DNA of 64,000 nt from contig NZ_JAIERS010000002.1 of NCBI RefSeq assembly GCF_019746665.1, positions 1 to 64,000 of the forward strand. The letters are read 5' to 3'. Positions 1-64,000 of this stretch are shown here, in pieces. The DNA is from Sphingomonas sp. Its GTDB lineage: Bacteria > Pseudomonadota > Alphaproteobacteria > Sphingomonadales > Sphingomonadaceae. The translations under genes and the position numbers were made by a program. Below the pieces are notes generated by a model. That model made no database searches and was not told where the DNA came from. It was given only the letters and a program-made list of their open reading frames with translations. The stretch's first letter is position 1; each line of letters begins with the position of its first letter.

Positions 1-297
1 GGGAGCGCGGGCGGGCGGGGGTGGCGGCGCGGCGGGTGTCGGCGGGGACGATGCGCGCGCGGGCGGGGCCGAAGCGGCGGCGGCGGCGCGCTCGGTACGG
101 GTTTCGGGTTTGGGCTTTGGCGGCTCGTTCGGGCGATCGAGCGGGAGCAACGTCACCACCGTCGTCCGCTCGCGCAGCAACTGGCTCGCGGGCGGCGCCC
201 AGCGCACGAGCAGCAGCGCCAGCAACAGGGCGAGCACCGCCACCACGCAGGCGAGCGCGCGGCCACGCTCGCGCGAGGTGGTGGGGGCATAGGCCAT
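1..297 (-). CDS. TonB-like energy transducer, N-terminal part (cut by window edge)
   Basis: Reading the minus strand from the ATG at 297 gives a short basic N-terminus (SRERGR), one hydrophobic segment at about residues 14-32, then a linker rich in proline, lysine and alanine (NEPPKPKP, PPPPPARAP) that runs off the left end. This is the layout of TonB: an inner-membrane anchor plus a rigid periplasmic Pro-rich spacer. The C-terminal TonB domain is outside the window, so the family call is inferred from layout and from the neighbour. It starts 11 bases after the stop of a second TonB-like gene, so the two are probably co-transcribed. Confidence 0.6.
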   Translation of the reverse strand, partial: MAYAPTTSRERGRALACVVAVLALLLALLLVRWAPPASQLLRERTTVVTLLPLDRPNEPPKPKPETRTERAAAAASAPPARASSPPTPAAPPPPPARAP

Positions 298-308
298 GGC
301 GCGGGGTT

Positions 309-1136
309 CTAGGGGGTTCCGGCCGCCCCGGAAACCGGCGCGCGTGGCGGGGTGACGTCGAATTTGACGACGAACTTCACCCAGCCGCGATCAATCGGCA
401 CATTGTTCACCTCGCGCGGGAACACCCGCAGCGTGCGCGACAGGCGCAGCGCCGCCGTGCCGAAGCCCCATTCGGCCGGCGCCTCCTCGGCGACGAGGCA
501 GTTCACCAGCTTGCGCGCGAGCGTCACCTGGCAGCGCAGCTGCACCCGGCCCGATTGCTTGGCCGATAGAGCGCGCGTGGGGTGGAAATCATGGACCTCT
601 TCCCAGGTGGCCATGCGCACCCAATTGGCCGAGATCGCCGCGCTTGGGTCATAGCCCTCCCCGCTGCCGTCACCACGCCCGCGACCGCTCCCGGTGCCCA
701 GCCCCACCCCGCCCGCACCGCCGCCCTCGGCGAACAGCGAGGCGCCGCCGCCCGAGGTGGCGGGCGCGAGGCTCGGCGGGGCGTCGAGCAGCTGCGAGCG
801 ATCGGGCGCGGCAAGGGCGGGCGGGGCGAGCAGCGGCGCCGGGGCCGGGAGCGGGCGCGGCGCGGGACCGGGTGCCGCGGGGACAGCACGCGCCGGCGCC
901 TTTACCGGGCGGCTGCCGCCCGAAAGCCCGTTCCTGACCGGCGGCGGCGGTGCGACCGGGGGCGGCGGCGGTGCCACCTCGAAGCTGTGCAGCTCCGGCA
1001 GGATCATGCGCGACGGCGGCGCGGCGACGCGAAGCAGCTGAAGCAATGCGAGCAGTACGATCAGCAATAGCGCAAGACCAGCGCTCGAGATGCGCTGGTG
1101 CATCGTCACAGGGCGATAGTTGGTCGCCGCCAGCAT
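309..1136 (-). CDS. TonB-like energy transducer
   Basis: A TonB-type protein of about 275 residues that should couple the proton-motive force to outer-membrane receptors. It has an N-terminal transmembrane segment (LALLLIVLLALLQLL), a long Pro/Ala/Gly-rich periplasmic linker, and a C-terminal block from about residue 180 (SGRVQLRCQVTLARKLVNC) that resembles a TonB_C domain. The block carries two cysteines, in LRCQV and VNCLV, that could form a disulphide. I took the ATG at 1136; GTG 1139 and ATG 1103 are also possible, and 1103 gives an N-terminus closer in length to the tandem paralogue. No exbB or exbD is visible beside it. Confidence 0.72.
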   Translation of the reverse strand: MLAATNYRPVTMHQRISSAGLALLLIVLLALLQLLRVAAPPSRMILPELHSFEVAPPPPPVAPPPPVRNGLSGGSRPVKAPARAVPAAPGPAPRPLPAPAPLLAPPALAAPDRSQLLDAPPSLAPATSGGGASLFAEGGGAGGVGLGTGSGRGRGDGSGEGYDPSAAISANWVRMATWEEVHDFHPTRALSAKQSGRVQLRCQVTLARKLVNCLVAEEAPAEWGFGTAALRLSRTLRVFPREVNNVPIDRGWVKFVVKFDVTPPRAPVSGAAGTP

Positions 1137-1235
1137 CACGCGATCATACCCAAAAGACCGCGCCTGTCTTGCGAAAAATCAATGTCGCGCGGACCTGTTT
1201 AGCAACGCACTCACCGCGCCGTTTTCAACGGGCGT

Positions 1236-1610
1236 TCAGTCGCCGGTCGGCACCACGCCCGCCTTTTCGATCATCAGTACGACCGATCGGCCGCGCGCGT
1301 GCGGGAAGTGCATCACCCCCTTGGGCACGGGGAATGCCTGGCCCGGCTTCAGGCTGACCATCCGGTCTTCCAGCTCGATGTCGAGCTGGCCTTCCATCAC
1401 CATGAAGAACTCATCGGTATCGTCATGCTTGTGCCAGTGGAAGTCGCCGTCCATCACCCCAAGGCGCACCCAGGCGCCGCTCACCTCGCACAGGGTGCGG
1501 TTCCACCACGGCGTCTGCGCCGCGCCGACCGCGGCGATGTCGAAATGCTCGCCCCCGCCGAACATGCGGCCATCGGTGTCGATGTCATAGCGGTCTTCGA
1601 TCTTTGCCAT
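1236..1610 (-). CDS. Cupin-domain protein
   Basis: A 124-residue single-domain cupin. The first cupin motif is visible as HWHKHDDTDEFFMVMEG, with histidines and a glutamate that normally bind a metal, and the second as PKGVMHFPHA. Short one-domain cupins act as small dioxygenases, isomerases or sensory proteins, and the substrate cannot be read here. The ATG at 1610 gives MAKIEDRYDID; longer in-frame extensions run into the divergent regulator and were rejected. It is divergent from an ArsR-type gene 49 bases away, which suggests that regulator controls it. Confidence 0.8.
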   Translation of the reverse strand: MAKIEDRYDIDTDGRMFGGGEHFDIAAVGAAQTPWWNRTLCEVSGAWVRLGVMDGDFHWHKHDDTDEFFMVMEGQLDIELEDRMVSLKPGQAFPVPKGVMHFPHARGRSVVLMIEKAGVVPTGD

Positions 1611-1659
1611 CCGGCGCCTCCATGGTAGGGCGCATTGACCTGTAACGGCAATTAGCAAA

Positions 1660-1968
1660 ATGGCAATATACCTAATCGACGCGCTGAAAGCGCTGAGCAA
1701 CGAGCGGCGGCTGGAAATCCTGGACTGGCTCAAGGACCCCCGCGCCCATTTTCGCGAGCAGATTTGGGGTGATCTGGTCGAAGACGGGGTGTGCGGGCTG
1801 TTTATCGCCGAGAAGCTGGGCGTGAGCCAGCCGACCGCCAGCGAGCATCTGCGCGTGCTCGTCCAGGCCCAGTTGCTCGTCCCCAAGCGGATCAAGCAAT
1901 GGACCTTTTATCGCCGCAACGAGACGCGGATCGCCGAGGTGAAGCGCGCGGTGGCGAGCGAGCTCTGA
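1660..1968 (+). CDS. ArsR-family winged-helix regulator
   Basis: A 102-residue ArsR-type repressor. It opens with DALKALSNERRLEILDWL, the usual first helix of the family, and has a recognition helix region at LGVSQPTASEHLRVL (about residues 56-70), followed by a beta-hairpin wing (LVPKRIKQWTFYRRN). A CVC metal-binding motif is absent; a single cysteine (DGVCGL) precedes the HTH, so the inducer is unclear. The gene faces away from the cupin gene across a 49-base spacer that contains ATTG and CAAT half-sites 11 bases apart, a possible shared operator. Confidence 0.82.
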   Translation: MAIYLIDALKALSNERRLEILDWLKDPRAHFREQIWGDLVEDGVCGLFIAEKLGVSQPTASEHLRVLVQAQLLVPKRIKQWTFYRRNETRIAEVKRAVASEL

Positions 1969-2023
1969 CCGACGCGCCCGGCTTGGCGCGTCGGGCGCCA
2001 TCATCCTCGCGCGGCGGCGGGGG

Positions 2024-3046
2024 TCAACGCCCCGCCAGCGCGGCCCCGGCCTCCGCCAGCAATGTCGCGACGATCTCGGCGACCGGCTCCTCGCGCGTCA
2101 CCATGCCGACCGACTGGCCGGCCATCAGGCTGCCCTGCTCGACATCGCCGTCGATCACCGCGCGGCGGAGCGCTCCCGCCCAATAATGCTCGATCTGGAG
2201 CTGCGCGGCCGCCATGTCGACTTCGCCGGCATCGAGCGCGGCGGCGACTTCGCGCTGCTTGGCGGCGAAGGCTTCGGTGCCCGCGTTCTTCAGCGCGCGC
2301 ACCGGGATCACCGGCAGGCGCGGGTCGATCTGCACGCTCGCCACCGCGTCGCGCGCATTTGCCCGGAAGAACGCCTTCTTGAAATTGGGATGGGCGATGC
2401 TTTCGGTCGCGCAGGCGAAGCGGGTGCCGAGCTGCACCCCGGCGGCGCCCATCTCCAGATAGGCGGCGATCGCCGAGCCGCGCCCGATCCCGCCCGCCAC
2501 GAACACCGGCACCTCGGCGGCGACCGCCGGCAGGACCTCCTGCGCGAGCACCCCCGTCGCGACCGGGCCGATATGCCCGCCCGCCTCGCTTCCCTCGATC
2601 ACCAGCGCGTCGACGCCCGAGCGGATCAGCTTCTTGGCGAGCGCGAGCGCGGGGGCGAAGCAGATGAGTTTCGCGCCAATGCCCTTGATCCGCTCGATCG
2701 CCCCCGCCGGCGGCAGCCCGCCCGCGAGGACGATGTGGGACACCTGGTGGTGGCCGCAAATGTCGATCAGCTCGCTGAGCTGGGGGTGGAGCGTGATGAG
2801 GTTGACGCCGAACGGGCGACCGGTCAGCGCCCTGGTCGCGGCGATCTCGGCATCGAGCAGCGCGGGCGGCATCGCCCCCGCCGCGATCAGCCCGAACGCG
2901 CCGGCATTGGAGACGGCGGCGACGAGGTTACGCTCGGAAACCCATGACATCGCGCCGCACAGGATCGCGCTGTCGCTGCCAAGGAACGCGGTGCCGCGCG
3001 CCATCAGCGCGCTCAGGCGCTCGGCGCCAGGGGAGGAGTGAGTCAT
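2024..3046 (-). CDS. Nitronate monooxygenase (NPD) family flavoprotein
   Basis: A 340-residue FMN-binding TIM-barrel protein of the nitronate monooxygenase / 2-nitropropane dioxygenase family, which oxidises toxic alkyl nitronates such as propionate 3-nitronate. Family landmarks are seen in order: GAMSWVSERNLVAAVSNAGA near the start, the EGSEAGGHIG loop with the conserved histidine, FVAGGIGRG and GAAGVQLGTRF for FMN phosphate contacts. Length is normal. It stands alone, divergent from the membrane gene at 3116. Some family members are enoyl-ACP reductases (FabK), so the substrate is uncertain. Confidence 0.85.
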   Translation of the reverse strand: MTHSSPGAERLSALMARGTAFLGSDSAILCGAMSWVSERNLVAAVSNAGAFGLIAAGAMPPALLDAEIAATRALTGRPFGVNLITLHPQLSELIDICGHHQVSHIVLAGGLPPAGAIERIKGIGAKLICFAPALALAKKLIRSGVDALVIEGSEAGGHIGPVATGVLAQEVLPAVAAEVPVFVAGGIGRGSAIAAYLEMGAAGVQLGTRFACATESIAHPNFKKAFFRANARDAVASVQIDPRLPVIPVRALKNAGTEAFAAKQREVAAALDAGEVDMAAAQLQIEHYWAGALRRAVIDGDVEQGSLMAGQSVGMVTREEPVAEIVATLLAEAGAALAGR

Positions 3047-3115
3047 GGCGGCGGGGCCTAGCGCCCGCGCCCCGGCTGAGGCAAGTCTGGCGGCGCAACG
3101 AACGGGGGGGAGGCG

Positions 3116-3907
3116 ATGCGGCTTGCTCGGCTGCGTGGAGTGTCACGCACGGTGTCGGCGGCGTTATGGGCGCCGCTCGTCGCCTCGACCGCGCCCGCCG
3201 CGCAGCGTTTCTGGGCACGCTGGCGCGATTTCGCGCGCGAAATCCTGATCGTGGTGCTGGGCGTGCTGATCGCGCTCGGCGCGCAGGAAATCGTCAATGG
3301 CTGGCACGACCAGAGCGCCTCGGCCGAGGCGCGCGCCAATATCCGCGCCGAGATCGCGGAGAATCTGGGGCGGATGGCGCAGCGCGACAAGACCCGCGCT
3401 TGTGTCGATGGGCGGCTGGCGGAAATCGCGGCATTCCTCGCCCGCGCCGAAGCGGGCGCGGTCCAGCCGGCGATGCGCTGGATCGGGCGCCCGCAGACCT
3501 GGCCGATGCAGCAGAACCGCTGGGATGCCGCCGCCAGCGCGGGCAAGGCGAGCCTGCTTACCCCTAAGGAACAGGGCGATTACGGTGCCATCTATGCGAA
3601 TACCCGCGATTTCCAGGCCAACGAGGCGGTCGAGCAGCTCGCCTGGGCGCAGCTGCGCGGCCTGGCCGACCAGGCGCGGGTGACGCCGCAACAGGCCGCG
3701 CTTTATCGCCAGGCGCTGCAAAATGCCCGCTACGCGGCGTGGCTGATCAACGTGAACATCTGGCAGGCGAGCGCCGACGCGAAGAAGTTGCGGATCAAGC
3801 CGCACACCGATTGGGTCGGCTCGCGCGGCATCTGCATCGCGAGCGACACGCCGTTCGAGGAAGCAGTGCGGCAAACGGGCGCCAGCCAGCTCGGCGAGCC
3901 GCGCTAG
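3116..3907 (+). CDS. Hypothetical single-pass membrane protein
   Basis: A 263-residue protein with one clear transmembrane helix near residues 42-58 (ILIVVLGVLIALGAQEIV) after a basic N-terminus, and a mostly helical Ala/Arg/Gln-rich remainder. The pattern FAREILIVVLGVLIALGAQ followed by ARANIRAEIAENLG is one I associate with small uncharacterised sphingomonad membrane proteins (DUF6090-like); the family name is a recollection. The start is the ATG at 3116 behind GGGGGAGG. The TAG stop is the first three bases of a palindromic repeat, so the original C-terminus may have been different. Confidence 0.6.
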   Translation: MRLARLRGVSRTVSAALWAPLVASTAPAAQRFWARWRDFAREILIVVLGVLIALGAQEIVNGWHDQSASAEARANIRAEIAENLGRMAQRDKTRACVDGRLAEIAAFLARAEAGAVQPAMRWIGRPQTWPMQQNRWDAAASAGKASLLTPKEQGDYGAIYANTRDFQANEAVEQLAWAQLRGLADQARVTPQQAALYRQALQNARYAAWLINVNIWQASADAKKLRIKPHTDWVGSRGICIASDTPFEEAVRQTGASQLGEPR

Positions 3908-4009
3908 AGCGGTTTTCGATCCGATGAAATCGGATCGCCGCTCTAGGCTTTTGTTTATCCGCGATTTCCGAGCCGGCAGGTGATTCCACCTGCCTCGAAA
4001 TCGCTCTAG
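3905..4009. repeat. Composite palindromic repeat with TAGAGCG ends
   Basis: Two stem-loops in tandem fill the gap between two convergent genes. The first (3905-3945) pairs TAGAGCGG with CCGCTCTA around GATCCGAT/ATCGGATC. The second (3961-4005) pairs GCGATTT and GGCAGGTG with CACCTGCC and AAATCGC. The whole element is bounded by inverted TAGAGCG(G/A)TTT ends at 3905 and 4009. The left end supplies the TAG stop of the gene ending at 3907. It looks like a small non-coding REP or MITE-like element that may also end transcription. Confidence 0.75.
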
Positions 4010-4025
4010 CCGTCACGGTCTCGCC

Positions 4026-5258
4026 TCAGCCCTCCGCATCCAGCCCGTAAGCCGTGTGCAGCACGCGCACCGCGAGTTCGGTCTCGTCTTCGTCGATCAG
4101 CACGCTCACCTTGATCTCGCTGGTGGTGATCGCCTGGATGTTGATGCCGCGCGCGCCCAGCGTCTTGAACATCGTCGCGGCGACGCCGGCATGGCTGCGC
4201 ATCCCCACGCCGACCACGGTGATCTTGGCGACGCGGGTGTCGTGCTTCACCGCTTCATAGCCGATCGCGCCCTGCGCCTTCGCCAGTACGTCGAGCGAGC
4301 GGGCGAGATCGGCGGCGGGCACGGTGAAGGTAACGTCGGTCGATCCGGTCGAGTGGGCGATATTCTGGACGATCATGTCCACGTTGATCCCGGCCTCGGC
4401 CAGCGGGGTGAAGATCGTCGCCACCGCGCCGGGCTTGTCGGGCACCGCGGTCAGCGTGATCTTCGCCTCGTTCTTGTCGTGGGCGATGCCGGTGATCAGC
4501 TGGCGTTCCATATCGAGTTCCTCTTCGCTCACGATCAGCGTGCCGCTGTCATCCCCGCCCGGCACGAACGAGGAAAGCACGCGCACCCGCACGCCTTCCT
4601 TCATCGCCAGCCCCACCGAGCGCGTCTGGAGCACTTTCGCCCCCACCGAGGCGAGTTCGAGCATTTCCTCATAGCTCACCCGCCGCAGTTTCCGCGCGCG
4701 GGGAACGATCCTCGGGTCGGTGGTATAGACGCCGTCGACATCGGTGTAGATGTCGCAGCGATCCGCCTTCATCGCCGCCGCCACCGCGACCGCGCTGGTA
4801 TCCGAACCGCCCCGGCCAAGCGTCGAGACGCGCCCTTCGGCGACTCCCTGGAAGCCCGGGATCACCGCGACCTGGCCGGTCGCGAGCGCGGCGTTCAGCG
4901 CCTGCGTGTCGATCCCCTCGATCCGCGCGGCGCCATAAGCGGTGTCGGTGTTGATCGGCAATTGCCAGCCGAGCCAGCTGCGCGCCGGCACGCCGATCGC
5001 CTGCAACGCGATCGCGAGCAGCCCGCTCGTCACCTGCTCGCCGCTCGCCACCACCACGTCATATTCGCGGCGATCATAGAGCGGCGAGGCTTCGCGGCAG
5101 AAATTGACCAGCCGGTCGGTCTCGCCCGCCATCGCCGAGACGACGACCGCCACCTGATGGCCGGCATCGACCTCGAGCTTCACCCGTTCGGCGACGAGGC
5201 GGATGCGCTCGATCCCGGCCATCGAGGTGCCGCCGAACTTCATCACGATCCGCGCCAT
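4026..5258 (-). CDS. lysC: Aspartokinase
   Basis: A 410-residue aspartate kinase, which phosphorylates aspartate to beta-aspartyl phosphate, the first step towards lysine, threonine and methionine. The kinase domain opens with the conserved KFGGTS motif at residues 7-12, has GRGGSDTSAVAVAAA for phosphate and substrate binding and TDVDGVYTTDPR for ATP binding. The C-terminal 140 residues hold two ACT domains (ITLTAVPDKPGAVATIF; ITVVGVGMRSHAGVAATMF) for feedback control. ACT-domain architecture and length match the alpha/beta-type lysine/threonine-sensitive enzymes. It stands alone between a repeat and divergent ubiG. Confidence 0.95.
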   Translation of the reverse strand: MARIVMKFGGTSMAGIERIRLVAERVKLEVDAGHQVAVVVSAMAGETDRLVNFCREASPLYDRREYDVVVASGEQVTSGLLAIALQAIGVPARSWLGWQLPINTDTAYGAARIEGIDTQALNAALATGQVAVIPGFQGVAEGRVSTLGRGGSDTSAVAVAAAMKADRCDIYTDVDGVYTTDPRIVPRARKLRRVSYEEMLELASVGAKVLQTRSVGLAMKEGVRVRVLSSFVPGGDDSGTLIVSEEELDMERQLITGIAHDKNEAKITLTAVPDKPGAVATIFTPLAEAGINVDMIVQNIAHSTGSTDVTFTVPAADLARSLDVLAKAQGAIGYEAVKHDTRVAKITVVGVGMRSHAGVAATMFKTLGARGINIQAITTSEIKVSVLIDEDETELAVRVLHTAYGLDAEG

Positions 5259-5343
5259 GGGGAAGCGAAAATTCCTTCAGCTTGAAAGCCGCGCCTGATA
5301 ATTGCGCGCGCTGGGGCTGGCAAGCGGCCCTGGGCGAAGGAGA

Positions 5344-6075
5344 ATGCGCGTGGCGAGCCAATTGACGATCAACCCGGCCGAGGCGCAGCATTTCGGCCGC
5401 CTCGCCGCCGATTGGTGGAACCCCAAGGGGTCGTCGGCGATGCTCCACCGTCTGAACCCGGTGCGGCTGGGCTATCTGCGCCAGCTGGCGGACGCGCATT
5501 GGGGCGGCGACGCGGCGAGCTTCGCCCCGCTCGCCGGCAAGCGCGCGCTCGATATCGGTTGCGGCGCCGGACTGCTGTGCGAACCGCTCGCCCGGCTCGG
5601 CGCGGCGGTGAGCGGGATCGATGCCGCGCCCGAGAACATCCACGCCGCGCGCGCCCATGCGATGCAGAGCGGGCTGCGGATCGATTACCGCGTCGGCGGG
5701 ATCGAGGCGATCGGCGACGAGCGCTTCGATCTGGTGACGAGCCTGGAGGTGATCGAGCATGTCGCCAACCCGGCGGGTTTCGTCGCGGGCCTCGCGCGGG
5801 TGCTGGCGCCGGGCGGGCTGCTGCTGCTCTCCACCCCCAACCGCACCTTGCTGTCCCGCCTCGCGCTGATCACGCTGGGCGAGGGGCTGGGACAGATCCC
5901 GCGCGGCACGCATGACTGGCGCCAGTTCCTGCCCCCGGCCGAGCTGACGCAGCTGGTGATCGACGCCGGGCTGCGCCTGATCGAGACCAAGGGCCTCGGC
6001 TTCTCGCCGACGCGCGGCTTCCAGCTGAGCGACGATCTGCGGCTCGATTATTTCGTGGCGGCGACCACGGCTTAG
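5344..6075 (+). CDS. ubiG: Ubiquinone biosynthesis O-methyltransferase
   Basis: A 243-residue class I SAM-dependent methyltransferase that carries out both O-methylations of ubiquinone synthesis. Motif I is ALDIGCGAGLLCEPLARLG (about residues 67-85), followed by IDAAPENIHAA, the conserved TSLEVIEHV, and LLLSTPNRTLLSRLALITLGE. The N-terminal FGRLAADWWNPKGSSAMLHRLNPVRL is diagnostic of UbiG. The ATG at 5344 has AAGGAG just before it; an upstream in-frame start lacks a ribosome site. It is divergent from lysC. The stop codon TAG belongs to the repeat that follows. Confidence 0.93.
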   Translation: MRVASQLTINPAEAQHFGRLAADWWNPKGSSAMLHRLNPVRLGYLRQLADAHWGGDAASFAPLAGKRALDIGCGAGLLCEPLARLGAAVSGIDAAPENIHAARAHAMQSGLRIDYRVGGIEAIGDERFDLVTSLEVIEHVANPAGFVAGLARVLAPGGLLLLSTPNRTLLSRLALITLGEGLGQIPRGTHDWRQFLPPAELTQLVIDAGLRLIETKGLGFSPTRGFQLSDDLRLDYFVAATTA

Positions 6076-6232
6076 AGTCCGTTTGAAAAAGGCGCGCTGC
6101 GCCTTTTTCACGGCGGTTCCGGCCCGCACCCCCACCCGGCCACCCAACGGCAGTATTCTATGGGTGGCCGGGTGGGGGTGCGGGCTGGTGCCGCGAAGTG
6201 CGCGACCAGCGCATTTCCAAACGGTCTCTTAG
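6071..6232. repeat. MITE-like palindromic element with TAGAGTCCGTTT ends
   Basis: The 215-base gap after ubiG is almost filled by one structured element. Outer ends are imperfect inverted copies: CTTAGAGTCCGTTTG at 6071 and, on the other strand, CTAAGAGACCGTTTG ending at 6232. Inside are a hairpin with stem AAAAAGGCGC/GCGCCTTTTT (about 6084-6109) and a perfect 25-base inverted repeat with arms 6122-6146 and 6161-6185 and a 14-base loop. There is no convincing ORF. A relative lies at 32354-32493 and a partial one at 28039. The left end provides the TAG stop of ubiG. Confidence 0.8.
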
Positions 6233-6290
6233 GCGCGGTACGCCGGGCTTCGCTTGCGTCCGTCGCCGGGCCGGGTAACGGCGCGCACCG

Positions 6291-7742
6291 ATGCGCCACC
6301 GCCTGCCCGTCCTCGCCCTGCTGCTCCTGGTCGCGCTGGCGCTGCGCAGCTGGGATTTCGGCAATCCGGTGATCCATGTCGACGAGCAATATTATTTGCT
6401 CGTCGGGGACCGGCTGGCGCATGGCGCGCGCGTCTATCTCGACATCTGGGACCGCAAGCCGATCGGGCTGTTCCTGCTCTACGCCGGCTTCGCGCGGGTG
6501 GGGGACGGAATCCTCGCTTATCAGCTGGGCGCGACGCTCAGCGCGACGCTCACCGCGGCGGCGATCATGGCCGGCGGGCGGCGGCTCGGGGCGACGCCGC
6601 GCGGGGCGCTGCTCGCCGCGATCGCCTATCTGCTGTGGCTGCCGCTGCTCGGCGGGCGGGGCGGGCAGGCGCCGGTCTTCTACAACCTGCCCATGGCGCT
6701 CGCCGCGCTGCTCACGCTGCGGCTGCCCCGGTTGGTGGCGGCGGAGCGCCGCGCGACGATCGCGGGGCAGGGGGCGCCGGCGTGCCTGCTCGCGGGGGCG
6801 GCCCTCCAACTCAAGGGATCGGCGCTGTTCGAGGGGGTGTTCTTCGGCATGGCGCATCTCGTCGCCATGCGCCGTTCCGGGACGGGATGGGCGGGGACGG
6901 CGTTGCTCGGGAGCGGCTTGGCGCTGTCCGGCGCCGCCCTGACGCTGGCTGCGGGTGGCTTTTACGGGGCTCAGGGGGGCGCGGCGTGGCACATTTGGTG
7001 GTTCGCCAACGTCGATTCGATCTTCCTGCGTCCACCTTATCCGCTCGCGCAGTCGTTGGGCCGGCTGGCGGGGATCGGGGCGACGCTCAGCCCGCTGATC
7101 CTCGCCGCCGCGCTGGGCTTGGCCGGGCGATTGCGCGGCTCGCGGCGCGACGAAGCCTGGCTCGCGCTTGGCTGGGGGATCGCGGCGCTGATCGGCTTCG
7201 CGGCGATCGGCACTTTCTTCGATCATTACGCGCTGCCGCTGCTTGTCCCCCTCTGCGTCGCCGCCGCGCCGACGCTCGGCGCCAAGCCGCGCGTGCGGGT
7301 GGGCGCCTTGGGGCTCGGGCTGCTGCTGTTCGCGGTGGAGCGCGCGGTGATTCCCGATGACGCGCCCGGCGCGCGCGCGGTCGCGCGGGCGGTGGCGGCG
7401 AACAGCCGGGGCGCGTGCCCCTATGTCTTCATCGGCGACACGATCACGTATCATCTCGCGCGCAGTTGCTTGCCCACGCGCTACGTCTTCCCCAATTTCC
7501 TCGCCTACACCACCGAGCGAGGGGCGACCGGAATCGACGCTGGCGCCGAGGTCCGTCGCATCCTCGCCCGCCGCCCGCCGGTGATCGTGACGACCGACCG
7601 CCGGCTCGCCATCTGGAACCCGGCAAGCCTCGCCGCGCTCAAGCCGGTCCTCGCTCGCGACTATCGTGTGATCCTGACGGTGCCCCGCGCGCGCTGGCAC
7701 AGCGTGGTTTACCTGCGCCGCGACCTCAGCGCGCGTCCTTGA
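6291..7742 (+). CDS. GT39-like membrane glycosyltransferase
   Basis: A 483-residue multi-spanning protein of the GT-C superfamily (ArnT/PMT-like, family 39), which transfers sugars from a lipid phosphate carrier on the periplasmic side. After a first helix (LPVLALLLLVALAL) comes the loop NPVIHVDEQYYLLVGDRL, which carries the conserved acidic residue(s) expected in this loop, and then WDRKPIGLFLLYAGF, the second characteristic loop. About ten further hydrophobic segments follow, and a soluble C-terminal region begins near residue 365. Its 3' end overlaps a convergent small gene by 17 bases. Acceptor and sugar donor are unknown. Confidence 0.78.
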   Translation: MRHRLPVLALLLLVALALRSWDFGNPVIHVDEQYYLLVGDRLAHGARVYLDIWDRKPIGLFLLYAGFARVGDGILAYQLGATLSATLTAAAIMAGGRRLGATPRGALLAAIAYLLWLPLLGGRGGQAPVFYNLPMALAALLTLRLPRLVAAERRATIAGQGAPACLLAGAALQLKGSALFEGVFFGMAHLVAMRRSGTGWAGTALLGSGLALSGAALTLAAGGFYGAQGGAAWHIWWFANVDSIFLRPPYPLAQSLGRLAGIGATLSPLILAAALGLAGRLRGSRRDEAWLALGWGIAALIGFAAIGTFFDHYALPLLVPLCVAAAPTLGAKPRVRVGALGLGLLLFAVERAVIPDDAPGARAVARAVAANSRGACPYVFIGDTITYHLARSCLPTRYVFPNFLAYTTERGATGIDAGAEVRRILARRPPVIVTTDRRLAIWNPASLAALKPVLARDYRVILTVPRARWHSVVYLRRDLSARP

Positions 7743-7917
7743 GGGCGAGCGCGACGCACAGCAACGCGCCGAGCACCGCGAGCAACTGCACGAGCGCCCA
7801 GTCGATCGCGCTCACCGCATCGGGATCGCGCCGCCGCCGCCGGGCGTGGTCACGCTGATAGCCCAACAGGCCGAGGGCGACGCACAACCCCGCCAAGCTC
7901 CACAGCTCCGCTTGCAT
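7726..7917 (-). CDS. Small hypothetical membrane protein
   Basis: A 63-residue protein with two hydrophobic stretches (LWSLAGLCVALGLLGY and WALVQLLAVLGALLCVALAL) separated by a very basic loop (RDHARRRRRD), so probably two membrane passes with the loop in the cytoplasm. I chose the ATG at 7917; a longer in-frame form to 7971 would collide with the start region of the divergent gene at 7973. The end overlaps the convergent glycosyltransferase by 17 bases. I do not recognise a family. Confidence 0.5.
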   Translation of the reverse strand: MQAELWSLAGLCVALGLLGYQRDHARRRRRDPDAVSAIDWALVQLLAVLGALLCVALALKDAR

Positions 7918-7972
7918 CCGCCGCGCCTCCTCGCTACAACCGCGCGCATCCGCTTTGGCCCAGGGAGACACA

Positions 7973-8761
7973 ATGCGCTACCTTCTCGCCTCGTTCGCCG
8001 TGCTTGCCGCCGCTGGTGCGATCGCCGCCGCGCCCAGCATCGACCCCGCGCTCACCGCCGCGATCAAGGCGCCGACCCGCGCCCCGGCCAATGTCGCGCG
8101 CGACAAATATCGCCACCCGGCCGAAACGCTGACGTTCTTTGGCGTGAAGCCAGGGCAGACCGTGGTCGAAATCTGGCCCGCGGGCGGCTGGTATACCGAG
8201 ATTCTGGCGCCCTATGTCGCCAAATCGGGCCGCTACATCGCCGCCGCGCCGAGCGAGAAGGGGCGCGGCGGAGTCCAGAAGCTGATCGCCGCGCATCCCG
8301 ACACCTATGGCAAGGTACAGTTCGCGACCTTCCCCTCGGCCGACGCGCCCGATCGCGTCACCGCTGGCAGCGCCGATGTCGTGCTCACTTTCCGCAATGT
8401 CCACAACTGGATGGGCGCCGGGGCGGCGCAGGGCGCGTTCGAGCAGATGTTCGCGATGCTGAAGCCCGGCGGCGTGCTGGGCGTGGTGGAGCACCGCCTG
8501 CCCGAGGATGCCAAGGGTATCACCGAGGCCGAGAGCGGCTATGTGAAGCGCTCGACCGTGCTCGCGCTCGCGACCAAGGCGGGGTTCAAGCTGGCCGGTG
8601 AAAGCCAGGTCAACGCCAACCCCAAGGACGCGCATAACTACCCCAAGGGCGTGTGGACGCTGCCGCCCAATTATGCCGAAGGTGACAAGGACCGGGCGAA
8701 ATATGCGGCGATCGGTGAAAGCGACCGGATGACGCTGAAGTTCGTCAAGCCCATCAAGTAA
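7973..8761 (+). CDS. Methyltransferase-fold protein with signal peptide
   Basis: A 262-residue protein with a clean Sec signal (MRYLLASFAVLAAAGAIAAAP, cleavage near residue 20) followed by a class I methyltransferase-like fold: LTFFGVKPGQTVVEIWPAGGWYTEILAPYV at motif I, then VVLTFRNVHNWMGAGAA and MLKPGGVLGVVEHRLP. Motif I reads EIWPAGGW rather than DxGxGxG, so SAM binding may be altered. Export of a SAM-dependent enzyme is odd because SAM is cytoplasmic. GGGAGA precedes the ATG. Related exported proteins are common in sphingomonads; their role is not known to me. Confidence 0.75.
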   Translation: MRYLLASFAVLAAAGAIAAAPSIDPALTAAIKAPTRAPANVARDKYRHPAETLTFFGVKPGQTVVEIWPAGGWYTEILAPYVAKSGRYIAAAPSEKGRGGVQKLIAAHPDTYGKVQFATFPSADAPDRVTAGSADVVLTFRNVHNWMGAGAAQGAFEQMFAMLKPGGVLGVVEHRLPEDAKGITEAESGYVKRSTVLALATKAGFKLAGESQVNANPKDAHNYPKGVWTLPPNYAEGDKDRAKYAAIGESDRMTLKFVKPIK

Positions 8762-8806
8762 AGCCTCGCGTGGCGTCCCGCTTAACCCGGAGCGCCATGC
8801 CCCATC

Positions 8807-9031
8807 TCACTCGACGTCATCTTCCATCCGCCGCGCGCGAATGGCCTTCCATGCTGGATCGGGGCGATCATTCTTGATCAGGATCGCCTCGACTTCCTCG
8901 AACTCCTCCAGGCCCAGCGCCTCGGTGATTCCCATCGGGAAATAGACATTTTCATCGGTATCGGCGCGGATCGCGAAGGCACCGCGCCCTTCCTCACTGT
9001 TGGTGATGATGCATTTTGCCACGACTGCCAT
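8807..9031 (-). CDS. Small acidic hypothetical protein
   Basis: A 74-residue soluble protein with pattern VVAKCIITNSEEGRGAFAIRADTDENVYFPMGITEALGLEEFEEVEAILIKND. The phrase GRGAFAIRADTDENVYFP is reminiscent of an OB or cold-shock-type beta-barrel (compare GFGFI...DVFVH), but the RNP motifs are not clear, so this is a weak suggestion. The C-terminus is charged (RARRMEDDVE). The upstream 9032-9110 stretch is AT-rich for this window and could hold its promoter. It sits between two convergent or tandem units and is not obviously in an operon. Confidence 0.6.
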   Translation of the reverse strand: MAVVAKCIITNSEEGRGAFAIRADTDENVYFPMGITEALGLEEFEEVEAILIKNDRPDPAWKAIRARRMEDDVE

Positions 9032-9172
9032 GAATTTTCCTGTCGTTCGACGATGTTAAATGGCTATTAAAGCAAGATAAATAGCGTTAGATGAGCGGTG
9101 CGGCCAGGTGATTAGCGTCACCGCCCGGCGAAACAAGGGGTGAAACCCGGCGACGTTTTGCAATGGCGGTGG

Positions 9173-9700
9173 TCAGCCGAGCTTCTCGATCTTCGCCTGC
9201 AGCGCGGCCAGCTGCTGCTTAAGCTCGGCGATTTCCTCGTCCTTGGTTTTCTCCGCCTTGCGCGGACCAAAGGCGGCGGTGGCGGCCTCGAACATTTCCA
9301 TGTTGCGCTTGGCGATCTCGGCAAAGGGCGAATGGGCGAACGCGCCCTCCACCGCCGACTTGAACTGCGCCTGATTGCGGCGGAAGCCTTCCATCGATGC
9401 TTCCAGATAGCCCGGCACCAGCGCCTGCATCGAATCGCCATACATCGCGATCAGCTGGCGCAGGAAGCTTACCGGCAGCATCGTCTGGCCACGGCTTTCC
9501 TCTTCCATGATGATCTGGGTGAGGACATTGTGGGTAATGTCCTCGTCGCTCTTCGCGTCCACCACCTTGAAGTCACGGCCGGCGCGGGTCATCGCCGCCA
9601 GGTGCTCAAGTGTGATGTAAGTGCTGCTTTCGGTATTGTACAAACGGCGATTAGCGTATTTTTTGATAATGACGACGCCGTCTTCAGCCTTGGATTTCAT
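9173..9700 (-). CDS. phaR: Polyhydroxyalkanoate synthesis repressor
   Basis: A 175-residue regulator of polyhydroxyalkanoate storage. The N-terminal DNA-binding domain is clear: VVIIKKYANRRLYNTESSTYITLEHLAAM (residues 9-37), followed by FKVVDAKSDEDITHNVLTQIIMEEE and the PHB_acc region LPVSFLRQLIAMYGDSMQALVPGYLEASM. The last 25 residues form a coiled coil (EEIAELKQQLAALQAKIEKL). PhaR proteins bind the polymer and DNA and repress phasin genes until granules form. It is divergent from the PhaC-like gene, consistent with joint control. ATG 9700 was chosen because all conserved sequence follows it. Confidence 0.93.
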   Translation of the reverse strand: MKSKAEDGVVIIKKYANRRLYNTESSTYITLEHLAAMTRAGRDFKVVDAKSDEDITHNVLTQIIMEEESRGQTMLPVSFLRQLIAMYGDSMQALVPGYLEASMEGFRRNQAQFKSAVEGAFAHSPFAEIAKRNMEMFEAATAAFGPRKAEKTKDEEIAELKQQLAALQAKIEKLG

Positions 9701-9717
9701 GGCACATAAGCCCTCAT

Positions 9718-10782
9718 ATGGTTGATGCACCCATAACAGCATCGCTTGATGCACCGCAACACGGGCCCCGGCCACTGCCGCTGTTTCTTGAAATGCTGCG
9801 CCGCGAGACCGAGGCCGCGCCGGAGCGTCGCGCCGCGGCTTTGGCGGGCTTGGCGGCTTACCAGCGGGCGCCGCGCTTGCCCGCCCCCCCGTTGCCGCCA
9901 CCAGTCGCGCACGCCGGTCGCGCGGTGCTCCGCGACTATGGCGGCGAGGGGACGCCGATCGTTTTCGTGCCTTCGCTGATCAACCCGCCCTACATCCTCG
10001 ACCTCGGCGCGGAGACCGCGCTCCTGCGTTGGCTGGCGGGCGAGGGGTATCGCGTCATGCTGGTCGAATGGGGTAGCCCCGCGCCCGACGAACCGACCGA
10101 CATCGCCGGTCATGTCACCCAGCTGCTGCTGCCGCTGATCGGCGCGCTCGGCACGCCGCCGGTGCTCGCGGGCTACTGCCTGGGCGGGACGATGGCGGCG
10201 GCGGCGGCGTGCCTCGTGCCGGTGCGCGGCCTCGCTCTGATCGCCGCCCCCTGGCGCTTTCACGGCTTTCCCGCGCCTGCCCGCGCGCGGATCGCCGGAC
10301 TATGGGCGGAGGCCGAGCCGCTCTGCGCGCGGCTGGGGCTGGTGCCGATGGAGGTGCTGCAGGCGGGCTTCTGGCGGCTCGACCCGGCGCGGACGATCGC
10401 CAAATATGAGCGTTTCGCAACGCTAGATCCGGCGAGCGCCGCCGCCGCCGCCTTCATCGCGCTCGAGGATTGGGCGAATGGCGGCGCGCCGCTGCCCTAT
10501 GCCGCGGGCGCCGAGCTGTTCGCGTTTTTCGAGCGCGACGATCCTGGTGCCGGGCGCTGGCGCGTGGCGGGGCGCGCGGTCGATCCGCGCGCGCTGCCGG
10601 TGCCCCGCATCGATTTCGTCTCGACGACCGACCGCATTGTTCCTGCCGCCTCCGCCGCGGGCTTCTTTGAGCGCCATGAATCCCGCGCCGGACATGTCGG
10701 AATGGTGGTCGGCTCGGGGCGCCATGCCGCTTTGTGGCATCCGCTGCGCGATTGGTTGGCGCGGATCGCCGAACTGCCCTAA
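9718..10782 (+). CDS. PhaC-like alpha/beta hydrolase (PHA synthase family)
   Basis: A protein of up to 354 residues with the PHA-synthase lipase box GYCLGG, in which cysteine replaces the serine of ordinary lipases. Other family marks are [16 protein letters not shown] near residue 80, [11 protein letters not shown], and a late DRIVP and GRHAALWHP with the catalytic Asp and His. The length fits class III synthases (about 355) rather than class I (about 580), yet no phaE partner is visible. The start is uncertain: ATG 9718 leaves 17 bases to phaR, while ATG 9793 would leave room for a promoter but removes the RPLPLFLE segment. Confidence 0.78.
9722..9755. promoter_or_regulatory. Direct repeat TTGATGCACC between phaR and PhaC-like gene
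   Basis: TTGATGCACC occurs at 9722-9731 and again at 9746-9755, 24 bases apart, just beyond the divergent phaR start. PhaR family members bind TGCA-containing sites near their own promoters, so these may be operator half-sites. If the PhaC-like start at 9718 is right, they lie inside coding sequence. Functional role is inference. Confidence 0.35.
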
Positions 10783-10819
10783 ACCCTGCCGTCAGACTCA
10801 ACCATCGGAGCGTTCGACC

Positions 10820-11992
10820 ATGACCGAGATCGTGATTTCCGCCGCCAAGCGCACCCCCGTCGGCAGCTTCAACGGCGCCTTCGCGACCGTCCCCGCGCAC
10901 GAGCTTGGCCGCGTCGCGATCGAGGCCGCGCTTGCCGAGGCGGGCGTCGCCGGCGCGGACGTGAGCGAGGTGATCATGGGTCAGGTGCTCACCGCCGCGC
11001 AAGGGCAGAACCCGGCGCGCCAGGCATCGCTCAACGCCGGCATCCCCAAGGAAGTGCCCGCCTGGGGGGTGAACCAGGTGTGTGGATCGGGGCTGCGCGC
11101 GGTCGCCCTCGGCTACCAATCGCTGATGAACGGCGATGCGACGATCATCGTCGCGGGCGGGCAGGAGAACATGACGCTCAGCCCCCACGCCCAATATCTG
11201 CGCGCCGGGCAGAAGATGGGCGACCTGCAGCTGATCGACACGATGCTGAAGGACGGCTTGATCGACGTGTTCAACGGCTATCACATGGGGATCACCGCCG
11301 AGAATCTCGCCGAGCGCTACCAGATCACGCGCGATGACCAGGATGCCTATGCCGTCGCCAGCCAGAACAAGGCGGAAGCGGCACGAGCCGCAGGCAAGTT
11401 CCAGGGCCAGATCGCGCCCGTCACCGTGAAGGGCCGCAAGGGCGACACGGTGATCGACGCGGACGAGTATATCCGCGCCGGGGCGACGGTTGCCGGCGTG
11501 CAGGGCCTGAAGCCCGCGTTCAAGAAGGATGGCACCGTCACCGCCGCGAACGCGAGCGGCCTCAACGACGGCGCCGCCGCTTTGGTGCTGACGACGCGCG
11601 AGGAGGCCGAGAAGCGCGGGATGCCGGTGTTGGCGCGAATCGCCAGCTGGGCCTCGGCCGGGGTCGATCCTGCTTATATGGGCATCGGCCCGGTGCCCTC
11701 GGTCAAGCGCGCGCTGGAGAAGGCGGGCTGGACGATCGACGAGCTCGACCTGATCGAATCGAACGAAGCCTTCGCCGCGCAGTGCATGTCGGTGAACAAG
11801 GAGCTTGGCTGGGATCTGGAGAAGGTCAACGTCAACGGCGGGGCGATCGCGATCGGCCACCCGATCGGCGCCTCGGGCGCGCGGCTGCTGACGACGCTGC
11901 TCCACGAAATGGCGGCGCGCGATGTGAAGAAGGGCCTGGCGACGCTGTGCATCGGCGGCGGGATGGGCATCGCGCTGTGCGTCGAGCGGTAA
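10820..11992 (+). CDS. phaA: Acetyl-CoA C-acetyltransferase (thiolase)
   Basis: A 390-residue biosynthetic thiolase that condenses two acetyl-CoA into acetoacetyl-CoA, the first step of polyhydroxybutyrate synthesis. The nucleophilic cysteine lies in [11 protein letters not shown] (residue about 88), the catalytic histidine in [12 protein letters not shown] and the second cysteine in [14 protein letters not shown]. Length and motifs match PhaA/AtoB exactly. It follows the PhaC-like gene by 37 bases and is closed by a strong terminator, so the two probably form one transcript under PhaR control. No phaB reductase is next to it. Confidence 0.94.
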
Positions 11993-12019
11993 AGGTCCGG
12001 ACGCGGCCGGTATCACTGA

Positions 12020-12053
12020 CGGCGTCCGGGACAACCGGGCGCCGTTTTCGTTT
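12020..12053 (+). terminator. Rho-independent terminator after the thiolase gene
   Basis: A 10-base stem CGGCGTCCGG / CCGGGCGCCG (one G-T pair) with loop GACAA is followed by TTTTCGTTT. It begins 28 bases after the stop codon. The preceding TCCGGACGC at 11996 can pair with the left arm and might act as a competing fold. Confidence 0.8.
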
Positions 12054-12221
12054 ATAAAAGTCATGCTACGTTCATGTTGCAGTGTTGCAACAGTTTGCAC
12101 TCTTTGTGCCCGAGAATATGGCTGAACCCCAATTATCGCTTGTTTGGCGAGCGAAATTAGATTGTTTTGCAATGTGAACCCTTGGGGAAAAGGGTCATGC
12201 GAAAACAATGGAGGTCCCTGG

Positions 12222-15200
12222 ATGAAATTTTCTAAGCTTCTCGCTGCCACGGCGCTTGCCTCGGCGGCATTTGCGTTTCCGGTAGCAGCGAACGCGCAAA
12301 CGCCTGCGGGCCAAGCGCCGGTATCGGCTGGCGACGGCAAGAGCGATGACGCGAAGAAGTCGAGCGGCGTCCTTGAGGACAAGGATGTTCCCGAGGGCGA
12401 GGTTCTGGTTACCGGATCGCGCATTCCCCGCCCCGAATTCAGTGGTACCTTGCCAGGTGTTCAGATCAGCGAAGCGCAGATTACCGCGCGCGGTTTCACT
12501 AACGTGCTCGATATTCTGAACGACCAGCCTTTGATCGGCCCCGGCGCGAGCCCCAACGGCACGAACGGCGGCCAAGCTGCAAGTCTTGGCGCTTCGTTCC
12601 CTGATTTGCTTGACCTGGGAACGCAGCGCACGCTGACGCTCGTCAACGGGCGTCGCTTCGTCTCAGGCAATGCTGCCACCCTGTTCGTGGACGCCAACGC
12701 GACTGGCGGACAGGTCGACTTGAACGCCATTCCTTCGGCGCTGGTTGCCCGTGTCGACGTGCTGACCGTCGGCGGTGCCGCGGCTTATGGTTCTGACGCT
12801 ATTGCGGGTGTCGTCAACGTCACGCTCAAGAACGATTATGAAGGCCTGCGGCTCGGACTGCTTGGTGGTTCGACCACCCGCGGCGATGCGTCGAATTATC
12901 AGGTCAGCGGTCTGTTCGGTAAAAACCTGGCCGATGGTCGTGTCAACGTGACGGTCTCAGCCGAATATACCCGTAACGACGGCTTGCAGGCTGATGCCCG
13001 TGACTTCCGTTTGGTCCGTGGCGGCACGATCACCAATTATCTCGATGGCTCGGTGCGCAACCCCAATTTCGCGTCGGCGATCATCGATGTTGCTGGTTTG
13101 AACAACGGGGCGTTCCTCCGCGCTTCTGCTGACGGCATTCCGGGCACCGCGCTCGGCCAAGACTTCATTAACCAAACGATCAGCTTCAATGGCACGATCC
13201 TGAACACCCTTGGGACACCGCCGACGCCCTACGTCGCGAACGCCGCGGGCTTCATTAACCTGCGCAACGGCTTGGCACCGACCAATATCGCGTTCTTCAA
13301 TACGGGCGCGCAAATCATTAGCGGTCTGCCGGGCGCACAGCTGATCTCGGGTAACGGTCGCAACGGCTTGGCGACCGCAATCGCCAATCTGCCCATCACC
13401 ACTTTCGCACCGACCGCGTTGCCGGCGGGGGTGACACCGGCGCAGGTCTTTGCTCAGTTCAACGTCACGCCGCCCGCAGGGGCGACGGCAGCCCAGCTGA
13501 ACACCCTCGCCGTCAACGTCCTGCAGGCCAACCGCCCGACAGCGCGTGAGTTCTTTGCGGCGAACCCAACGGTGCCGGTCAACGCCTTTATTGGCACGTT
13601 CGCCCCCGGCGTGCCGCGGATCGCGAACACCGATACGCGTTTGGTGACCGTCGCTGGCGTGCAGGTGCCGCTCAATCAGGTGCTGCCGTTTGTCGCCGTC
13701 CCGCTTGAGTTCAACCCAGACGGCAGCATCCGGCCATACACGGCGGTAACCGCGGGGCCGACGACGAACTTCAATCTGGGCGCCGCGCCCGGCTCGGACG
13801 GTGGCTTTTCGCGGGCGATCGAGAACACGGTGCTGCGTGTGCAGCAGGACCGGTTCGTTGCCAACTTTAACGCCACCATCAACATCACACCCAATCTGAC
13901 GCTGTTCACCGAAAATCTTTACTCCCGGGTCGAATCGGTTTCGCTGCGGAACAGTCCGAGCCAGAACTTCCTGTCGACTGGCGCGGAGAACTCGGCGCTA
14001 CTGGTCAATGTGGATAATCCCTTCTTGACTGCCGCATCGCGCGCGGCCCTGAATGCGGCCGGCATCAATGCCGCCACCCGGGGAGGCAGCTTCCTTATCA
14101 GCCGCCAGAACCAGGATATTTTTGGCAATAACCCCAATTTCAACACGGTCGACACCTATCGCTTCACCACTGGATTGCGCGGCAAGTTCAATCTGTTCGG
14201 TAAGAAGTGGACCGCCGAAGTGTCGGGTACATTCGGTCGTGCCGCGCAGACCAATCGTCTGACCCAGATCGGCGATCTTGAGTATCAGCTGGCGCTGGAC
14301 GTCGTTGATCAGGGCCAAGCAACTACCGGTGTGGCGAACGGCAATATCGTCTGCCGCTCGCAGCTGTTCCCCAATCAATATCTCGGCCGCACGCCCAACG
14401 GCACCGTCGCTAATCTCACGCGAGTTACCGGCGCGGATGGGCTGCCGACCGAAGTGGTGTTCACCCCTACGATCACCCAGGATCTGATCAATCGCTGCGC
14501 GCCGCTGAATCCGTTCGGCTACAATCAGATGTCGGAGGCGTCGAAGGCCTATGTCCGCCAAGATAACGTCTTCAACAACATTTCGAAGCAGACATTCATT
14601 CAGGGGACATTTGGCGGCGGCATCTTCGACCTGCCAGCTGGTACTTTCGCGATCAACGCCACGGGTGAATTCCGACGCGAGGATCTGAACTTCTTCTCCG
14701 ACCCGCTCAACCAGCTCGGTCGTGGTCGTGCGGCGCCGTCGGCCGCAACGCGCGGCTTCATCGAGGTCGTCGAAGGCGGCACCGAAGCACGGATTCCGAT
14801 CTTCGGTGACAAGTTCCTCAGCTTCCTGGGCAAGCTCGAGCTCAACCCGTCGTTCCGCTTCTCTCAGCAGTCGGGCGGTTCAGCACGCTACCGTAATCTT
14901 GCCGGCCAGATCATCAGCCCTTCGGCCAGCGGTAGCCCGCAGCTGATCTGGACGATCGGCGGAAGCTGGCAGGTCATCCGTGATATTACCTTCCGCGGCA
15001 ACGTCACCAGGTCGCTGCGCCAACCGGGTGTCGTGGAACTGTTCCTCGGTGGTCAGCCCGCGTTTGCGGCGCCGACCGATCCCTGCGGGCCCGCCAATAT
15101 TGACTTCGGTGCATCGGCCACCGTCCGCCGCGGCAACTGCCGTGCCGACGTGATTGCCCGCGGCCTCGCCACGGACAATGCTTCGGCGGACGCTTTCCTG

Positions 15201-16019
15201 TCGTCGTTCGTGCCAATCACGGCCGCGCTGCCCGGCACCTTCTCTGGCGCGCCCGGGCTTCAACCCGAGCGTGGCAGCAGCTGGACGGCGGGTGTTATCA
15301 TCAACCCGCGCTGGATCAAGAAGCTCAGTATTTCCGCCGATTACATCAACCTCGACTTGACCGGAATCATCCAGCCGACCAACTTGGCCCAGGCGCTGCA
15401 GTTCTGCTACGAAAGCCCCACTTACCCGAATACCGCGCCGCAAACCGGTGCCAACACTTGCGGCTTCTTCACACGCGATGCGGCCTTCCAAGTCGCTCCG
15501 GGTTTTGCTTCTGGCTACATCAACCTGTCGTCAATCCGGCTGCGCGCTTGGAATATCTCTGCTTCCTATAACACCACACTGCCGAAGAACTGGGGCAAGA
15601 TCACGCTTTCTGGCAACGCCTACCACTTGGTGAACTACACGAGCTCGTCGATCGGCGACTTCAGTGACCGAATTGAGTCCGCGGGTACATTTGCCCGCCC
15701 GCAACTCGAGACCCAGCTGACGTTCCGCTACGAGAATGGCCCGTTCTTCGCTCAGACGACCTGGAATCGGCAGAGTGCGACGCGCCTCTTCACCAATGGC
15801 GCGCCTTCAACGATAGAGAACTTCGCCGATTTTCGCTTCCCGGTGATCAACCGCCTCGACTTCACGATGGCGGTGACGGTTGCGGAGAAAATTCAGTTCC
15901 TCGGTACCCTGTTCAATGCAACCGACGTGAACTACGTCGGCGACAATGGCTTGCAACAAGGTGCGTTTGTCGACCAGATCGGCCGACGCTTCCAGTTCTC
16001 GATCCGCGCGAATTTCTGA
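12222..16019 (+). CDS. Large TonB-dependent outer-membrane receptor
   Basis: A 1265-residue TonB-dependent receptor. A signal peptide ends at AANAQTP (about residue 27). A GEVLVTGSRIPRPEF segment leads into the plug domain, with LVNGRRFVSG, LVARVDVLTVGGAAAYGSDAIAGVVNVTLK as family landmarks (about residues 140-205). The remaining thousand residues form the barrel and end in the aromatic FQFSIRANF. Sphingomonad receptors of this type take up large substrates such as oligosaccharides or peptides; the ligand is not readable. GGAGG at 12210 sets the start. Codons are clearly richer in A and T than in flanking genes. Confidence 0.92.
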   Translation: MKFSKLLAATALASAAFAFPVAANAQTPAGQAPVSAGDGKSDDAKKSSGVLEDKDVPEGEVLVTGSRIPRPEFSGTLPGVQISEAQITARGFTNVLDILNDQPLIGPGASPNGTNGGQAASLGASFPDLLDLGTQRTLTLVNGRRFVSGNAATLFVDANATGGQVDLNAIPSALVARVDVLTVGGAAAYGSDAIAGVVNVTLKNDYEGLRLGLLGGSTTRGDASNYQVSGLFGKNLADGRVNVTVSAEYTRNDGLQADARDFRLVRGGTITNYLDGSVRNPNFASAIIDVAGLNNGAFLRASADGIPGTALGQDFINQTISFNGTILNTLGTPPTPYVANAAGFINLRNGLAPTNIAFFNTGAQIISGLPGAQLISGNGRNGLATAIANLPITTFAPTALPAGVTPAQVFAQFNVTPPAGATAAQLNTLAVNVLQANRPTAREFFAANPTVPVNAFIGTFAPGVPRIANTDTRLVTVAGVQVPLNQVLPFVAVPLEFNPDGSIRPYTAVTAGPTTNFNLGAAPGSDGGFSRAIENTVLRVQQDRFVANFNATINITPNLTLFTENLYSRVESVSLRNSPSQNFLSTGAENSALLVNVDNPFLTAASRAALNAAGINAATRGGSFLISRQNQDIFGNNPNFNTVDTYRFTTGLRGKFNLFGKKWTAEVSGTFGRAAQTNRLTQIGDLEYQLALDVVDQGQATTGVANGNIVCRSQLFPNQYLGRTPNGTVANLTRVTGADGLPTEVVFTPTITQDLINRCAPLNPFGYNQMSEASKAYVRQDNVFNNISKQTFIQGTFGGGIFDLPAGTFAINATGEFRREDLNFFSDPLNQLGRGRAAPSAATRGFIEVVEGGTEARIPIFGDKFLSFLGKLELNPSFRFSQQSGGSARYRNLAGQIISPSASGSPQLIWTIGGSWQVIRDITFRGNVTRSLRQPGVVELFLGGQPAFAAPTDPCGPANIDFGASATVRRGNCRADVIARGLATDNASADAFLSSFVPITAALPGTFSGAPGLQPERGSSWTAGVIINPRWIKKLSISADYINLDLTGIIQPTNLAQALQFCYESPTYPNTAPQTGANTCGFFTRDAAFQVAPGFASGYINLSSIRLRAWNISASYNTTLPKNWGKITLSGNAYHLVNYTSSSIGDFSDRIESAGTFARPQLETQLTFRYENGPFFAQTTWNRQSATRLFTNGAPSTIENFADFRFPVINRLDFTMAVTVAEKIQFLGTLFNATDVNYVGDNGLQQGAFVDQIGRRFQFSIRANF

Positions 16020-16045
16020 CGATTGGAAATTACGGCGATAATGAA

Positions 16046-16080
16046 GGGCTCTTCGCTACTGGCGAAGAGCCCTTTTTCTT
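16046..16080 (+). terminator. Rho-independent terminator after the TonB-dependent receptor
   Basis: A perfect 11-base stem, GGGCTCTTCGC pairing with GCGAAGAGCCC around a 5-base loop, is followed by TTTTTCTT. It lies 26 bases after the receptor stop and is the clearest intrinsic terminator in the window. The remaining bases to 16221 hold nothing I recognise. Confidence 0.93.
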
Positions 16081-16221
16081 CCCAAGTAGTATTGTTGCCA
16101 CCGCTCAGCTGACGAAGGTCAGCGATGTGGGTGTCATGAAGCGCGTTCACCCCCAAATGGCCGAGGCTGGCCAATTCTCCTATCGCGCTGCCAATTTATA
16201 CGCGCCGAGCGCCCGGATGCG

Positions 16222-17259
16222 TTAACTGACCGTTCTTTCGGTCCAAACCCGCTCAAATCTTGTGCCGAGCCCTGTCAGAAGCTCGTATTGCGACCGCTCG
16301 CTCGCCCCCGCGAGCTTGGGCAGGTCGAAATCGAAGCGCACCCAATCGCCCGCGCGCAGATCGGGCGCCGCGCGCAGATCGAGCGCGATCAGGTCCATCG
16401 AGACGCGGCCGATCACCGGCAATATCGCGTCCCCGGCGAAGGCGCGCCCGACATTGCTCAACGCACGCGGATAGCCATCCGCATAGCCGAGATTAACGAT
16501 GCCGACCGGCATGTCCTCGGCGGCGTGATAGATCGCGTTATAGCCGATCGCGTCGCCCGCGCGGAGCAGGCGACATTGGAGCAGCTCCGCCTCGGGATGG
16601 GCGACGGGACGGATCATTCGGGCGAACTCCGCGCGAGGTATCCCGCCGTAAAGCGCGAGGCCCGGGCGGACGAGGTCGAACGCAAAGCCCGGCCCCAGCG
16701 CGATGCCCGCCGAATTGGCGAGACTGTAGCGTTCGGCCGGTAACGCCCCGGTGATCGCGGCGAAGGCCGCGCGCTGCGCTTCGTTGTCGGCCACATCCTC
16801 ATCGGCGCGGGCGAGGTGGCTCATCAGCGTCGTGATCTCGAGCCCCGCCGCCGCGTCCAGCGCGTTTCGGTCGAGGCCCAGGCGGTTGATACCGGTGTCG
16901 ACCATCACGTCGCATGGCCCGCCGCCGCTCGCCCGCCACCGCCCGATCTGCTCGGGCGAATTGAGCACCGGCCGGGCGAAGGTCAGCGTCCGGGCGAGCG
17001 CCATATCGGCCTCCCGCACGCCATGGAGCACCGACACCGTCAGTCCCAGTGGCGCCAGTTCGGCCGCTTCGGCCCATGTGGCGACAAAGAAGTCGCGGCA
17101 TCCCGCTTCGGCCAAGATCCGCGCGACGCCTGGCGCCCCCAGGCCATAGCCATCGGCCTTTACCGCGGCGCCGCACGCGACCCCTGCCATCGCGGCGAGC
17201 GCGCGCCAATTATGCTGAAGCGCGGCGCGATCGAGCGCCAGTCGGAGCGGTGCGGTCAT
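16222..17259 (-). CDS. alr: Alanine racemase
   Basis: A 345-residue PLP enzyme that interconverts L- and D-alanine for peptidoglycan. The PLP lysine is Lys34 in AAVKADGYGLG. LYGGIPRAE, the GYNAIYHA segment with the second catalytic tyrosine, NLGYADGYPRALSN and GRVSMDLIALDL are all present in order. Slightly short for the family (usually 355-380) but no domain is missing. A transporter gene lies 34 bases upstream on the same strand, so a common transcript is possible though no functional tie is obvious. Confidence 0.95.
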   Translation of the reverse strand: MTAPLRLALDRAALQHNWRALAAMAGVACGAAVKADGYGLGAPGVARILAEAGCRDFFVATWAEAAELAPLGLTVSVLHGVREADMALARTLTFARPVLNSPEQIGRWRASGGGPCDVMVDTGINRLGLDRNALDAAAGLEITTLMSHLARADEDVADNEAQRAAFAAITGALPAERYSLANSAGIALGPGFAFDLVRPGLALYGGIPRAEFARMIRPVAHPEAELLQCRLLRAGDAIGYNAIYHAAEDMPVGIVNLGYADGYPRALSNVGRAFAGDAILPVIGRVSMDLIALDLRAAPDLRAGDWVRFDFDLPKLAGASERSQYELLTGLGTRFERVWTERTVS

Positions 17260-17293
17260 CGCCTTCGGCGTTACCCGGCGCCCAAGCGCGGCG

Positions 17294-18892
17294 CTACCCC
17301 CGTCGCGCTACCCGTTCCTCGCGCGGCTCCTTCAAGAACACTACGGTGACCACAAGGGCCATCGCCACCACCGCCCAGCTATACCAAAGCCCGGCATAGG
17401 GATCGCCGCTGCGCGCAACCATATACTGGCTGATGAACGGCAGGAATCCGCCGAAATAGCCGGTACCGATATGATAGGGGATCGACATCGACGAATAGCG
17501 GATGCGCGCGGGAAACAGCTCGGTCAGCAGCGCGGCGACCGAGCCATAGGTCATCCCCGAGAGCGCGGTGAGGAGCAGGATGCACAGCAGGATCACGGCG
17601 ATCCCCCCCGCACTCGGCACCACTGGCGCCAGCCGATAGCCCGCCCGCGCCAATGCCGCGTCCAGCGCCTCCGGGCGGGTATCGGCGATGGGCTCATCGC
17701 CGATCGTCACCACCGTCACCGGCGCGCGGTGGGTGGTATATTGCACCCCTTTTTTCGAGAAATAGTCGAGCAGCCGCCCGCAATCATCGGCCTGTTGCTT
17801 CTGAAACGGACTATAGGCGCAATGCGGCCCCGAGACGACGACCGGCGCGCGCTTGGCCGCCTCGGCCAAACCCGGATTGGCCGACTGACCCATCACCCAG
17901 AAGATCGGGAACAGGGCGATCAACGTCAGCGCATAGCCGATCACGATCGGCTGCTTGCGCCCCACCCGGTCCGAGAGCCAGCCGAACAGCACGAACCAGC
18001 CAAGGCCGCCCAAGGCGCCCGCGCCGACGATCAGCTGCGCCGTCGTCTCCTCCACCCGCATCGTGCCTTGCAGGAACGCGAGCACACTGAACATCGCCGT
18101 GTACCAGATCACCGTCAGCCCCGCTGCGATGCCGAACAGGGCGACGAACAGCCGCACCAGATTGCCGGGATAGGTGAAGCTTTCGACGAAGGGGTTGCGC
18201 GCGGTTTCGCCCGCCTGCTTCATCGCCTTGAACACCGGGCTTTCGGACAGCTTCACCCGCATCCACAGCGACACCGCGAGCAGCGCGAGGCTGAACAGGA
18301 AAGGCAGCCGCCATCCCCAGGCCTGCCAAGTCGCGTCGGGCAGGGCGAGCTTCGCCAGCAGCACCACCGCGAGGCTGAGGATGAACCCGCCGGCGACGCT
18401 TGCCTGGATGAAGCTGGTGAAGAAGCCGGCGCGGCGCGGCGGCGCGTGTTCGGCGACATAGATCGCGGCGCCGCCATATTCGCCGCCCAGCGCCAGGCCC
18501 TGGAGGATGCGCAGCATCAGGATGATGCCCGGCGCCCACAGCCCGATCGTCGCCGCCGAGGGCACGAGGCCGACGCCCGCGGTCGCCAGGCCCATCAGCG
18601 TGATCGTCACCAGAAACGTGTATTTGCGCCCCAGTCGATCGCCGAGAAAGCCGAACAGCACCGCCCCCAGCGGTCGGAAGCCGAAGCCGACCGCGAAGCC
18701 GGCCCAGGCCAGCAAGGTCTGGACGATCTCGCTGCCCGCGGGGAAGAAGGTGCGGCCGATGATCCCCGACGCGGCGAGCGTGCCGTAGATGAAGAAATCA
18801 TACCATTCGAACACCGTGCCGAGCGACGACGCGGTGATGATCATCCGCATGTCGCCGGCGCTCGGCTCGGCCTGTGCCGCGACGCTCGCCAT
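17294..18892 (-). CDS. MFS transporter, metabolite:H+ symporter type
   Basis: A 532-residue major facilitator protein. The opening SSLGTVFEWYDFFIYG and FRPLGAVLFGFLGDRLGRKYTFL loop are typical of the MHS branch (shikimate, proline/betaine, alpha-ketoglutarate carriers). Twelve hydrophobic segments can be traced. Between the eighth and ninth helices lies an unusual soluble insertion of about 80 residues (roughly 340-420) containing GPHCAYSPF, DDCGRLLDYF and TVVTIGDEP, predicted periplasmic and with two cysteines. Comparable inserts occur in sphingomonad members. The substrate is unknown. Confidence 0.85.
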   Translation of the reverse strand: MASVAAQAEPSAGDMRMIITASSLGTVFEWYDFFIYGTLAASGIIGRTFFPAGSEIVQTLLAWAGFAVGFGFRPLGAVLFGFLGDRLGRKYTFLVTITLMGLATAGVGLVPSAATIGLWAPGIILMLRILQGLALGGEYGGAAIYVAEHAPPRRAGFFTSFIQASVAGGFILSLAVVLLAKLALPDATWQAWGWRLPFLFSLALLAVSLWMRVKLSESPVFKAMKQAGETARNPFVESFTYPGNLVRLFVALFGIAAGLTVIWYTAMFSVLAFLQGTMRVEETTAQLIVGAGALGGLGWFVLFGWLSDRVGRKQPIVIGYALTLIALFPIFWVMGQSANPGLAEAAKRAPVVVSGPHCAYSPFQKQQADDCGRLLDYFSKKGVQYTTHRAPVTVVTIGDEPIADTRPEALDAALARAGYRLAPVVPSAGGIAVILLCILLLTALSGMTYGSVAALLTELFPARIRYSSMSIPYHIGTGYFGGFLPFISQYMVARSGDPYAGLWYSWAVVAMALVVTVVFLKEPREERVARRG

Positions 18893-18981
18893 TCAGTCCC
18901 CCTTGTGCCCCGCGTGGGGCGGGGCTCTTCTCGTTGGGCGATACCCTAGTGCCGTGGGGGGCGTCTGAAAAGCGGGGGCGG

Positions 18982-19869
18982 CTATGCGGGCTTTTGGTCG
19001 AGCATCCGGATGATGCCCGAGAAATCGAGCCCGGCATGGCCGGCATCGGCGAACGCCTGATAAAGCTCGGCGGCGCGCGTGCCCATCGGTGTCTGCGCAC
19101 CGGCGCCGAGCGCGGCTTCCTGCGCGAGTTTCAGGTCCTTCAGCATCAGCGCGGCGGCGAACCCGCCCTGATAGTCGCGATCGGCGGGCGTTTCGGGGCC
19201 GACGCCGGGCACCGGGCAATAGCTCGTCATCGACCAGCTCTGCCCGGAGGAGACGCTGGCGATATCAAAGAATTTGTCCGCCGCGAGGCCCAGCTTCTCG
19301 GCGAGCAGGAAGGCCTCGCACGTCGCGACCATAGTTGCACCTAAGAGCATGTTATTGCAGATTTTTGCCGCCTGCCCCGCGCCGTTCGCGCCGGCGTGGA
19401 TCACCGCCTTGCCCATGGCGGCGAGCACCGGTTCGGCGCGCTCGAAGGCCGTGTCGCTGCCGCCGACCATGAAGGTGAGCGTGCCCGCGTTCGCCGCCGC
19501 GATCCCGCCCGAGACCGGGGCGTCGACCGCGACCAGGCCCTTGCCCGCCGCGCTTTCCGCCACGGCGCGCGCGGTCGCGACGTCGATCGTCGAGCAATCG
19601 ATCAGCAGCGTGCCCGGCGCGGCGGCGGAAAACAAAGCTTCTTCATAGACTTGCGCGACATGCCGGCCGGCGGGAAGCATGGTGACGATCACCTCGGCCT
19701 CGGTGGCGGCGGCGGCGGCCGAGTCGGTCGGCAGGCAGCCGGCGGCCTTCGCCCGGTTCAGCGCGTCGCTCGACAGATCATAGGCGCGCACGTCGTGCCC
19801 CGCCTTGGCGAGGTTGGCGGCCATGCCGCTGCCCATATTGCCCAAGCCGATGAAACCGATGCGTGCCAT
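18982..19869 (-). CDS. mmsB: 3-hydroxyisobutyrate dehydrogenase
   Basis: A 295-residue member of the beta-hydroxyacid dehydrogenase family; the best fit is 3-hydroxyisobutyrate dehydrogenase of valine breakdown. It starts with the NAD-binding IGFIGLGNMGSGMAANL, has the substrate loop DAPVSGGIAAANAGTLTFMVGG, and the catalytic lysine in GAGQAAKICNNMLLG. An SGQSWSM segment is consistent with this enzyme. ATG 19869 was chosen since the Rossmann strand begins two residues later. No other valine-pathway genes are next to it. Confidence 0.88.
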   Translation of the reverse strand: MARIGFIGLGNMGSGMAANLAKAGHDVRAYDLSSDALNRAKAAGCLPTDSAAAAATEAEVIVTMLPAGRHVAQVYEEALFSAAAPGTLLIDCSTIDVATARAVAESAAGKGLVAVDAPVSGGIAAANAGTLTFMVGGSDTAFERAEPVLAAMGKAVIHAGANGAGQAAKICNNMLLGATMVATCEAFLLAEKLGLAADKFFDIASVSSGQSWSMTSYCPVPGVGPETPADRDYQGGFAAALMLKDLKLAQEAALGAGAQTPMGTRAAELYQAFADAGHAGLDFSGIIRMLDQKPA

Positions 19870-19940
19870 GCTGCTCTCCACGATATGTTTTGGCCGCAAT
19901 AACGCCCGCGCCGGGCAACGCCAGCCCCGCCCACGCCCCG

Positions 19941-20297
19941 CTAGGGCAACGCCGCGGCGTAGCCGCGCGCTACCAGGTGCCTCTCAACCCGCCCCGCGCA
20001 CAGCCGGGCAACCAGAATTGCGAGCGCGGCGTCGCAATCGTGCCGCCGCCCGCACAGGAAGATGTCGATCGCCGCATAACCGCGTTCGGGCCAGCTGTGG
20101 ATCGAGATGTGCGATTCGGCGAGCAGTGCCACCCCCGTCACCCCCGCGCCCGGACCAAAGGCGTGGATCCGCACGTCGAGCACGGTCGCGCCCGCCGCCG
20201 CCGCCGCGTCGCGCAAGGCCCCTTCGATCAGCGCGGCGTCGTCGAGCCCTGAACAGCCGAACAGATCGGCGAGGAGGTGGCGGCCATCATAACTCAT
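19941..20297 (-). CDS. speD: S-adenosylmethionine decarboxylase proenzyme
   Basis: A 118-residue class 1b AdoMet decarboxylase that makes the aminopropyl donor for spermidine. The self-cleavage site is AESHISIHSWPE: cleavage between Glu61 and Ser62 would convert Ser62 to the pyruvoyl cofactor. The catalytic cysteine is in DIFLCGRRHDC. The ATG at 20297 overlaps the stop of the upstream flavoprotein by four bases (ATGA). It is the last gene of a run that also contains a membrane spermidine-synthase-like enzyme, which gives the pathway link. Confidence 0.92.
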   Translation of the reverse strand: MSYDGRHLLADLFGCSGLDDAALIEGALRDAAAAAGATVLDVRIHAFGPGAGVTGVALLAESHISIHSWPERGYAAIDIFLCGRRHDCDAALAILVARLCAGRVERHLVARGYAAALP

Positions 20298-21901
20298 AAC
20301 AGGCTTTCGAAGCGGTGGCCGAGCCGCGCCATCGCGGCCTCGGCGGCGCGCACCCCCTGATAATGCGCCTCTTCGAACAGCGAGAGGCCGGAGACATCCG
20401 AATGCGCCAGATAGAGCGGCGGATCGGGCTGGGGCCGCGCGCCCCACAGGAAGTCGGGCACCGGGCGGATCATCGCATGGCCCCAGCGCCACAGGTCGAT
20501 CCGGCGTATCGCGCCTTCCAGCTCGGGGTTCATCGCGAGCAAATCGTCCCGCACATAGCGCTTCCAGTCCTTGGCGGGGGTTTCGAGCAAGCGGCGACGG
20601 GCGGCGGCGGGGTCTTCGCGCGACAGCGGCTGATACCAGGTGAGCACGCTCGGCCCATCGCGCCCCGCGCTCTGGTGGGTCGCGACGACATAGCCGAGCG
20701 ACTCGCTCGTGCTCGACACATTGTCCCAGGCGAGCGGTACACCCGGCCCATGCGGCAGCCGATCGACCGTAACATTCGCGACCAGCCAGGGGGCATAGCT
20801 GTGCCCGGCATCGTCGATCTCCTCGCTCAGCCGCGCGGCGACGAAATGGGGGAGCGCGAGGATCACCGCCTCGGCCTCGGTCCGCACGGTTTCGCCGCGC
20901 GCGACATCGAAATGATCGACCGTCATCCCGCCGCCCGTCATCCCGCCGCTCGTGCGCGTTACGCGGTGGACGATCCGCCCCCCCGCGATCCGGTCCGCAA
21001 AGCGCGCCGCCATCAGCCGGATCAGCCGGCCATTGCCTTCGGGCCAGGTGAGCTGATTGTCCTCGCTGCCCCTGGCCGTGTAGCCCCGCCGCCCCGCGAA
21101 ATAATGCAGCCCCGCCCAGGCCGAGACATGGTGCGGTTCGCAGCCATAATCGTCGCGCATCGCATAGCGCAGATGCGCGCGCAGCACCGGCGCGGTGAAG
21201 CCATGCGCGTCGAGCCAGGCGGTGAAGGGCTGGCGATCGAGCGCGCGCAGCGCCGGATCGCGGCTGCTATAGGCGATCGGCGAGGCGAAAGCGGGCCGGC
21301 CATCGCCGCCCTTCAGCGCGCGCAGCCGCGCCATTTCGCCTTCGAACGCGGCGATCTGGCGGCGATCCTCCGCCGGCACGCCGGTGCGCGGGATCAGCCC
21401 TTCCTGCCATTCGCCCTGCCAGAACAGCCGTTCCTCGAGCTCGGCGGTGAGCTGGAAGGGGTCATAGACCGGGCGGCCATTCTCCTCGCCCACCACCATC
21501 CCGAATTGCCCAAGCATGTGGCGCAGCGCGCGCGCCTCCTCGTTGGGCACCGGCAGATAATGCGCGCCGAGCGGGAAGGCGCTCACCGCATTGCGTCCGG
21601 CGCGGGCATTGCCGCCGACCCGGTCTTCGAGTTCGAGCAGGCGGAAATCGGTGAAGCCCGCCTCGGCGAGCCGCCACCCCGCCGCGAGCCCCGCGACCCC
21701 GCCCCCGGCGATCAGCAGCTTCACGCGCTCGGTGCGCGAAGGCGGCGGAAACTTGCCCTGACGCAGCCGGTGCCCACGCGCGAGATCGGCGCCGCCGAGC
21801 GCGCCTTCGGGCATGGGTTCCGCGACCGCCGCCAGCCCCAGCCCGGCCGCGCCCAGCGCCGCCGCGCCGCCGCCGATCACCGCCCGGCGGCTAACCCTCA
21901 T
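20294..21901 (-). CDS. Tat-exported flavin amine-oxidase-like protein
   Basis: A 535-residue FAD enzyme. The N-terminus RVSRRAVIGGGAAALGAAG resembles a twin-arginine signal, so export folded with FAD is likely. The dinucleotide site is LLIAGGGVAGLAAGWRLAEAGF (residues about 61-82), followed by LELEDRVGGNAR as in amine oxidases, and the C-terminal LYLAHSDVSGLSLFEEAHYQGVRAAEA closes the FAD fold. It overlaps the spermidine-synthase-like gene by 11 bases and speD by 4, so a polyamine or related amine is the likely substrate; that is inference from context. Confidence 0.8.
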   Translation of the reverse strand: MRVSRRAVIGGGAAALGAAGLGLAAVAEPMPEGALGGADLARGHRLRQGKFPPPSRTERVKLLIAGGGVAGLAAGWRLAEAGFTDFRLLELEDRVGGNARAGRNAVSAFPLGAHYLPVPNEEARALRHMLGQFGMVVGEENGRPVYDPFQLTAELEERLFWQGEWQEGLIPRTGVPAEDRRQIAAFEGEMARLRALKGGDGRPAFASPIAYSSRDPALRALDRQPFTAWLDAHGFTAPVLRAHLRYAMRDDYGCEPHHVSAWAGLHYFAGRRGYTARGSEDNQLTWPEGNGRLIRLMAARFADRIAGGRIVHRVTRTSGGMTGGGMTVDHFDVARGETVRTEAEAVILALPHFVAARLSEEIDDAGHSYAPWLVANVTVDRLPHGPGVPLAWDNVSSTSESLGYVVATHQSAGRDGPSVLTWYQPLSREDPAAARRRLLETPAKDWKRYVRDDLLAMNPELEGAIRRIDLWRWGHAMIRPVPDFLWGARPQPDPPLYLAHSDVSGLSLFEEAHYQGVRAAEAAMARLGHRFESLL

Positions 21902-23414
21902 AACGCCCCCAGGCATCGGCGAAGGCGCGCACCAGCGCCTGATTGTCCAGCCGGTTCACCGGGGTCGCGCGCCGCGCCATGTCGGGCGGGAAGGCGAACA
22001 GGCGCGCTTCGGTGGCGGCATCGAGGAATTTGTTGCCCGCCAGCAGCCGGGGATGATCGGGGATGGGCGAGAGGCTCGCCAGCACGAAGCCCCATTCGCC
22101 GAAGCTCGGCACATAGGCGTGATAGGCGCGGGTACGGAAGCCCGCCGCCTCCAGCGTGGTCGAAACCGTCCAGAAGGCGCCGGGCGCGACATAGGGCGAG
22201 GTGCTCTGCACCACGATCACCGCGCCGGGGTTCAGCCGGGCTTTCAGCGCGCGGTAGAAGCTTTCGGTGTAGAGCTTGCCCACCGAATAATCGACCGGAT
22301 CGGGAAAATCGACGATCGCCGCGTCGAACCGCCCGCCCCCCGCGCGCACCCAGCGGAACGCATCGGCGTTGATGAGCGTGAGGCGCTTGTCGCTCAGGCT
22401 CCCCCGGTTGAGTGCGGCGAGCGACGGCGTGTCGCGGAACAGCTTGGTCACGGCGGGATCGAGATCGACCAAGGTGACGTGCCGCACGCCCGGCCAGCGC
22501 AGCACCTCGCGGGCGGCGAGCCCGTCGCCGCCGCCCAGGATCAGCACTTGCCGGGGGTCCGTCACCCGCCCGAGCGCGGGATGCACCAGCGCTTCGTGAT
22601 AGCGATACTCGTCGCGCGAGGCGAATTGCAGATTGCCGTTCAGGTACAGCCGCAGATCGTCGCCGCGATGCGTCAGCACCACCCGCTGATAGGGCGAGGA
22701 AACGGCATAGACGATCGGCTCCTGATAGCTCGCGACTTCGGCCCAGCGCTGCAACCGATCGCTCGCCACGAACCCGGCGACCAGCGCGGCGAGCACCAGC
22801 ACCCCGATCGCCTTTTCCACCGCATAACGGCGCGGCAGCAGCGCGAGCAGCGCCAGCGCGACGCCCGCGTTCAGGATGCCGAACAGGAAGCCGGTGCGGA
22901 TCATCCCCAAATGCGGCATCAGCAGCAGCGGGAAAGCGAGCGAAGCGACCAGCGCGCCGACATAATCGAAGGTCAGCACGCTGGAGACGGTCTCGCGAAA
23001 GTCGAAGCCCTTCAGCAGCCGCATCAGCAGCGGGATTTCGAGGCCGACCAGCAGGCCGATCAGCAGCACCAGCCCATAAAGCGCGACGCGAAACTGCTCG
23101 ACCAGCGGAAAGGCGAGGAACAAGGCCGCCGCCGAACCGCCGCCCAGCAGCGCGATCAGCAGCTCGACCCGGACGAACAGCCGCAGCGCGTCGCCCCGGG
23201 CATAGCGCGAGCACCAGCTGCCCACGCCCATCGCGAACAGATAGGTGCCGATGACGGTGGAGAATTGGGTGACGCTGTCGCCCAGCAGATAGCTCGCCAG
23301 CGTGCTCGCGAGCAGTTCATAGACCAGCCCGCAGGTCGAGACGACGAACGCCGAGGCCAGCAGCGCGGCGGTGCCGGCGCGCGCGCGCAGCGCTGGCGGG
23401 TCGGCGTCAGCCAT
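21891..23414 (-). CDS. Membrane-anchored spermidine-synthase-like protein
   Basis: A 507-residue protein with two halves. Residues 1-215 contain about seven transmembrane helices (for example LLASAFVVSTCGLVYELLAS, LVLLIGLLVGLEIPLLMRLL). Residues 225-480 form an aminopropyltransferase fold with YQRVVL, QVLILGGGDGLAAREVLRWP, VDLDPAV and the catalytic region VDFPDPVDYSVGKLYTESFY. It should transfer an aminopropyl group from decarboxylated AdoMet made by the adjacent SpeD. The fused membrane domain suggests the product is made at, or delivered to, the membrane. It overlaps the DUF350 gene upstream by 8 bases. Confidence 0.9.
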   Translation of the reverse strand: MADADPPALRARAGTAALLASAFVVSTCGLVYELLASTLASYLLGDSVTQFSTVIGTYLFAMGVGSWCSRYARGDALRLFVRVELLIALLGGGSAAALFLAFPLVEQFRVALYGLVLLIGLLVGLEIPLLMRLLKGFDFRETVSSVLTFDYVGALVASLAFPLLLMPHLGMIRTGFLFGILNAGVALALLALLPRRYAVEKAIGVLVLAALVAGFVASDRLQRWAEVASYQEPIVYAVSSPYQRVVLTHRGDDLRLYLNGNLQFASRDEYRYHEALVHPALGRVTDPRQVLILGGGDGLAAREVLRWPGVRHVTLVDLDPAVTKLFRDTPSLAALNRGSLSDKRLTLINADAFRWVRAGGGRFDAAIVDFPDPVDYSVGKLYTESFYRALKARLNPGAVIVVQSTSPYVAPGAFWTVSTTLEAAGFRTRAYHAYVPSFGEWGFVLASLSPIPDHPRLLAGNKFLDAATEARLFAFPPDMARRATPVNRLDNQALVRAFADAWGRYEG

Positions 23415-23616
23415 GCACCGCGGCGGCGACGATCAGCGCGAAGCCGAGCGCGACGAACCCGGCGAAGGTCGCGACCGCCAAATTCTGCTTCTGGTGGATT
23501 TCTTCCCACAATTTGCCCGGGGTCAGCGCGTCGAACACGAAAAAGCCGACCGCGAACACCACGATCCCGACCACCGCATAGACCAGCGTGCCGATCAGTC
23601 CTGCCCAGTTGATCAT
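23407..23616 (-). CDS. DUF350 membrane protein
   Basis: A 69-residue protein with two transmembrane helices (LIGTLVYAVVGIVVFAVGFF and VATFAGFVALGFALIVAAA) flanking DALTPGKLWEEIHQKQN. The FDxLTPGKLxEEI motif is typical of DUF350 (YjfL family), which is found beside polyamine and envelope-stress genes in many bacteria. The ATG at 23616 is the natural start; upstream sequence is repeat-like. It overlaps the aminopropyltransferase gene by 8 bases. The biochemical role is unknown. Confidence 0.85.
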   Translation of the reverse strand: MINWAGLIGTLVYAVVGIVVFAVGFFVFDALTPGKLWEEIHQKQNLAVATFAGFVALGFALIVAAAVHG

Positions 23617-23641
23617 CGCCCTTGCTCCCTGTTTGTGCCGC

Positions 23642-23803
23642 CTATTTGTGGCGGGGACCGCCGACATAGACGAAGCCGCCGCCCCCACCCCCCCGCGCGC
23701 GGCCGCCATCGGCGAAGGGCGACCAGGCATAATAGCCGGAGAGCAGGAACAGCGCGACGACGCCCATGCACCACAGCGCGAAGAAGAAGACGCGGCCGTT
23801 CAT
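23642..23803 (-). CDS. 53-residue membrane peptide
   Basis: A short ORF, 53 codons, between the DUF4178 and DUF350 genes. It encodes one transmembrane helix near the N-terminus (RVFFFALWCMGVVALFLLSGYYA) then WSPFADGG, a run of six glycines and FVYVGGPRHK. The charge pattern and its fit in the 25-base-spaced gene run make it a likely real gene. Glycine-rich C-termini like this occur in small membrane partners of larger complexes. No family is known to me. Confidence 0.62.
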   Translation of the reverse strand: MNGRVFFFALWCMGVVALFLLSGYYAWSPFADGGRARGGGGGGFVYVGGPRHK

Positions 23804-23828
23804 CTCGCGGCCCACGAAAAGTTTGTCC

Positions 23829-23911
23829 CGTCACCCCGGCCTTGAGCCGGGGTCCCGCTGCCTCGCGCCGAGCGCAACAAGCGGGACCGGGGGTCAAGCC
23901 CGGGGTGACGG
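23829..23911. repeat. REP-like inverted repeat (CCCCGG...CCGGGG type)
   Basis: Arms of about 30 bases at 23829-23858 and 23881-23911 are inverted copies of a motif centred on CCCCGGCCTTGAGCCGGGGT. Each arm is itself palindromic. Similar units lie at 25992, 28803 and 28940. It sits between two genes of the polyamine-linked run and may affect mRNA ends. Confidence 0.75.
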
Positions 23912-23938
23912 CAAAAGAGCGGGGGCACCGCGTATCGC

Positions 23939-25267
23939 TCAATCATCATCGCTGTTACTCGTGAACATCGCCGCCAGCCCGGTGCGGCCGACATCGCTCT
24001 GGTCCTGCCGGGCCTGCTCAAAGCGGATGTGGCGGAACAGGAACCAGCCGAAGGGCAGCGCGATCAGCAGCGCGGCGAGCAGCCAGTTGCCGAACAGCGC
24101 GCCGCCGCTCACCGCCTCCAGCTCGATCTGGGGCTGGCCGGCGAGCCGCCAATCCTGGCTGAAAGCGCCGATCACTTGCGAGGTATCGCTCCAGCGGTTG
24201 CCCTTATAGTCGACCACCAGATCATAGCTGCCCGCCGGCACGCTCGCGACCGAGACGCGCGCGCCGCCGCTGCCCTCGCTCCAGCTGCCGTCGCTGTCGA
24301 CGCCGTGATAGCGCTCGGCGGCCGCCCCGGCTTCGTAGCGCGCCTGGGTCTTGCGATCGACCAGCGCGTAATCGAGATCGACCCAGCCATTGTCGACCGC
24401 CGGCACCCGCGCGCGGATCTGCACCTGCTGCCACGGGGCATGGAGGGTGATCGGGCCGATCGTCGCCGATTGCTCGCGTCCGTCGGCGGCGATGGGCAGC
24501 GTCGCGCGCGCGATCGTCCGCCCGCCCGACAGCACGATCATCGCGACGAACGTGAACAGCAGCGCGGCGGCGGCGATCCAGCCGATCGGCGCGATCGCCC
24601 CGCGATAGGGGGAGGGCTGATGCGGCAGCGGCGGCCAGGGGTCGCGCGGCGCCGCCACCCCGAACGCGGCCTCGGCCTCGGCCGCGGTGAGCAGGCGCAG
24701 CACCGTCCAGCTGACTTCCTGCTCATTCTCCTCGCGCGAGAGCATGAAGCCGGGGGCGACCCAGCTGTCGCTCTTCACCCGTTCGCCGCGCTTCACCCGC
24801 CAGTAGAATTCGCCGACCACCGCATCGACCTGCGCCCGGCCATCGACGAAGAACCGCTCGAAGCGCGTGTCGCCGACGCGCATCCCGCCGCCATCATAGC
24901 TTGGCGTCTGGGTGAGCATCTCGCCGAAGCTCCAGCCGCGCCCGTCCCACATCAGCCAGCGATAGCCGTGATAGGGGTTGAACAGCAGATACTCCTCCCA
25001 GGGGTAGCTGCCGCCTTCCGAGCGATCAAGATGGCCGATCGCCTCCCATTCGATCCCGTCGATGCGCCCGCGCGTGCCGAGCGGAATGGCGAGCCGCCCG
25101 ACCGCCTGCTGATAGCGCTGGAGCAGCCGCACCTCGCCCTGGCTCACATCGAGCAGGCTGCCGCAATATTCGCACGCGACCGTGACGGTATAGCCCGCCG
25201 CGCGCAGGCTGACGGTGCCGCCGCAATTGGGGCAGGCGAGCGCCTTGACGGCGGGTTGCGCGCTCAT
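23939..25267 (-). CDS. DUF4178 protein with zinc ribbon and C-terminal membrane region
   Basis: A 442-residue protein. It opens with a zinc ribbon (CPNCGG at about residue 13 and CEYCGS at about 33), then one or two DUF4178 domains with the family phrases IDGIEWEAIGHLDRSEGGSYPWEEYLLFNP and GYRWLMWDGRGWSFGEML. A transmembrane helix (IGWIAAAALLFTFVAMIVL) near residue 230 leads to a beta-rich external domain, and a last helix (WLLAALLIALPFGWFLF) precedes an acidic tail. ATG 25267 is preferred to GTG 25276. It lies 12 bases after a second DUF4178 gene. Function is unknown. Confidence 0.85.
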   Translation of the reverse strand: MSAQPAVKALACPNCGGTVSLRAAGYTVTVACEYCGSLLDVSQGEVRLLQRYQQAVGRLAIPLGTRGRIDGIEWEAIGHLDRSEGGSYPWEEYLLFNPYHGYRWLMWDGRGWSFGEMLTQTPSYDGGGMRVGDTRFERFFVDGRAQVDAVVGEFYWRVKRGERVKSDSWVAPGFMLSREENEQEVSWTVLRLLTAAEAEAAFGVAAPRDPWPPLPHQPSPYRGAIAPIGWIAAAALLFTFVAMIVLSGGRTIARATLPIAADGREQSATIGPITLHAPWQQVQIRARVPAVDNGWVDLDYALVDRKTQARYEAGAAAERYHGVDSDGSWSEGSGGARVSVASVPAGSYDLVVDYKGNRWSDTSQVIGAFSQDWRLAGQPQIELEAVSGGALFGNWLLAALLIALPFGWFLFRHIRFEQARQDQSDVGRTGLAAMFTSNSDDD

Positions 25268-25279
25268 GCGGGGCACCTG

Positions 25280-25954
25280 TTACCGCGCATAGTCGGGCAG
25301 CGCCCAGCCTTCGATCGCGCGCAGATCGCGCGGGGCGAGCTCGGCGAGGCTCACATAGCGGCCGACATAAAGGCTCGCTTCCTCGCCGTCGCGCTGGAGG
25401 CTGGCGGCGGCGCCGCTCTCGCTGCGCAGGTCGACGCTGTAGATCCGCCAGCCGGTGGGCGCGCGGAACGGCAGTTCGCCCTCGGCGGCGAGGCATTCCA
25501 CCTCGCGCGCGTCGCTCACCACCATCACCTCGCCGTTCACTTGGACCTTGGCGCCGATGATCGCGTCGCTCCCCTTGGCGATGCCGGCGCCCCAGGGCGC
25601 GCGCAGCTGCTCGATCGGCACTTCGCGGGTGAACAGATATTGCCCCATCGCTTCGCCGAGCCAGCCATGCCCGCCATCCTGGAACAGCATCAGCCATTCG
25701 TTCCAGCTGCCGTCGGTCCAGCCCCAGCGGATGCGCCCGATCACCTCGAACGCCTGGCCGTCGAGCGTGCCGCGGGTGCCGCGCTGGATCGGCGACACGT
25801 CGAACGGCAGCACCGCGACCTCGCCCGCCTGCTCGATGCCGGCGTCGGTGCGCACCAGCAGCGTGCGGCAGGTGTCGCACACCCGGGCGGGGAGGGCGGG
25901 CGATGTGAACACCACGTCCGCCCCGCAATGCGGGCAGGGGAGATGGAGGGCCAT
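25280..25954 (-). CDS. DUF4178 protein with zinc ribbon
   Basis: A 224-residue soluble protein: zinc ribbon CPHCGADVVF / CDTCRTLLV in the first 35 residues, then a DUF4178 domain (RGTRGTLDGQAFEVIGRIRWGWTDGSWNEWLMLFQDGGHGWLGEAM). The acidic C-terminal half has no membrane segment. It is a shorter companion of the gene at 23939 and probably arose by duplication. Two DUF4178 proteins next to DUF350, SpeD and a spermidine synthase is a recurring association in my knowledge of such loci. No enzymatic residues are evident. Confidence 0.85.
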   Translation of the reverse strand: MALHLPCPHCGADVVFTSPALPARVCDTCRTLLVRTDAGIEQAGEVAVLPFDVSPIQRGTRGTLDGQAFEVIGRIRWGWTDGSWNEWLMLFQDGGHGWLGEAMGQYLFTREVPIEQLRAPWGAGIAKGSDAIIGAKVQVNGEVMVVSDAREVECLAAEGELPFRAPTGWRIYSVDLRSESGAAASLQRDGEEASLYVGRYVSLAELAPRDLRAIEGWALPDYAR

Positions 25955-25991
25955 TAGCGAGCGGTCTCCCCACGGCCTGAACCATACCGCC

Positions 25992-26091
25992 CTTCCCCGG
26001 CGCAGGCCGGGGTCCAGCGGCGCAACGCGCGACGATGTCGCGCGCCATCGGCAAGCCGCGGGATGCTGGCCCCCGGCCTGCGCCGGGGAAG
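25992..26091. repeat. REP-like inverted repeat
   Basis: Arms at 25992-26018 (core CCCCGGCGCAGGCCGGGG) and 26065-26091 (core CCCCGGCCTGCGCCGGGG) are nearly perfect inverted copies. It occupies the 281-base gap between the SPFH gene and the DUF4178 genes; the rest of that gap (26092-26235) holds a G+C-rich stretch with CGTCGAGGGGCG-type repeat sequence and no gene I can support. Confidence 0.75.
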
Positions 26092-26235
26092 AGCAAATTG
26101 GGTCGAGGGCAGCTCATGCCGTTCGCCCCGAGCGACGTCGAGGGGCGCGCCACCGCGCGCGGCGCCGGGGCCGCGCGCCCCGCCTTCGCCTGGCACGAAC
26201 CGAGTCCTCACCATCAGCGTGATCCCAAGCCCCGT

Positions 26236-27222
26236 TCAGCGGATGCGGCTGAGCAATTCGGCCTTCTTGGCGTCGAACTCGGCCTGGCTGATCGCGCCCA
26301 GCGTCATCAGCTTGTGGAGCTTTTCGATCTGCGCGAAGGCATCCTCGCCGGGCGCGCCGCCACCGCCACCGCCGCCGAGCGCGCCCGCCATCTGCTGGCC
26401 GATCGCCATGCCGGCGGCGGCACTCGCGCCGATGCCGCCCAGCCCGCCCTGGTTGCTCGCCGCCGCCTCGATCGCGTCCGCCGCCTGGAACTTGGCGTAG
26501 CGATCGAGATCGCCGACGACGCGCATCGAGCTCGCCTTGTCGAGATAGGCCTGCACTTCCTCGGGCAGCGACACGCTTTCCACGAAGAAGCTGGGGCAGG
26601 CGAGGCCCCATTGCTTGAACGCCGCGTCCACCGCGTCCTTCAGCCGGTCGGACAGCGCCTGCTGGTTCGCCGCCATGTCGAGGAAAGCGATCTCGCCGCC
26701 GCCCAGCGCCGTCGCCATCGCGGTCGCGATCACGCCGCGCAGCTGGCCCTCGACATCGCTGACGCGCAGATGCTCGGTGGTGCCCATCAGCTTGGTCGCG
26801 AACACCGCGACATCATCGACGCGGAACGAATAGCTGCCGAACGCGCGCACCCGCAGCGGGCCGAACTCCTTGTCGCGCACCGTCACCGGCTGGGCGGTGC
26901 CCCATTTCAGCCCCGCCTGCTCGCGCAGCGAGAAGAAATAGACATCCGCCTTGAACGGCGACTTGAAGCCCTTGTCCCAGTTCTGCAGCGCGGTCAGCAG
27001 CGGCAGGTTGGCGGTGTTGAGCGTGTGCTGCCCGGCCTTGAACACATCGGCGATCTGGCCTTCGTTATAGAAGAAGGCGATCTGCCCTTCGCGCACCGTC
27101 AGCTGCGCGCCGTTCTGAATCTCGCGGTCCTGCATCGGATAGCGGATGCCCAGATCGCCGGGTTCCTCCACCCAATCGATCACATCGACGAACTGCTTCG
27201 ACAGGAAATCGAGAATGCCCAT
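26236..27222 (-). CDS. SPFH-domain protein with C-terminal SHOCT domain
   Basis: A 328-residue protein. The N-terminal two thirds form an SPFH/band-7 type domain of the YdjI/virion-core-like group (FVDVIDWVEEPGDLGIRYP, then FFYNEGQIADVFKAGQHTLNTANLPLL, FGSYSFRVDDVAVFATKLMG). A glycine/alanine linker (GIGASAAAGMAIGQQMAGALGGGGGGG) follows, and a SHOCT module closes it (DAFAQIEKLHKLMTLGAISQAEFDAKKAELL). No transmembrane helix is obvious, so it may coat the membrane. It is the first gene of the polyamine-linked run, 281 bases upstream of the DUF4178 pair. ATG 27222 chosen. Confidence 0.85.
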   Translation of the reverse strand: MGILDFLSKQFVDVIDWVEEPGDLGIRYPMQDREIQNGAQLTVREGQIAFFYNEGQIADVFKAGQHTLNTANLPLLTALQNWDKGFKSPFKADVYFFSLREQAGLKWGTAQPVTVRDKEFGPLRVRAFGSYSFRVDDVAVFATKLMGTTEHLRVSDVEGQLRGVIATAMATALGGGEIAFLDMAANQQALSDRLKDAVDAAFKQWGLACPSFFVESVSLPEEVQAYLDKASSMRVVGDLDRYAKFQAADAIEAAASNQGGLGGIGASAAAGMAIGQQMAGALGGGGGGGAPGEDAFAQIEKLHKLMTLGAISQAEFDAKKAELLSRIR

Positions 27223-27347
27223 GTGCGTCCTCCACGTGTGTGGCATCAGTATAACGGCGCTTTGGAGCGGGCGGAACCGAAATCGGACGGTTGCCGCCCA
27301 CGCCGCCCGCGCCTAGCCTCGCGCGCGCAACAAGCGGAGCGCGCCTT

Positions 27348-28043
27348 ATGGCCGAGCAACTGAGCATCGCCTTCCTGCTGTTCCCCAACGTCACCCAGCT
27401 CGATCTGACCGGGCCGGCGCAGGTGTTCGCCCAACTGCCCGGCGCTCGCATCGCGCTGGTCGCCAAGACGCGCGATCCGGTGCCGACCGACGCCGGCTTC
27501 GCGCTGCTGCCGACCGCGACCTTCGCCGAGACGCCCCGGGTGGACATCATCTGCGTCCCCGGCGGGTTCGGCATCAACGACGCGATCGACGACGCGGAGA
27601 CGCTCGCCTGGGTCCAGCAGGTCGCGGCCGAGGCGCGCTGGGTGACGAGCGTGTGCACCGGCGCGCTGCTGCTCGGCGCGGCGGGGCTGCTGGTCGGCTA
27701 TCAAGCGACGACGCACTGGACGCAGCATCATTATCTCGCGGCGTTCGGCGCGGTGCCAGTGCAGGAGCGGGTGGTGATCGACCGCAACCGCGCGACCGGG
27801 GGCGGGGTGACCGCCGGGATCGACTTCGCGCTGGTACTCGCCGCGCGGCTGGCGGGTGACGAGACGGCCAAGATGATCGAACTCGGCCTTGAATATAATC
27901 CCGCGCCGCCCTTCGATACCGGCAGCCCGGATCGGGCGGGGCCGGCGCTGGTCGAGGCGTGCCGGGCGCGGGCGCTGCGGCTCGCGCCCGATCGTGGGGC
28001 GCGCACGCTCGCCGCGGCGGGGCGGCTCGGCGTGCTGACTTAG
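27348..28043 (+). CDS. DJ-1/PfpI family protein
   Basis: A 231-residue protein of the DJ-1/PfpI superfamily, closest in layout to isonitrile hydratase (InhA-like): IAFLLFPNVTQLDLTGPAQVF at the start, the nucleophile elbow in WVTSVCTGALLLGAAGLL with Cys at about residue 104, then ATTHWTQHHYLAAFGAVP and RNRATGGGVTAGIDFALVLAA. Those segments match the isocyanide hydratase group better than proteases. It is divergent from the SPFH gene (125 bases). The TAG stop is the start of a TAGAGTTTGTTT repeat. Confidence 0.82.
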   Translation: MAEQLSIAFLLFPNVTQLDLTGPAQVFAQLPGARIALVAKTRDPVPTDAGFALLPTATFAETPRVDIICVPGGFGINDAIDDAETLAWVQQVAAEARWVTSVCTGALLLGAAGLLVGYQATTHWTQHHYLAAFGAVPVQERVVIDRNRATGGGVTAGIDFALVLAARLAGDETAKMIELGLEYNPAPPFDTGSPDRAGPALVEACRARALRLAPDRGARTLAAAGRLGVLT

Positions 28044-28080
28044 AGTTTGTTTCAGCGAAGCTGAAACAGGGGCGGCGCCG
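28039..28080. repeat. Partial TAGAGT-family repeat with hairpin
   Basis: CTTAGAGTTTGTTTCAGC opens the element, and GTTTCAGCGAAGCTGAAAC folds into an 8-base-pair hairpin. This corresponds to one end of the elements at 6071 and 32354; the matching far end was not found, so it is a half element. The TAG of the preceding gene is part of it. Confidence 0.7.
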
Positions 28081-28096
28081 AATCAGCGAAGCTGCA

Positions 28097-28723
28097 TTAA
28101 GCCCTGGCCCCGCGCAGCCGGTGCCAGACGAACCAGGCGGCGCCGGCGACGAGCACCACCCCGATCACCGCGTCGGCCGAATGGAAGGCGGCGCTCACCC
28201 GCGGGTCGCTGTGCCATTTCTCGCCGAGGATCATGCCGAGCCAGGCGAGCCCCAGGCACCACGGCCACGAGCCGACGAAGGTATAGATGTGGAACGGCAC
28301 CAGCGGCATCCGCGCGACCCCGGCCGGGAAGGCGATGAACGAACGCACCCCCGGCAGCAGCCGCCCGATCAGCACCGCGGCATTGCCCCAGCGCGCGAAG
28401 AAGCGATCGGCGGCGTCGATCTCGCCCGCGCCGATCAACAGCCATTTGCCGTATTTCAGCAGCAGCGGCCGCCCCCCGCGCTTGCCCAGCTCATAAGCGG
28501 GGATCGAGCCGAGATTGCACCCCAGCGCGCCGGCGGTGGCGGCGAGGTACAGGTTCATCTCCCCCTTATACGCCAGATAGCCGGCGAACGGCATGATCAG
28601 CTCGCTCGGCAACGGGATGCACGCCGATTCGATCGCCATCAGGACGACGATGCCGGGATAGCCCCCGGCGCTGATCACCGCGGTGCAAATGCCCGCCAGC
28701 CATTCGAGAATGCGTGCCACCAT
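28097..28723 (-). CDS. DedA-family membrane protein
   Basis: A 208-residue DedA/SNARE-associated membrane protein, a family of proton-dependent lipid carriers and scramblases that recycle undecaprenyl phosphate or move phospholipids. The characteristic motifs are ESACIPLPSELIMPFAGYLA, GCNLGSIPAYELGKRGG and GRLLPGVRSFIAFPAGVARM with the conserved arginines. ATG 28723 is the sensible start; the longer ORF to 28870 reads through repeat DNA. It converges on the DJ-1/PfpI gene. Confidence 0.9.
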   Translation of the reverse strand: MVARILEWLAGICTAVISAGGYPGIVVLMAIESACIPLPSELIMPFAGYLAYKGEMNLYLAATAGALGCNLGSIPAYELGKRGGRPLLLKYGKWLLIGAGEIDAADRFFARWGNAAVLIGRLLPGVRSFIAFPAGVARMPLVPFHIYTFVGSWPWCLGLAWLGMILGEKWHSDPRVSAAFHSADAVIGVVLVAGAAWFVWHRLRGARA

Positions 28724-28802
28724 ATTGGGGGCCGTTGGCGGAAAAGCGGGGGCTTGGGAAGGGGGAGCGTGCGTGATGAGATGGGCTGGCGCTTCAGCCA
28801 GA

Positions 28803-29040
28803 AGCGTCACCCCGCCCTTGTTCCGGGGTCCATGGCGGCGCCCTGCTCGGGAGGCGTGATGCCGGGGCATCCTGCTGCGTCCGCGCTAGTGGCGCACCCA
28901 CCCTGACGGACAAGGGCGCGCTCTCACGCCGAGAGCGTCGTCCCCGGCGAAGGCCGGGGCCCCGTATCCCGCCGATGGCAAGGGAAGCGGGACACAGCAG
29001 ACGGCGCGCGGCTGGGCCCCGGCCTGCGCCGGGGAGGGAG
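28803..29040. repeat. Cluster of REP-like units in a 350-base intergenic gap
   Basis: The gap 28724-29076 contains no supported gene. It holds a unit near 28803-28833 (CCCCGCCCTTGTTCCGGGGT) and an inverted pair at about 28940-28970 (CCCCGGCGAAGGCCGGGG) and 29011-29040 (CCCCGGCCTGCGCCGGGG). These belong to the same family as the units at 23829 and 25992. Promoters for dedA must lie at its left side. Confidence 0.7.
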
Positions 29041-29076
29041 GGAACGGGATTGGGCGCTACACCTTGGGGCGCCCCG

Positions 29077-31206
29077 CTAGAATTCCCCGCCCTCGCGCCG
29101 CCGTGGTTCGCGCGGTTCCTCGGGCGGGGGCGGGCGTTTGCCGTCGCCGCCCAGCGTGACGCTCCCTTGCCCCTCGCTGCCCAGGGTGATGCTGCCATCG
29201 CGGCCGAGCTTCACGTTCAGCCCCATCCCGTTGAGTTCGCCCTCCAGCGGCAGGGCTTCGTTGCCGATCAGCCCGTCGAGCCCGGGGATGATCATCTCGG
29301 GATCGGGCTCCTCCACCTCGGGCGGGCGGGCCGGGGCGACGCCCAAGGCGCTGGTCATGAAATCGCGCCACAGCCGCGCCGGGATGCCGCCGCCCGACAG
29401 CCCGGGATTGGGCGAGTTGTCGTCATTGCCCACCCACACGCCGACCACCAGATCGCCGGCGAAGCCCAGGAACAGCGCGTCGCGCGCGTCCTGGCTGGTG
29501 CCGGTCTTGCCGAAAGCGTCGATGCTGAGCGCGGCCTGGTGCCCGGTGCCCTGGCCGATCGAGGCGGCGAGCAGATCGCGCATCCCCTCCTGCACGCGGC
29601 CCCCCAGCGGATGCGCGCGGTTGCCGAGCAGATCGAGCCAGCTCTTTTCCTGCGGCGCGTCGAGCCCGTGCGGGCGCACCGGATAGGCACCGGCGGCGAT
29701 CGAGGCATAAGCGGCGGTGAGTTCGAGCAGCGAGGTGCCGCCGGTGCCGAGCGCGATCGTCGCCTCGCTGGGGAGCGGCGTCGAGATGCCGAGATCGCGC
29801 GCGGCGCGGATCACCTGCGCCACGCCCACCTGCTGGGTGAGCCGCGCGGCGGCGACGTTGCTGGAGCGCGCGAACGCCTCGCGCAGCGTGATTCGGCCGC
29901 GATAGCGCCCGTCATTATTCTTGGGCGACCAGTCGCCGATCGTCACCGGCTCGTCGTCGATCATCGAATCGGGGGTCATCCCCTGGCGCAACGCGGCGAG
30001 ATAGACGAACAGCTTGAACGCCGATCCCGGCTGGCGCCGCGCCTGGGTGGCGCGGTTGAACGGGCTCTTGGCGTAATCGCGTCCGCCGACCATCGCGACG
30101 ATCCGCCCGTCCGGGCGCATCGCGACCAGCGCGACCTGGGCCTTGCGCAGCCCCGCGCGCCGCACCGCGCGCTCGGCGGCGCGTTGCAGCCGGGCGTCGA
30201 GCGTCGTCACCACCTTGGTCTCGGCGGCGATCGCGCCGGCCTGGTCACGCGCGGCGGGGAGCACCCAGTCGGCGAAATAGCTGCCATCGGGCAGCTGCTT
30301 GTCGGGCGCGAGCCGCAGCCGCGCCGGGCGCACGCCTTCCGCTTCCGCTTTCGAGAGCACGCCGGTATCCGCCATCGCCGCGACCACCAGCTTCTGCCGC
30401 GCGCGCGCGCCGGCGAGGTTGCCGGTGGGCGCGAGCCGCGACGGCGCCTTCACCAGCCCGGCGAGCAATGCCGCCTGCGCGACCGTCAGCCGATCGGGCG
30501 TGGTGCTGAAATAATGGCGCGCGGCGGCGCCGAGGCCATAGACATTGTCGCCGAAATAGACGTTCGAGAGATAGCGCGAGAGGATCTCGTCCTTGCTCAG
30601 CCACGCCTCGAGCCAGAAGGCGATCAGCACCTCGCGCAGCTTGCGCGCGGCGGTGCGGTCCGAATCGAGGAACGCGTTCTTGGCGAGCTGCTGGGTGATC
30701 GTGCTGCCGCCCTCGCGCAGGCCGCCGGCGGCGACATTGTGCGCCATCGCCCGCGCGATGCCCCAGGGATCGACTCCCCAATGGTCGCGGAAGCGGCGGT
30801 CCTCGATCGCGATGAACGCGCCCGTCACATGCGCGGGGAGCCGCGCGGCGTCGACCGGCTTGCCGATGATCGCGCCGCGCCGCGCGATCGGGGTGGTGCC
30901 GTCGGCGGCGAGCAAAGTGATGCTGGGCGGCGTCGGTGGTTCGAGCGACTTGCTCAAGGGCGCGGTCACGGCGAGCCAGCCGACCGCGACGAAGAACAGC
31001 AGCAGCAGGGCGGCCACCCCGCGCATCGCCCAGCGCAATCGCCAGCGCCGGCGGGGTGGGGGAGGCGCGGCCTCGTCCGCCAGCCAATCGCCCGCGTCGT
31101 CCTCGTCGGCGGAAGGCGGGCGATCGGGCGGCGGCAGCCCGCCGCTCAGCTCCAGCGGCTCGGGCTCGGCGGGCGCCTGACGCGGCGGGAAATTCTCTAG
31201 GCGCAT
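29077..31206 (-). CDS. Class A penicillin-binding protein (transglycosylase/transpeptidase)
   Basis: A 709-residue bifunctional PBP that polymerises and cross-links peptidoglycan. A Pro/Asp-rich cytoplasmic tail precedes a transmembrane helix near residues 62-82. The GT51 domain shows AFIAIEDRRFRDHWGVD, GGSTITQQLAKN and RKLREVLIAFWLE. The transpeptidase domain shows SxxK in PGSAFKLF, SSN in ARSSNVAAARL, and KTGTSQDARDALFLGF. A Pro/Arg/Glu-rich tail ends it. It is shorter than PBP1a (about 800) and lacks the OB-type insertion, closer to PBP1-like enzymes of other alphaproteobacteria. Divergent from the LacI gene. Confidence 0.92.
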   Translation of the reverse strand: MRLENFPPRQAPAEPEPLELSGGLPPPDRPPSADEDDAGDWLADEAAPPPPRRRWRLRWAMRGVAALLLLFFVAVGWLAVTAPLSKSLEPPTPPSITLLAADGTTPIARRGAIIGKPVDAARLPAHVTGAFIAIEDRRFRDHWGVDPWGIARAMAHNVAAGGLREGGSTITQQLAKNAFLDSDRTAARKLREVLIAFWLEAWLSKDEILSRYLSNVYFGDNVYGLGAAARHYFSTTPDRLTVAQAALLAGLVKAPSRLAPTGNLAGARARQKLVVAAMADTGVLSKAEAEGVRPARLRLAPDKQLPDGSYFADWVLPAARDQAGAIAAETKVVTTLDARLQRAAERAVRRAGLRKAQVALVAMRPDGRIVAMVGGRDYAKSPFNRATQARRQPGSAFKLFVYLAALRQGMTPDSMIDDEPVTIGDWSPKNNDGRYRGRITLREAFARSSNVAAARLTQQVGVAQVIRAARDLGISTPLPSEATIALGTGGTSLLELTAAYASIAAGAYPVRPHGLDAPQEKSWLDLLGNRAHPLGGRVQEGMRDLLAASIGQGTGHQAALSIDAFGKTGTSQDARDALFLGFAGDLVVGVWVGNDDNSPNPGLSGGGIPARLWRDFMTSALGVAPARPPEVEEPDPEMIIPGLDGLIGNEALPLEGELNGMGLNVKLGRDGSITLGSEGQGSVTLGGDGKRPPPPEEPREPRRREGGEF

Positions 31207-31355
31207 CGCGGCGGCTTTCTACCAGTCGGGCCGGGGCCGACGCAACTGTATTACTGCCATATAGCACCAGACGCAAGATCGGGCATCCCGGCTAGACGGC
31301 GCCGCGCCGCTCGGGCATCAGTTTCGGTTATGGGATTGGCGCAAAGGGCAAGCCG

Positions 31356-32357
31356 GTGCGCGTGACGATCAAGGACGTCGCGCGCGAAGCCGGGGTTTCG
31401 ATCAAGACGGTCTCGCGGGTGCTCAACAATGAGCGCTATGTGGGCGCGGAGACGCGCGACCGCGTGCTGGCGGTGGTGGAGCGGCTCAACTTCCGCCCCA
31501 GCGCCGCCGCGCGCTCGCTGGCGGGCGGCAAATCGCTCCAGATCGCGCTGATCTGTGACAATCCTTCGCCATATTATGTCTATGAAATGCAGCTGGGGGT
31601 ACGCGATCGCTGCGTGCGGCAGGGGGTTCGGATGCTGAGCCAGCCCTATGACCGCGCCTCGCCCAGCCTGCTCGGTGACATCGACGCGCTGATCAGCGCG
31701 GCGCATGTCGACGGGCTGATCCTCACCCCGCCGGTTTCCGACCATGACGCGCTGCTCGATCGGCTGCGCGAGCGCGGCACGCCGTTCGTCCGTGTCTCGC
31801 CCGGCACCTGCGCCGATGGCAGCGACGCGGTGTTCATCGACAATGAACGCGCGGCCGCCGAAATGGCCGAACATCTGCTCGCGCTCGGCCATCGCCGCAT
31901 CGGGATGATCGCCGGGCACCCCGTCTATGCGACCAGCGCCCAGCGCACGCGCGGGTTTCTGGGGGCGCTCGCCCGCGCCGGGATCACGCCCGAGCCGGGC
32001 TTGCTGCGCACCGGCACCTTCGATTTCGCCTCGGGCGCGGCCGAGGCCACCGCTCTGCTCGCGCTGCCCGAACCGCCGAGCGCGATCTTCGCCGCTTCCG
32101 ACGACATGGCGGCGGGCGCGCTGGCGACGGCGCACCGGCTGGGGGTGAAAGTGCCCGAGCAGCTGTCGATCGCGGGGTTCGACGATACCGCGCTCGCCCC
32201 GGTGGTGTGGCCCGCGCTCACCACCGTCCGCCAGCCGGTGCGCGAGCTGGGCTATGCCGCCGCCGACCTGCTGTTCGCCGCCACCCCCGGGGGCGAGCGG
32301 CGCCAGATCGCCCACAGCCTGATCGTGCGCGAATCGACGGGGCCGGCGCGCGGCTAA
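31356..32357 (+). CDS. LacI-family transcriptional regulator
   Basis: A 333-residue LacI/GalR-type repressor. The HTH and hinge are textbook: VTIKDVAREAGVSIKTVSRVLNNERYV, then RSLAGGKS. The periplasmic-binding-like domain runs from about residue 63, with LGHRRIGMIAGHP and PEQLSIAGFDDTALAPVVWPALTTVRQP. It starts at GTG 31356 (second codon reads CGC). The effector is presumably a sugar. No sugar-use operon is adjacent; neighbours are a PBP and murI, so the target lies elsewhere. Confidence 0.92.
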   Translation: MRVTIKDVAREAGVSIKTVSRVLNNERYVGAETRDRVLAVVERLNFRPSAAARSLAGGKSLQIALICDNPSPYYVYEMQLGVRDRCVRQGVRMLSQPYDRASPSLLGDIDALISAAHVDGLILTPPVSDHDALLDRLRERGTPFVRVSPGTCADGSDAVFIDNERAAAEMAEHLLALGHRRIGMIAGHPVYATSAQRTRGFLGALARAGITPEPGLLRTGTFDFASGAAEATALLALPEPPSAIFAASDDMAAGALATAHRLGVKVPEQLSIAGFDDTALAPVVWPALTTVRQPVRELGYAAADLLFAATPGGERRQIAHSLIVRESTGPARG

Positions 32358-32493
32358 GGTGGTTTTCAGCTTCGCTGAAACGGCACCAGCCCGCGCCCCC
32401 ACCCGACCTCCCATAGATTACCCTGTTGGGAGGCCGGGTGGGAGCGTGGGCTGGCGCCGCTGCTGTTTCAGCCTAGCTGAAACAGACTCTAAA
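32354..32493. repeat. MITE-like element between lacI-type gene and murI
   Basis: Related to the element at 6071. Hairpins with stems TTTCAGC/GCTGAAA lie at both ends (about 32364-32381 and 32465-32484), and an imperfect long inverted repeat fills the centre (arms 32386-32413 and 32427-32454; cores CCCCCACCCG and CGGGTGGGAG). On the minus strand the right end reads TTTAGAGTCTGTTTCAGC, which supplies the TAG stop of murI. It occupies the gap between two convergent genes, where it may work as a bidirectional terminator. Confidence 0.78.
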
Positions 32494-33280
32494 GCGCCTC
32501 GATTCGCGTTAGCCCGAAGCGGGCGAGCGCCGGTGCGAGCGCTTGCTCGCTCGCGCCGAGCCGGGTGAAGACGGCGACGCCCGCGCCCGCCGCCTCGGGC
32601 CAGGCCTGCCCCTCGGTGAGCGCCGCGACCCGCCGGGCAATCCCTTCCGCCCCATCGACGAAGCGCAGCGCGCGCGGGCTCGCCGCCGCCAGTTCCGTGG
32701 CGACCAGCGGGAAATGGGTGCAGGCGAGCACCACCGTGTCGATCCGCTCGCCCCCCGGCTGATCGAGCAGCCCGCCGAGCGCGCCCGCGAACCGCGCCGG
32801 CTCGACCGGCTCGCCGCGCAGCCGCGCCTCCGCCGCCGCCACCAGATCGGCCGAGCCGTGACGCAGCACCAGGCAATCACTGGCGAAATCGCGGGCGAGA
32901 TTGTCGACATAGGCCTGGCGCACCGTCGCCTCGGTGCCGAGCACGCCGATCGCGCGCGTCCGGCTTAGCAGCGCCGCCGGCTTGATCGCGGGGACGGTGC
33001 CCACCACCGGCAGATCGAGCGCCGCCCGCACCACCGGCAGCGCGATGGTGGACGCGGTGTTGCACGCGATCACCACCAGCCGCGGGCGATAGCGTTCGGC
33101 GAGCCGGCCGAGCAGTGCCGGCACCCGCGCGGCGATCTCCGCCTCGCTCTTGGTGCCATAGGGAAAGCCCGCCGAATCGGCGGCATAAACCAGCGGCGCT
33201 CGGGGCAGCAGCGCCCGCGTCGCGGCCAGCACCGACAGGCCACCGACGCCGGAATCGAAGAAGAGCAAGGGCGCGTGCAT
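32489..33280 (-). CDS. murI: Glutamate racemase
   Basis: A 263-residue cofactor-independent racemase that supplies D-glutamate for peptidoglycan. FFDSGVGGLSVL starts the fold, and the two catalytic cysteines are in VIACNTASTIALP (about residue 74) and VLACTHFPLV (about residue 184). Length is normal. Its TAG stop is contributed by the repeat element next to it, where the sense reading of the last codons is IEAL-stop. Divergent from plsY by about 100 bases. Confidence 0.95.
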   Translation of the reverse strand: MHAPLLFFDSGVGGLSVLAATRALLPRAPLVYAADSAGFPYGTKSEAEIAARVPALLGRLAERYRPRLVVIACNTASTIALPVVRAALDLPVVGTVPAIKPAALLSRTRAIGVLGTEATVRQAYVDNLARDFASDCLVLRHGSADLVAAAEARLRGEPVEPARFAGALGGLLDQPGGERIDTVVLACTHFPLVATELAAASPRALRFVDGAEGIARRVAALTEGQAWPEAAGAGVAVFTRLGASEQALAPALARFGLTRIEAL

Positions 33281-33380
33281 CCTGCCCGCCGCTTAGCGTG
33301 CCCCGATGTCCACGCGCAACGCCGCCCCCTTGCGCCGGGGCGCGAAGCGGGGTTTAGCTGGGCTACCGAGGGGAGCCGAG

Positions 33381-33992
33381 ATGATCAGCGCTGTTCTGCT
33401 GGCGCCGCTGGGCGCGTTGCTGCTGGGCTATGCGCTCGGATCGGTGCCGTTCGGCCTGCTGCTCACCGCCGCCGCCGGCGCGGGGGACATTCGCCAGATT
33501 GGATCGGGCAATATCGGTGCGACCAACGTGCTGCGCACCGGGCGCAAGGGGCTCGCCGCGCTCACCCTGCTGCTCGATGCCGCCAAGGGATTCGCGGCGG
33601 TGATGCTCACCGACGCGCTGTGGCCCGGCCAGGCGCCGATCGCGGCGGCGGCGGCGTTTCTGGGGCATTGCTATCCGGTGTGGCTGGGGTTCAAGGGCGG
33701 CAAGGGCGTCGCGACCCTGCTCGGCATCGTGCTCGCGCTCCACGCGCCGAGCGCGCTGGTGTTCGCCGGCGTCTGGCTTGGGCTGCTCGCGGTGGTGCGG
33801 ATTTCCTCGGCGGCGGGGTTGAGCGCGGCGATCAGCGCGCCGGTGAGCGCGGCGTTTTTCGGCCGGCTCGATCTGGTGCCGCTGCTGCTCGCGCTCGCGG
33901 CGATCGTGCTGTGGCGCCACCGCGCCAATATCGAGCGGCTGCTGAACGGCACCGAGCCGCGCATCGGCGGCGGCGGGGCCAAGGATGGCTGA
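33381..33992 (+). CDS. plsY: Glycerol-3-phosphate acyltransferase PlsY
   Basis: A 203-residue membrane enzyme that acylates glycerol-3-phosphate from acyl-phosphate, the first step of phospholipid synthesis. Motifs are GSVPFGLLLTAAAGAGDIRQIGSGNIGATNVLR (glycine-rich and GNIGATN), LGHCYPVWLGFKGGKGVAT and a late WRHRANIERLLNGTEPRIG. Five hydrophobic segments are visible. ATG 33381 sits behind GGGGAG; the longer form upstream lacks a site. The end overlaps dprA by 8 bases, a translational coupling common in alphaproteobacteria. Confidence 0.94.
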   Translation: MISAVLLAPLGALLLGYALGSVPFGLLLTAAAGAGDIRQIGSGNIGATNVLRTGRKGLAALTLLLDAAKGFAAVMLTDALWPGQAPIAAAAAFLGHCYPVWLGFKGGKGVATLLGIVLALHAPSALVFAGVWLGLLAVVRISSAAGLSAAISAPVSAAFFGRLDLVPLLLALAAIVLWRHRANIERLLNGTEPRIGGGGAKDG

Positions 33993-35070
33993 AGCGGTCG
34001 CCGACGCGGCCGATCGCCTGCGCCTGATCCGATCGGCCAATATCGGCCCGGTGACCTATGCCCAGCTGATCGCGCGCTTCGGCAGCGCGGCGGCGGCGCT
34101 CGACGCGGTGCCGCAGCTCGCCGCCCGTGGCGGTGGGCGCGCGCCGGTACTCGCCGATCCGCGCGGCGTGGAGCGCGAGATGGCGGCGGTGGCGAAGCTC
34201 GGCGCGCGCTATCTGTTCCTCGGCACCCCCGATTACCCGGCCTTGCTCGCCGCGCTGGAGACGGCGCCGCCGGTGCTGATCGCGCGCGGGCGAGCCGGGC
34301 TGCTGAGCGGCCCGGCGGTGGCGATGGTCGGCGCGCGCAACGCCTCGGCCGCCGCGTGCCGCTTCGCGCGGGGGCTCGCGCTGGGGCTCGCCGAGGCGGG
34401 GCAGGTCGTCGCCTCGGGCCTTGCGCGCGGGATCGACACCGCCGCGCATCAGGGCGCCACGCCCGCCACGATCGCGGTGATCGCGAGCGGCCACGACATC
34501 GCTTTCCCGCCCGAGAACGCAGCACTCCAGGAACAGCTCGCCCGCGACGCGCTGGTGCTGAGCGAACAGCCGCCCGGCACCGAGCCGCTCGCGCGCTTCT
34601 TCCCGCAGCGCAACCGGATCATCGCCGGGCTCGCGCGCGGCACGGTGGTGGTGGAGGCGGCGCCCAAATCGGGCTCGCTGATCACCGCGCGGCTGGCGGC
34701 GGAGGCGGGGCGCGAGGTGATGGCGGTGCCGGGCAGTCCGATCGACCCGCGCGCGCAAGGGTGCAACCTGCTGATCCGCGAGGGGGCGACCCTGGTGCAA
34801 TCGGTCGCCGATATTCTGGAAGCGCTGGGGCCGCTCGACCCGCGCATGGTCCGCGCGCCGTCAAGCGACTGGGGCGCGCCCCCGCCCGAGGATGCGAGCG
34901 ACGCCGAACGCCGCCGGGTCACCGCCCTGCTCGGCCCGGTGCCGGTGCCGATCGACGAGCTGATCCGCCAGTCGGGGCTGTCGCCCGCCGTCGTGCAGAC
35001 GGTGCTGCTCGAGCTCGAGCTCGCCGGCCGGCTGGAGCGCCATGCGGGCGCGCGGGTGAGCTTGGGGTAG
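33985..35070 (+). CDS. dprA: DNA-processing protein DprA
   Basis: A 361-residue DprA/Smf protein, which loads RecA on incoming single-stranded DNA during transformation. The N-terminal SAM-like helices (LRLIRSANIGPVTYAQLIARFG) are followed by the Rossmann core: AMVGARNASAAACRFARGLALGLAEAGQVVASGLARGIDTAAHQGA, FPPENAALQEQLA, LSEQPPGTEPLARFFPQRNRIIAGLA, and GSPIDPRAQGCNLLIREGA. A C-terminal winged-helix part (PIDELIRQSGLSPAVVQTVLLELELAGRL) is present. It overlaps plsY and is separated from topA by an inserted unit. Confidence 0.93.
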   Translation: MAEAVADAADRLRLIRSANIGPVTYAQLIARFGSAAAALDAVPQLAARGGGRAPVLADPRGVEREMAAVAKLGARYLFLGTPDYPALLAALETAPPVLIARGRAGLLSGPAVAMVGARNASAAACRFARGLALGLAEAGQVVASGLARGIDTAAHQGATPATIAVIASGHDIAFPPENAALQEQLARDALVLSEQPPGTEPLARFFPQRNRIIAGLARGTVVVEAAPKSGSLITARLAAEAGREVMAVPGSPIDPRAQGCNLLIREGATLVQSVADILEALGPLDPRMVRAPSSDWGAPPPEDASDAERRRVTALLGPVPVPIDELIRQSGLSPAVVQTVLLELELAGRLERHAGARVSLG

Positions 35071-35084
35071 CCAGGCCGGCCGGC

Positions 35085-36503
35085 TCACTCCGCCGCCACC
35101 GCGCCGCCGATCGGCACCGCCGCCGGTTCGGGCGCTTCATGGCGCGAGACCTTGGCGAGCACGGCTTCAAGCAGCGGCGTCATCACCCGCAGCCGCCGCG
35201 CCTTGATCACCATGTCCCATAGCGGCTCGAACTTCTTCCAGCCGGCGGCATAGAAGAAATGCTTGGCGCGGTGCTTGGCGCTGTCATGCGTCCAGGCGCC
35301 GCGGGCGATATTCCCCCAATTGTAGAACTCGCGATAGGCGCGGTCATAGCCTGCCTTCAGCGCCGCCGGGCTCAGCCGCGCGGGCCGGTAGACGACGTGG
35401 CGGGTGTCATACAAATCCCAGTCATGGCTGGTGATCCGCCCCTGCGCCGCGAGCTGCTGATAGAGCCGGGTGCCGGGATAGGGCGTCTGGATGTGGAAGG
35501 TCGCGGTGGTGACGCCGTGGCGCACCGCCCAATCGACGGTGCGATCGAACACATCCGCGTCATCCTCGTCCATCCCGAACACGAACGATCCGTTGATCAT
35601 GATTCCCAGGTCCGACAGGCGACGGGTGACGGCGGCATAATCGCGCGCCAGATTCTGCTTCTTGTTGCAGCCGCGCAGGTTTTCGGGGCTGAACGTCTCG
35701 AAGCCGACGAACAGGCTGCGCAGGCCCGCCTCGGCGGCGCGCTCGATCAGATCGCCGCGCAGCACGCTGTCGACCGTCGCCGCCCCCTGGAACAGCCGGC
35801 CCATCCCCCGCATCCCCGCGAACAGCCCCTCGGCGAAGCGGCGGTCGCCGAGCAGATGATCGTCGAGGAAATAAAGGTGCCGTCCGGGCAGCCGCTCGAT
35901 CTCCGCCAGCGCCTCGTCCACCCGCTGCGCGTAGAAGGAACGGCCGCCGGCGAAGAAGGCGTCCTTGTAGCAAAAGTCGCAGTGCTGCGGGCAGCCGCGC
36001 GTCACCACGATCGAGTTGGGGACGAGATAGCGCTCGCGCTTGATCAGATCGCGGCGGATCGGGGGGACGCCGTGCAGGCTGCGCCCCGCGGTCGAGACAT
36101 AGCGCGGCCGCGGATGGCCCGCGCGCCAGTCGGCGAGGAAGCGCGGGAAGGTCTGCTCGCCGGGGCCGATGAAGATGCTGTCGGCATGGGGCGCCGCTTC
36201 ATCCGGCAGCGAGGTGACGTGGAGCCCGCCGAGCGCCACGTAACACCCCTTCGCCCGGTAATGATCGGCGAGCGCATAGGCGCGGTAGGCGTTGGTGATA
36301 TAGACCTGGATCACCACCAGATCGGGGGCGTCGTCGGTCGTCAGCCGTTCGACATGATCGTCGACGAGCGTCACCTCGTCATCGGGCGACAGGAACGCGG
36401 CGAGCGTCGCGAGGCCGAGCGGCGGAAACAGCGAATATTTGATCGGGCGCCAGAAGGGGCTCTTCGCCTCGGTGAGCGCGGGCAGGATCAGCTTGACCTT
36501 CAT
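35085..36503 (-). CDS. B12-binding-domain radical SAM protein
   Basis: A 472-residue protein with an N-terminal cobalamin-binding-type domain (residues 1-140; PPLGLATLAAFL, VALGGLHVTSLPDEA) and a radical SAM core with CPQHCDFC at about residues 171-178 as the 4Fe-4S site. FLDDHLLGD and LRSLFVGFETFSPENL follow as in other class B enzymes, which usually methylate unreactive carbons or form ring bonds. It lacks a DxHxx corrinoid histidine that I can identify. It is the last gene of a four-gene unit with a regulator; the substrate is unknown. Confidence 0.88.
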   Translation of the reverse strand: MKVKLILPALTEAKSPFWRPIKYSLFPPLGLATLAAFLSPDDEVTLVDDHVERLTTDDAPDLVVIQVYITNAYRAYALADHYRAKGCYVALGGLHVTSLPDEAAPHADSIFIGPGEQTFPRFLADWRAGHPRPRYVSTAGRSLHGVPPIRRDLIKRERYLVPNSIVVTRGCPQHCDFCYKDAFFAGGRSFYAQRVDEALAEIERLPGRHLYFLDDHLLGDRRFAEGLFAGMRGMGRLFQGAATVDSVLRGDLIERAAEAGLRSLFVGFETFSPENLRGCNKKQNLARDYAAVTRRLSDLGIMINGSFVFGMDEDDADVFDRTVDWAVRHGVTTATFHIQTPYPGTRLYQQLAAQGRITSHDWDLYDTRHVVYRPARLSPAALKAGYDRAYREFYNWGNIARGAWTHDSAKHRAKHFFYAAGWKKFEPLWDMVIKARRLRVMTPLLEAVLAKVSRHEAPEPAAVPIGGAVAAE

Positions 36504-36512
36504 CGGCGTCCC

Positions 36513-36800
36513 TCAAACCACCTGGTTGAGCAGGATCAGCGTCGGGCCGGCGAGCGTCAGCGCGAGCTGCGCGGTGCCGGCGGCGTCGCTGCGGCAGAAG
36601 CGCGCCGCCGCGCCCGACACCGCATAGGTGAGCCCGGGCCGCAGCCCGGTGATCCGCACCCGGCCCGCGCGGGGATAGGCGTCGGCCTCGATCAGCAGCG
36701 CCACCGCGCCCGCGCCGTCGTGGCGCTGCGCGATCGTCAGCTGGGTCGGTGATAAGCTTTGTGATGCAAAGCTACTGGACAAATGAAGCGGCGCGTTCAT
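36513..36800 (-). CDS. Hypothetical small protein
   Basis: A 95-residue protein. The pattern QLTIAQRHDGAGAVALLIEADAYPRAGRVRITGLRPGLTYAVSGAAARFCRSDAAGTAQLALTLAGP suggests a compact beta-sandwich, with a single cysteine. It has no signal peptide. Its start overlaps the stop of the winged-helix regulator by four bases and its stop lies 9 bases before the radical SAM gene, so it is part of that unit. Codons 10-16 overlap the palindrome at 36755. No family is recognised. Confidence 0.62.
   Translation of the reverse strand: MNAPLHLSSSFASQSLSPTQLTIAQRHDGAGAVALLIEADAYPRAGRVRITGLRPGLTYAVSGAAARFCRSDAAGTAQLALTLAGPTLILLNQVV
36755..36773. promoter_or_regulatory. CTTTG-N5-CAAAG palindrome inside the operon
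   Basis: AGCTTTG TGATG CAAAGCT is a perfect 7-base inverted repeat with a 5-base spacer. A second CTTTG-N5-CAAAG site lies at 37767, in front of the first gene of the same unit. It lies inside the first codons of the 95-residue gene and could be an internal operator of the winged-helix regulator. Confidence 0.5.
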
Positions 36801-37150
36801 GCCGGCGTCTCCCGCAAATTGGGTTGGGCGGTGCCGGCGGCCTTGCGCACCACCTCCTCCAGCACCGCGAGATACTCGGCGAAGCGCGCGCGGCCCTGCT
36901 CGGTCAGCCGGCAGCGGGTGAGCGGGCGCTTGCCCTCATAGCCCTTGTCGATCGCGACGAAGCCCGCTTCCTCCAGCACCGCGAGATGGCGGTTGAGATT
37001 GCCGTCGGTCAGCCCGCACAGCGTCTTCAGCTCGGAAAAGCCCAACCCCTCGGCATGGACCGCGAGCGAGCTGACGATGCCGAGCCGGGCGCGTTCGTGG
37101 AACACCCGGTCGAGCCCGGCATAGGCGTAGGGCGGCTCAGGGCTGGGCAT
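36797..37150 (-). CDS. Winged-helix transcriptional regulator
   Basis: A 117-residue DNA-binding protein of the short PadR/MarR-like winged-helix kind used in many sphingomonads: HERARLGIVSSLAVHAEGLGFSELKTLCGLTDGNLNRHLAVLEEAGFVAIDKGYEGKRPLTRCRLTEQGR. The recognition helix is TDGNLNRHLAVLEE and the wing KGYEGKRPLTRCRL. It overlaps the membrane gene upstream by 14 bases and the small gene downstream by 4. It probably regulates its own unit through the CTTTG-N5-CAAAG sites; that is inference. Confidence 0.86.
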   Translation of the reverse strand: MPSPEPPYAYAGLDRVFHERARLGIVSSLAVHAEGLGFSELKTLCGLTDGNLNRHLAVLEEAGFVAIDKGYEGKRPLTRCRLTEQGRARFAEYLAVLEEVVRKAAGTAQPNLRETPA

Positions 37151-37751
37151 CGGCGCGCGCCGCGTGATGGAGGATGAACGCCACGAGCAGCTGGCCGATC
37201 CCGAAGGGCAGCCCCATCAGCCACGGCCCCGGCGCGCCCGCCTGCGCCGCGAGCAGCAGCGTCAGCGTGCCGCAGCCGAAATACCAGGCCGCCGCCCACA
37301 GGATCGCCGGCGGCAGGGTGCTGACCGCCGTAAAGCCGATCAGCGCGACCAGCAATTGCCACAGCCCGGGCAGAATCCAGATCGCGTCGGGCGCGGCGCG
37401 GGCGATCACCAGCGTGATCACCGCGCCAGCGGCGCCGAACGGCAGCAGCAGCCGCAAGGTGCCGGCGATCATCAGATCGGCGAGCCCGCCGTGCAGCCGC
37501 CGCGCGCGATCGAGCGCTTCGACCGCGATCACCCCGCTCGCGACCGCGGCGAGGCCGACCCATGCCCAGACGAAGCCGAGCCCGCTCGCCCCCCAGCTGT
37601 CGGGCGCCACGCTCTGCGCGGTCGCCAGCACCAGCGCGAGCACGCCGGTGAGCGCCACCGCCGACGGGGCAAGCCCGCGAAAGCGCGTGCTGGCGGCGAC
37701 GCGGCCCTGAATGAAAGCGAGCTGCGCCAGGGCTTGATCGAGATCGGTCAT
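37137..37751 (-). CDS. Hypothetical multi-pass membrane protein
   Basis: A 204-residue protein with about six hydrophobic segments (ALTGVLALVLATA, WAWVGLAAVASGVIAV, LLPFGAAGAVITLVI, WQLLVALIGFTAV, LWAAAWYFGCGTLTLLLAA, LPFGIGQLLVAFI). The first 25 residues are soluble (DLDQALAQLAFIQGRVAASTRF), a pattern seen in membrane proteins paired with small winged-helix regulators of this type. It is the first gene of the unit, with a palindrome 16 bases before its start codon. It might sense a membrane signal for the regulator. Confidence 0.65.
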   Translation of the reverse strand: MTDLDQALAQLAFIQGRVAASTRFRGLAPSAVALTGVLALVLATAQSVAPDSWGASGLGFVWAWVGLAAVASGVIAVEALDRARRLHGGLADLMIAGTLRLLLPFGAAGAVITLVIARAAPDAIWILPGLWQLLVALIGFTAVSTLPPAILWAAAWYFGCGTLTLLLAAQAGAPGPWLMGLPFGIGQLLVAFILHHAARADAQP

Positions 37752-37766
37752 CCTGCCTCCCGAGTC

Positions 37767-37783
37767 ACTTTGGAGTGCAAAGT
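37767..37783. promoter_or_regulatory. CTTTG-N5-CAAAG palindrome before the unit's first gene
   Basis: ACTTTG GAGTG CAAAGT is a perfect 6-base inverted repeat, 16 bases before the ATG at 37751 on the minus strand. It shares CTTTG-N5-CAAAG with the site at 36755. Position near the start codon fits repression. A further CCAAAGT occurs at 37795. Confidence 0.55.
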
Positions 37784-37826
37784 ATCTTGCCGATCCAAAG
37801 TCGTCAATCGGACGCGCGCTTCGCCT

Positions 37827-38249
37827 TCAGGCGGCCTGCGCGGCGAGCGGGTAGAGCAGGGCGTTCTCGCGCGCCACCCGCGCCCGCAGCCGCACCAGCA
37901 TCTCGCGCGTTTCGGTGGCGAAGCCTGCCCAGTCGCGCGCGATCGCCGCCGGTTTCCAGCGCAGCAGGTACAGGCTCCAGTCGCCGGTCAGGTGGCGGAA
38001 CTCGCTGATCAGCTGCAGCCCGATCGCCTGCTCGGCGAGCGAGGCGCTGCCCGCGAGCCGCGGGTAGATATGGGCGTCCTCCGCCGCCAGATGCGCGTCG
38101 AGCGCGACCCGCAAAGCGGTGACCGCCTGCAGCGCGGCGGCGGGGGCGGGGGTGGGCGCCGCCACCACCGCCTCGACCGCGTCGATCAGCGCCAGCAGCG
38201 CGTCATGTTCGTGCATCAGGCGGTGCGGATCGAGCGGGGCGTCGGTCAT
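37827..38249 (-). CDS. Hemerythrin-like protein
   Basis: A 140-residue all-helical protein of the hemerythrin/HHE type that should bind a di-iron centre. Possible ligands are in RLMHEHDALLALID (His), LDAHLAAEDAHIYP (His, Glu, His) and FRHLTGDW (His). The fit to the full set of seven ligands is incomplete to my eye, so iron binding is likely but not proven. Such proteins sense or store oxygen or nitric oxide, or protect Fe-S clusters. It stands between the radical SAM unit and topA. Confidence 0.78.
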   Translation of the reverse strand: MTDAPLDPHRLMHEHDALLALIDAVEAVVAAPTPAPAAALQAVTALRVALDAHLAAEDAHIYPRLAGSASLAEQAIGLQLISEFRHLTGDWSLYLLRWKPAAIARDWAGFATETREMLVRLRARVARENALLYPLAAQAA

Positions 38250-38396
38250 GCCCTCCGGCTAGCGCCGCGATGGTTACGCGCGCCGTCCCAGACATGGTTA
38301 ATCGATGTTAAGCGGTAAAAACCCCTAGCCCGCGCCGGCGCCCCCCTTGACGCGGCGTGGGCGGGCTCCCCACCCTCGCGCGCGAAGGAGCCTTTC

Positions 38397-40943
38397 GTGC
38401 AACTGGTTATCGTTGAATCGCCCGCCAAGGCGAAGACCATCGAGAAATATCTCGGCCCCGATTACCGGGTGCTGGCGAGCTACGGCCATATCCGCGACCT
38501 GCCGCCCAAGGACGGCAGCGTGAACCCCGACGAGGGGTTCGCGATGGCGTGGGAGAATTATGCCGACAAGGCCAAGCAGCTCAAGGCGATCACCGACGAA
38601 GCGAAGAAGGCCGATCGCCTGATCCTGGCGACCGACCCCGACCGCGAGGGCGAGGCGATCAGCTGGCACGTGCAGGAAGTGCTGAAAGGGCGCCGCGCGC
38701 TGCCCAAGCAGGTCGAGCGCGTCACCTTCAACGCGATCACCAAGGCCGCCGTCACCGAGGCGATGGCGCGCCCTCGCGCGCTCGATACCGATCTGATCGA
38801 CGCTTACCGGGCACGGCGGGCGCTCGATTATCTGGTGGGGTTCACTTTGTCGCCGGTGCTGTGGCGCAAGCTGCCCGGCGCCAAATCGGCCGGCCGGGTG
38901 CAATCGGTCGCGCTGCGGCTGATCGTCGAGCGCGAGCGCGAGATCGAGGCGTTCCGCGCGCAGGAATATTGGAGCGTTTCCGCCGAGCTGGAGCAGGACG
39001 GCACGCCCTTCACCGCGCGGCTGGTGCGCTGGCGGGGCGAGAAGCTGGAGCGGCTCTCGCTCGCCGACCAGGGCACCGCCGAGCGCGCCAAGGCCGATGT
39101 CGAGGCGGGGCGCTTCTCGGTCGCGAGCGTCGAGACCAAGCCGGCGACCCGCAACCCGCCGCCCCCCTTCACCACCTCTACCCTGCAGCAGGAGGCGGCG
39201 CGCAAATTGGGCTTCGCGGCGAGCCATACGATGCGCCTGGCACAGGCGCTCTACGAGGATGGCGCGATCACCTATATGCGCACCGACGGCGTGCAGATGG
39301 ACGGCAGCGCCATCTCGGCCGCGCGCAAGGCGGTCGCCGATCGCTATGACGCGAGCTATGTGCCCGACAAGCCGCGCCAGTATCAGACCAAGGCGAAGAA
39401 CGCGCAGGAAGCGCACGAGGCGATCCGCCCGACCGATTTCAGCCGCGAACGCGCCGGATCGGGCGACCATGCCCGGCTGTACGAGCTGATCTGGAAGCGC
39501 GCGCTGGCGAGCCAGATGGCGAGCGCCCGGCTGGAGCGCACCACGATCGAGCTGACCGATGGCAGCGGGCTCCATGCCTTGCGCGCCACCGGACAGGTGG
39601 TGCTATTCCCCGGTTATCTCGCGCTCTACGAGGAAGGCCGCGACGATGCCGAGGATGAGGAAAGCCGCCGCCTGCCGCGCCTTTCCGCCGGCGACGCCCC
39701 CGCCAAGAAGGCGGTGACCGCCGAGCAGCATTTCACCCAGCCGCCGCCGCGCTATTCGGAGGCATCGCTGGTCAAGCGGCTGGAAGAACTCGGCATTGGC
39801 CGGCCATCGACTTACGCGTCGATCATCCAGACGCTGAAGGACCGCGCCTATGTCCGCGTCGAGAAGAACCGCTTCTTCGCCGAGGAGAGCGGGCGGCTGG
39901 TGACGGCGTTCCTGGAGCGCTTCTTCGAACGCTATGTCGGCTATGACTATACCGCCGGGCTGGAAGAGGAGCTGGACGACATCTCCGGCGGCCGCGCCGA
40001 GTGGCAGGCGGTGCTCGATGCCTTCTGGCGCGACTTCAAGCCGCGCACGAGCGAGGTGATGGCGTTCCAGCCGAGCGAAGTGACCGCCGAGCTCGACAAG
40101 TTCCTGGAACCCTATCTCTTCCCCGCCAAGGCCGATGGCGTCGATCCGCGGCTGTGCCCCAATTGCGGCGCGGGGCGGCTGGCACTCCGGGGCGGACGGT
40201 TCGGCGCGTTCGTCGCCTGCTCCAACTACCCCGAGTGCAAATATACCCGCCGCTTCGCGCAAGGCGGCGAGGCGGCCGGCGAGGATAGCGGGCCGGAACT
40301 GCTCGGCACCGACGAGGCGACCGGGCTGGAAGTGAGCCGCCGTTCGGGCCGGTTCGGGCCGTATCTCCAGCTCGGCGAGGGCAAGGAGGCGAAGCGCGCC
40401 TCAATCCCGCGCGACGTGCCCTCGGTCGATCTGGAGCTGGCGCTGAAGCTGCTGTCGCTGCCGCGCACGATCGGGCCGCATCCGGAAACGGGCAAGGAGA
40501 TCACGGCGTCGATCGGCCGCTTCGGCCCCTATCTGGCGCATGACGGCAAATATGCCCGGCTCGGTTCGACCGCCGAGGTGTTCGAGACGGGGATGAACGC
40601 GGCGGTCGTCAAGCTCGCCGAGGCGGCGGCGGGCGGTGGGCGCCCCAAGCGGGGGGCGCAGGCGCCGCTCAAGGAACTGGGCGCGCATCCGCGTACCGGC
40701 GCGGCGATCAAACTGATGGAGGGCCGCTACGGCGCTTACGTCACCGATGGCGAGACCAACGCGACGCTCCCCAAGACGATCGACAAGGACGCGCTGACGC
40801 TGGAGGAAGCCGCGCAACTGATCGACGCGCGCGCGGCGGCGGCACCGGCCAAGGGCAAGAAGGCCAAGAAGGCGGCGCCTAAGAAAGCGGCGGCGAAAAA
40901 GGCGCCGGCCAAGAAGGCGGCGGCGAAAAAGGCTAAAGCGTAG
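38397..40943 (+). CDS. topA: DNA topoisomerase I
   Basis: An 848-residue type IA topoisomerase that relaxes negative supercoils. VIVESPAKAKTIEKYLG starts the TOPRIM domain, with ATDPDREGEAI as its acidic motif (about residues 78-88). The catalytic tyrosine is Tyr293 in ITYMRTDG. A zinc finger (CPNCG...CSNYPECKYTRRF) follows the core, then several degenerate C-terminal repeats (SGRFGPYLQLGEG, IGRFGPYLAHDGKY, EGRYGAYVTDGETNATLP) and a lysine/alanine tail of about 40 residues. It starts at GTG 38397 behind AAGGAG. Confidence 0.96.
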   Translation: MQLVIVESPAKAKTIEKYLGPDYRVLASYGHIRDLPPKDGSVNPDEGFAMAWENYADKAKQLKAITDEAKKADRLILATDPDREGEAISWHVQEVLKGRRALPKQVERVTFNAITKAAVTEAMARPRALDTDLIDAYRARRALDYLVGFTLSPVLWRKLPGAKSAGRVQSVALRLIVEREREIEAFRAQEYWSVSAELEQDGTPFTARLVRWRGEKLERLSLADQGTAERAKADVEAGRFSVASVETKPATRNPPPPFTTSTLQQEAARKLGFAASHTMRLAQALYEDGAITYMRTDGVQMDGSAISAARKAVADRYDASYVPDKPRQYQTKAKNAQEAHEAIRPTDFSRERAGSGDHARLYELIWKRALASQMASARLERTTIELTDGSGLHALRATGQVVLFPGYLALYEEGRDDAEDEESRRLPRLSAGDAPAKKAVTAEQHFTQPPPRYSEASLVKRLEELGIGRPSTYASIIQTLKDRAYVRVEKNRFFAEESGRLVTAFLERFFERYVGYDYTAGLEEELDDISGGRAEWQAVLDAFWRDFKPRTSEVMAFQPSEVTAELDKFLEPYLFPAKADGVDPRLCPNCGAGRLALRGGRFGAFVACSNYPECKYTRRFAQGGEAAGEDSGPELLGTDEATGLEVSRRSGRFGPYLQLGEGKEAKRASIPRDVPSVDLELALKLLSLPRTIGPHPETGKEITASIGRFGPYLAHDGKYARLGSTAEVFETGMNAAVVKLAEAAAGGGRPKRGAQAPLKELGAHPRTGAAIKLMEGRYGAYVTDGETNATLPKTIDKDALTLEEAAQLIDARAAAAPAKGKKAKKAAPKKAAAKKAPAKKAAAKKAKA

Positions 40944-40964
40944 CGGGGCGATCCTATACCCGCA

Positions 40965-41360
40965 TCACACCACCACCCGCGCCACCAGCCACAGCGCGAG
41001 CACGGTGAGCACCGCGACCGTCGCCAGGATGCCGGTGGACCGCAGCGGCCCGATTCGCTCGCCCTCGCGCTGCAAGCCAAAGGCGTGGATCAGGCGGGCG
41101 AGCACGAACACCAGCGCGAGCGGCGCGAGCAACGCGCGCGGCGCGCCGCTTCCTTCGAGCAGCGCGAGCAGGGTGAGCCCGATGGGCATGTATTCGATGA
41201 GATTGGCGTGGGCGCGGATCGCCATTTTCAGCGGCAAATGGCCGCCATCGCCGAACGGCATCCGGTAGCGGCCGCGCAGGCGCACCGCATGGAGCGTCAA
41301 CAGCACCAGCAGCAGCGCGAGCGATGCCGCGGCGAGCGCGGTGACGGGTAAGCGCATCAT
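40965..41360 (-). CDS. MAPEG-family membrane protein
   Basis: A protein of about 131 residues with four transmembrane helices typical of MAPEG (membrane-associated proteins in eicosanoid and glutathione metabolism). The signature HANLIEYMPIGLTLLALLE with its preceding KMAIRA, and VLARLIHAFGLQREG, are present. Bacterial members may be glutathione transferases or peroxidases. Two adjacent ATG codons (41360, 41357) are possible. It is convergent with topA, with only 21 bases between. Confidence 0.85.
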   Translation of the reverse strand: MMRLPVTALAAASLALLLVLLTLHAVRLRGRYRMPFGDGGHLPLKMAIRAHANLIEYMPIGLTLLALLEGSGAPRALLAPLALVFVLARLIHAFGLQREGERIGPLRSTGILATVAVLTVLALWLVARVVV

Positions 41361-41396
41361 CCTCCCCTCCCCGCCCATTGGCGCGGGAGAGGAAGC

Positions 41397-41693
41397 TTAG
41401 GCCGCCCGCGCGTAGCTGGCTTGCAGGAAAGCGCGCGCCTGGCGCTGTGCCTCCGCGATTTCGCGCGCGGTCATATCCTCGGCGACATCGCTGCGGCATT
41501 GCTGGGCCGCCTCGCTGCCCCACACGCTCGCCAGGTTGAACCATTTGTGCGCTTCGATCAGGTCGAGCCGAATCCCCGCGGCCCCGGTCGAATAGAGCAC
41601 ACCCAATTCATAGGCCGCGGCGGCATCGCCCCGGGCGGCATCGGCAGTTCGGCACTCAATCAGGAACTCGGCGCTTTGCAGGCTGTGGGCCAT
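41397..41693 (-). CDS. Small Sel1-like repeat protein
   Basis: A 98-residue protein whose centre (DAAAAYELGVLYSTGAAGIRLDLIEAHKWFNLASVWGSEAAQ) matches a Sel1-like repeat, normally a scaffold for protein contacts. The flanks are helical. It has no signal sequence. TTAACCAT-type half sites lie about 60 bases upstream. ATG 41693 is favoured over a longer ORF that lacks conserved sequence. Partners unknown. Confidence 0.7.
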   Translation of the reverse strand: MAHSLQSAEFLIECRTADAARGDAAAAYELGVLYSTGAAGIRLDLIEAHKWFNLASVWGSEAAQQCRSDVAEDMTAREIAEAQRQARAFLQASYARAA

Positions 41694-41764
41694 GACACGT
41701 CCCCCCTTCTCCCCTGTGCTGGAGACGGTGTGACGCAGCGCCGGTAACAAAATGGTTAACGCGG

Positions 41765-42619
41765 TTAACCCTGTTCGTCGATTTCGACAGCGATATTGTC
41801 GATTAATCGCGTGCCGGCGATCCGCGCGGCCGCGAGCAAGCGCAGCGGCCGGTGCAAATCGCGCGGCGGTTCGAGCGTTTCGGCGTCGACCAGCGCGATA
41901 TAGTCGACGCTTTCGAACCCGCCGGAAAGCAGCGCGTCGTGCGCCGTCGCCAGCGCCGCCTCGACCGCGCCGCCGCGCGCGATGCCGCGCGCCGCCACCC
42001 CCAGCGCGCGCGGGAGCGCCACCGCGCGGGCGCGGTCCTCGCCCACCAGATAGGCGTTGCGCGAGGAGAGCGCCAAACCGTCATCGTCGCGCTGGGTCGG
42101 CACGCCGATGATCTCGATCCCGAAATCGAGATCGGTCGCCATGCGGCGAATCACCGCCAGCTGCTGAAAATCCTTCTCCCCGAACAGCGCGACATCGGGG
42201 CGGACCTGATTGAACAATTTGGCGACGACGGTCGCGACGCCGTCGAAATGCCCCGGCCGGCTCGCGCCTTCCAGCGGCGCGCTGACGCCCGCGACCTGGA
42301 TGTTGGTGGCGAAGCCCGCCGGATAGATTTCCTCCACCGGCGGCAGCCACAGCAGCGCGCAGCCGGCCTCGGCGAGCATCCGCTGGTCCTGCAGCTCGCG
42401 TCGCGGGTAGCGCGCCAGATCCTCGTTCGGGGCGAACTGCTTGGGATTGACGAAGATCGACGCGACGACCTTGTCCGCGACCAGCTTCGCCGCCTCGATC
42501 AGCGCGATGTGCCCGGCGTGCAGCGCGCCCATCGTCGGCACCAGCGCGACCCGCGCGCCATCGGCCCGGAAAGCGGCGAGCGCGTCACGCAAGGCGGCGA
42601 GCTGACGGATGGTTTGCAC
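41765..42619 (-). CDS. panC: Pantoate--beta-alanine ligase
   Basis: A 284-residue ATP-dependent ligase that makes pantothenate from pantoate and beta-alanine. VALVPTMGALHAGHIALIEAAK has the HxGH nucleotidyl-transferase signature, and IFVNPKQFAPNEDLARYPR, FGEKDFQQLAVIRRMATDL and GLALSSRNAYL follow. The start appears to be GTG 42619 (M-QTIRQLAAL), as upstream sequence overlaps the mipZ leader. It is divergent from mipZ with 73 bases between, an arrangement I recall in other alphaproteobacteria. Confidence 0.93.
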   Translation of the reverse strand: MQTIRQLAALRDALAAFRADGARVALVPTMGALHAGHIALIEAAKLVADKVVASIFVNPKQFAPNEDLARYPRRELQDQRMLAEAGCALLWLPPVEEIYPAGFATNIQVAGVSAPLEGASRPGHFDGVATVVAKLFNQVRPDVALFGEKDFQQLAVIRRMATDLDFGIEIIGVPTQRDDDGLALSSRNAYLVGEDRARAVALPRALGVAARGIARGGAVEAALATAHDALLSGGFESVDYIALVDAETLEPPRDLHRPLRLLAAARIAGTRLIDNIAVEIDEQG

Positions 42620-42692
42620 CGGCGAATGGCCTCCGATAAGAGCGAGGCCGCGCCTTCTATGGGGGGAGGCGGCCGGGATCAAGGGAAGCCGC

Positions 42693-43481
42693 GTGTCGCA
42701 AGCAGCGCCGCATGTCATCGTCTTCGCGAATGAAAAGGGCGGCACGGGCAAGTCGACCACCGCGGTGCATGTCGCGATCGCGCTCGCCGCGAAGGGCGCG
42801 CGGGTGGCGGCGCTCGATCTAGACCACCGCCAGCGGACGATGGGGCGCTATCTCGACAATCGCGCCGCCACGATCAAGCGCCTGGGCCGCGAGCTGCCGA
42901 TGCCGCGCCACGCGACGCACGACGGCGAAAGCCTGCCGCGCTACCAGGCGCTGGTCGAGGAGCTTTCGGACGGCAGCGATTTCCTGATCATCGACACGCC
43001 GGGCCGCGACGATCGCTTCGCGCGGCTCGCGTGCCAACGCGCCGATTCGCTCGTCACGCCGATGAACGACAGTTTCGTCGATTTCGACCTGATCGGGCAG
43101 GTCGATCCGACCAGCTTCAAGGTGACGCGCCCCAGCTTCTACGCCGAGCTGATCTGGGAGGCGCGCAAGGCCCGCGCGAAAAGCGATGGCGGCACGATCG
43201 ACTGGGTGGTGCTGCGCAACCGCCTGCAACATATCGAGGCGCGCAACATGCGCCGCGTGTCGGAGGCGCTGACCCAGCTCGCCAAGCGGATCGGCTTCCG
43301 CGTGATCCCGGGGCTTGGCGAGCGCGTGATCTACCGCGAGCTGTTCCCCGCCGGGCTGACGATGATCGACGCGCGCGAGTTCGGCGAGATGGGGCTGGGC
43401 CATGTCGCCGCGCGCCAGGAACTGCGCGAGATGATGGGCGCGCTCGGCCTGCCCGAGATCGCGCTGCCGCTGTTCGCATGA
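42693..43481 (+). CDS. mipZ: Division-plane positioning ATPase MipZ
   Basis: A 262-residue ParA/MinD-type ATPase. The deviant Walker A motif is NEKGGTGKSTTAVHVA and LDLDHRQRTMGRYLDNR is the MipZ hallmark rather than ParA. LIIDTPGRDDRFARLACQRADSLVTPMNDSFVDFDLIGQVDP and AEFGEMG-type later motifs agree. In Caulobacter MipZ forms a polar gradient through ParB and inhibits FtsZ off-centre, so it likely places the septum here. GTG 42693 has AAGGGA before it. It overlaps the DnaJ-like gene (ATGA). Confidence 0.9.
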   Translation: MSQAAPHVIVFANEKGGTGKSTTAVHVAIALAAKGARVAALDLDHRQRTMGRYLDNRAATIKRLGRELPMPRHATHDGESLPRYQALVEELSDGSDFLIIDTPGRDDRFARLACQRADSLVTPMNDSFVDFDLIGQVDPTSFKVTRPSFYAELIWEARKARAKSDGGTIDWVVLRNRLQHIEARNMRRVSEALTQLAKRIGFRVIPGLGERVIYRELFPAGLTMIDAREFGEMGLGHVAARQELREMMGALGLPEIALPLFA

Positions 43482-43765
43482 TCTTCAAGCTGCTGGTCGC
43501 GGTGCTGGTCGCCTATGCGGGCTGGCGGCTGTGGCATGACGGTTTCGGCGCCGGCCGCCGGCGCGTGCCCAAGCCCGCCGAAACGGGCGAACTGGCGGAG
43601 GCGCGGGCGGTGCTGGGACTCGGCCCGGCGCCGAGCGAGGCGGAGATTCGCGCCGCGCATCGCCGGCTGGTGCGCGCCGTCCATCCCGATCATGGCGGCT
43701 CCGAAGAATTGACGCGCCGGATCAATCAGGCGCGCGACGTGTTGCTGAAAGCGCGCTCCGCTTGA
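43478..43765 (+). CDS. DnaJ-domain membrane protein
   Basis: A 95-residue protein: a short N-terminal membrane helix ([18 protein letters not shown]), a linker, then a J domain ending the chain ([52 protein letters not shown]) with the essential HPD motif. It should recruit DnaK at the membrane. Start overlaps the mipZ stop by four bases, so the two are translationally coupled, suggesting a role in division or polar assembly. The direction of membrane insertion would leave the J domain in the cytoplasm. Confidence 0.85.
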
Positions 43766-43790
43766 GCGCCGACCATTTCTAGGGAGCCCC

Positions 43791-45176
43791 ATGATGACCC
43801 ACCGCTTCGATCCGACGTCGTTACGCGAATATGATATTCGCGGCATCGTCGGCCAAACCCTGGGCGAGGACGACGCCCGCGCGATCGGCCGGGGCTTCGC
43901 CACGCGGGTCCGCCGCGCCGGGGGCACGCGGGTGGCGGTGGGCTATGATGGCCGCACCAGCTCGCCCATGCTCGAAGCCGCGCTGATCGACGGGCTCACC
44001 GGCGCGGGCGTCGATGTCGTGCGGATCGGCATGGGGCCGACGCCGATGCTATATTATGCCGAGAATGTGCTGGAGGTGGATGGCGGCATTCAGATAACCG
44101 GCAGCCATAACCCCGGCAACTACAATGGCTTCAAGATGGTGCTGCAGCATCGGCCGTTCTTCGGCGCCGACATCCAGGATATCGGCGCGCTTGCCGCGAA
44201 GGGCGATTGGGAGAGCGGCGCGGGCACCGTCACCGAGGCAGCGGTACTCGACGATTATGTCGGCCGGCTGATGGCCGGCTATGCCGGCGGCACCTTCCGC
44301 ATCGGGTGGGACGCCGGCAACGGCGCCGCCGGGCCAGCGATCGAGAAGCTCGTTAAGCTCCTCCCGGGTGAGCATCATCTGTTGTTTACCGATGTAGACG
44401 GTAATTTTCCCAACCATCATCCCGATCCTACCGAGGAAAAGAATCTCGCGCATCTGCGCGCGCTTGTCTCGGAAAAAAAGCTCGATTTCGGATTGGCTTT
44501 CGATGGCGATGGCGATCGGATCGGCGCGATCGACGGCGAAGGCCGCGTGATCTGGGGCGATCAAATCCTGTCCATTTTGGCGGAACCCGTGCTGCGCGAG
44601 CTGCCCGGCGCGACGATCATCGCCGATGTGAAGGCCAGCCAGGCGCTCTACGATCGCATCGCCGAGCTGGGCGGCCAGCCGCTGATGTGGAAAACCGGCC
44701 ATAGTCTGATCAAGACCAAGATGAAGGAAACCAACGCCCCCCTCGCCGGCGAGATGAGCGGGCACATCTTCTTCGCGCATGATTATTACGGGTTCGACGA
44801 CGCGCTCTACGCCGCCGTCCGCCTGATCCGCGCGGTCCACATGATCGGGCAGTCGATGACCGCGATCAAATCGGCGATGCCGGTGATGATCAACACCCCC
44901 GAAATGCGCTTCCAGGTCGATGAAAGCCGCAAGTTCGCGGTGATCGACGAGGTGCTCGATCGGCTGTCGGCCGAAGGCGCCGAGGTGAACCGTACCGACG
45001 GCGCGCGCGTGAACACCGCCGATGGCTGGTGGCTGCTGCGCGCGTCGAACACGCAGGACGTGCTGGTCGCGCGCGCCGAGGCCAAGAGCCAGGAAGGGCT
45101 CGACCGACTGCTCGCGCAGATCGACGCGCAGCTCGCGGCGAGCGGGCTGGAGCGGGGGCCGCAGGCGGCGCATTGA
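43791..45176 (+). CDS. pgmG: Phosphomannomutase/phosphoglucomutase
   Basis: A 461-residue alpha-D-phosphohexomutase that interconverts 1- and 6-phosphates of mannose and glucose for surface polysaccharides. The phosphoserine loop is [14 protein letters not shown], the metal loop [14 protein letters not shown], the sugar loop GEMSGHIFF and the phosphate site [15 protein letters not shown]. The naming follows PgmG of gellan-producing Sphingomonas. GGGAG precedes the ATG. It heads a run of glycan genes. Confidence 0.93.
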
Positions 45177-45249
45177 GCGTCCGCCGCCCCGAGCGCGCGC
45201 CGCCGATCCGCAACCGCTTGTTATCCTCCCCGGGGCTAGAAGCGCGGCC

Positions 45250-46428
45250 ATGCTGCGCGTCCTGACCCTCGCGACCCTGTTCCCGGACGCGTCGCGCCCC
45301 AATTTCGGGGTGTTCGTCGAGCGGCAGACCTTGGGCCTCGCCGCGCGGCCGGGGGTGGACTTGCGCGTCGTCGCGCCGATCGGGGTGCCGCCCTGGCCGC
45401 TGGCGCGGCTCGGCCACCACCGCGCCTTCGCCGCCGTGCCCGAGGCCGAGACGTGGCGGGGGCTGAATGTCATCCGCCCGCGCTTCCTCGCGCTGCCGGG
45501 CACCGGCGGACGGTTCTTCGCCGCGAGCCTCGCCCGCGCGCTCGCGCCCCGGCTGGCGGCGCTGCGCCGGGACTTTCCCTTCGACGTGATCGACGCCGAG
45601 TTCTTCTTTCCCGATGGCCCCGCCGCGATCGCGCTCGGCCGGCGCTTCGGGGTGCCGGTGTCGATCAAGGCGCGCGGGGCGGACATTCATCACTGGGGCC
45701 AGGGGCCGACGCGCGCCCAGGTCGCGGGCGCCGCGCGCGATGCCGATGGCCTGCTCGCGGTATCGAGCGCGCTGGCGGACGATGTCGCGGCGCTCGGTGT
45801 CGCGCGCGACAAGGTGCGGGTGCATTATACCGGCGTCGATCTCGCCCGCTTCGCCGCGACGCCGCGCGCCGAGGCCAAGGCCGCGATCGGGGTGGCCGGG
45901 CCGCTGGTGATCGCGCTCGGCGCGCTGGTGCCGCGCAAGGGGCATGAGGTGGTGATCGAGGCGGTCGCGCGGCTGCCGGGCGTGGCGCTGAAGATCGTGG
46001 GGGAGGGGGCGGAGCGTCCCCGACTCGCCGCGTTGATCGCCCGGCTGGGGGTGGCGGACCGCGTGACGCTGACGGGCGCGGTGCCCCATGCCGAGCTTGG
46101 CCCGCTGCTCGCCGCCGCCGATGTGATGGCGCTCGCCTCGGCGAGCGAAGGGCTCGCCAATGCCTGGGTCGAGGCGCTGGCGGCGGGGGTGCCGGTCGTC
46201 ATCACCGATGTCGGCGGCGCGCGCGAGTTGTTGACGCAGGGCACCTATGGCCGGCTCGCCGCGCGCGAGCCCGCCGCGTTCGCCGCCGCGATCGCCGAGC
46301 TGATCACCGCGCCGCCGCCCAGCGACGCGGTGCGGCGCGGCGCCGAACGCTTCACCTGGGAGGCCAATGCCGAGGCGCTGCACGCGCATCTCGCCGGGCT
46401 CGTTTCGGGGCGCCGCCAGGGCCGGTAA
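45250..46428 (+). CDS. Glycosyltransferase family 4
   Basis: A 392-residue GT-B fold enzyme. The first domain has FGVFVERQTLGLA and the donor domain LVIALGALVPRKGHEVVIEAVARLPGVALKIVGEGAERPRLAALI, with the EGLANAWVEALAAGVPVVITDVGGARELL nucleotide-sugar site (residues about 300-330). Retaining GT4 enzymes build lipopolysaccharide or exopolysaccharide. No membrane anchor. It lies 73 bases after pgmG and 45 before a GT2 gene. Sugar specificity unknown. Confidence 0.88.
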   Translation: MLRVLTLATLFPDASRPNFGVFVERQTLGLAARPGVDLRVVAPIGVPPWPLARLGHHRAFAAVPEAETWRGLNVIRPRFLALPGTGGRFFAASLARALAPRLAALRRDFPFDVIDAEFFFPDGPAAIALGRRFGVPVSIKARGADIHHWGQGPTRAQVAGAARDADGLLAVSSALADDVAALGVARDKVRVHYTGVDLARFAATPRAEAKAAIGVAGPLVIALGALVPRKGHEVVIEAVARLPGVALKIVGEGAERPRLAALIARLGVADRVTLTGAVPHAELGPLLAAADVMALASASEGLANAWVEALAAGVPVVITDVGGARELLTQGTYGRLAAREPAAFAAAIAELITAPPPSDAVRRGAERFTWEANAEALHAHLAGLVSGRRQGR

Positions 46429-46473
46429 CCGCCACGGTTGCGCGCGCCGCGCCGCACGCTAGGACAGACGGCC

Positions 46474-47490
46474 ATGCAACGCCCCGCGCTATCCGTCGTC
46501 GTCCCCTGTTACAACGAAGAGCCCAATCTCGCTTTGCTCCATGCCCGGGTCGGCGCCGCCGCGCGCGCGGCGGTGGGTGAGGATTATGAGATCGTGCTGG
46601 TGAATGACGGTTCGCGCGACGGTAGCTGGGCGGTGATGCAGCGCTTGGCGGCCGAGGACGCACATGTCGTCGCGATCAACCTGTCGCGCAATCACGGCCA
46701 CCAATTGGCGCTGACCGCCGGGCTCGATCTCTGCTCGGGCGCGCAGATCCTGATCATCGACGCCGATCTGCAAGACCCGCCCGAATTGCTCGCCGAAATG
46801 CGCGCGACGATGGCCGAACAGGGCGCCGACGTCGTCTATGCCGTGCGCCGCAAGCGCGAGGGCGAGACTTTCTTCAAGCGCCTGACGGCGGCCGCTTTCT
46901 ACCGCGTGCTCGACCGGGTGACCGACACCCCGATCCCGCTCGATACCGGCGATTTCCGCCTGATGAGCCGGCGCGCGCTCGATGCGCTGCTGGCGATGCC
47001 CGAACAGGCGCGCTTCATCCGCGGCATGGTCGCCTGGGTCGGCTTCCGCCAGGTGCCGTTCGTCTATGATCGCGCCGAGCGGCACGCGGGCGTCACCAAC
47101 TACCCGCTCGGCAAGATGATCCGCTTGGCGCTCGACGCGGTGACGGGGTTCTCGACCGCCCCGTTGCGTTTCGCGAGCCATGTCGGGCTGGCGCTCACGG
47201 GCGCGTCGCTGCTGCTGATCGTCTATATCGCGATCGGTTTCTTCACCGGCAGCGCGGTGCAGGGCTGGACCTCGACGATGCTGGTGGTGGTGGTGCTGGG
47301 CGCGGTGCAGATGTTCGTGCTGGGGATGATCGGCGAATATCTCGGGCGGCTTTACGTCGAGTCGAAGCGACGGCCCTTGTATCTCGTCGCCGATGTCGCC
47401 GGCCCGCTGAAGGGCCGCGCGAGCCTGGGCTATCAGGCGCTGGAGACGCTCCCCGTGGCGACAGCCGAGCTTACTTCGTCGCCAGAGTGA
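46474..47490 (+). CDS. GT2 glycosyltransferase, polyprenyl-phosphate type (GtrB-like)
   Basis: A 338-residue membrane GT2. It has SVVVPCYNEEPNLALLHARV, DYEIVLVNDGSRDGSW, the DxD-equivalent LIIDADLQDPPELL and TGDFRLMSRRALDALLAMPEQARFIRGMVAW, then two C-terminal transmembrane helices (VGLALTGASLLLIVYIAIGFF; TSTMLVVVVLGAVQMFVLGMIGEYLGRLY). This is the layout of dolichol/undecaprenyl-phosphate glucosyl- or mannosyltransferases, which work with a GtrA flippase: one is encoded on the other strand at 48196. Its 3' end overlaps the convergent methyltransferase by 20 bases. Confidence 0.9.
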   Translation: MQRPALSVVVPCYNEEPNLALLHARVGAAARAAVGEDYEIVLVNDGSRDGSWAVMQRLAAEDAHVVAINLSRNHGHQLALTAGLDLCSGAQILIIDADLQDPPELLAEMRATMAEQGADVVYAVRRKREGETFFKRLTAAAFYRVLDRVTDTPIPLDTGDFRLMSRRALDALLAMPEQARFIRGMVAWVGFRQVPFVYDRAERHAGVTNYPLGKMIRLALDAVTGFSTAPLRFASHVGLALTGASLLLIVYIAIGFFTGSAVQGWTSTMLVVVVLGAVQMFVLGMIGEYLGRLYVESKRRPLYLVADVAGPLKGRASLGYQALETLPVATAELTSSPE

Positions 47491-48196
47491 TGATCGACAC
47501 GCCGGGGCTCATCGGCACCCGGCCGATCAGGTGGCGCTCGATCGCGAACACTTTCTCGAACAGCGCGTTCACCGGCGCGGGCGGGGGGCTGTCGTCGCTG
47601 TCGTCCTTGCCCGTCAGCCGCCCGGCGAGGCGGGCCGCGACCGCGAGCGGGAACAGCAGCGAGTTGAAATAGCGCAAGCCATTGTGGCGCAGCCCGCCCG
47701 CGCGGATCGCGGCATCCAGGCTCGCCTTGGAATAGCGGCGCTGGTGGTGGTTCACCACGTCGTGCGCGCTCCACAGCCATTGGTGCGCGGGGACGGTGAT
47801 CAGGATCTTGCCGCCAGGCTTCAGGCAATCGCCCATCGCCTTCAGCGCGGCGACATCGTCGGCGATATGTTCGACCACGTCGAGCACCGCGATCAGATCA
47901 TAAGCGCCGCGCTCGATCCCCGGCAGCTGGGGCAGCGGCGCGTCGCCGACCGGGCGATCGAGCCGGGTGCTGGCGATGGCGCGCGCGGCATCGTCGATCT
48001 CGATCGCCTCGACTTGCCCGAAGCGCGCGAGCATCGGCAGATTATGCCCGGTGCCGCAGCCAATCTCCAGGATGCGCGCGTCGGCGCCGAGCCCGGCATA
48101 GCGCGCGACATAATCGGCCAGGATGTCGCGCCGGGCGCGATACCACCAATGGCTGCTGTCATGCTCGGCCATGCGATCATAGACAATGCGTTCCAT
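47471..48196 (-). CDS. Class I SAM-dependent methyltransferase
   Basis: A 241-residue methyltransferase. Motif I is ARILEIGCGTGHNLPMLARFG (about residues 42-62), then VEAIEIDDAARAIA, VLDVVEHIADDVAALKAMGDCLKPGGKILITVPAH and SAHDVVNHHQRRYSKASL. The HDVVNHHQRRYS segment is common in enzymes placed with glycan genes. Its ATG shares one base with the GtrA stop (TGATG), which suggests coupling with GtrA. The end overlaps the convergent GT2 by 20 bases. Confidence 0.85.
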   Translation of the reverse strand: MERIVYDRMAEHDSSHWWYRARRDILADYVARYAGLGADARILEIGCGTGHNLPMLARFGQVEAIEIDDAARAIASTRLDRPVGDAPLPQLPGIERGAYDLIAVLDVVEHIADDVAALKAMGDCLKPGGKILITVPAHQWLWSAHDVVNHHQRRYSKASLDAAIRAGGLRHNGLRYFNSLLFPLAVAARLAGRLTGKDDSDDSPPPAPVNALFEKVFAIERHLIGRVPMSPGVSIITLATK

Positions 48197-48612
48197 CAGT
48201 CGAACACCCAATAGCGGTTGAGCAGGAAGCCGAGCACCGCCACCAGCAGGATCGCCGGCACCAGCGGCACCCAGGGATGCAGCCCGAGCAGCTTGGTCGC
48301 GCTCCAGGTGATCGCGGCGTTGAGCGCGAGGCCAAAGCCCTGCACCAGCACGAACTTCATCTGTTGCGCCGGCCCGCGCGCGCTGCCCTGATCCTTGAAG
48401 CTCCAGCGGCTGTGGACGACGAAGCCGAAGCTCACCGCGACCAGGAACGCCAGCGGCACCGCGTACACCGCGCGCGTGCCCGGGAAAATGGTGGCGGTGA
48501 GCGGCAGATAGACCGCCGAGTAAACCAGGCTCGATGCCAGCCCGCCGATGCCGTAGCGCACCAGCTGGCCGAACGCGGGATGCGCGCGCGCGGCCTGTAA
48601 GTGTCGGATCAT
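48196..48612 (-). CDS. GtrA-family membrane protein
   Basis: A 138-residue protein with four transmembrane helices, GtrA/DPMS type: FGQLVRYGIGGLASSLVYSAVYLPLT, VPLAFLVAVSFGFVVHSRWSFKD, FVLVQGFGLALNAAITWSATKLLG, VPAILLVAVLGFLLNRYWVFD. The NRYWVF end is a family hallmark. GtrA is thought to flip polyprenyl-phosphate sugars made by GtrB-like GT2 enzymes. ATG 48612 was chosen over a long ORF to 48780 that overlaps the divergent gene. Confidence 0.9.
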   Translation of the reverse strand: MIRHLQAARAHPAFGQLVRYGIGGLASSLVYSAVYLPLTATIFPGTRAVYAVPLAFLVAVSFGFVVHSRWSFKDQGSARGPAQQMKFVLVQGFGLALNAAITWSATKLLGLHPWVPLVPAILLVAVLGFLLNRYWVFD

Positions 48613-48650
48613 TGACTTGCCCTTCTGCGCCCCGCCACTAAAGCGCGGGC

Positions 48651-50450
48651 GTGAGCGAGGGAAGCCTTTTGAACAGCCCCCGGAACAGTTTCGCGCGCGA
48701 GCTCGATCGCGGCTGGTGGCAGTTGCTGCTGATCGCCTGGGTGGGTGTCGCGCTGTGGGAAGTCTATAGCTATTGGCCACAAATCCGCTGGCTGGTGCTG
48801 CGCGATACCGACGACAATATGCGGCTGATGCAGGTCCGCGCCTGGCTGGGCGGGCAGGGCTGGTATGATCTGCGCCAATATCGCCTCGATCCGCCGCTGG
48901 GCGCCGATATTCACTGGTCGCGCATCGTCGATCTGCCGATCGCCGGGCTGATCGTGGCGCTGAAGCCGCTGGTCGGTGGACCCTGGGCGGAGCGGCTGGC
49001 GTGCGGGATCGCGCCGCTGCTGCCGCTGTCGGTGGCGATGCTCGCGCTGGGGTTCACCGCGCGGCGGCTGGTGCATCCGCTCGCCTGGCTGCTGGTGCCG
49101 GTGATCGTGCCGCTCGCCACCTCGACGATGCAGATGTTCGAGCCGATGCGGATCGATCATCATGGCTGGCAGCTGGCGAGCCTTGCCGTGACGATCGCCG
49201 GCCTGGTCGATCCGCGCGCGCGGCGCGGCGGGGTGACCGTGGGGCTGGCGAGCGCTTTCTCGCTCGCGATCGGGTTGGAGCTGATGCCCTATGTGGTGGG
49301 GGCGGGCGGCATCCTGGCGCTGCGCTGGGTGGCCGCGCGCGACGAGCACGAGCGGTTGCGGCTGTATGGCGTGTGCCTCGCCGGCGCGTGCGTGCTCGGC
49401 TATCTGGGCTTTGCCTCCTATGCCAATGCCGCCCCGCGCTGCGACGCGCTGACCCCCGTATGGCTGAGCCTGATGCTGTGCAGCGGGGCGCTGCTGGCGC
49501 TCGCCGCGCAACTGAACCCGCGGGCGATGCTCGCGCGGCTGGCGCTCGCGGCGGTGGCGGGGGCGGTGGTCGCGGGGTTGCTCGTCACGCTGTTCCCGCA
49601 ATGCCTCGGCCGGCCGGAGGGCATTTCGGACGAGCTCGCGCGCGACTGGCTGAACAATGTACGCGAGGCCAAGCCGATCTACACTCACCCGCTGCGGATC
49701 GCGCTGCCGATCGCGGTCTCGGCGCTGCTCGGGCTGGCGGGGGCGGCGCTGGGGGCGTGGCGCGCGCGGGGCGACGATCGCCTGGTGCCGTGGCTGACGG
49801 TGCTCGCGTTCAGCGCGGTCGCGGGCGGGCTGCTGCTGTGGCAGATGCGCGCGGGGCCGGCGGCGCAGCTGCTCGCGGTGCCCGGCATGGTCGCGCTGGC
49901 CTGGTTCGGGATGGGCTGGGCACAGGCGAGCCGCTTCGCGCTGGTGCGGGTGTTCGGCACCGTCGCCGCGTTCCTGATCGCCTCGGGCGCGGTGAGCGGG
50001 CTGGTGCTGCGCTACCTGCCGTTCGACCGGCCCAAGCCGATCGAGCGCAAGGTCGGGCGCGCGGCGGGCAGCTGTTCGAGCCTGACCGCGCTCGCCCCGC
50101 TCGATCGGTTGCCGCCACAGACGATCTTCACCTTTGTCGATCTGGGGCCGCGACTAATCACGCTGACGCATCACCGCGCGATCGCTGGCCCCTATCACCG
50201 CAACGGCGCCGCGATCCTTGACGTGCAGCACGCGTTCGGCGGCAGCCCGGCGCGGTTCCGGGCGATCGCCAGGGCGCACGGTGCGACCTTGCTGCTGATC
50301 TGCCCCAACCTCGCCGAATCGACCATTTACCGCAGTCGCGACAAGGGCGGTTTCTACGACCGCCTCGCGCGCGGCGAGCGGTTCGACTTCCTGCAGCAGC
50401 TGCCGCTACCGGCGCGCTCGCCGCTGCGGCTTTACCGCATCACAGGTTGA
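48651..50450 (+). CDS. GT-C membrane protein, oligosaccharyltransferase-like
   Basis: A 599-residue protein with about twelve membrane segments and a soluble C-terminal region from about residue 460. The first external loop reads RDTDDNMRLMQVRAWLGGQGWYDLRQYRLDPPLGADIHWSR, and a second MQMFEPMRIDHHGWQ, positions that correspond to the metal-binding DxD-type loops of STT3-like GT-C enzymes. Many sphingomonad genomes carry this uncharacterised protein. It starts at GTG 48651, 38 bases from the divergent GtrA gene, and is the plausible acceptor-side enzyme for its lipid-linked sugar. Confidence 0.75.
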   Translation: MSEGSLLNSPRNSFARELDRGWWQLLLIAWVGVALWEVYSYWPQIRWLVLRDTDDNMRLMQVRAWLGGQGWYDLRQYRLDPPLGADIHWSRIVDLPIAGLIVALKPLVGGPWAERLACGIAPLLPLSVAMLALGFTARRLVHPLAWLLVPVIVPLATSTMQMFEPMRIDHHGWQLASLAVTIAGLVDPRARRGGVTVGLASAFSLAIGLELMPYVVGAGGILALRWVAARDEHERLRLYGVCLAGACVLGYLGFASYANAAPRCDALTPVWLSLMLCSGALLALAAQLNPRAMLARLALAAVAGAVVAGLLVTLFPQCLGRPEGISDELARDWLNNVREAKPIYTHPLRIALPIAVSALLGLAGAALGAWRARGDDRLVPWLTVLAFSAVAGGLLLWQMRAGPAAQLLAVPGMVALAWFGMGWAQASRFALVRVFGTVAAFLIASGAVSGLVLRYLPFDRPKPIERKVGRAAGSCSSLTALAPLDRLPPQTIFTFVDLGPRLITLTHHRAIAGPYHRNGAAILDVQHAFGGSPARFRAIARAHGATLLLICPNLAESTIYRSRDKGGFYDRLARGERFDFLQQLPLPARSPLRLYRITG

Positions 50451-50473
50451 ACAAGGTCGGGTGCGGGCTTCAC

Positions 50474-50600
50474 GCTCCTCCCCCATAGGGGGAGGGGGAC
50501 CACGCGAAGCGTGGTGGAGGGGTATGACCCTCAGCCGGGTGGGGGACACCCCTCCGTCAGGCGCTATCGCGCCTGCCACCTCCCCTTCCAGGGGAGGAGC
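50474..50600. repeat. Inverted pair of two-hairpin REP units
   Basis: Two units face each other about 20 bases apart. The first (50474-50524) has hairpin CTCCCCC/GGGGGAG, then GGGGACC, hairpin ACCACGC/GCGTGGT and GGAGGGG. The second (50546-50600), on the other strand, has CTCCCCT/AGGGGAG, hairpin AGGCGC/GCGCCT and GGAGGGGT. Units of the same design frame the DUF559 gene at 59696-60143. They fill the 172-base gap between two convergent genes. Confidence 0.8.
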
Positions 50601-50622
50601 TGACGGGCAGCAGCGGCAGCCT

Positions 50623-51246
50623 CTAAAGGTTGAACGCGCCCTTCAGCCCGTCGATCACGAACTGCGCGGCGAGCGCGGCGAGCAGCACGCCGAGCAGCCG
50701 CGTCACCACCGCCTCCACCTTCGCGCCCAGCACGCGCATGATCGGCCCGGCCAGCAGCAGCGCGAAATAGGTCAGCGCCAGGATCGCGCCGAGCGCCGCC
50801 AGGATCACCAGCGTCCGCTCGATGCCCGTCCCGCGCGACATCAGCAGCATGATCGAGGCGATCGAGCCCGGCCCGGCGAGCATCGGCATCGCCATCGGGA
50901 AGATCGAGACATCGTCCACCTCGTCCGCCGCGATCATCTTCTGCGCGCGGTCCTCGCGGCGCTGGGTGCGCTTTTCGAACACCATTTCGAGCGCGATCAG
51001 GAACAGCATGATCCCGCCGGCGATGCGGAAGCCATCGAGGCTGATCCCCAGCGCGCGCAAGATATCCTGCCCGAACAGCGCGAACACGACGAGGATGCCA
51101 CCCGCGACCAGCACCGCGCGCCCCGCCATCGCGCGAACATGCGATCGCGGCGCGCCGGCGGTGAGCCCGGCATAGATCGGCGCGCAGCCGGGCGGATCGA
51201 TCACCACGAAGAAGGTGATCAGCGAGGAGACGAAAAGCTCGATCAT
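50623..51246 (-). CDS. MarC-family membrane protein
   Basis: A 207-residue MarC/UPF0056 integral membrane protein with six hydrophobic segments. Family marks are FFVVIDPPGCAPIYAGLT near the start, RIAGGIMLFLIALEMVF and PMAMPMLAGPGSIASIMLL. Function unknown despite the historical link to multiple antibiotic resistance. It lies 7 bases after folD on the same strand and ends the ruvC-argB-yggT-folD-marC run. Confidence 0.9.
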   Translation of the reverse strand: MIELFVSSLITFFVVIDPPGCAPIYAGLTAGAPRSHVRAMAGRAVLVAGGILVVFALFGQDILRALGISLDGFRIAGGIMLFLIALEMVFEKRTQRREDRAQKMIAADEVDDVSIFPMAMPMLAGPGSIASIMLLMSRGTGIERTLVILAALGAILALTYFALLLAGPIMRVLGAKVEAVVTRLLGVLLAALAAQFVIDGLKGAFNL

Positions 51247-51253
51247 CGGCGGG

Positions 51254-52129
51254 TCACAGCGCCTCGGCGTCGATCGCCACGCCCGCACGCTGGCCGGCGG
51301 CGATCAGCGTGTTGCGCAGCAGGCAGGCGATCGTCATCGGTCCGACCCCGCCGGGCACCGGGGTGATCGCCGAGGCGACGCTCGCCGCGCCGGCGAAATC
51401 GACATCGCCGACCAGGCCATGATCGCCGCGATTGATGCCGACATCGATCACCACCGCGCCGGGCTTGATCCACTCCCCGCGCACCAGCTCGGCACGGCCG
51501 ACCGCCGCCACGACGATGTCGGCGCGGTGGACGATGCTCGCCAGATCGCGGGTGCGCGAATGGGCAAGGGTGACGGTCGCGTTCTCGGCGAGCAGCAACT
51601 GCGCGATCGGCTTGCCGACCAGGTTCGAGCGCCCGATCACCACCGCGTCGCGCCCGGCGAGGCTCCCCAGCCGATCCTTCAGCAGCATCAGGCAGCCTTG
51701 CGGCGTGCACGGCACGAAGCCCGGATGCCCGGCGGCGAGCAGGCCGGCGTTGAGCGGGTGGAGCCCGTCGACATCCTTGGCCGGGTCGATCGCCAGGATC
51801 ACCGCCCAGGCGTCGATCTGCGGCGGCAGCGGCATCTGGACGAGGATGCCGTCGATCGCCGCATCGGCGTTCAGGTCGGCGATCAGCGCGAGCAGCGTCT
51901 CGGGCGCGGTGTCGGCGGGCAGGCGGTGCTCGCTGCCCGCCATGCCGACCGCGGCGCAGGCCTTCGCCTTGTTGCGGACATAGACGGCGGAGGCCGGATC
52001 GTCGCCGACCAGCACCACCGCCAGCCCCGGCGCGCGGCCGGCTTGCTTGGTGAATGTCGCGACCTGCTCGGCGATGCGCGCGCGCAGCGCGGCGGCGAAG
52101 GCTTTGCCGTCGATGATCTCAGCGCTCAT
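51254..52129 (-). CDS. folD: Bifunctional methylenetetrahydrofolate dehydrogenase/cyclohydrolase
   Basis: A 291-residue enzyme that interconverts 5,10-methylene-, methenyl- and 10-formyl-tetrahydrofolate for one-carbon metabolism. The catalytic lysine lies in YVRNKAKAC, with [28 protein letters not shown], the NADP site [18 protein letters not shown], and the terminal signature [16 protein letters not shown]. Length is normal. ATG 52129 begins [13 protein letters not shown], the usual FolD start. Confidence 0.96.
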
Positions 52130-52191
52130 GGGCGCGGACCTTAGGGGCGGGGCGCCCGCCGCGCCAGCCCCCGACCTCACCGTCGAGCCGC

Positions 52192-52497
52192 TTAAAATCC
52201 CCCGCCGATCGCCGCGCCCGCCTGCATCTGCGCGAAGATATAGTCGAGGATGCGGATGCCGAGCAGCACCACCATCGGCGAGAAATCGAGCGGCCCGAAA
52301 TCAGGCATGATCCGCCGGATCGGCCGGTAGAGCGGCTCGGTCATCCGCGTCAGCCCGGCATAAACCTGGCGCACCGCGTCGTTATAGGTGTTGATCACGT
52401 TGAACGCGATCAGCAGCGACAGGATGATCTGCGCGAAAATGATCCAGCTCGCGACATCGAGCAGAATGAGCAGAACGCCAAGCAGCGTGTAGAGCAA
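52192..52497 (-). CDS. YggT-family membrane protein
   Basis: A 101-residue protein with two hydrophobic regions: [31 protein letters not shown] and a later [17 protein letters not shown], flanking [24 protein letters not shown], which is the YggT signature. Family members are linked to osmotic stress and cell division. The start codon is TTG at 52497 with GGAG about 11 bases earlier. It lies 37 bases after argB. Confidence 0.88.
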
Positions 52498-52534
52498 AGC
52501 GGGTGTCTCCGTTCAATCAGGTGTTATAATAGGA

Positions 52535-53458
52535 TCAAACACTCGGCTTTTCCAGCCCCCGGGCATGGACCAGCGTGCCGGCGCCGCGGCGGGTGAAGAT
52601 TTCGAGCAGCATCGCGTGCGGCACCCGCCCGTCGAGGATGACGGCGGCGTCGACCCCGGCCTCGACCGCGGTGACGCAGGTTTCGATCTTGGGGATCATC
52701 CCGCCGGAGATGGTGCCGTCCGCCACCAGCCCCGCGATCCGCGCCGGATCGAGATCGGTGAGCAGGTCGCCGCCCTTGTCGAGCACGCCGGGCACGTCGG
52801 TCAGCAGGAACAGCCGCGCGGCGCCGAGCGCCGCGGCGAGCGCGCCCGCCATCGTATCGGCGTTGATGTTATAAGTCTGGCCATCGGCGCCGATGCCGAT
52901 CGGCGCGACCACCGGGATCATCCCGGCGGCGGAAACCGTATCGATCACCCGCCGGTCGATCAGTTGCGGCTCGCCGACAAAGCCCAGGTCGACCGCGCGC
53001 TCGATATGGCTGTCCGGGTCGCGGGTGGTGCGGGTGACTTTCACCGCGCGCACCATGCCCGCGTCCTTGCCCGAAAGCCCGATCGCGCGCCCGCCCGCCT
53101 CGCCGATCCACGCCACGAGTTCCTTGTTGATCGCGCCCGACAGCACCATTTCGGCGACCTGCGCGGTTTCGGCGTCGGTGACGCGCAGGCCATCGACGAA
53201 GCTCGATTCGACGCCCAGTTTCTTCAGCATCGCGCCGATCTGCGGCCCGCCGCCATGCACCACCACCGGATTGATGCCGACCGCCTTCAGCAACGCGACA
53301 TCCTCGGCGAAATCGCGCTGGCGCTCGCCGTCGCCCATCGCATGGCCGCCATATTTCACGACGAAGGTCGCGCCGGCATAGCGGTTGAGATAGGGTAGGG
53401 CTTCGGTAAGCGTTTCGGCCTTGGCGAGCAGCGCGGCGCTGGGGCTGTGATCGGTCAT
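52535..53458 (-). CDS. argB: Acetylglutamate kinase
   Basis: A 307-residue amino acid kinase that phosphorylates N-acetylglutamate, the second step of arginine synthesis. [30 protein letters not shown], the LTDVPGVL loop and [18 protein letters not shown] are present. The N-terminal helix ([14 protein letters not shown]) typical of arginine-inhibited hexameric forms is there, so feedback control is likely. It lies 11 bases after ruvC. Confidence 0.95.
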
Positions 53459-53469
53459 CGTCGGCGCTC

Positions 53470-53979
53470 CTAACGGATCGCGTGGAGCGGCGAAAGCCGC
53501 GCGCTCGCCAAATGATGCGCGTGCGTAATCGCGACCGCGAGCGCGTCGGCGGCGTCCGGCCCGGCGAGCTTCGCCCCGGGCAGCAGCCGCGCGACCATCG
53601 CCTGCACCTGCGCCTTGTCCGCGCCGCCGGTGCCGACCAGCGCCTTCTTCACCGCGCGCGCGGCATATTCGCCCACGTCGAGCCCGGCGCGCGCCGCCGC
53701 GCACAGGCACACCCCGCGCGCCTGGCCGAGCTTCAAGGTCGATTGCGGATTGGTGTTGACGAACACCTCCTCCACCGCCGCCGCCTGCGGATGGTGCTCG
53801 GCGATCAGCGCGGCGAGCGCGGCGTCGAGCTGGGCAAGGCGGGCGGGGAGCGCGACGTCGGCAGGGGTCTTGATCCGGCCGTTGGCGAGATGGGCGAGGC
53901 GGTTGCCCTCCGCCCGGATCACCCCCCAACCCGTGGTGCCGAGCCCGGGATCGAGCCCGAGGATGATCGTCGCGCGCAT
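53470..53979 (-). CDS. ruvC: Holliday-junction resolvase RuvC
   Basis: A 169-residue endonuclease that cuts Holliday junctions during recombination. The catalytic acidic residues are Asp in [14 protein letters not shown], Glu in [15 protein letters not shown] and the Asp pair in [29 protein letters not shown] matches the family. ATG 53979 and GTG 53982 are adjacent candidates; I used the ATG. No ruvA or ruvB in the window. It begins the ruvC-argB-yggT-folD-marC run. Confidence 0.94.
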
Positions 53980-54126
53980 CACCGGGGTTTAGCCGGACGC
54001 CGGCGCGGATGCTACCGCGCCGCCATGCCGGGGGCCTCGCAACCGTCGGGCAGCTTGGCTCGGGCGGCTTGGAGGGGCCAGATCACCTTGATAACAAAGC
54101 AGTGTTCCCGCCAACCGGAGTCGCGG

Positions 54127-54612
54127 ATGCGCCTGTTGATCCTCGCCGCCTTGCCGTTGATCGCCGCCACGCCCGAATGTCCGCCCGGCACACCCTCGTC
54201 GGCGCTGCCGCCGCGCGGTTGGCGCGCGCCGGTCACGGTGGCGGCGGGGCAGACGGCTGAGGCGGCGCCGGCCATCGCGGTCAACCAGCCGGCGCGGGTC
54301 GGTCTGGCACCGGGCGCCGCGCTGCGCTTTGCCCTGCCGCCCGAGCGCGCGCCCGACCCCGCGAGCCGGGGCGGCACGGTCGCGGTCGAGGTGGCGAAGC
54401 CGGGGCGGTACAGCGTCGGACTCGGCACCAGCGCCTGGATCGATGTGGTGCGCGACGGCGCGGCGCTGCCCGCGATCGCCCATGGCCACGGCGCGTCGTG
54501 CTGGGGTTTGCGCAAGCTGGTGACGTTCGATCTCTCGCCCGGCCGCTACCTGATTCAGCTGAGTGGCGCCAAGGTGGAGACGACAACGCTGGTGGTGATC
54601 CCGGCACGCTGA
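54127..54612 (+). CDS. Hypothetical secreted protein
   Basis: A 161-residue protein with a short signal peptide ([17 protein letters not shown], cleavage near residue 15) and a beta-rich mature part: [37 protein letters not shown], and [28 protein letters not shown]. The shape suggests a small periplasmic beta-sandwich. Two cysteines could pair. GGAG lies seven bases before the ATG at 54127. It precedes the bchE promoter region but its own transcript probably ends before it. No family recognised. Confidence 0.62.
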
Positions 54613-54624
54613 ACGCCTGCCGCG

Positions 54625-54640
54625 TTTGACGCGCGTCAAA
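54625..54640. promoter_or_regulatory. FNR/CRP-type palindrome before bchE
   Basis: TTTGACGCGCGTCAAA is a perfect 16-base palindrome with the TTGAC-N4-GTCAA layout of FNR/FnrL/FixK sites. Its centre is 65 bases upstream of the bchE ATG, a position that fits activation. Control by an oxygen-sensing regulator would suit an oxygen-sensitive enzyme; this is inference from the motif. Confidence 0.68.
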
Positions 54641-54697
54641 GCCCGCGCCCGCCGCCTGCGCCAGCCTCGCAAGCCTTGGCAATCAGGAGCCCGGGCC

Positions 54698-56302
54698 ATG
54701 CGGATCATGCTCGTTCACCCCAATTATCGCTCGGGCGGGGCCGAGATCGCCGGGAGCTGGCCGCCCGCCTGGGCGCCCTATCTGGCGGGGGCGCTGAAAC
54801 GCGCGGGGTTTGACGACATCGTCTTCGTCGACGCGATGACCGAGGGGCTGGATGACGGCGCGCTCGCGCTGCGCATCGCCGAGGCGGCGCCCGACGTGAT
54901 CGGCACCACCGCGATCACGCCCGCCATTTATGCCGCCGAGCGCGTGCTCCAGCTCGCGCAGCGCGTCGCGCCGGGGGCGGTGCGGGTGCTGGGCGGCATC
55001 CACGGCACCTTCATGTACCCGCAGGTGCTGCACGAGGCGCCCTGGGTGGACGTGATCGTGCGCGGCGAAGGCGAGGAGATTTTCAACGCGCTCGTCACCG
55101 CGGTCGCCGAAGGACGCTGGCCCGAGGCGCGCGCGACGATCCGGGGGCTCGCTTATGCGGAAAGGGGGCAGGTGATCGCCACTCCGGCGGCGCCGACGGT
55201 GCGCGATCTCGATGCGATCGGCCCCGATTGGTCGATCCTCGATTGGGCGCGCTACACCTATATCCCGCTCGGCACGCGGGTCGCGATCCCCAGCATGGCG
55301 CGCGGCTGCCCGTTCAGCTGTTCCTTCTGCTCGCAGTGGAAATTCTGGCGCGATTACCGCGTCCGTGAGCCGGCGAAAGTGGTCGACGAGATCGAGGTGC
55401 TGGCGCGCGATCACGGCGTCGGCTTCTTCATTTTGGCGGACGAGGAGCCGACCATCAACCGGCGCAAATTCACCGAATTCTGCGAGCTGCTGATCGAACG
55501 CGGCCTGCCCGATACGGTGAAATGGGGGATCAACACCCGCGTCACCGATGTGATGCGCGACAAGGATCTGCTGCCGCTGTGGCGCCGCGCGGGGCTCGTT
55601 CACGTCTCGCTCGGCACCGAGGCGGCGGCGCAGCTGAAGCTCGATCTGTTCCACAAGGAAACCACCGTCGCGCAGAACAAGGAAGCGATCCGGCTGCTGC
55701 GTGAGGCCGACATTTTCACCGAGGCGCAGTTCATCGTCGGGCTGGAGAACGAAACGCCCGAGACGCTGGAGGAAACCTATCGCATGGCGTGGGATTGGCA
55801 GCCCGATCTCGCCAACTGGTCGATGTACACGCCCTGGCCCTTCTCCAACCTGTTCAAGGCGCTGGGGGACAAGGTCGAGATTCACGATTTCAGCCAGTAT
55901 AATTTCGTGACGCCGATCATGAAGCCGGCGGCGATGGAGCGCGGCGAGCTGCTCGATCGGGTGATGAACAATTACCGGCGCTTCTACATGCGCAAGGCTT
56001 TGTTCCATTATCCCTGGCGCGGGACCGGCTTTCGCCGGCGGTATCTGCTCGGTTGCCTGAAGGCGTTCGCGCAGGCCGGTTTCCAGCGCAGCTTCTACAA
56101 TCTCGGCAAGGTCGGCTATTGGGGGCCGCAATCGAAAAAGGCGGTCGATTTCGGCTTCGATGCCAGCCGCACCATGGCGCCCGCCGCGCTCGGCGATTGG
56201 GAGGCGGCGCAGGACCGCGCCGAGCTGGCGCGCGAACGCCGCGCGGTCGCCAAGGCGGCGCGCGCGCTGTCTGCCCCCGCCGCGCCGATCTGCGGACAAT
56301 GA
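54698..56302 (+). CDS. bchE: Anaerobic Mg-protoporphyrin IX monomethyl ester oxidative cyclase
   Basis: A 534-residue B12-dependent radical SAM enzyme that builds the fifth ring of (bacterio)chlorophyll without oxygen. The start [25 protein letters not shown] is diagnostic of Bch[13 protein letters not shown] and RGEGEEIF belong to the N-terminal cobalamin-binding region, and CPFSCSFC at about residues 206-213 is the 4Fe-4S site, followed by [17 protein letters not shown] helical C-terminal region ends at ICGQ. AGGAG precedes the ATG, and an FNR-like site lies upstream. Its stop overlaps bchJ by four bases. No other bch, puf or crt gene is visible. Confidence 0.92.
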
Positions 56303-56952
56303 GCGCGCGGATCGGCCCCAATGCCGCGATCCAGCTCGGCGCGGCGCTCGCCAGCCGCCCGGCGCTGGCGGCGGCCGTGTTCGCCGAGGCGCGCCATCCC
56401 GATTGGTTGAAGGTCCCGCCATCGGCGATGCTGCCGGAAGGGGAGGTCGCCGCGCTCCATGCCGCGCTATGGCGGCTCGCCCCCGATCCGCTGCCGCTGG
56501 CGCGCGATGCCGGGCGGCGCACCGCCGATTACATCATGGAGCATCGCCTGCCGTGGCTCGCCCGCGCGCTGCTGATCGCGCTGCCGCCCGCGCTCGCCGA
56601 GCCGCTGCTGTTGCGCGCGGTGACGGCGCACGCCTGGACCTTCACCGGATCGGGCCGGTTCGCGGTGGTCGGCCACGCGCCGACCCGGTTCGAGATCGCC
56701 GCCAACCCGCTCGCCCGGGCGACAGCGGACGCGCGCTGCGCGTGGCACGAGGCGGTGTTCACGACGCTGTGGCAGCGGCTGGTGACGCCGGGGGCGTGGG
56801 TGGTGGAGGAACGCTGCGGCCGTGGCATCGCGTCGTGCCGCTTCGTCGTGGAGCGCTATACCTATGCGGGGGCGAGGGTAGGCCCGGCCCGGCGGCGCGC
56901 GGCGTTGATGGTGGGCGATGACGGACTCGAACCGCCGACATTCTCGGTGTAA
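56299..56952 (+). CDS. bchJ: BchJ-like protein (V4R domain)
   Basis: A 217-residue protein of the BchJ type, historically called a 4-vinyl reductase of bacteriochlorophyll synthesis and now thought to be an accessory or substrate-delivery factor. [15 protein letters not shown] at the start and [41 protein letters not shown] and [15 protein letters not shown] fit the V4R fold with its cysteines. The start overlaps bchE (ATGA). The frame stays open into the tRNA-Val gene on the other strand and stops inside it, so the last 14 or so residues are encoded by tRNA-complementary DNA and may be non-functional. Confidence 0.85.
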
Positions 56953-56984
56953 GCGAGACGCTCTACCAACTGAGCTAATCGCCC
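56909..56984 (-). tRNA. tRNA-Val (anticodon TAC)
   Basis: The minus strand from 56984 gives a full 76-base cloverleaf: acceptor GGGCGAT pairing with ATCGCCC, D-stem GCTC/GAGC, anticodon stem TCTCG/CGAGA around loop CTTACAC (anticodon TAC, reading GTA), T-arm GGCGGTTCGAGTCCGTC, discriminator A and encoded CCA. The 3' half lies opposite the end of bchJ. Confidence 0.96.
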
Positions 56985-57037
56985 GCGCCCGCCGCTCTGG
57001 CAGCAAGCGGCCAGGCGCGCAAGCCCCGCGCGGCGGG

Positions 57038-57895
57038 TCAGCGCGCCGTGAGCAGCGCCTGGCGCGCCTGCCAGTGGCGGGCCATCGCCGCCGTCGCCTC
57101 CGCCGACAGCGAGATGAAGGCGCGGCGCCGGTCGCGCGGATCGGGCACGCGCTCCAGCAGGCCCTGCTCGCTCAGCCGGCCGATCCAGCGCAGCGCGGTG
57201 GTCGGCGCGACCGCGGCGGCGATGCACAGCGACGAAACCGAGACGCGCACCCCCTCCAGCTCGGCGGCATAGAGATCGAGCAGCATGTCCCAGGCGGGGT
57301 CCTCGAACAGGCCCGCGCCGAAATGTTCGTCGCGCAGCCGGCGGGCGCGGAGCAGGGCGCGGATATGGCCGGCGCTGCCGGAGGTCGGGGTCGGTTCGCC
57401 CCGGAACAGCGGGCGCCGGTCGGCGAGCCCGCCCGGCGGCGGTTCGTCGCGGGTGAGCCGGGCGATCGCCTCCACCAGCCGGGCGATCTCGGCCTGGAGC
57501 GCGGCGACGCTCGCCGCATCCTGTTCGCGCACGCGCCCGCCGGCATCGCCGAGCGCGACCGCGAGCGCGGTCACACGTTCGGCGATCGTCGGCGCGCAGA
57601 GCAAGGTGGCGCGGCTATCGAGCAGGAACGCGGCCACCAGATCGATCCGCGCGGCGTCGAACGCCACCACCAGCGGCACGTCGAGCGTGGCGGCGCGTTC
57701 GAGCAGCGCGGCGAGCGGATCGTCCGCCACGCCGGCCGCCTCGATCAGCACCACATCGGCGGCGCCCGGGCCAGCGAAGTCGGCGGGCGCGACCGGCCCG
57801 ATCAGTCGCGCGCCGAGATGCCCCACGGCGTCGCGCCCCGCCGCCGCGCCGTCCACCCCGGCGACGAGCAGTACCGCGCGTTCGTCAAGCCGCAT
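57038..57895 (-). CDS. Winged-helix (MarR-like) regulator with N-terminal Rossmann-like domain
   Basis: A 285-residue protein. The first 130 residues look like a receiver or Rossmann-type fold (AVLLVAGVDGAAAGRD, ADVVLIEAAGVAD, PLVVAFDAARID) and the last 100 like a MarR-type winged helix (DMLLDLYAAELEGVRVSVSSLCIAAAVAPTTALRWIGRLSEQGLLERVPDPRDRRRAFISLS). Proteins of this layout are common in sphingomonads. Its ATG overlaps the pntB stop by one base (TGATG), so it may be made with the transhydrogenase. No conserved phosphoacceptor aspartate is obvious. Confidence 0.78.
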   Translation of the reverse strand: MRLDERAVLLVAGVDGAAAGRDAVGHLGARLIGPVAPADFAGPGAADVVLIEAAGVADDPLAALLERAATLDVPLVVAFDAARIDLVAAFLLDSRATLLCAPTIAERVTALAVALGDAGGRVREQDAASVAALQAEIARLVEAIARLTRDEPPPGGLADRRPLFRGEPTPTSGSAGHIRALLRARRLRDEHFGAGLFEDPAWDMLLDLYAAELEGVRVSVSSLCIAAAVAPTTALRWIGRLSEQGLLERVPDPRDRRRAFISLSAEATAAMARHWQARQALLTAR

Positions 57896-59391
57896 CAACC
57901 GATCGCCTTGACGATTTCCTCCACCATCTTCTTGGCATCGGCGAGCAGCATCATGGTGTTGTCCATGTAGAACACGTCGTTATCGACACCGGCATAGCCG
58001 ACGCCGCCCATGCTGCGCTTGATGAACAGCACGGTCTTGGCCTTCTCCACGTCGAACACCGGCATCCCGTAGATCGGCGATCCCTTGTCGGTCTTGGCGG
58101 CGGGGTTCACCACGTCGTTGGCGCCGATGATGAAGGCGACATCGGTCTGCGCGAATTCGCTGTTGATGTCCTCCAGCTCGAACACCTCGTCATAGGGCAC
58201 GTTCGCTTCGGCGAGCAGCACGTTCATGTGCCCGGGCATCCGGCCGGCGACGGGGTGGATCGCGAACTTCACGCTCACCCCCTTTTCCTTCAGCTTGTCG
58301 GTCATCTCGCGCAGGATGTGCTGCGCCTGGGCGACCGCCATGCCGTAACCGGGGACGATGATCACCTGTTCGGCCTGGGTCATCAGGAAGGCGGCGTCGT
58401 CGGCCGAGCCGCGCTTCCACGGCCGGTCGACCTTGGCGGCGCCCCCGCCGCCGCTGTCGCTCGCGCCGAAGCCGCCCGCGATCACGCTGATGAAGCTGCG
58501 GTTCATCGCGTTGCACATGATGTAGCTGAGGATCGCGCCCGAGCTGCCCACCAGCGCGCCGGTGATGATCATCGCGGTGTTGTGGAGCGTGAACCCCATC
58601 GCCGCCGCCGCCCAGCCCGAATAGCTGTTGAGCATCGAGACGACGACCGGCATGTCCGCCCCGCCGATCGGGATGATCAGCAGGAAGCCGATCGCGAAGG
58701 CGAGCAACGTCACCACCCCGAACACCCACAGCGATTGATCGGTGAGGAAATAGCCGATCAGCCCGAGGATCGCGGCGAGTGTGCCGAGGTTGATGATGTG
58801 GCGCGCGGGCAGCAGGATGGGCTTGCCGCTCATATTGCCGTTCAACTTTGCGAACGCGATCACCGAGCCCGAGAAGGTGATCGCGCCGATCGCCACGCCT
58901 AGGCCCATCTCGACCCGGCTCTGGAGGAAAATCTGCCCGGCGGCGGCGATGCCGAACGCCTCCGGGTTCAGATACGCCGCCCAGCCAACCAGCACCGCCG
59001 CCAGGCCCACCAGCGAGTGGAACGCGGCGACCAGCTGCGGCATGTCGGTCATCTTGATCCGGCGCGAGGTGGTGACGCCGATCACCGCGCCGATCGCGAT
59101 CGCGATCAGGATTTCGGCGAGCGCGCCATAATCGAGCTGGAAGACATGGCCGCAGAAGGACTCCTTGCCGACGCACGCCTCGGGCGGCAGCTGCACGGCG
59201 GGGGCGTGGGTGAGGAGCGTCGTTACCACCGCGATGCCCATGCCGATCATGCCATAGCGATTGCCCTGGCGGCTCGACGCCGGGCTCGACAGCCCGCGCA
59301 GCGCGAGGATGAAGCACACGCCCGCGACCAGATAGGCGAGCGCGACCCAGGGATTGACGGCAACCGCTTCGTGCATCGTTTGAGCCCCCAT
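57895..59391 (-). CDS. pntB: Proton-translocating NAD(P)+ transhydrogenase, beta subunit
   Basis: A 498-residue subunit with about nine membrane helices and the NADP(H)-binding domain III from about residue 320. Domain III shows VIIVPGYGMAVAQAQHILREM, VKFAIHPVAGRMPGHMNVLLAEANVPYDEVFELEDIN and IIGANDVVNPAAKTDKGSPIYGMPVFDVEKAKTVLFIKRSM. With PntAA and PntAB it uses the proton gradient to reduce NADP+ with NADH. It lies 6 bases after pntAB. ATG 59391 has MGAQTMHEAVAVNPW; MHEAV at 59376 is the alternative. Confidence 0.95.
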   Translation of the reverse strand: MGAQTMHEAVAVNPWVALAYLVAGVCFILALRGLSSPASSRQGNRYGMIGMGIAVVTTLLTHAPAVQLPPEACVGKESFCGHVFQLDYGALAEILIAIAIGAVIGVTTSRRIKMTDMPQLVAAFHSLVGLAAVLVGWAAYLNPEAFGIAAAGQIFLQSRVEMGLGVAIGAITFSGSVIAFAKLNGNMSGKPILLPARHIINLGTLAAILGLIGYFLTDQSLWVFGVVTLLAFAIGFLLIIPIGGADMPVVVSMLNSYSGWAAAAMGFTLHNTAMIITGALVGSSGAILSYIMCNAMNRSFISVIAGGFGASDSGGGGAAKVDRPWKRGSADDAAFLMTQAEQVIIVPGYGMAVAQAQHILREMTDKLKEKGVSVKFAIHPVAGRMPGHMNVLLAEANVPYDEVFELEDINSEFAQTDVAFIIGANDVVNPAAKTDKGSPIYGMPVFDVEKAKTVLFIKRSMGGVGYAGVDNDVFYMDNTMMLLADAKKMVEEIVKAIG

Positions 59392-59397
59392 GGCGCG

Positions 59398-59679
59398 TTA
59401 CTTCGCCTTCTTCTTGTACATGGCGAGCATCCGCTCGGTGACGGCGAACCCGCCGAAGATGTTGATGCTGGCGAGCACTACGGCCGCGAGCCCGAGATAT
59501 TTGGCGACCGGCGACCCCGCCGCCGCCCCCGCGACGAGTGCGCCGACGATGATCACCGAGGAAATCGCGTTCGTCACCGCCATCAGCGGCGTGTGCAGCG
59601 CGGGCGTGACCGACCAGACGACATAATAGCCGACGAAACACGCCATCACGAAGATCGACAGGGTGGAGATGAAGTCCAT
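59398..59679 (-). CDS. pntAB: Transhydrogenase alpha subunit, membrane part
   Basis: A 93-residue subunit with three helices that completes domain II of the split alpha chain found in many alphaproteobacteria: ISTLSIFVMACFVGYYVVW, TPLMAVTNAISSVIIVGALV, GLAAVVLASINIFGGFAVTERML. Normally it follows pntAA directly. Here a DUF559 gene lies between; the DUF559 stop shares one base with this ATG, and GGGAG at about 59688 serves as ribosome site. Confidence 0.93.
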   Translation of the reverse strand: MDFISTLSIFVMACFVGYYVVWSVTPALHTPLMAVTNAISSVIIVGALVAGAAAGSPVAKYLGLAAVVLASINIFGGFAVTERMLAMYKKKAK

Positions 59680-60152
59680 CAATAGGCTCCCACAGGAACC
59701 TCCCCATGCACCGCATGGGGAGGGGGACCGCCCGCAGGGCGGTGGAGGGGCAAGGCGACGCTTGCCACGATCGCTTCGGCGACTTGTTCGGGATCGGCGA
59801 GCACATCGCCGGCCGCGACGCGGATCACGCGCAGGCCATGCGCGGCAAGGAACGCATCCTTAGCGGCGTCACGCTCCGGCTGATCGCCGCAATCATGCGC
59901 GTGGCCGTCGATTTCGACGACCAAGCGAGCCGCCGGCGCGTAAAGATCAAGCACATAGGGCGGTAGCGGGTGTTGCTTGCGAAATTTGAGGCCCAGTGCC
60001 CGGCGTCGCAGGCAGCGCCACAACAGAACTTCGGGCAAGCTCATCCTTTTGCGGAGTTGCCGCGCTCGCCGCAGCGTCGCTGCCCCTCCACCGTTCGCCG
60101 ATGGCGAACGGTCCCCCTCCCCATGCGGGGCATGGGGAGGTTCGGCTCTCAC
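59679..60152 (-). CDS. DUF559 (VSR-like endonuclease fold) protein between pntAA and pntAB
   Basis: A 157-residue protein. The DUF559 core reads RARQLRKRMSLPEVLLWRCLRRRALGLKFRKQHPLPPYVLDLYAPAARLVVEIDGHAHD, with the PD-(D/E)xK-type residues DLY...VEIDGHAH, then RVIRVAAGDVLADPEQV. Family members resemble very-short-patch-repair endonucleases. The first 26 residues and the last 20 are read from the inverted repeats that frame it. GTG 60152 was taken; ATG 60044 is the next start but truncates the domain. The stop overlaps the pntAB start by one base. Confidence 0.82.
   Translation of the reverse strand: MRAEPPHAPHGEGDRSPSANGGGAATLRRARQLRKRMSLPEVLLWRCLRRRALGLKFRKQHPLPPYVLDLYAPAARLVVEIDGHAHDCGDQPERDAAKDAFLAAHGLRVIRVAAGDVLADPEQVAEAIVASVALPLHRPAGGPPPHAVHGEVPVGAY
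59696..59752. repeat. Left repeat framing the DUF559 gene
   Basis: Starts GAACCTCCCCATGC and folds into two hairpins: CCTCCCCATG/CATGGGGAGG and ACCGCCC/GGGCGGT, ending GGAGGGGCA. It matches the inverted copy at 60081-60143 at both ends and in the first hairpin; only the second stem differs, keeping its pairing. It begins 17 bases before the pntAB ATG. Confidence 0.85.
60081..60143. repeat. Right repeat framing the DUF559 gene (inverted copy)
   Basis: On the minus strand it reads GAACCTCCCCATGC, hairpin, GGGGGACCG, a stem GTTCGCC/GGCGAAC, CGGTGGAGGGGCA. The outer sequence and first hairpin equal the left copy except for one loop base. It provides codons for the N-terminus of the DUF559 ORF. 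Confidence 0.85.
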
Positions 60153-60186
60153 CGATGCTGCCCCCGGTTGCGGACGCCAACGAAAG

Positions 60187-61308
60187 TCACCCCAACAGCC
60201 TCGGGTTCACCACCTGGCCGTCCTTGGTCAGCCGGATCGCGTCGCCGATCTCGGCGTCGAGCACCGGGCGCTTGGCTTCCTTGTCCCAGAAGGCCGAGAG
60301 GAAATTGAACAGGTTGCGCGCATAGAGCGCCGAGGCGTCGGCGGCGAGGCGGCTTGGCATGTTGCGATGGCCGACGATCCGCACCCCGTGGCGCTCGACC
60401 ACCTCGCCCGGCACCGACCCTTCCACATTGCCGCCCTGTTCGACCGCGAGATCGACGATCACCGAACCCGGGCGCATCGAGGCGATCTGCGCGTCGCTCA
60501 CCAGCCGCGGCGCCGCGCGGCCGGGGATCAGCGCGGTCGTGATCACGATGTCCTGCTTGGCGATGTGCGACGAGACCAACTCGGCCTGCGCCGCCTGATA
60601 TTCGGCCGACATCTCGGTCGCATAGCCGCCGCTGCCCTCGCCCTCGATCCCCGCCACCTTCTCGACGAAGATCGGCTTGGCGCCGAGCGAGAGGATCTGC
60701 TCCTTGGTCGCGGCGCGCACGTCGGTGGCGGAGATCTGCGCGCCGAGCCGCCGCGCGGTCGCGATCGCCTGCAGCCCGGCGACGCCCACCCCCATCACGA
60801 ACACGCGCGCGGCCGAGACCGTGCCCGCCGCGGTCATCATCATCGGGAATGCGCGGCCATATTCGGCCGCCGCGTCGAGCACCGCCTTATAGCCCGCGAG
60901 GTTCGCCTGGCTGGAAAGCACGTCCATTGACTGGGCGCGGGTGATGCGCGGCATGAACTCCATCGCCAGCGCCTCGAACCCCGCCGCCGCATAGGCGTCG
61001 ACCCGGCCGCGCTCGCCGAACGGGTTGAGGATCGCCGCCAGCCACGCGCCGGGCTTGGCGCCGGCAAGGCTCGCCGGATCAGGCCCCTGCACGCCGAGCA
61101 CGATATCGGCGTCCGCCAACACCCCCGCCCGGTCGGCGATCGTCGCTCCCGCCTCGGCATAGGCGGCGTCGGCGATCGCCGCGCCATCGCCCGCGCCCGC
61201 TTCCACCGCCAGCGTCGCGCCGAGCTGGCCAAGCTTCTTCACCGTCTCCGGGGTCGCGGCGACTCTGCGCTCCCCAACGACTTGCTCCTTGAGGACCGCG
61301 ATTTTCAT
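60187..61308 (-). CDS. pntAA: Transhydrogenase alpha subunit, NAD-binding part
   Basis: A 373-residue soluble subunit (domain I) that binds NAD(H). MKIAVLKEQVVGERRVAATPETVKKL begins it, as usual for Rhodospirillum-type PntAA. Landmarks are AMEFMPRITRAQSMDVLSSQANLAGYKAV, VFVMGVGVAGLQAIATARRLGA and SVIVDLAVEQGGN. It is preceded on the same strand by a cytochrome oxidase subunit IV peptide (5 bases) and followed, after 34 bases, by the inserted DUF559 gene. Confidence 0.95.
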   Translation of the reverse strand: MKIAVLKEQVVGERRVAATPETVKKLGQLGATLAVEAGAGDGAAIADAAYAEAGATIADRAGVLADADIVLGVQGPDPASLAGAKPGAWLAAILNPFGERGRVDAYAAAGFEALAMEFMPRITRAQSMDVLSSQANLAGYKAVLDAAAEYGRAFPMMMTAAGTVSAARVFVMGVGVAGLQAIATARRLGAQISATDVRAATKEQILSLGAKPIFVEKVAGIEGEGSGGYATEMSAEYQAAQAELVSSHIAKQDIVITTALIPGRAAPRLVSDAQIASMRPGSVIVDLAVEQGGNVEGSVPGEVVERHGVRIVGHRNMPSRLAADASALYARNLFNFLSAFWDKEAKRPVLDAEIGDAIRLTKDGQVVNPRLLG

Positions 61309-61313
61309 GGGGC

Positions 61314-61442
61314 TCAGCGCCAGGCGAGAATGGCGGCGACGAGCAGGCCGGCGACGACGCCGACCGCGCCGCCGACCTTCAGCAGCGTCAGCACCTTGTC
61401 GTACGTCGCGCGGTTGGTCTGGATGTCGCCATTGCCGGCCAT
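61314..61442 (-). CDS. aa3-type cytochrome c oxidase subunit IV peptide
   Basis: A 42-residue protein too short for most gene finders. MAGNGDIQTNRATYDKVLTLLK is soluble, followed by one transmembrane helix VGGAVGVVAGLLVAAILAW. The layout matches the bacterial aa3 oxidase subunit IV family (COX4_pro_2) of alphaproteobacteria. The core oxidase genes are not in the window. It starts the pnt operon, 5 bases before pntAA, an order I recall from other sphingomonads. Confidence 0.82.
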   Translation of the reverse strand: MAGNGDIQTNRATYDKVLTLLKVGGAVGVVAGLLVAAILAWR

Positions 61443-61577
61443 GATCGCTCCTCGAAATCCAAATTCACGCAAACCTTAACCGCGGCTTGCGCGCCCGCCA
61501 AGTCCCCTGGGCCTTAAGCCGGCTTTTACCCCAGCCGCGCTACGCCACTGCCCTGATTTTGGACAGTGGGGACAGGC

Positions 61578-62993
<1,416 letters not shown>

Positions 62994-63000
62994 GCGGCGC

Positions 63001-63549
63001 TTAAGGCCGACGCTGCATCGACGAGCGTTTCTTCTCCTGATCGGCTTGCACGGGTACGCCAAGTTCGGTGCGAAGCGCGTCGCTGATCAGCGTGCGGTCA
63101 TACGGATCTTGGGTGACGGTGCCCGCCGCGGGCGACTTATACTGCGTGCCATAGATTTGGGGCTGCTCGATCGTCATGAGGTAGCGATCGAGCGTCGCCG
63201 CCGCGATCCAGCTTGCCGCATGATTGCCCTTTGTCATCGCGACCATCGCCAGCGTGTGCGCGAGCAGATAGTCGCCTGGCTTGTCGCCGTGCTGAAAAAT
63301 GAAGGCGGCGCGTTCATAGTCTTGGCCGGTGTGGAGCGCGCCAGCCTTGAGCAGCGCTTCGGTCCGCGCCTTGCGCGCCTTGTCTTCGGCGATCATCTTT
63401 TGGAAGTAAGCGGGCGTTACATCCTTGGGGATGTTCGCGCGCACGGCCTGATCGGCTTCATAAATCTGCGCCATCTCGGCATTGTCGGTAAGTTGCTGTG
63501 CCGAAGCGGGTGCGGCGAACGTCAGCAACAGCGCGGCAAGATACTTCAT
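63001..63549 (-). CDS. Hypothetical secreted protein (DUF6624-like)
   Basis: A 182-residue protein with a signal peptide (MKYLAALLLTFAAPASAQQ, cleavage near residue 18). The mature part is helical: VTPAYFQKMIAEDKARKARTEALLKAGALHTGQDYERAAFIFQHGDKPGDYLLAHTLAMVAMTKGNHAASWIAAATLDRYLM, ending with IEQPQIYGTQY. The last phrases recall DUF6624 proteins; this is from memory. ATG 63549 overlaps the stop of the deacetylase-like gene by four bases. Function unknown. Confidence 0.65.
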   Translation of the reverse strand: MKYLAALLLTFAAPASAQQLTDNAEMAQIYEADQAVRANIPKDVTPAYFQKMIAEDKARKARTEALLKAGALHTGQDYERAAFIFQHGDKPGDYLLAHTLAMVAMTKGNHAASWIAAATLDRYLMTIEQPQIYGTQYKSPAAGTVTQDPYDRTLISDALRTELGVPVQADQEKKRSSMQRRP

Positions 63550-64000
63550 CGCCACCCCTCCAAAAAGCGCGCGACATTCGCGCCCAGCGCCTCGATCGCA
63601 TAGCCGCCCTCCATCAGCAGCACGCTCGGCCAGCCGGCGGCGGCGATGTCGCGCGCGAGGATCGCGTAATCCCCGGTCGTCAGCTTGAAATGGCTGATCG
63701 GATCGCCCTCCCAGGTGTCCGCGCCGAAGCTCACCACCAGCAGGTCGGGACCGAAGCGTGCGATCGCCTCCAGCGCCCGCGCCTGCGCGCGGCGGAAAGC
63801 GTCGAGCCTGGTCCCCTGCGGCAGCGGCAGGTTGAGCGTCGCGCCTTCGCCCTCCCCCGCGCCGCGCTCATCGGCATGGCCCCAGTAGAAAGGGTAATCG
63901 GTCGCCGGATCGGCATGGAGCGAGGCGTAGAACACGTCGCCGCGCGTCCAGAAAATGTCCTGGGTGCCGTTGCCGTGGTGATAATCGATGTCGAGCACCG
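63546..64000 (-). CDS. Histone deacetylase / acetylpolyamine amidohydrolase family, C-terminal part
   Basis: The C-terminal 151 codons of an HDAC-superfamily zinc hydrolase, cut by the right edge. LDIDYHHGNGTQDIFW contains the zinc-binding Asp and His of the family and is followed by DVFYASLHADPATDYPFYWG, GPDLLVVSFGADTWEGDPISHFKLTTGDY (second zinc Asp) and LLMEGGYAIEALGANVARFLEGW. Bacterial members remove acetyl groups from polyamines or other small amides. The N-terminal half is outside the window. Confidence 0.88.
   Translation of the reverse strand, partial: VLDIDYHHGNGTQDIFWTRGDVFYASLHADPATDYPFYWGHADERGAGEGEGATLNLPLPQGTRLDAFRRAQARALEAIARFGPDLLVVSFGADTWEGDPISHFKLTTGDYAILARDIAAAGWPSVLLMEGGYAIEALGANVARFLEGWR

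Follow-up and report, generated by a model that had tools for sequence, protein, structure and literature searches.

RAYTs, transposases of the HUH type, are mostly single genes that are kept vertically. In the RAYT/REPIN system, as described in the available parts of PMC2817692, the gene lies between two inverted repeats, the type of repeat tracks the clade of the gene, copy number tracks the gene, and gene-less inverted pairs are dispersed—all traits that recur at the DUF559 loci discussed here. The BoxC/PIT/TM motif is a further point of comparison. According to Holder et al. (2015, PMC4666352), this motif folds into an intrastrand purine triplex in vitro, and more than 260 genomes carry it; the sections of that paper available to us treat a stable triplex in vivo as unsupported, place the motif in inverted pairs at five E. 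coli K-12 places, state that the E. coli copies have no mobility gene nearby, and leave the origin open. BoxC/PIT/TM elements resemble the repeats described below in their mirror-tail hairpin, their inverted pairs, and their many copies, but differ in having been published, in those sections, without any mobility gene. The 2010 genome paper of Enterobacter sp. 638, in its accessible text, counts 100 copies of the palindrome, for which termination was proposed (PMC2869309).

The protein family in question, YcjD/DUF559 (PF04480), has already been placed among the PD-(D/E)XK nucleases in the consulted part of PMC1189080. A member from Caulobacter, VsrA, carries a DUF559 domain and has been proposed to be a Vsr-like T:G mismatch endonuclease, one that the DNA-damage response probably induces (PMC12907096, in part). 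VsrA thus belongs to the same family as the protein described here and is likewise PD-(D/E)XK/Vsr-like, and the difference lies in the mismatch role given to it; the word 'palindrom' is absent from the VsrA text. The available portions of the YcjD literature (PMC12817139, PMC1189080) describe no repeat partner, and the open-access texts, with subscription papers and preprints outside their scope, hold nothing in their accessible parts that links DUF559 or ycjD with these repeats.

Here we analyse a stretch of 64,000 nucleotides from Sphingomonas sp. (positions 1 to 64,000 of contig NZ_JAIERS010000002.1, assembly GCF_019746665.1), referred to as the window. In an initial annotation of this DNA, a DUF559 gene framed by inverted repeats was placed between pntAA and pntAB, and both the coordinates and the complementarity of the repeats bear this out. 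All of the genes concerned are on the minus strand: pntAA at 60187-61308 and pntAB at 59398-59679, each recognised from an ORF and a family match; pntB at 57895-59391, an ORF identified by its operon position and by the initial annotation; and the DUF559 gene (YcjD-type, putative PD-(D/E)XK fold) at 59679-60152, an ORF with a PF04480 match, whose DUF559 domain covers 59760-60071 (minus strand) in a domain search. The start codon of this gene is uncertain because the ORF passes through a repeat at both ends; at the other end, base 59679 is common to its TGA stop and the ATG of pntAB, the shared base that had been described before.

Read toward the gene, each repeat consists of a CCTCCCC-ATGC-NNN-GCAT-GGGGAGG palindrome, GGG, a second stem of the form ACC...GGT, and GGAGGGG. 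On the pntAB side (plus strand), inverted-repeat and pattern searches place the main palindrome (CCTCCCC.../...GGGGAGG) at 59699-59723, sequence reading and a pairing test place the second stem (ACC...GGT) at 59727-59743, and the tail GGAGGGG at 59744-59750, read from the sequence and from a mirror rule over 311 units, mirrors the purine arm GGGGAGG. On the pntAA side (minus strand), the same approaches give the main palindrome at 60116-60140, a fully paired second stem of other sequence at 60090-60112, and, by sequence reading, the tail GGAGGGG (CCCCTCC on the plus strand) at 60083-60089. Positions 59696-59735 and 60104-60143 form an inverted repeat that is 93% complementary, and a further 13 nt of inverted repeat (59740-59752 with 60081-60093) are 100% complementary. 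Both differences first reported between the two copies are present: the main palindromes are one loop base apart (ACC versus CCC, both read toward the gene), and the second stems are unlike in sequence and length, yet both pair fully—ACCGCCCGCAGGGCGGT (7 bp) and ACCGTTCGCCATCGGCGAACGGT (10 bp). The palindrome pattern is found four times in the window versus a shuffled mean of 0.01, a count reached by none of 100 shuffles, and 74 times in the whole genome versus once for the reversed pattern. A known RNA family at the locus was ruled out, with no Rfam family matching near its gathering score in 59200-60600.

The window protein matches Pfam DUF559 (PF04480) over residues 28-131 with an E-value of 1.7e-25 and 89.4 bits (gathering cut-off 20.6); its Pfam matches are DUF559, MTES_1575, and DUF2726 only, and the HUH/Y1_Tnp domain is absent from them. 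Residues E15, Q34, D43, E54, D56, H60, and D69 are each present in at least 238 of 242 aligned DUF559 domains (one of which contains a stop), and all are kept in the window protein. This near-invariant set (E, Q, D, E-x-D, H, D) is of the active-site type and, by analogy, may be catalytic. An AF2 model of the protein has a mean pLDDT of 80.6, with domain blocks mostly at 89-96 and one at 65, and the closest folds found with Foldseek are 3hrl (E 1.6e-5), the homing endonuclease I-Bth0305I (3e-4), and Vsr (2.8e-3). The predicted fold is thus nuclease-type and resembles the Vsr-like catalytic fold of the latter two; to our knowledge, framing repeats are not a feature of I-Bth0305I-type homing endonucleases or of Vsr. 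DUF559 genes are under purifying selection, with a median dN/dS of 0.12 over 30 close pairs.

The window genome (3.10 Mb, 30 contigs) has four DUF559 genes, and by sequence reading all four are framed by inverted palindromic repeats, which are of three types; their framing scores are 61-83, versus at most 32 for same-contig controls. Across the genus, DUF559 is present in 57 of 61 genomes with 217 matches in all, from which the best 152 make up the genus set, excluding 65 weaker ones. Loci were scored as framed if an inverted repeat scoring at least 38 was found between the 300 nt on either side of the gene. This holds for 134 of the 152 loci and for 0 of 148 far-flank controls, and DUF559 genes elsewhere in the genus are therefore framed by such repeats, as the idea of a cassette at pnt had led one to expect. 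Among the 18 unframed loci, 14 retain a palindrome on at least one side, and a palindrome scan found none in the other four (L137, L147, L169, L186). Palindromes align in both orders, so the tails were used to determine orientation: the gene-proximal purine tail points toward the gene on 228 of the 268 flanks of framed loci (9 outward, 12 ties, 19 unreadable), and on both sides in 99 of the 134 loci. Local alignment alone does not always favour the inverted order since the units are palindromic; by plain alignment score the inverted order is higher in 109 framed loci and the direct order in 24, with one tie.

Judged from sequence, the framing repeats share the BoxC/PIT/TM design, in which a hairpin with one pyrimidine and one purine arm precedes a purine tail, the mirror image of the purine arm. 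When T is accepted opposite A and only units with a purine-rich core are taken, the tail mirrors the arm 9/9 in 212 of 311 units from framed loci and is a direct copy 9/9 in 127; in the 195 units with an asymmetric core the mirror beats the direct copy in 110 and loses in 19, the rest being ties. In three of the nuclease clades introduced below (A, D, and H), the direct-copy reading of the tail is on a par with the mirror reading or slightly ahead of it. Clades B, C, and G carry a second hairpin inside the second loop. All 40 clade B units found (29 of them distinct) have this hairpin paired with an arm of at least 6 bp, the outer ACC/GGT being fixed by the search, and mixed halves reach the same pairing in 26%. 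Compared by eye with the TM_ECO consensus and its 3-nt second loop, the window repeats do not match, having CCTCCCC arms and a structured second loop of 20-26 nt. With these shorter arms and long structured second loop, the window copies are a variant rather than the strict E. coli consensus. The 'REP sequences' of the initial annotation are not classical GTAG REPs, as GTAG or CTAC occurs anywhere in just 13 of 133 framed units of clades A-H with no conserved GTAG tag, and their layout is that of the BoxC/PIT intrastrand triplex.

In a tree of the DUF559 domains, eight clades named A-H can be distinguished, and the repeat type follows the nuclease clade; three of the 152 loci (L044, L091, L186) fall outside these clades, leaving 149 that are clade-assigned. 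Protein distance and repeat similarity are correlated over 134 loci (rho -0.49), and when repeats are permuted within genomes the mean rho is -0.09 and the lowest -0.28, so that 0 of 500 permutations reach the observed value. Palindromes of the E type have a median of 35.5 in the 18 genomes with a clade E nuclease versus 1 in the 43 without (p 1.3e-5), with exceptions on both sides: 11 genomes without a clade E nuclease hold at least 10 E-type palindromes, and two with one hold fewer than three. The number of DUF559 genes tracks the number of palindromes over 61 genomes (rho 0.76; genome size versus palindromes, 0.34), where palindrome number is the sum of three patterns that were picked after viewing the repeats and that leave some types outside their reach. 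Median palindrome counts are 12.5 at one DUF559 copy, 50 at two or three, and 169.5 at four or more, and the four genus genomes without DUF559 have 2, 5, 6, and 7. These nearly palindrome-free genomes are G006, G048, G049, and G059, and G006 has a RAYT-type gene.

Adjacent palindromes are spaced bimodally. In three genomes with their places listed, with G000 represented by the first 50 of its 74 places and the partial lists of other genomes excluded, 26 pairs are at most 130 nt apart and eight are 300-650 nt apart; all eight of the latter listed pairs contain a DUF559 gene. In a blind test, a 447-nt pair in G033 that had no DUF559 gene among the matches listed was found to contain one (E 2.2e-34). 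From the bimodal spacing and this test, the unit that carries the gene resembles a gene-less pair that has the nuclease gene between its two repeats. The analogy with RAYTs drawn in the initial annotation agrees with the nuclease-repeat specificity and with the copy-number correlation. Of the features that characterise RAYTs, the DUF559 loci have inverted framing, gene-repeat coevolution, and an abundance that tracks gene presence (with exceptions), and lack the HUH/Y1_Tnp domain and GTAG-tagged repeats; in place of these they have an enzyme with a predicted PD-(D/E)XK/Vsr fold and a repeat with a mirror purine tail.

Framing extends beyond the genus. In 90 outside loci—30 returned by the search and 60 hand-picked from its rows, mostly one per genome—55 are framed (6/10 in other genera of the family, 27/44 in other families of the class, and 22/36 in other classes of the phylum), versus 0 of 90 controls. 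Over the 110 flanks of the framed loci, 72 tails point toward the gene and 13 away from it, with 7 ties and 18 unreadable, and the direct score exceeds the inverted in 18 of the 55 framed loci. We also examined 80 named loci, including those of Xanthomonas, Rhodanobacter, Nitrospira, Gastranaerophilales, and Chloroflexi. Two (L289, L299) were dropped for a flank that was too short, which left 78 testable loci of which 57 scored at least 38; after removal of L348, an artefact of a run of N, 56 of 77 are framed versus 2 of 71 controls, a count that retains L366, whose inverted repeat score of 252 probably reflects an insertion sequence.

The DUF559 gene of E. coli K-12 is ycjD. By eye, its last codons (the C-terminus) lie inside a BoxC-like element (L288 4206-4424), and a full BoxC follows some 170 nt farther on; repeats were also sought on the 5' side of K-12 ycjD and none was found, so that here they are on the 3' side only. 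At least 80% of the ycjD region is covered in 3,362 of 5,426 E. coli genomes. According to the available part of PMC12817139, ycjD is found in phylogroups A, B1, and C, with eefRABCD in its place elsewhere. In a spread of 60 records (plasmid record H100 dropped), the median number of BoxC-like places is 21 in the 37 chromosomes with ycjD versus 12 in the 22 without—a count that is a proxy for BoxC number, as any part-query match counts as a place, and a correlation that is confounded with lineage, as ycjD tracks phylogroups. The fabI-sapF gap holds either ycjD or the eef efflux operon; a clean empty site in E. coli was therefore discarded as a candidate, with no junction readable where the operon fills the gap.

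A different E. coli site, hrpB-mrcB, was aligned in five strains: the BoxC pair is present in K-12 and strain 155, absent in two, and collapsed to one palindrome in an O111:H8 strain. The pair-less junction of the two strains shows no clean target duplication, and exact repeat boundaries were rejected as a reading of this site because the pair-less allele also differs in nearby bases. Comparison of L391 with L389 shows the collapse to be a deletion between the inverted arms, which left a scar of the type seen in L064 at pnt.

The pnt site itself varies among relatives. DUF559 is in the pntAA-pntAB gap in 8 of 30 fetched loci, and coordinates add 9 of the other 30, so that the gene is there in at least 17 of the 60 genomes in which pntAB was matched. 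Among the fetched junctions, seven are tight and free of repeats, with gaps of 21-31 nt between protein matches; relatives thus do not all carry DUF559 here, and the empty sites that the initial annotation had asked about exist. Gene-less remnants were seen by eye: a solo palindrome in the 36-nt gap of L064, a repeat pair without a gene in L058, and a half remnant of a repeat in L076. The filled locus L061 and the empty locus L063 are, by eye, the same up to the pntAA stop, where the repeat starts. Other small genes occupy the gap in L050, L053, L055, L056, L059, L066, L067, L071, L075, and L078; judged by eye, the ORFs of L050 and L059 are similar to a HicA/HicB pair, and a single recurrent small protein seems to account for several of the others. 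The pnt gap is tolerant to insertion.

Grouping loci by homology of their outer flanks indicates how the genes are inherited. In five of the eight clades (A, C, E, G, H) most loci are at one or two sites, in contrast to clade B (29 loci at 16 sites, 11 of the loci at pnt), clade D (7 loci, 5 sites), and clade F (13 loci, 12 sites). Overall, 98 of the 149 clade-assigned loci are at sites common to six or more loci; with about two thirds at such sites, many copies look old. The pnt genes occupy two places in the tree: L057 and L060 group with B' genes located elsewhere, and the other 14 tested form a second group together with four genes located elsewhere, a pattern consistent either with the site having been filled twice or with one old insertion followed by later moves. 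The two tree places, the 11 clade B loci at pnt, and the few sites of five clades make the pnt insertion look old, and a recent one-off insertion is unsupported. The 'compact cassette' of the initial annotation therefore describes anatomy, a gene within inverted repeats, and not recent movement.

Taken at the level of the locus, the DUF559 gene and its framing repeats probably constitute one functional unit of a widespread nuclease-repeat partnership that is RAYT/REPIN-like with an unrelated PD-(D/E)XK nuclease. In the mechanism that we propose, structured repeats of the BoxC/PIT-like kind would be recognised and bound by sub-type, each nuclease clade having its own. Such a repeat comprises a pyrimidine/purine hairpin, in some cases a second hairpin, and a purine tail that could fold back to provide a third strand. 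The inverted pair would become single-stranded, replication forks being the likeliest place, and the nuclease would cut the folded repeat or the DNA next to it. When the broken ends are repaired or copied, the repeats could be mobilised, spreading and being renewed as gene-less pairs about 80-120 nt apart, with the nuclease as the putative cause of their spread, while the gene-framing copy would mostly be inherited vertically. The confinement of clades C, E, G, and H mostly to one or two sites would also suit a domesticated gene.

The resemblance of the model to I-Bth0305I, its second-best fold match, invites comparison with a homing-type selfish element, in which the nuclease would cut a gene-less repeat allele and the gene would be copied in by repair via repeat homology, leaving gene-less repeats as a side product. 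Such an element would suit clade F with its 12 sites in 13 loci, the two tree places of the pnt genes, which are expected if the site was filled more than once, and the gene-less remnants at pnt (the L064 palindrome, the L058 pair, and the L076 half remnant, all by eye). We nevertheless consider it unlikely, as five of the eight clades are mostly at one or two sites, homing does not call for gene-less pairs to correlate in copy number, and the two tree places could also stem from one old pnt insertion and later moves. The nuclease might instead serve the host as a guardian or repair enzyme that resolves hairpins, triplexes, or mismatches, with repeat-rich genomes keeping the nuclease and cause running from repeats to nuclease; the low dN/dS, the many shared sites, and the description of Caulobacter VsrA as a Vsr-like mismatch endonuclease (PMC12907096, in the part available) would accord with this. 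By itself, however, a guardian role explains neither why the gene lies between inverted copies of its own repeat sub-type nor the clade-specific matching, and we regard it as improbable.

Far less weight can be given to the idea that the repeats gather in insertion-tolerant gaps where DUF559 happens to be. The pnt gap does take other genes in relatives, but the unframed control flanks (0 of 148), the DUF559 genes inside all eight listed pairs at 300-650 nt and inside the G033 blind-test pair, and the clade-specific repeat matching speak against a mere passenger, a reading that the far-flank controls, spacing, and blind test largely refute. Mobilisation of the repeats in trans by a RAYT is scarcely credible. 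Y1_Tnp genes were matched at E 0.001 in 4 of the 61 genus genomes; the remaining 57, among them the window's own, gave no match at this threshold, on which ground this candidate was rejected, and G006, one of the four, has no DUF559 and few palindromes. The units also lack a conserved GTAG tag.

If the partnership between nuclease and repeat is real, it suggests that DUF559 is the long-missing enzyme partner of scattered repeats that have been known for decades and never explained. The BoxC/PIT/TM repeats, reported from more than 260 genomes including E. coli (PMC4666352, in part), would gain a candidate maker in a nuclease family with matching frames, an idea that is testable in E. coli K-12 via ycjD. 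More tentatively, we raise the possibility that DUF559/YcjD nucleases made and maintain the BoxC/PIT repeats across bacteria; they would then be a second, HUH-independent class of repeat-dispersing enzymes, in which a nuclease with a Vsr/homing fold reads the folded (hairpin or triplex) shape of a clade-specific repeat. A real partnership would also mean that the REP/RAYT way of life, in which an enzyme persists alongside a population of small, dispersed repeats, arose with an unrelated enzyme too, and a family of unknown function (DUF559) would have a likely substrate.

The CGTC-tagged REPs of Alphaproteobacteria are said to be without a dedicated transposase (PMC3733652), and B' units such as those of L138, L180, and L191 carry, by eye, a second hairpin in which one strand contains CGTC and the end is CCA-like; this by-eye resemblance is a lead only. 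Apart from the framing repeats at pnt, the window holds a gene-less REPIN-like pair at 50477-50597, in which one B-type and one B'-type unit, typed by eye, are joined in inverted order as a hybrid of the two.
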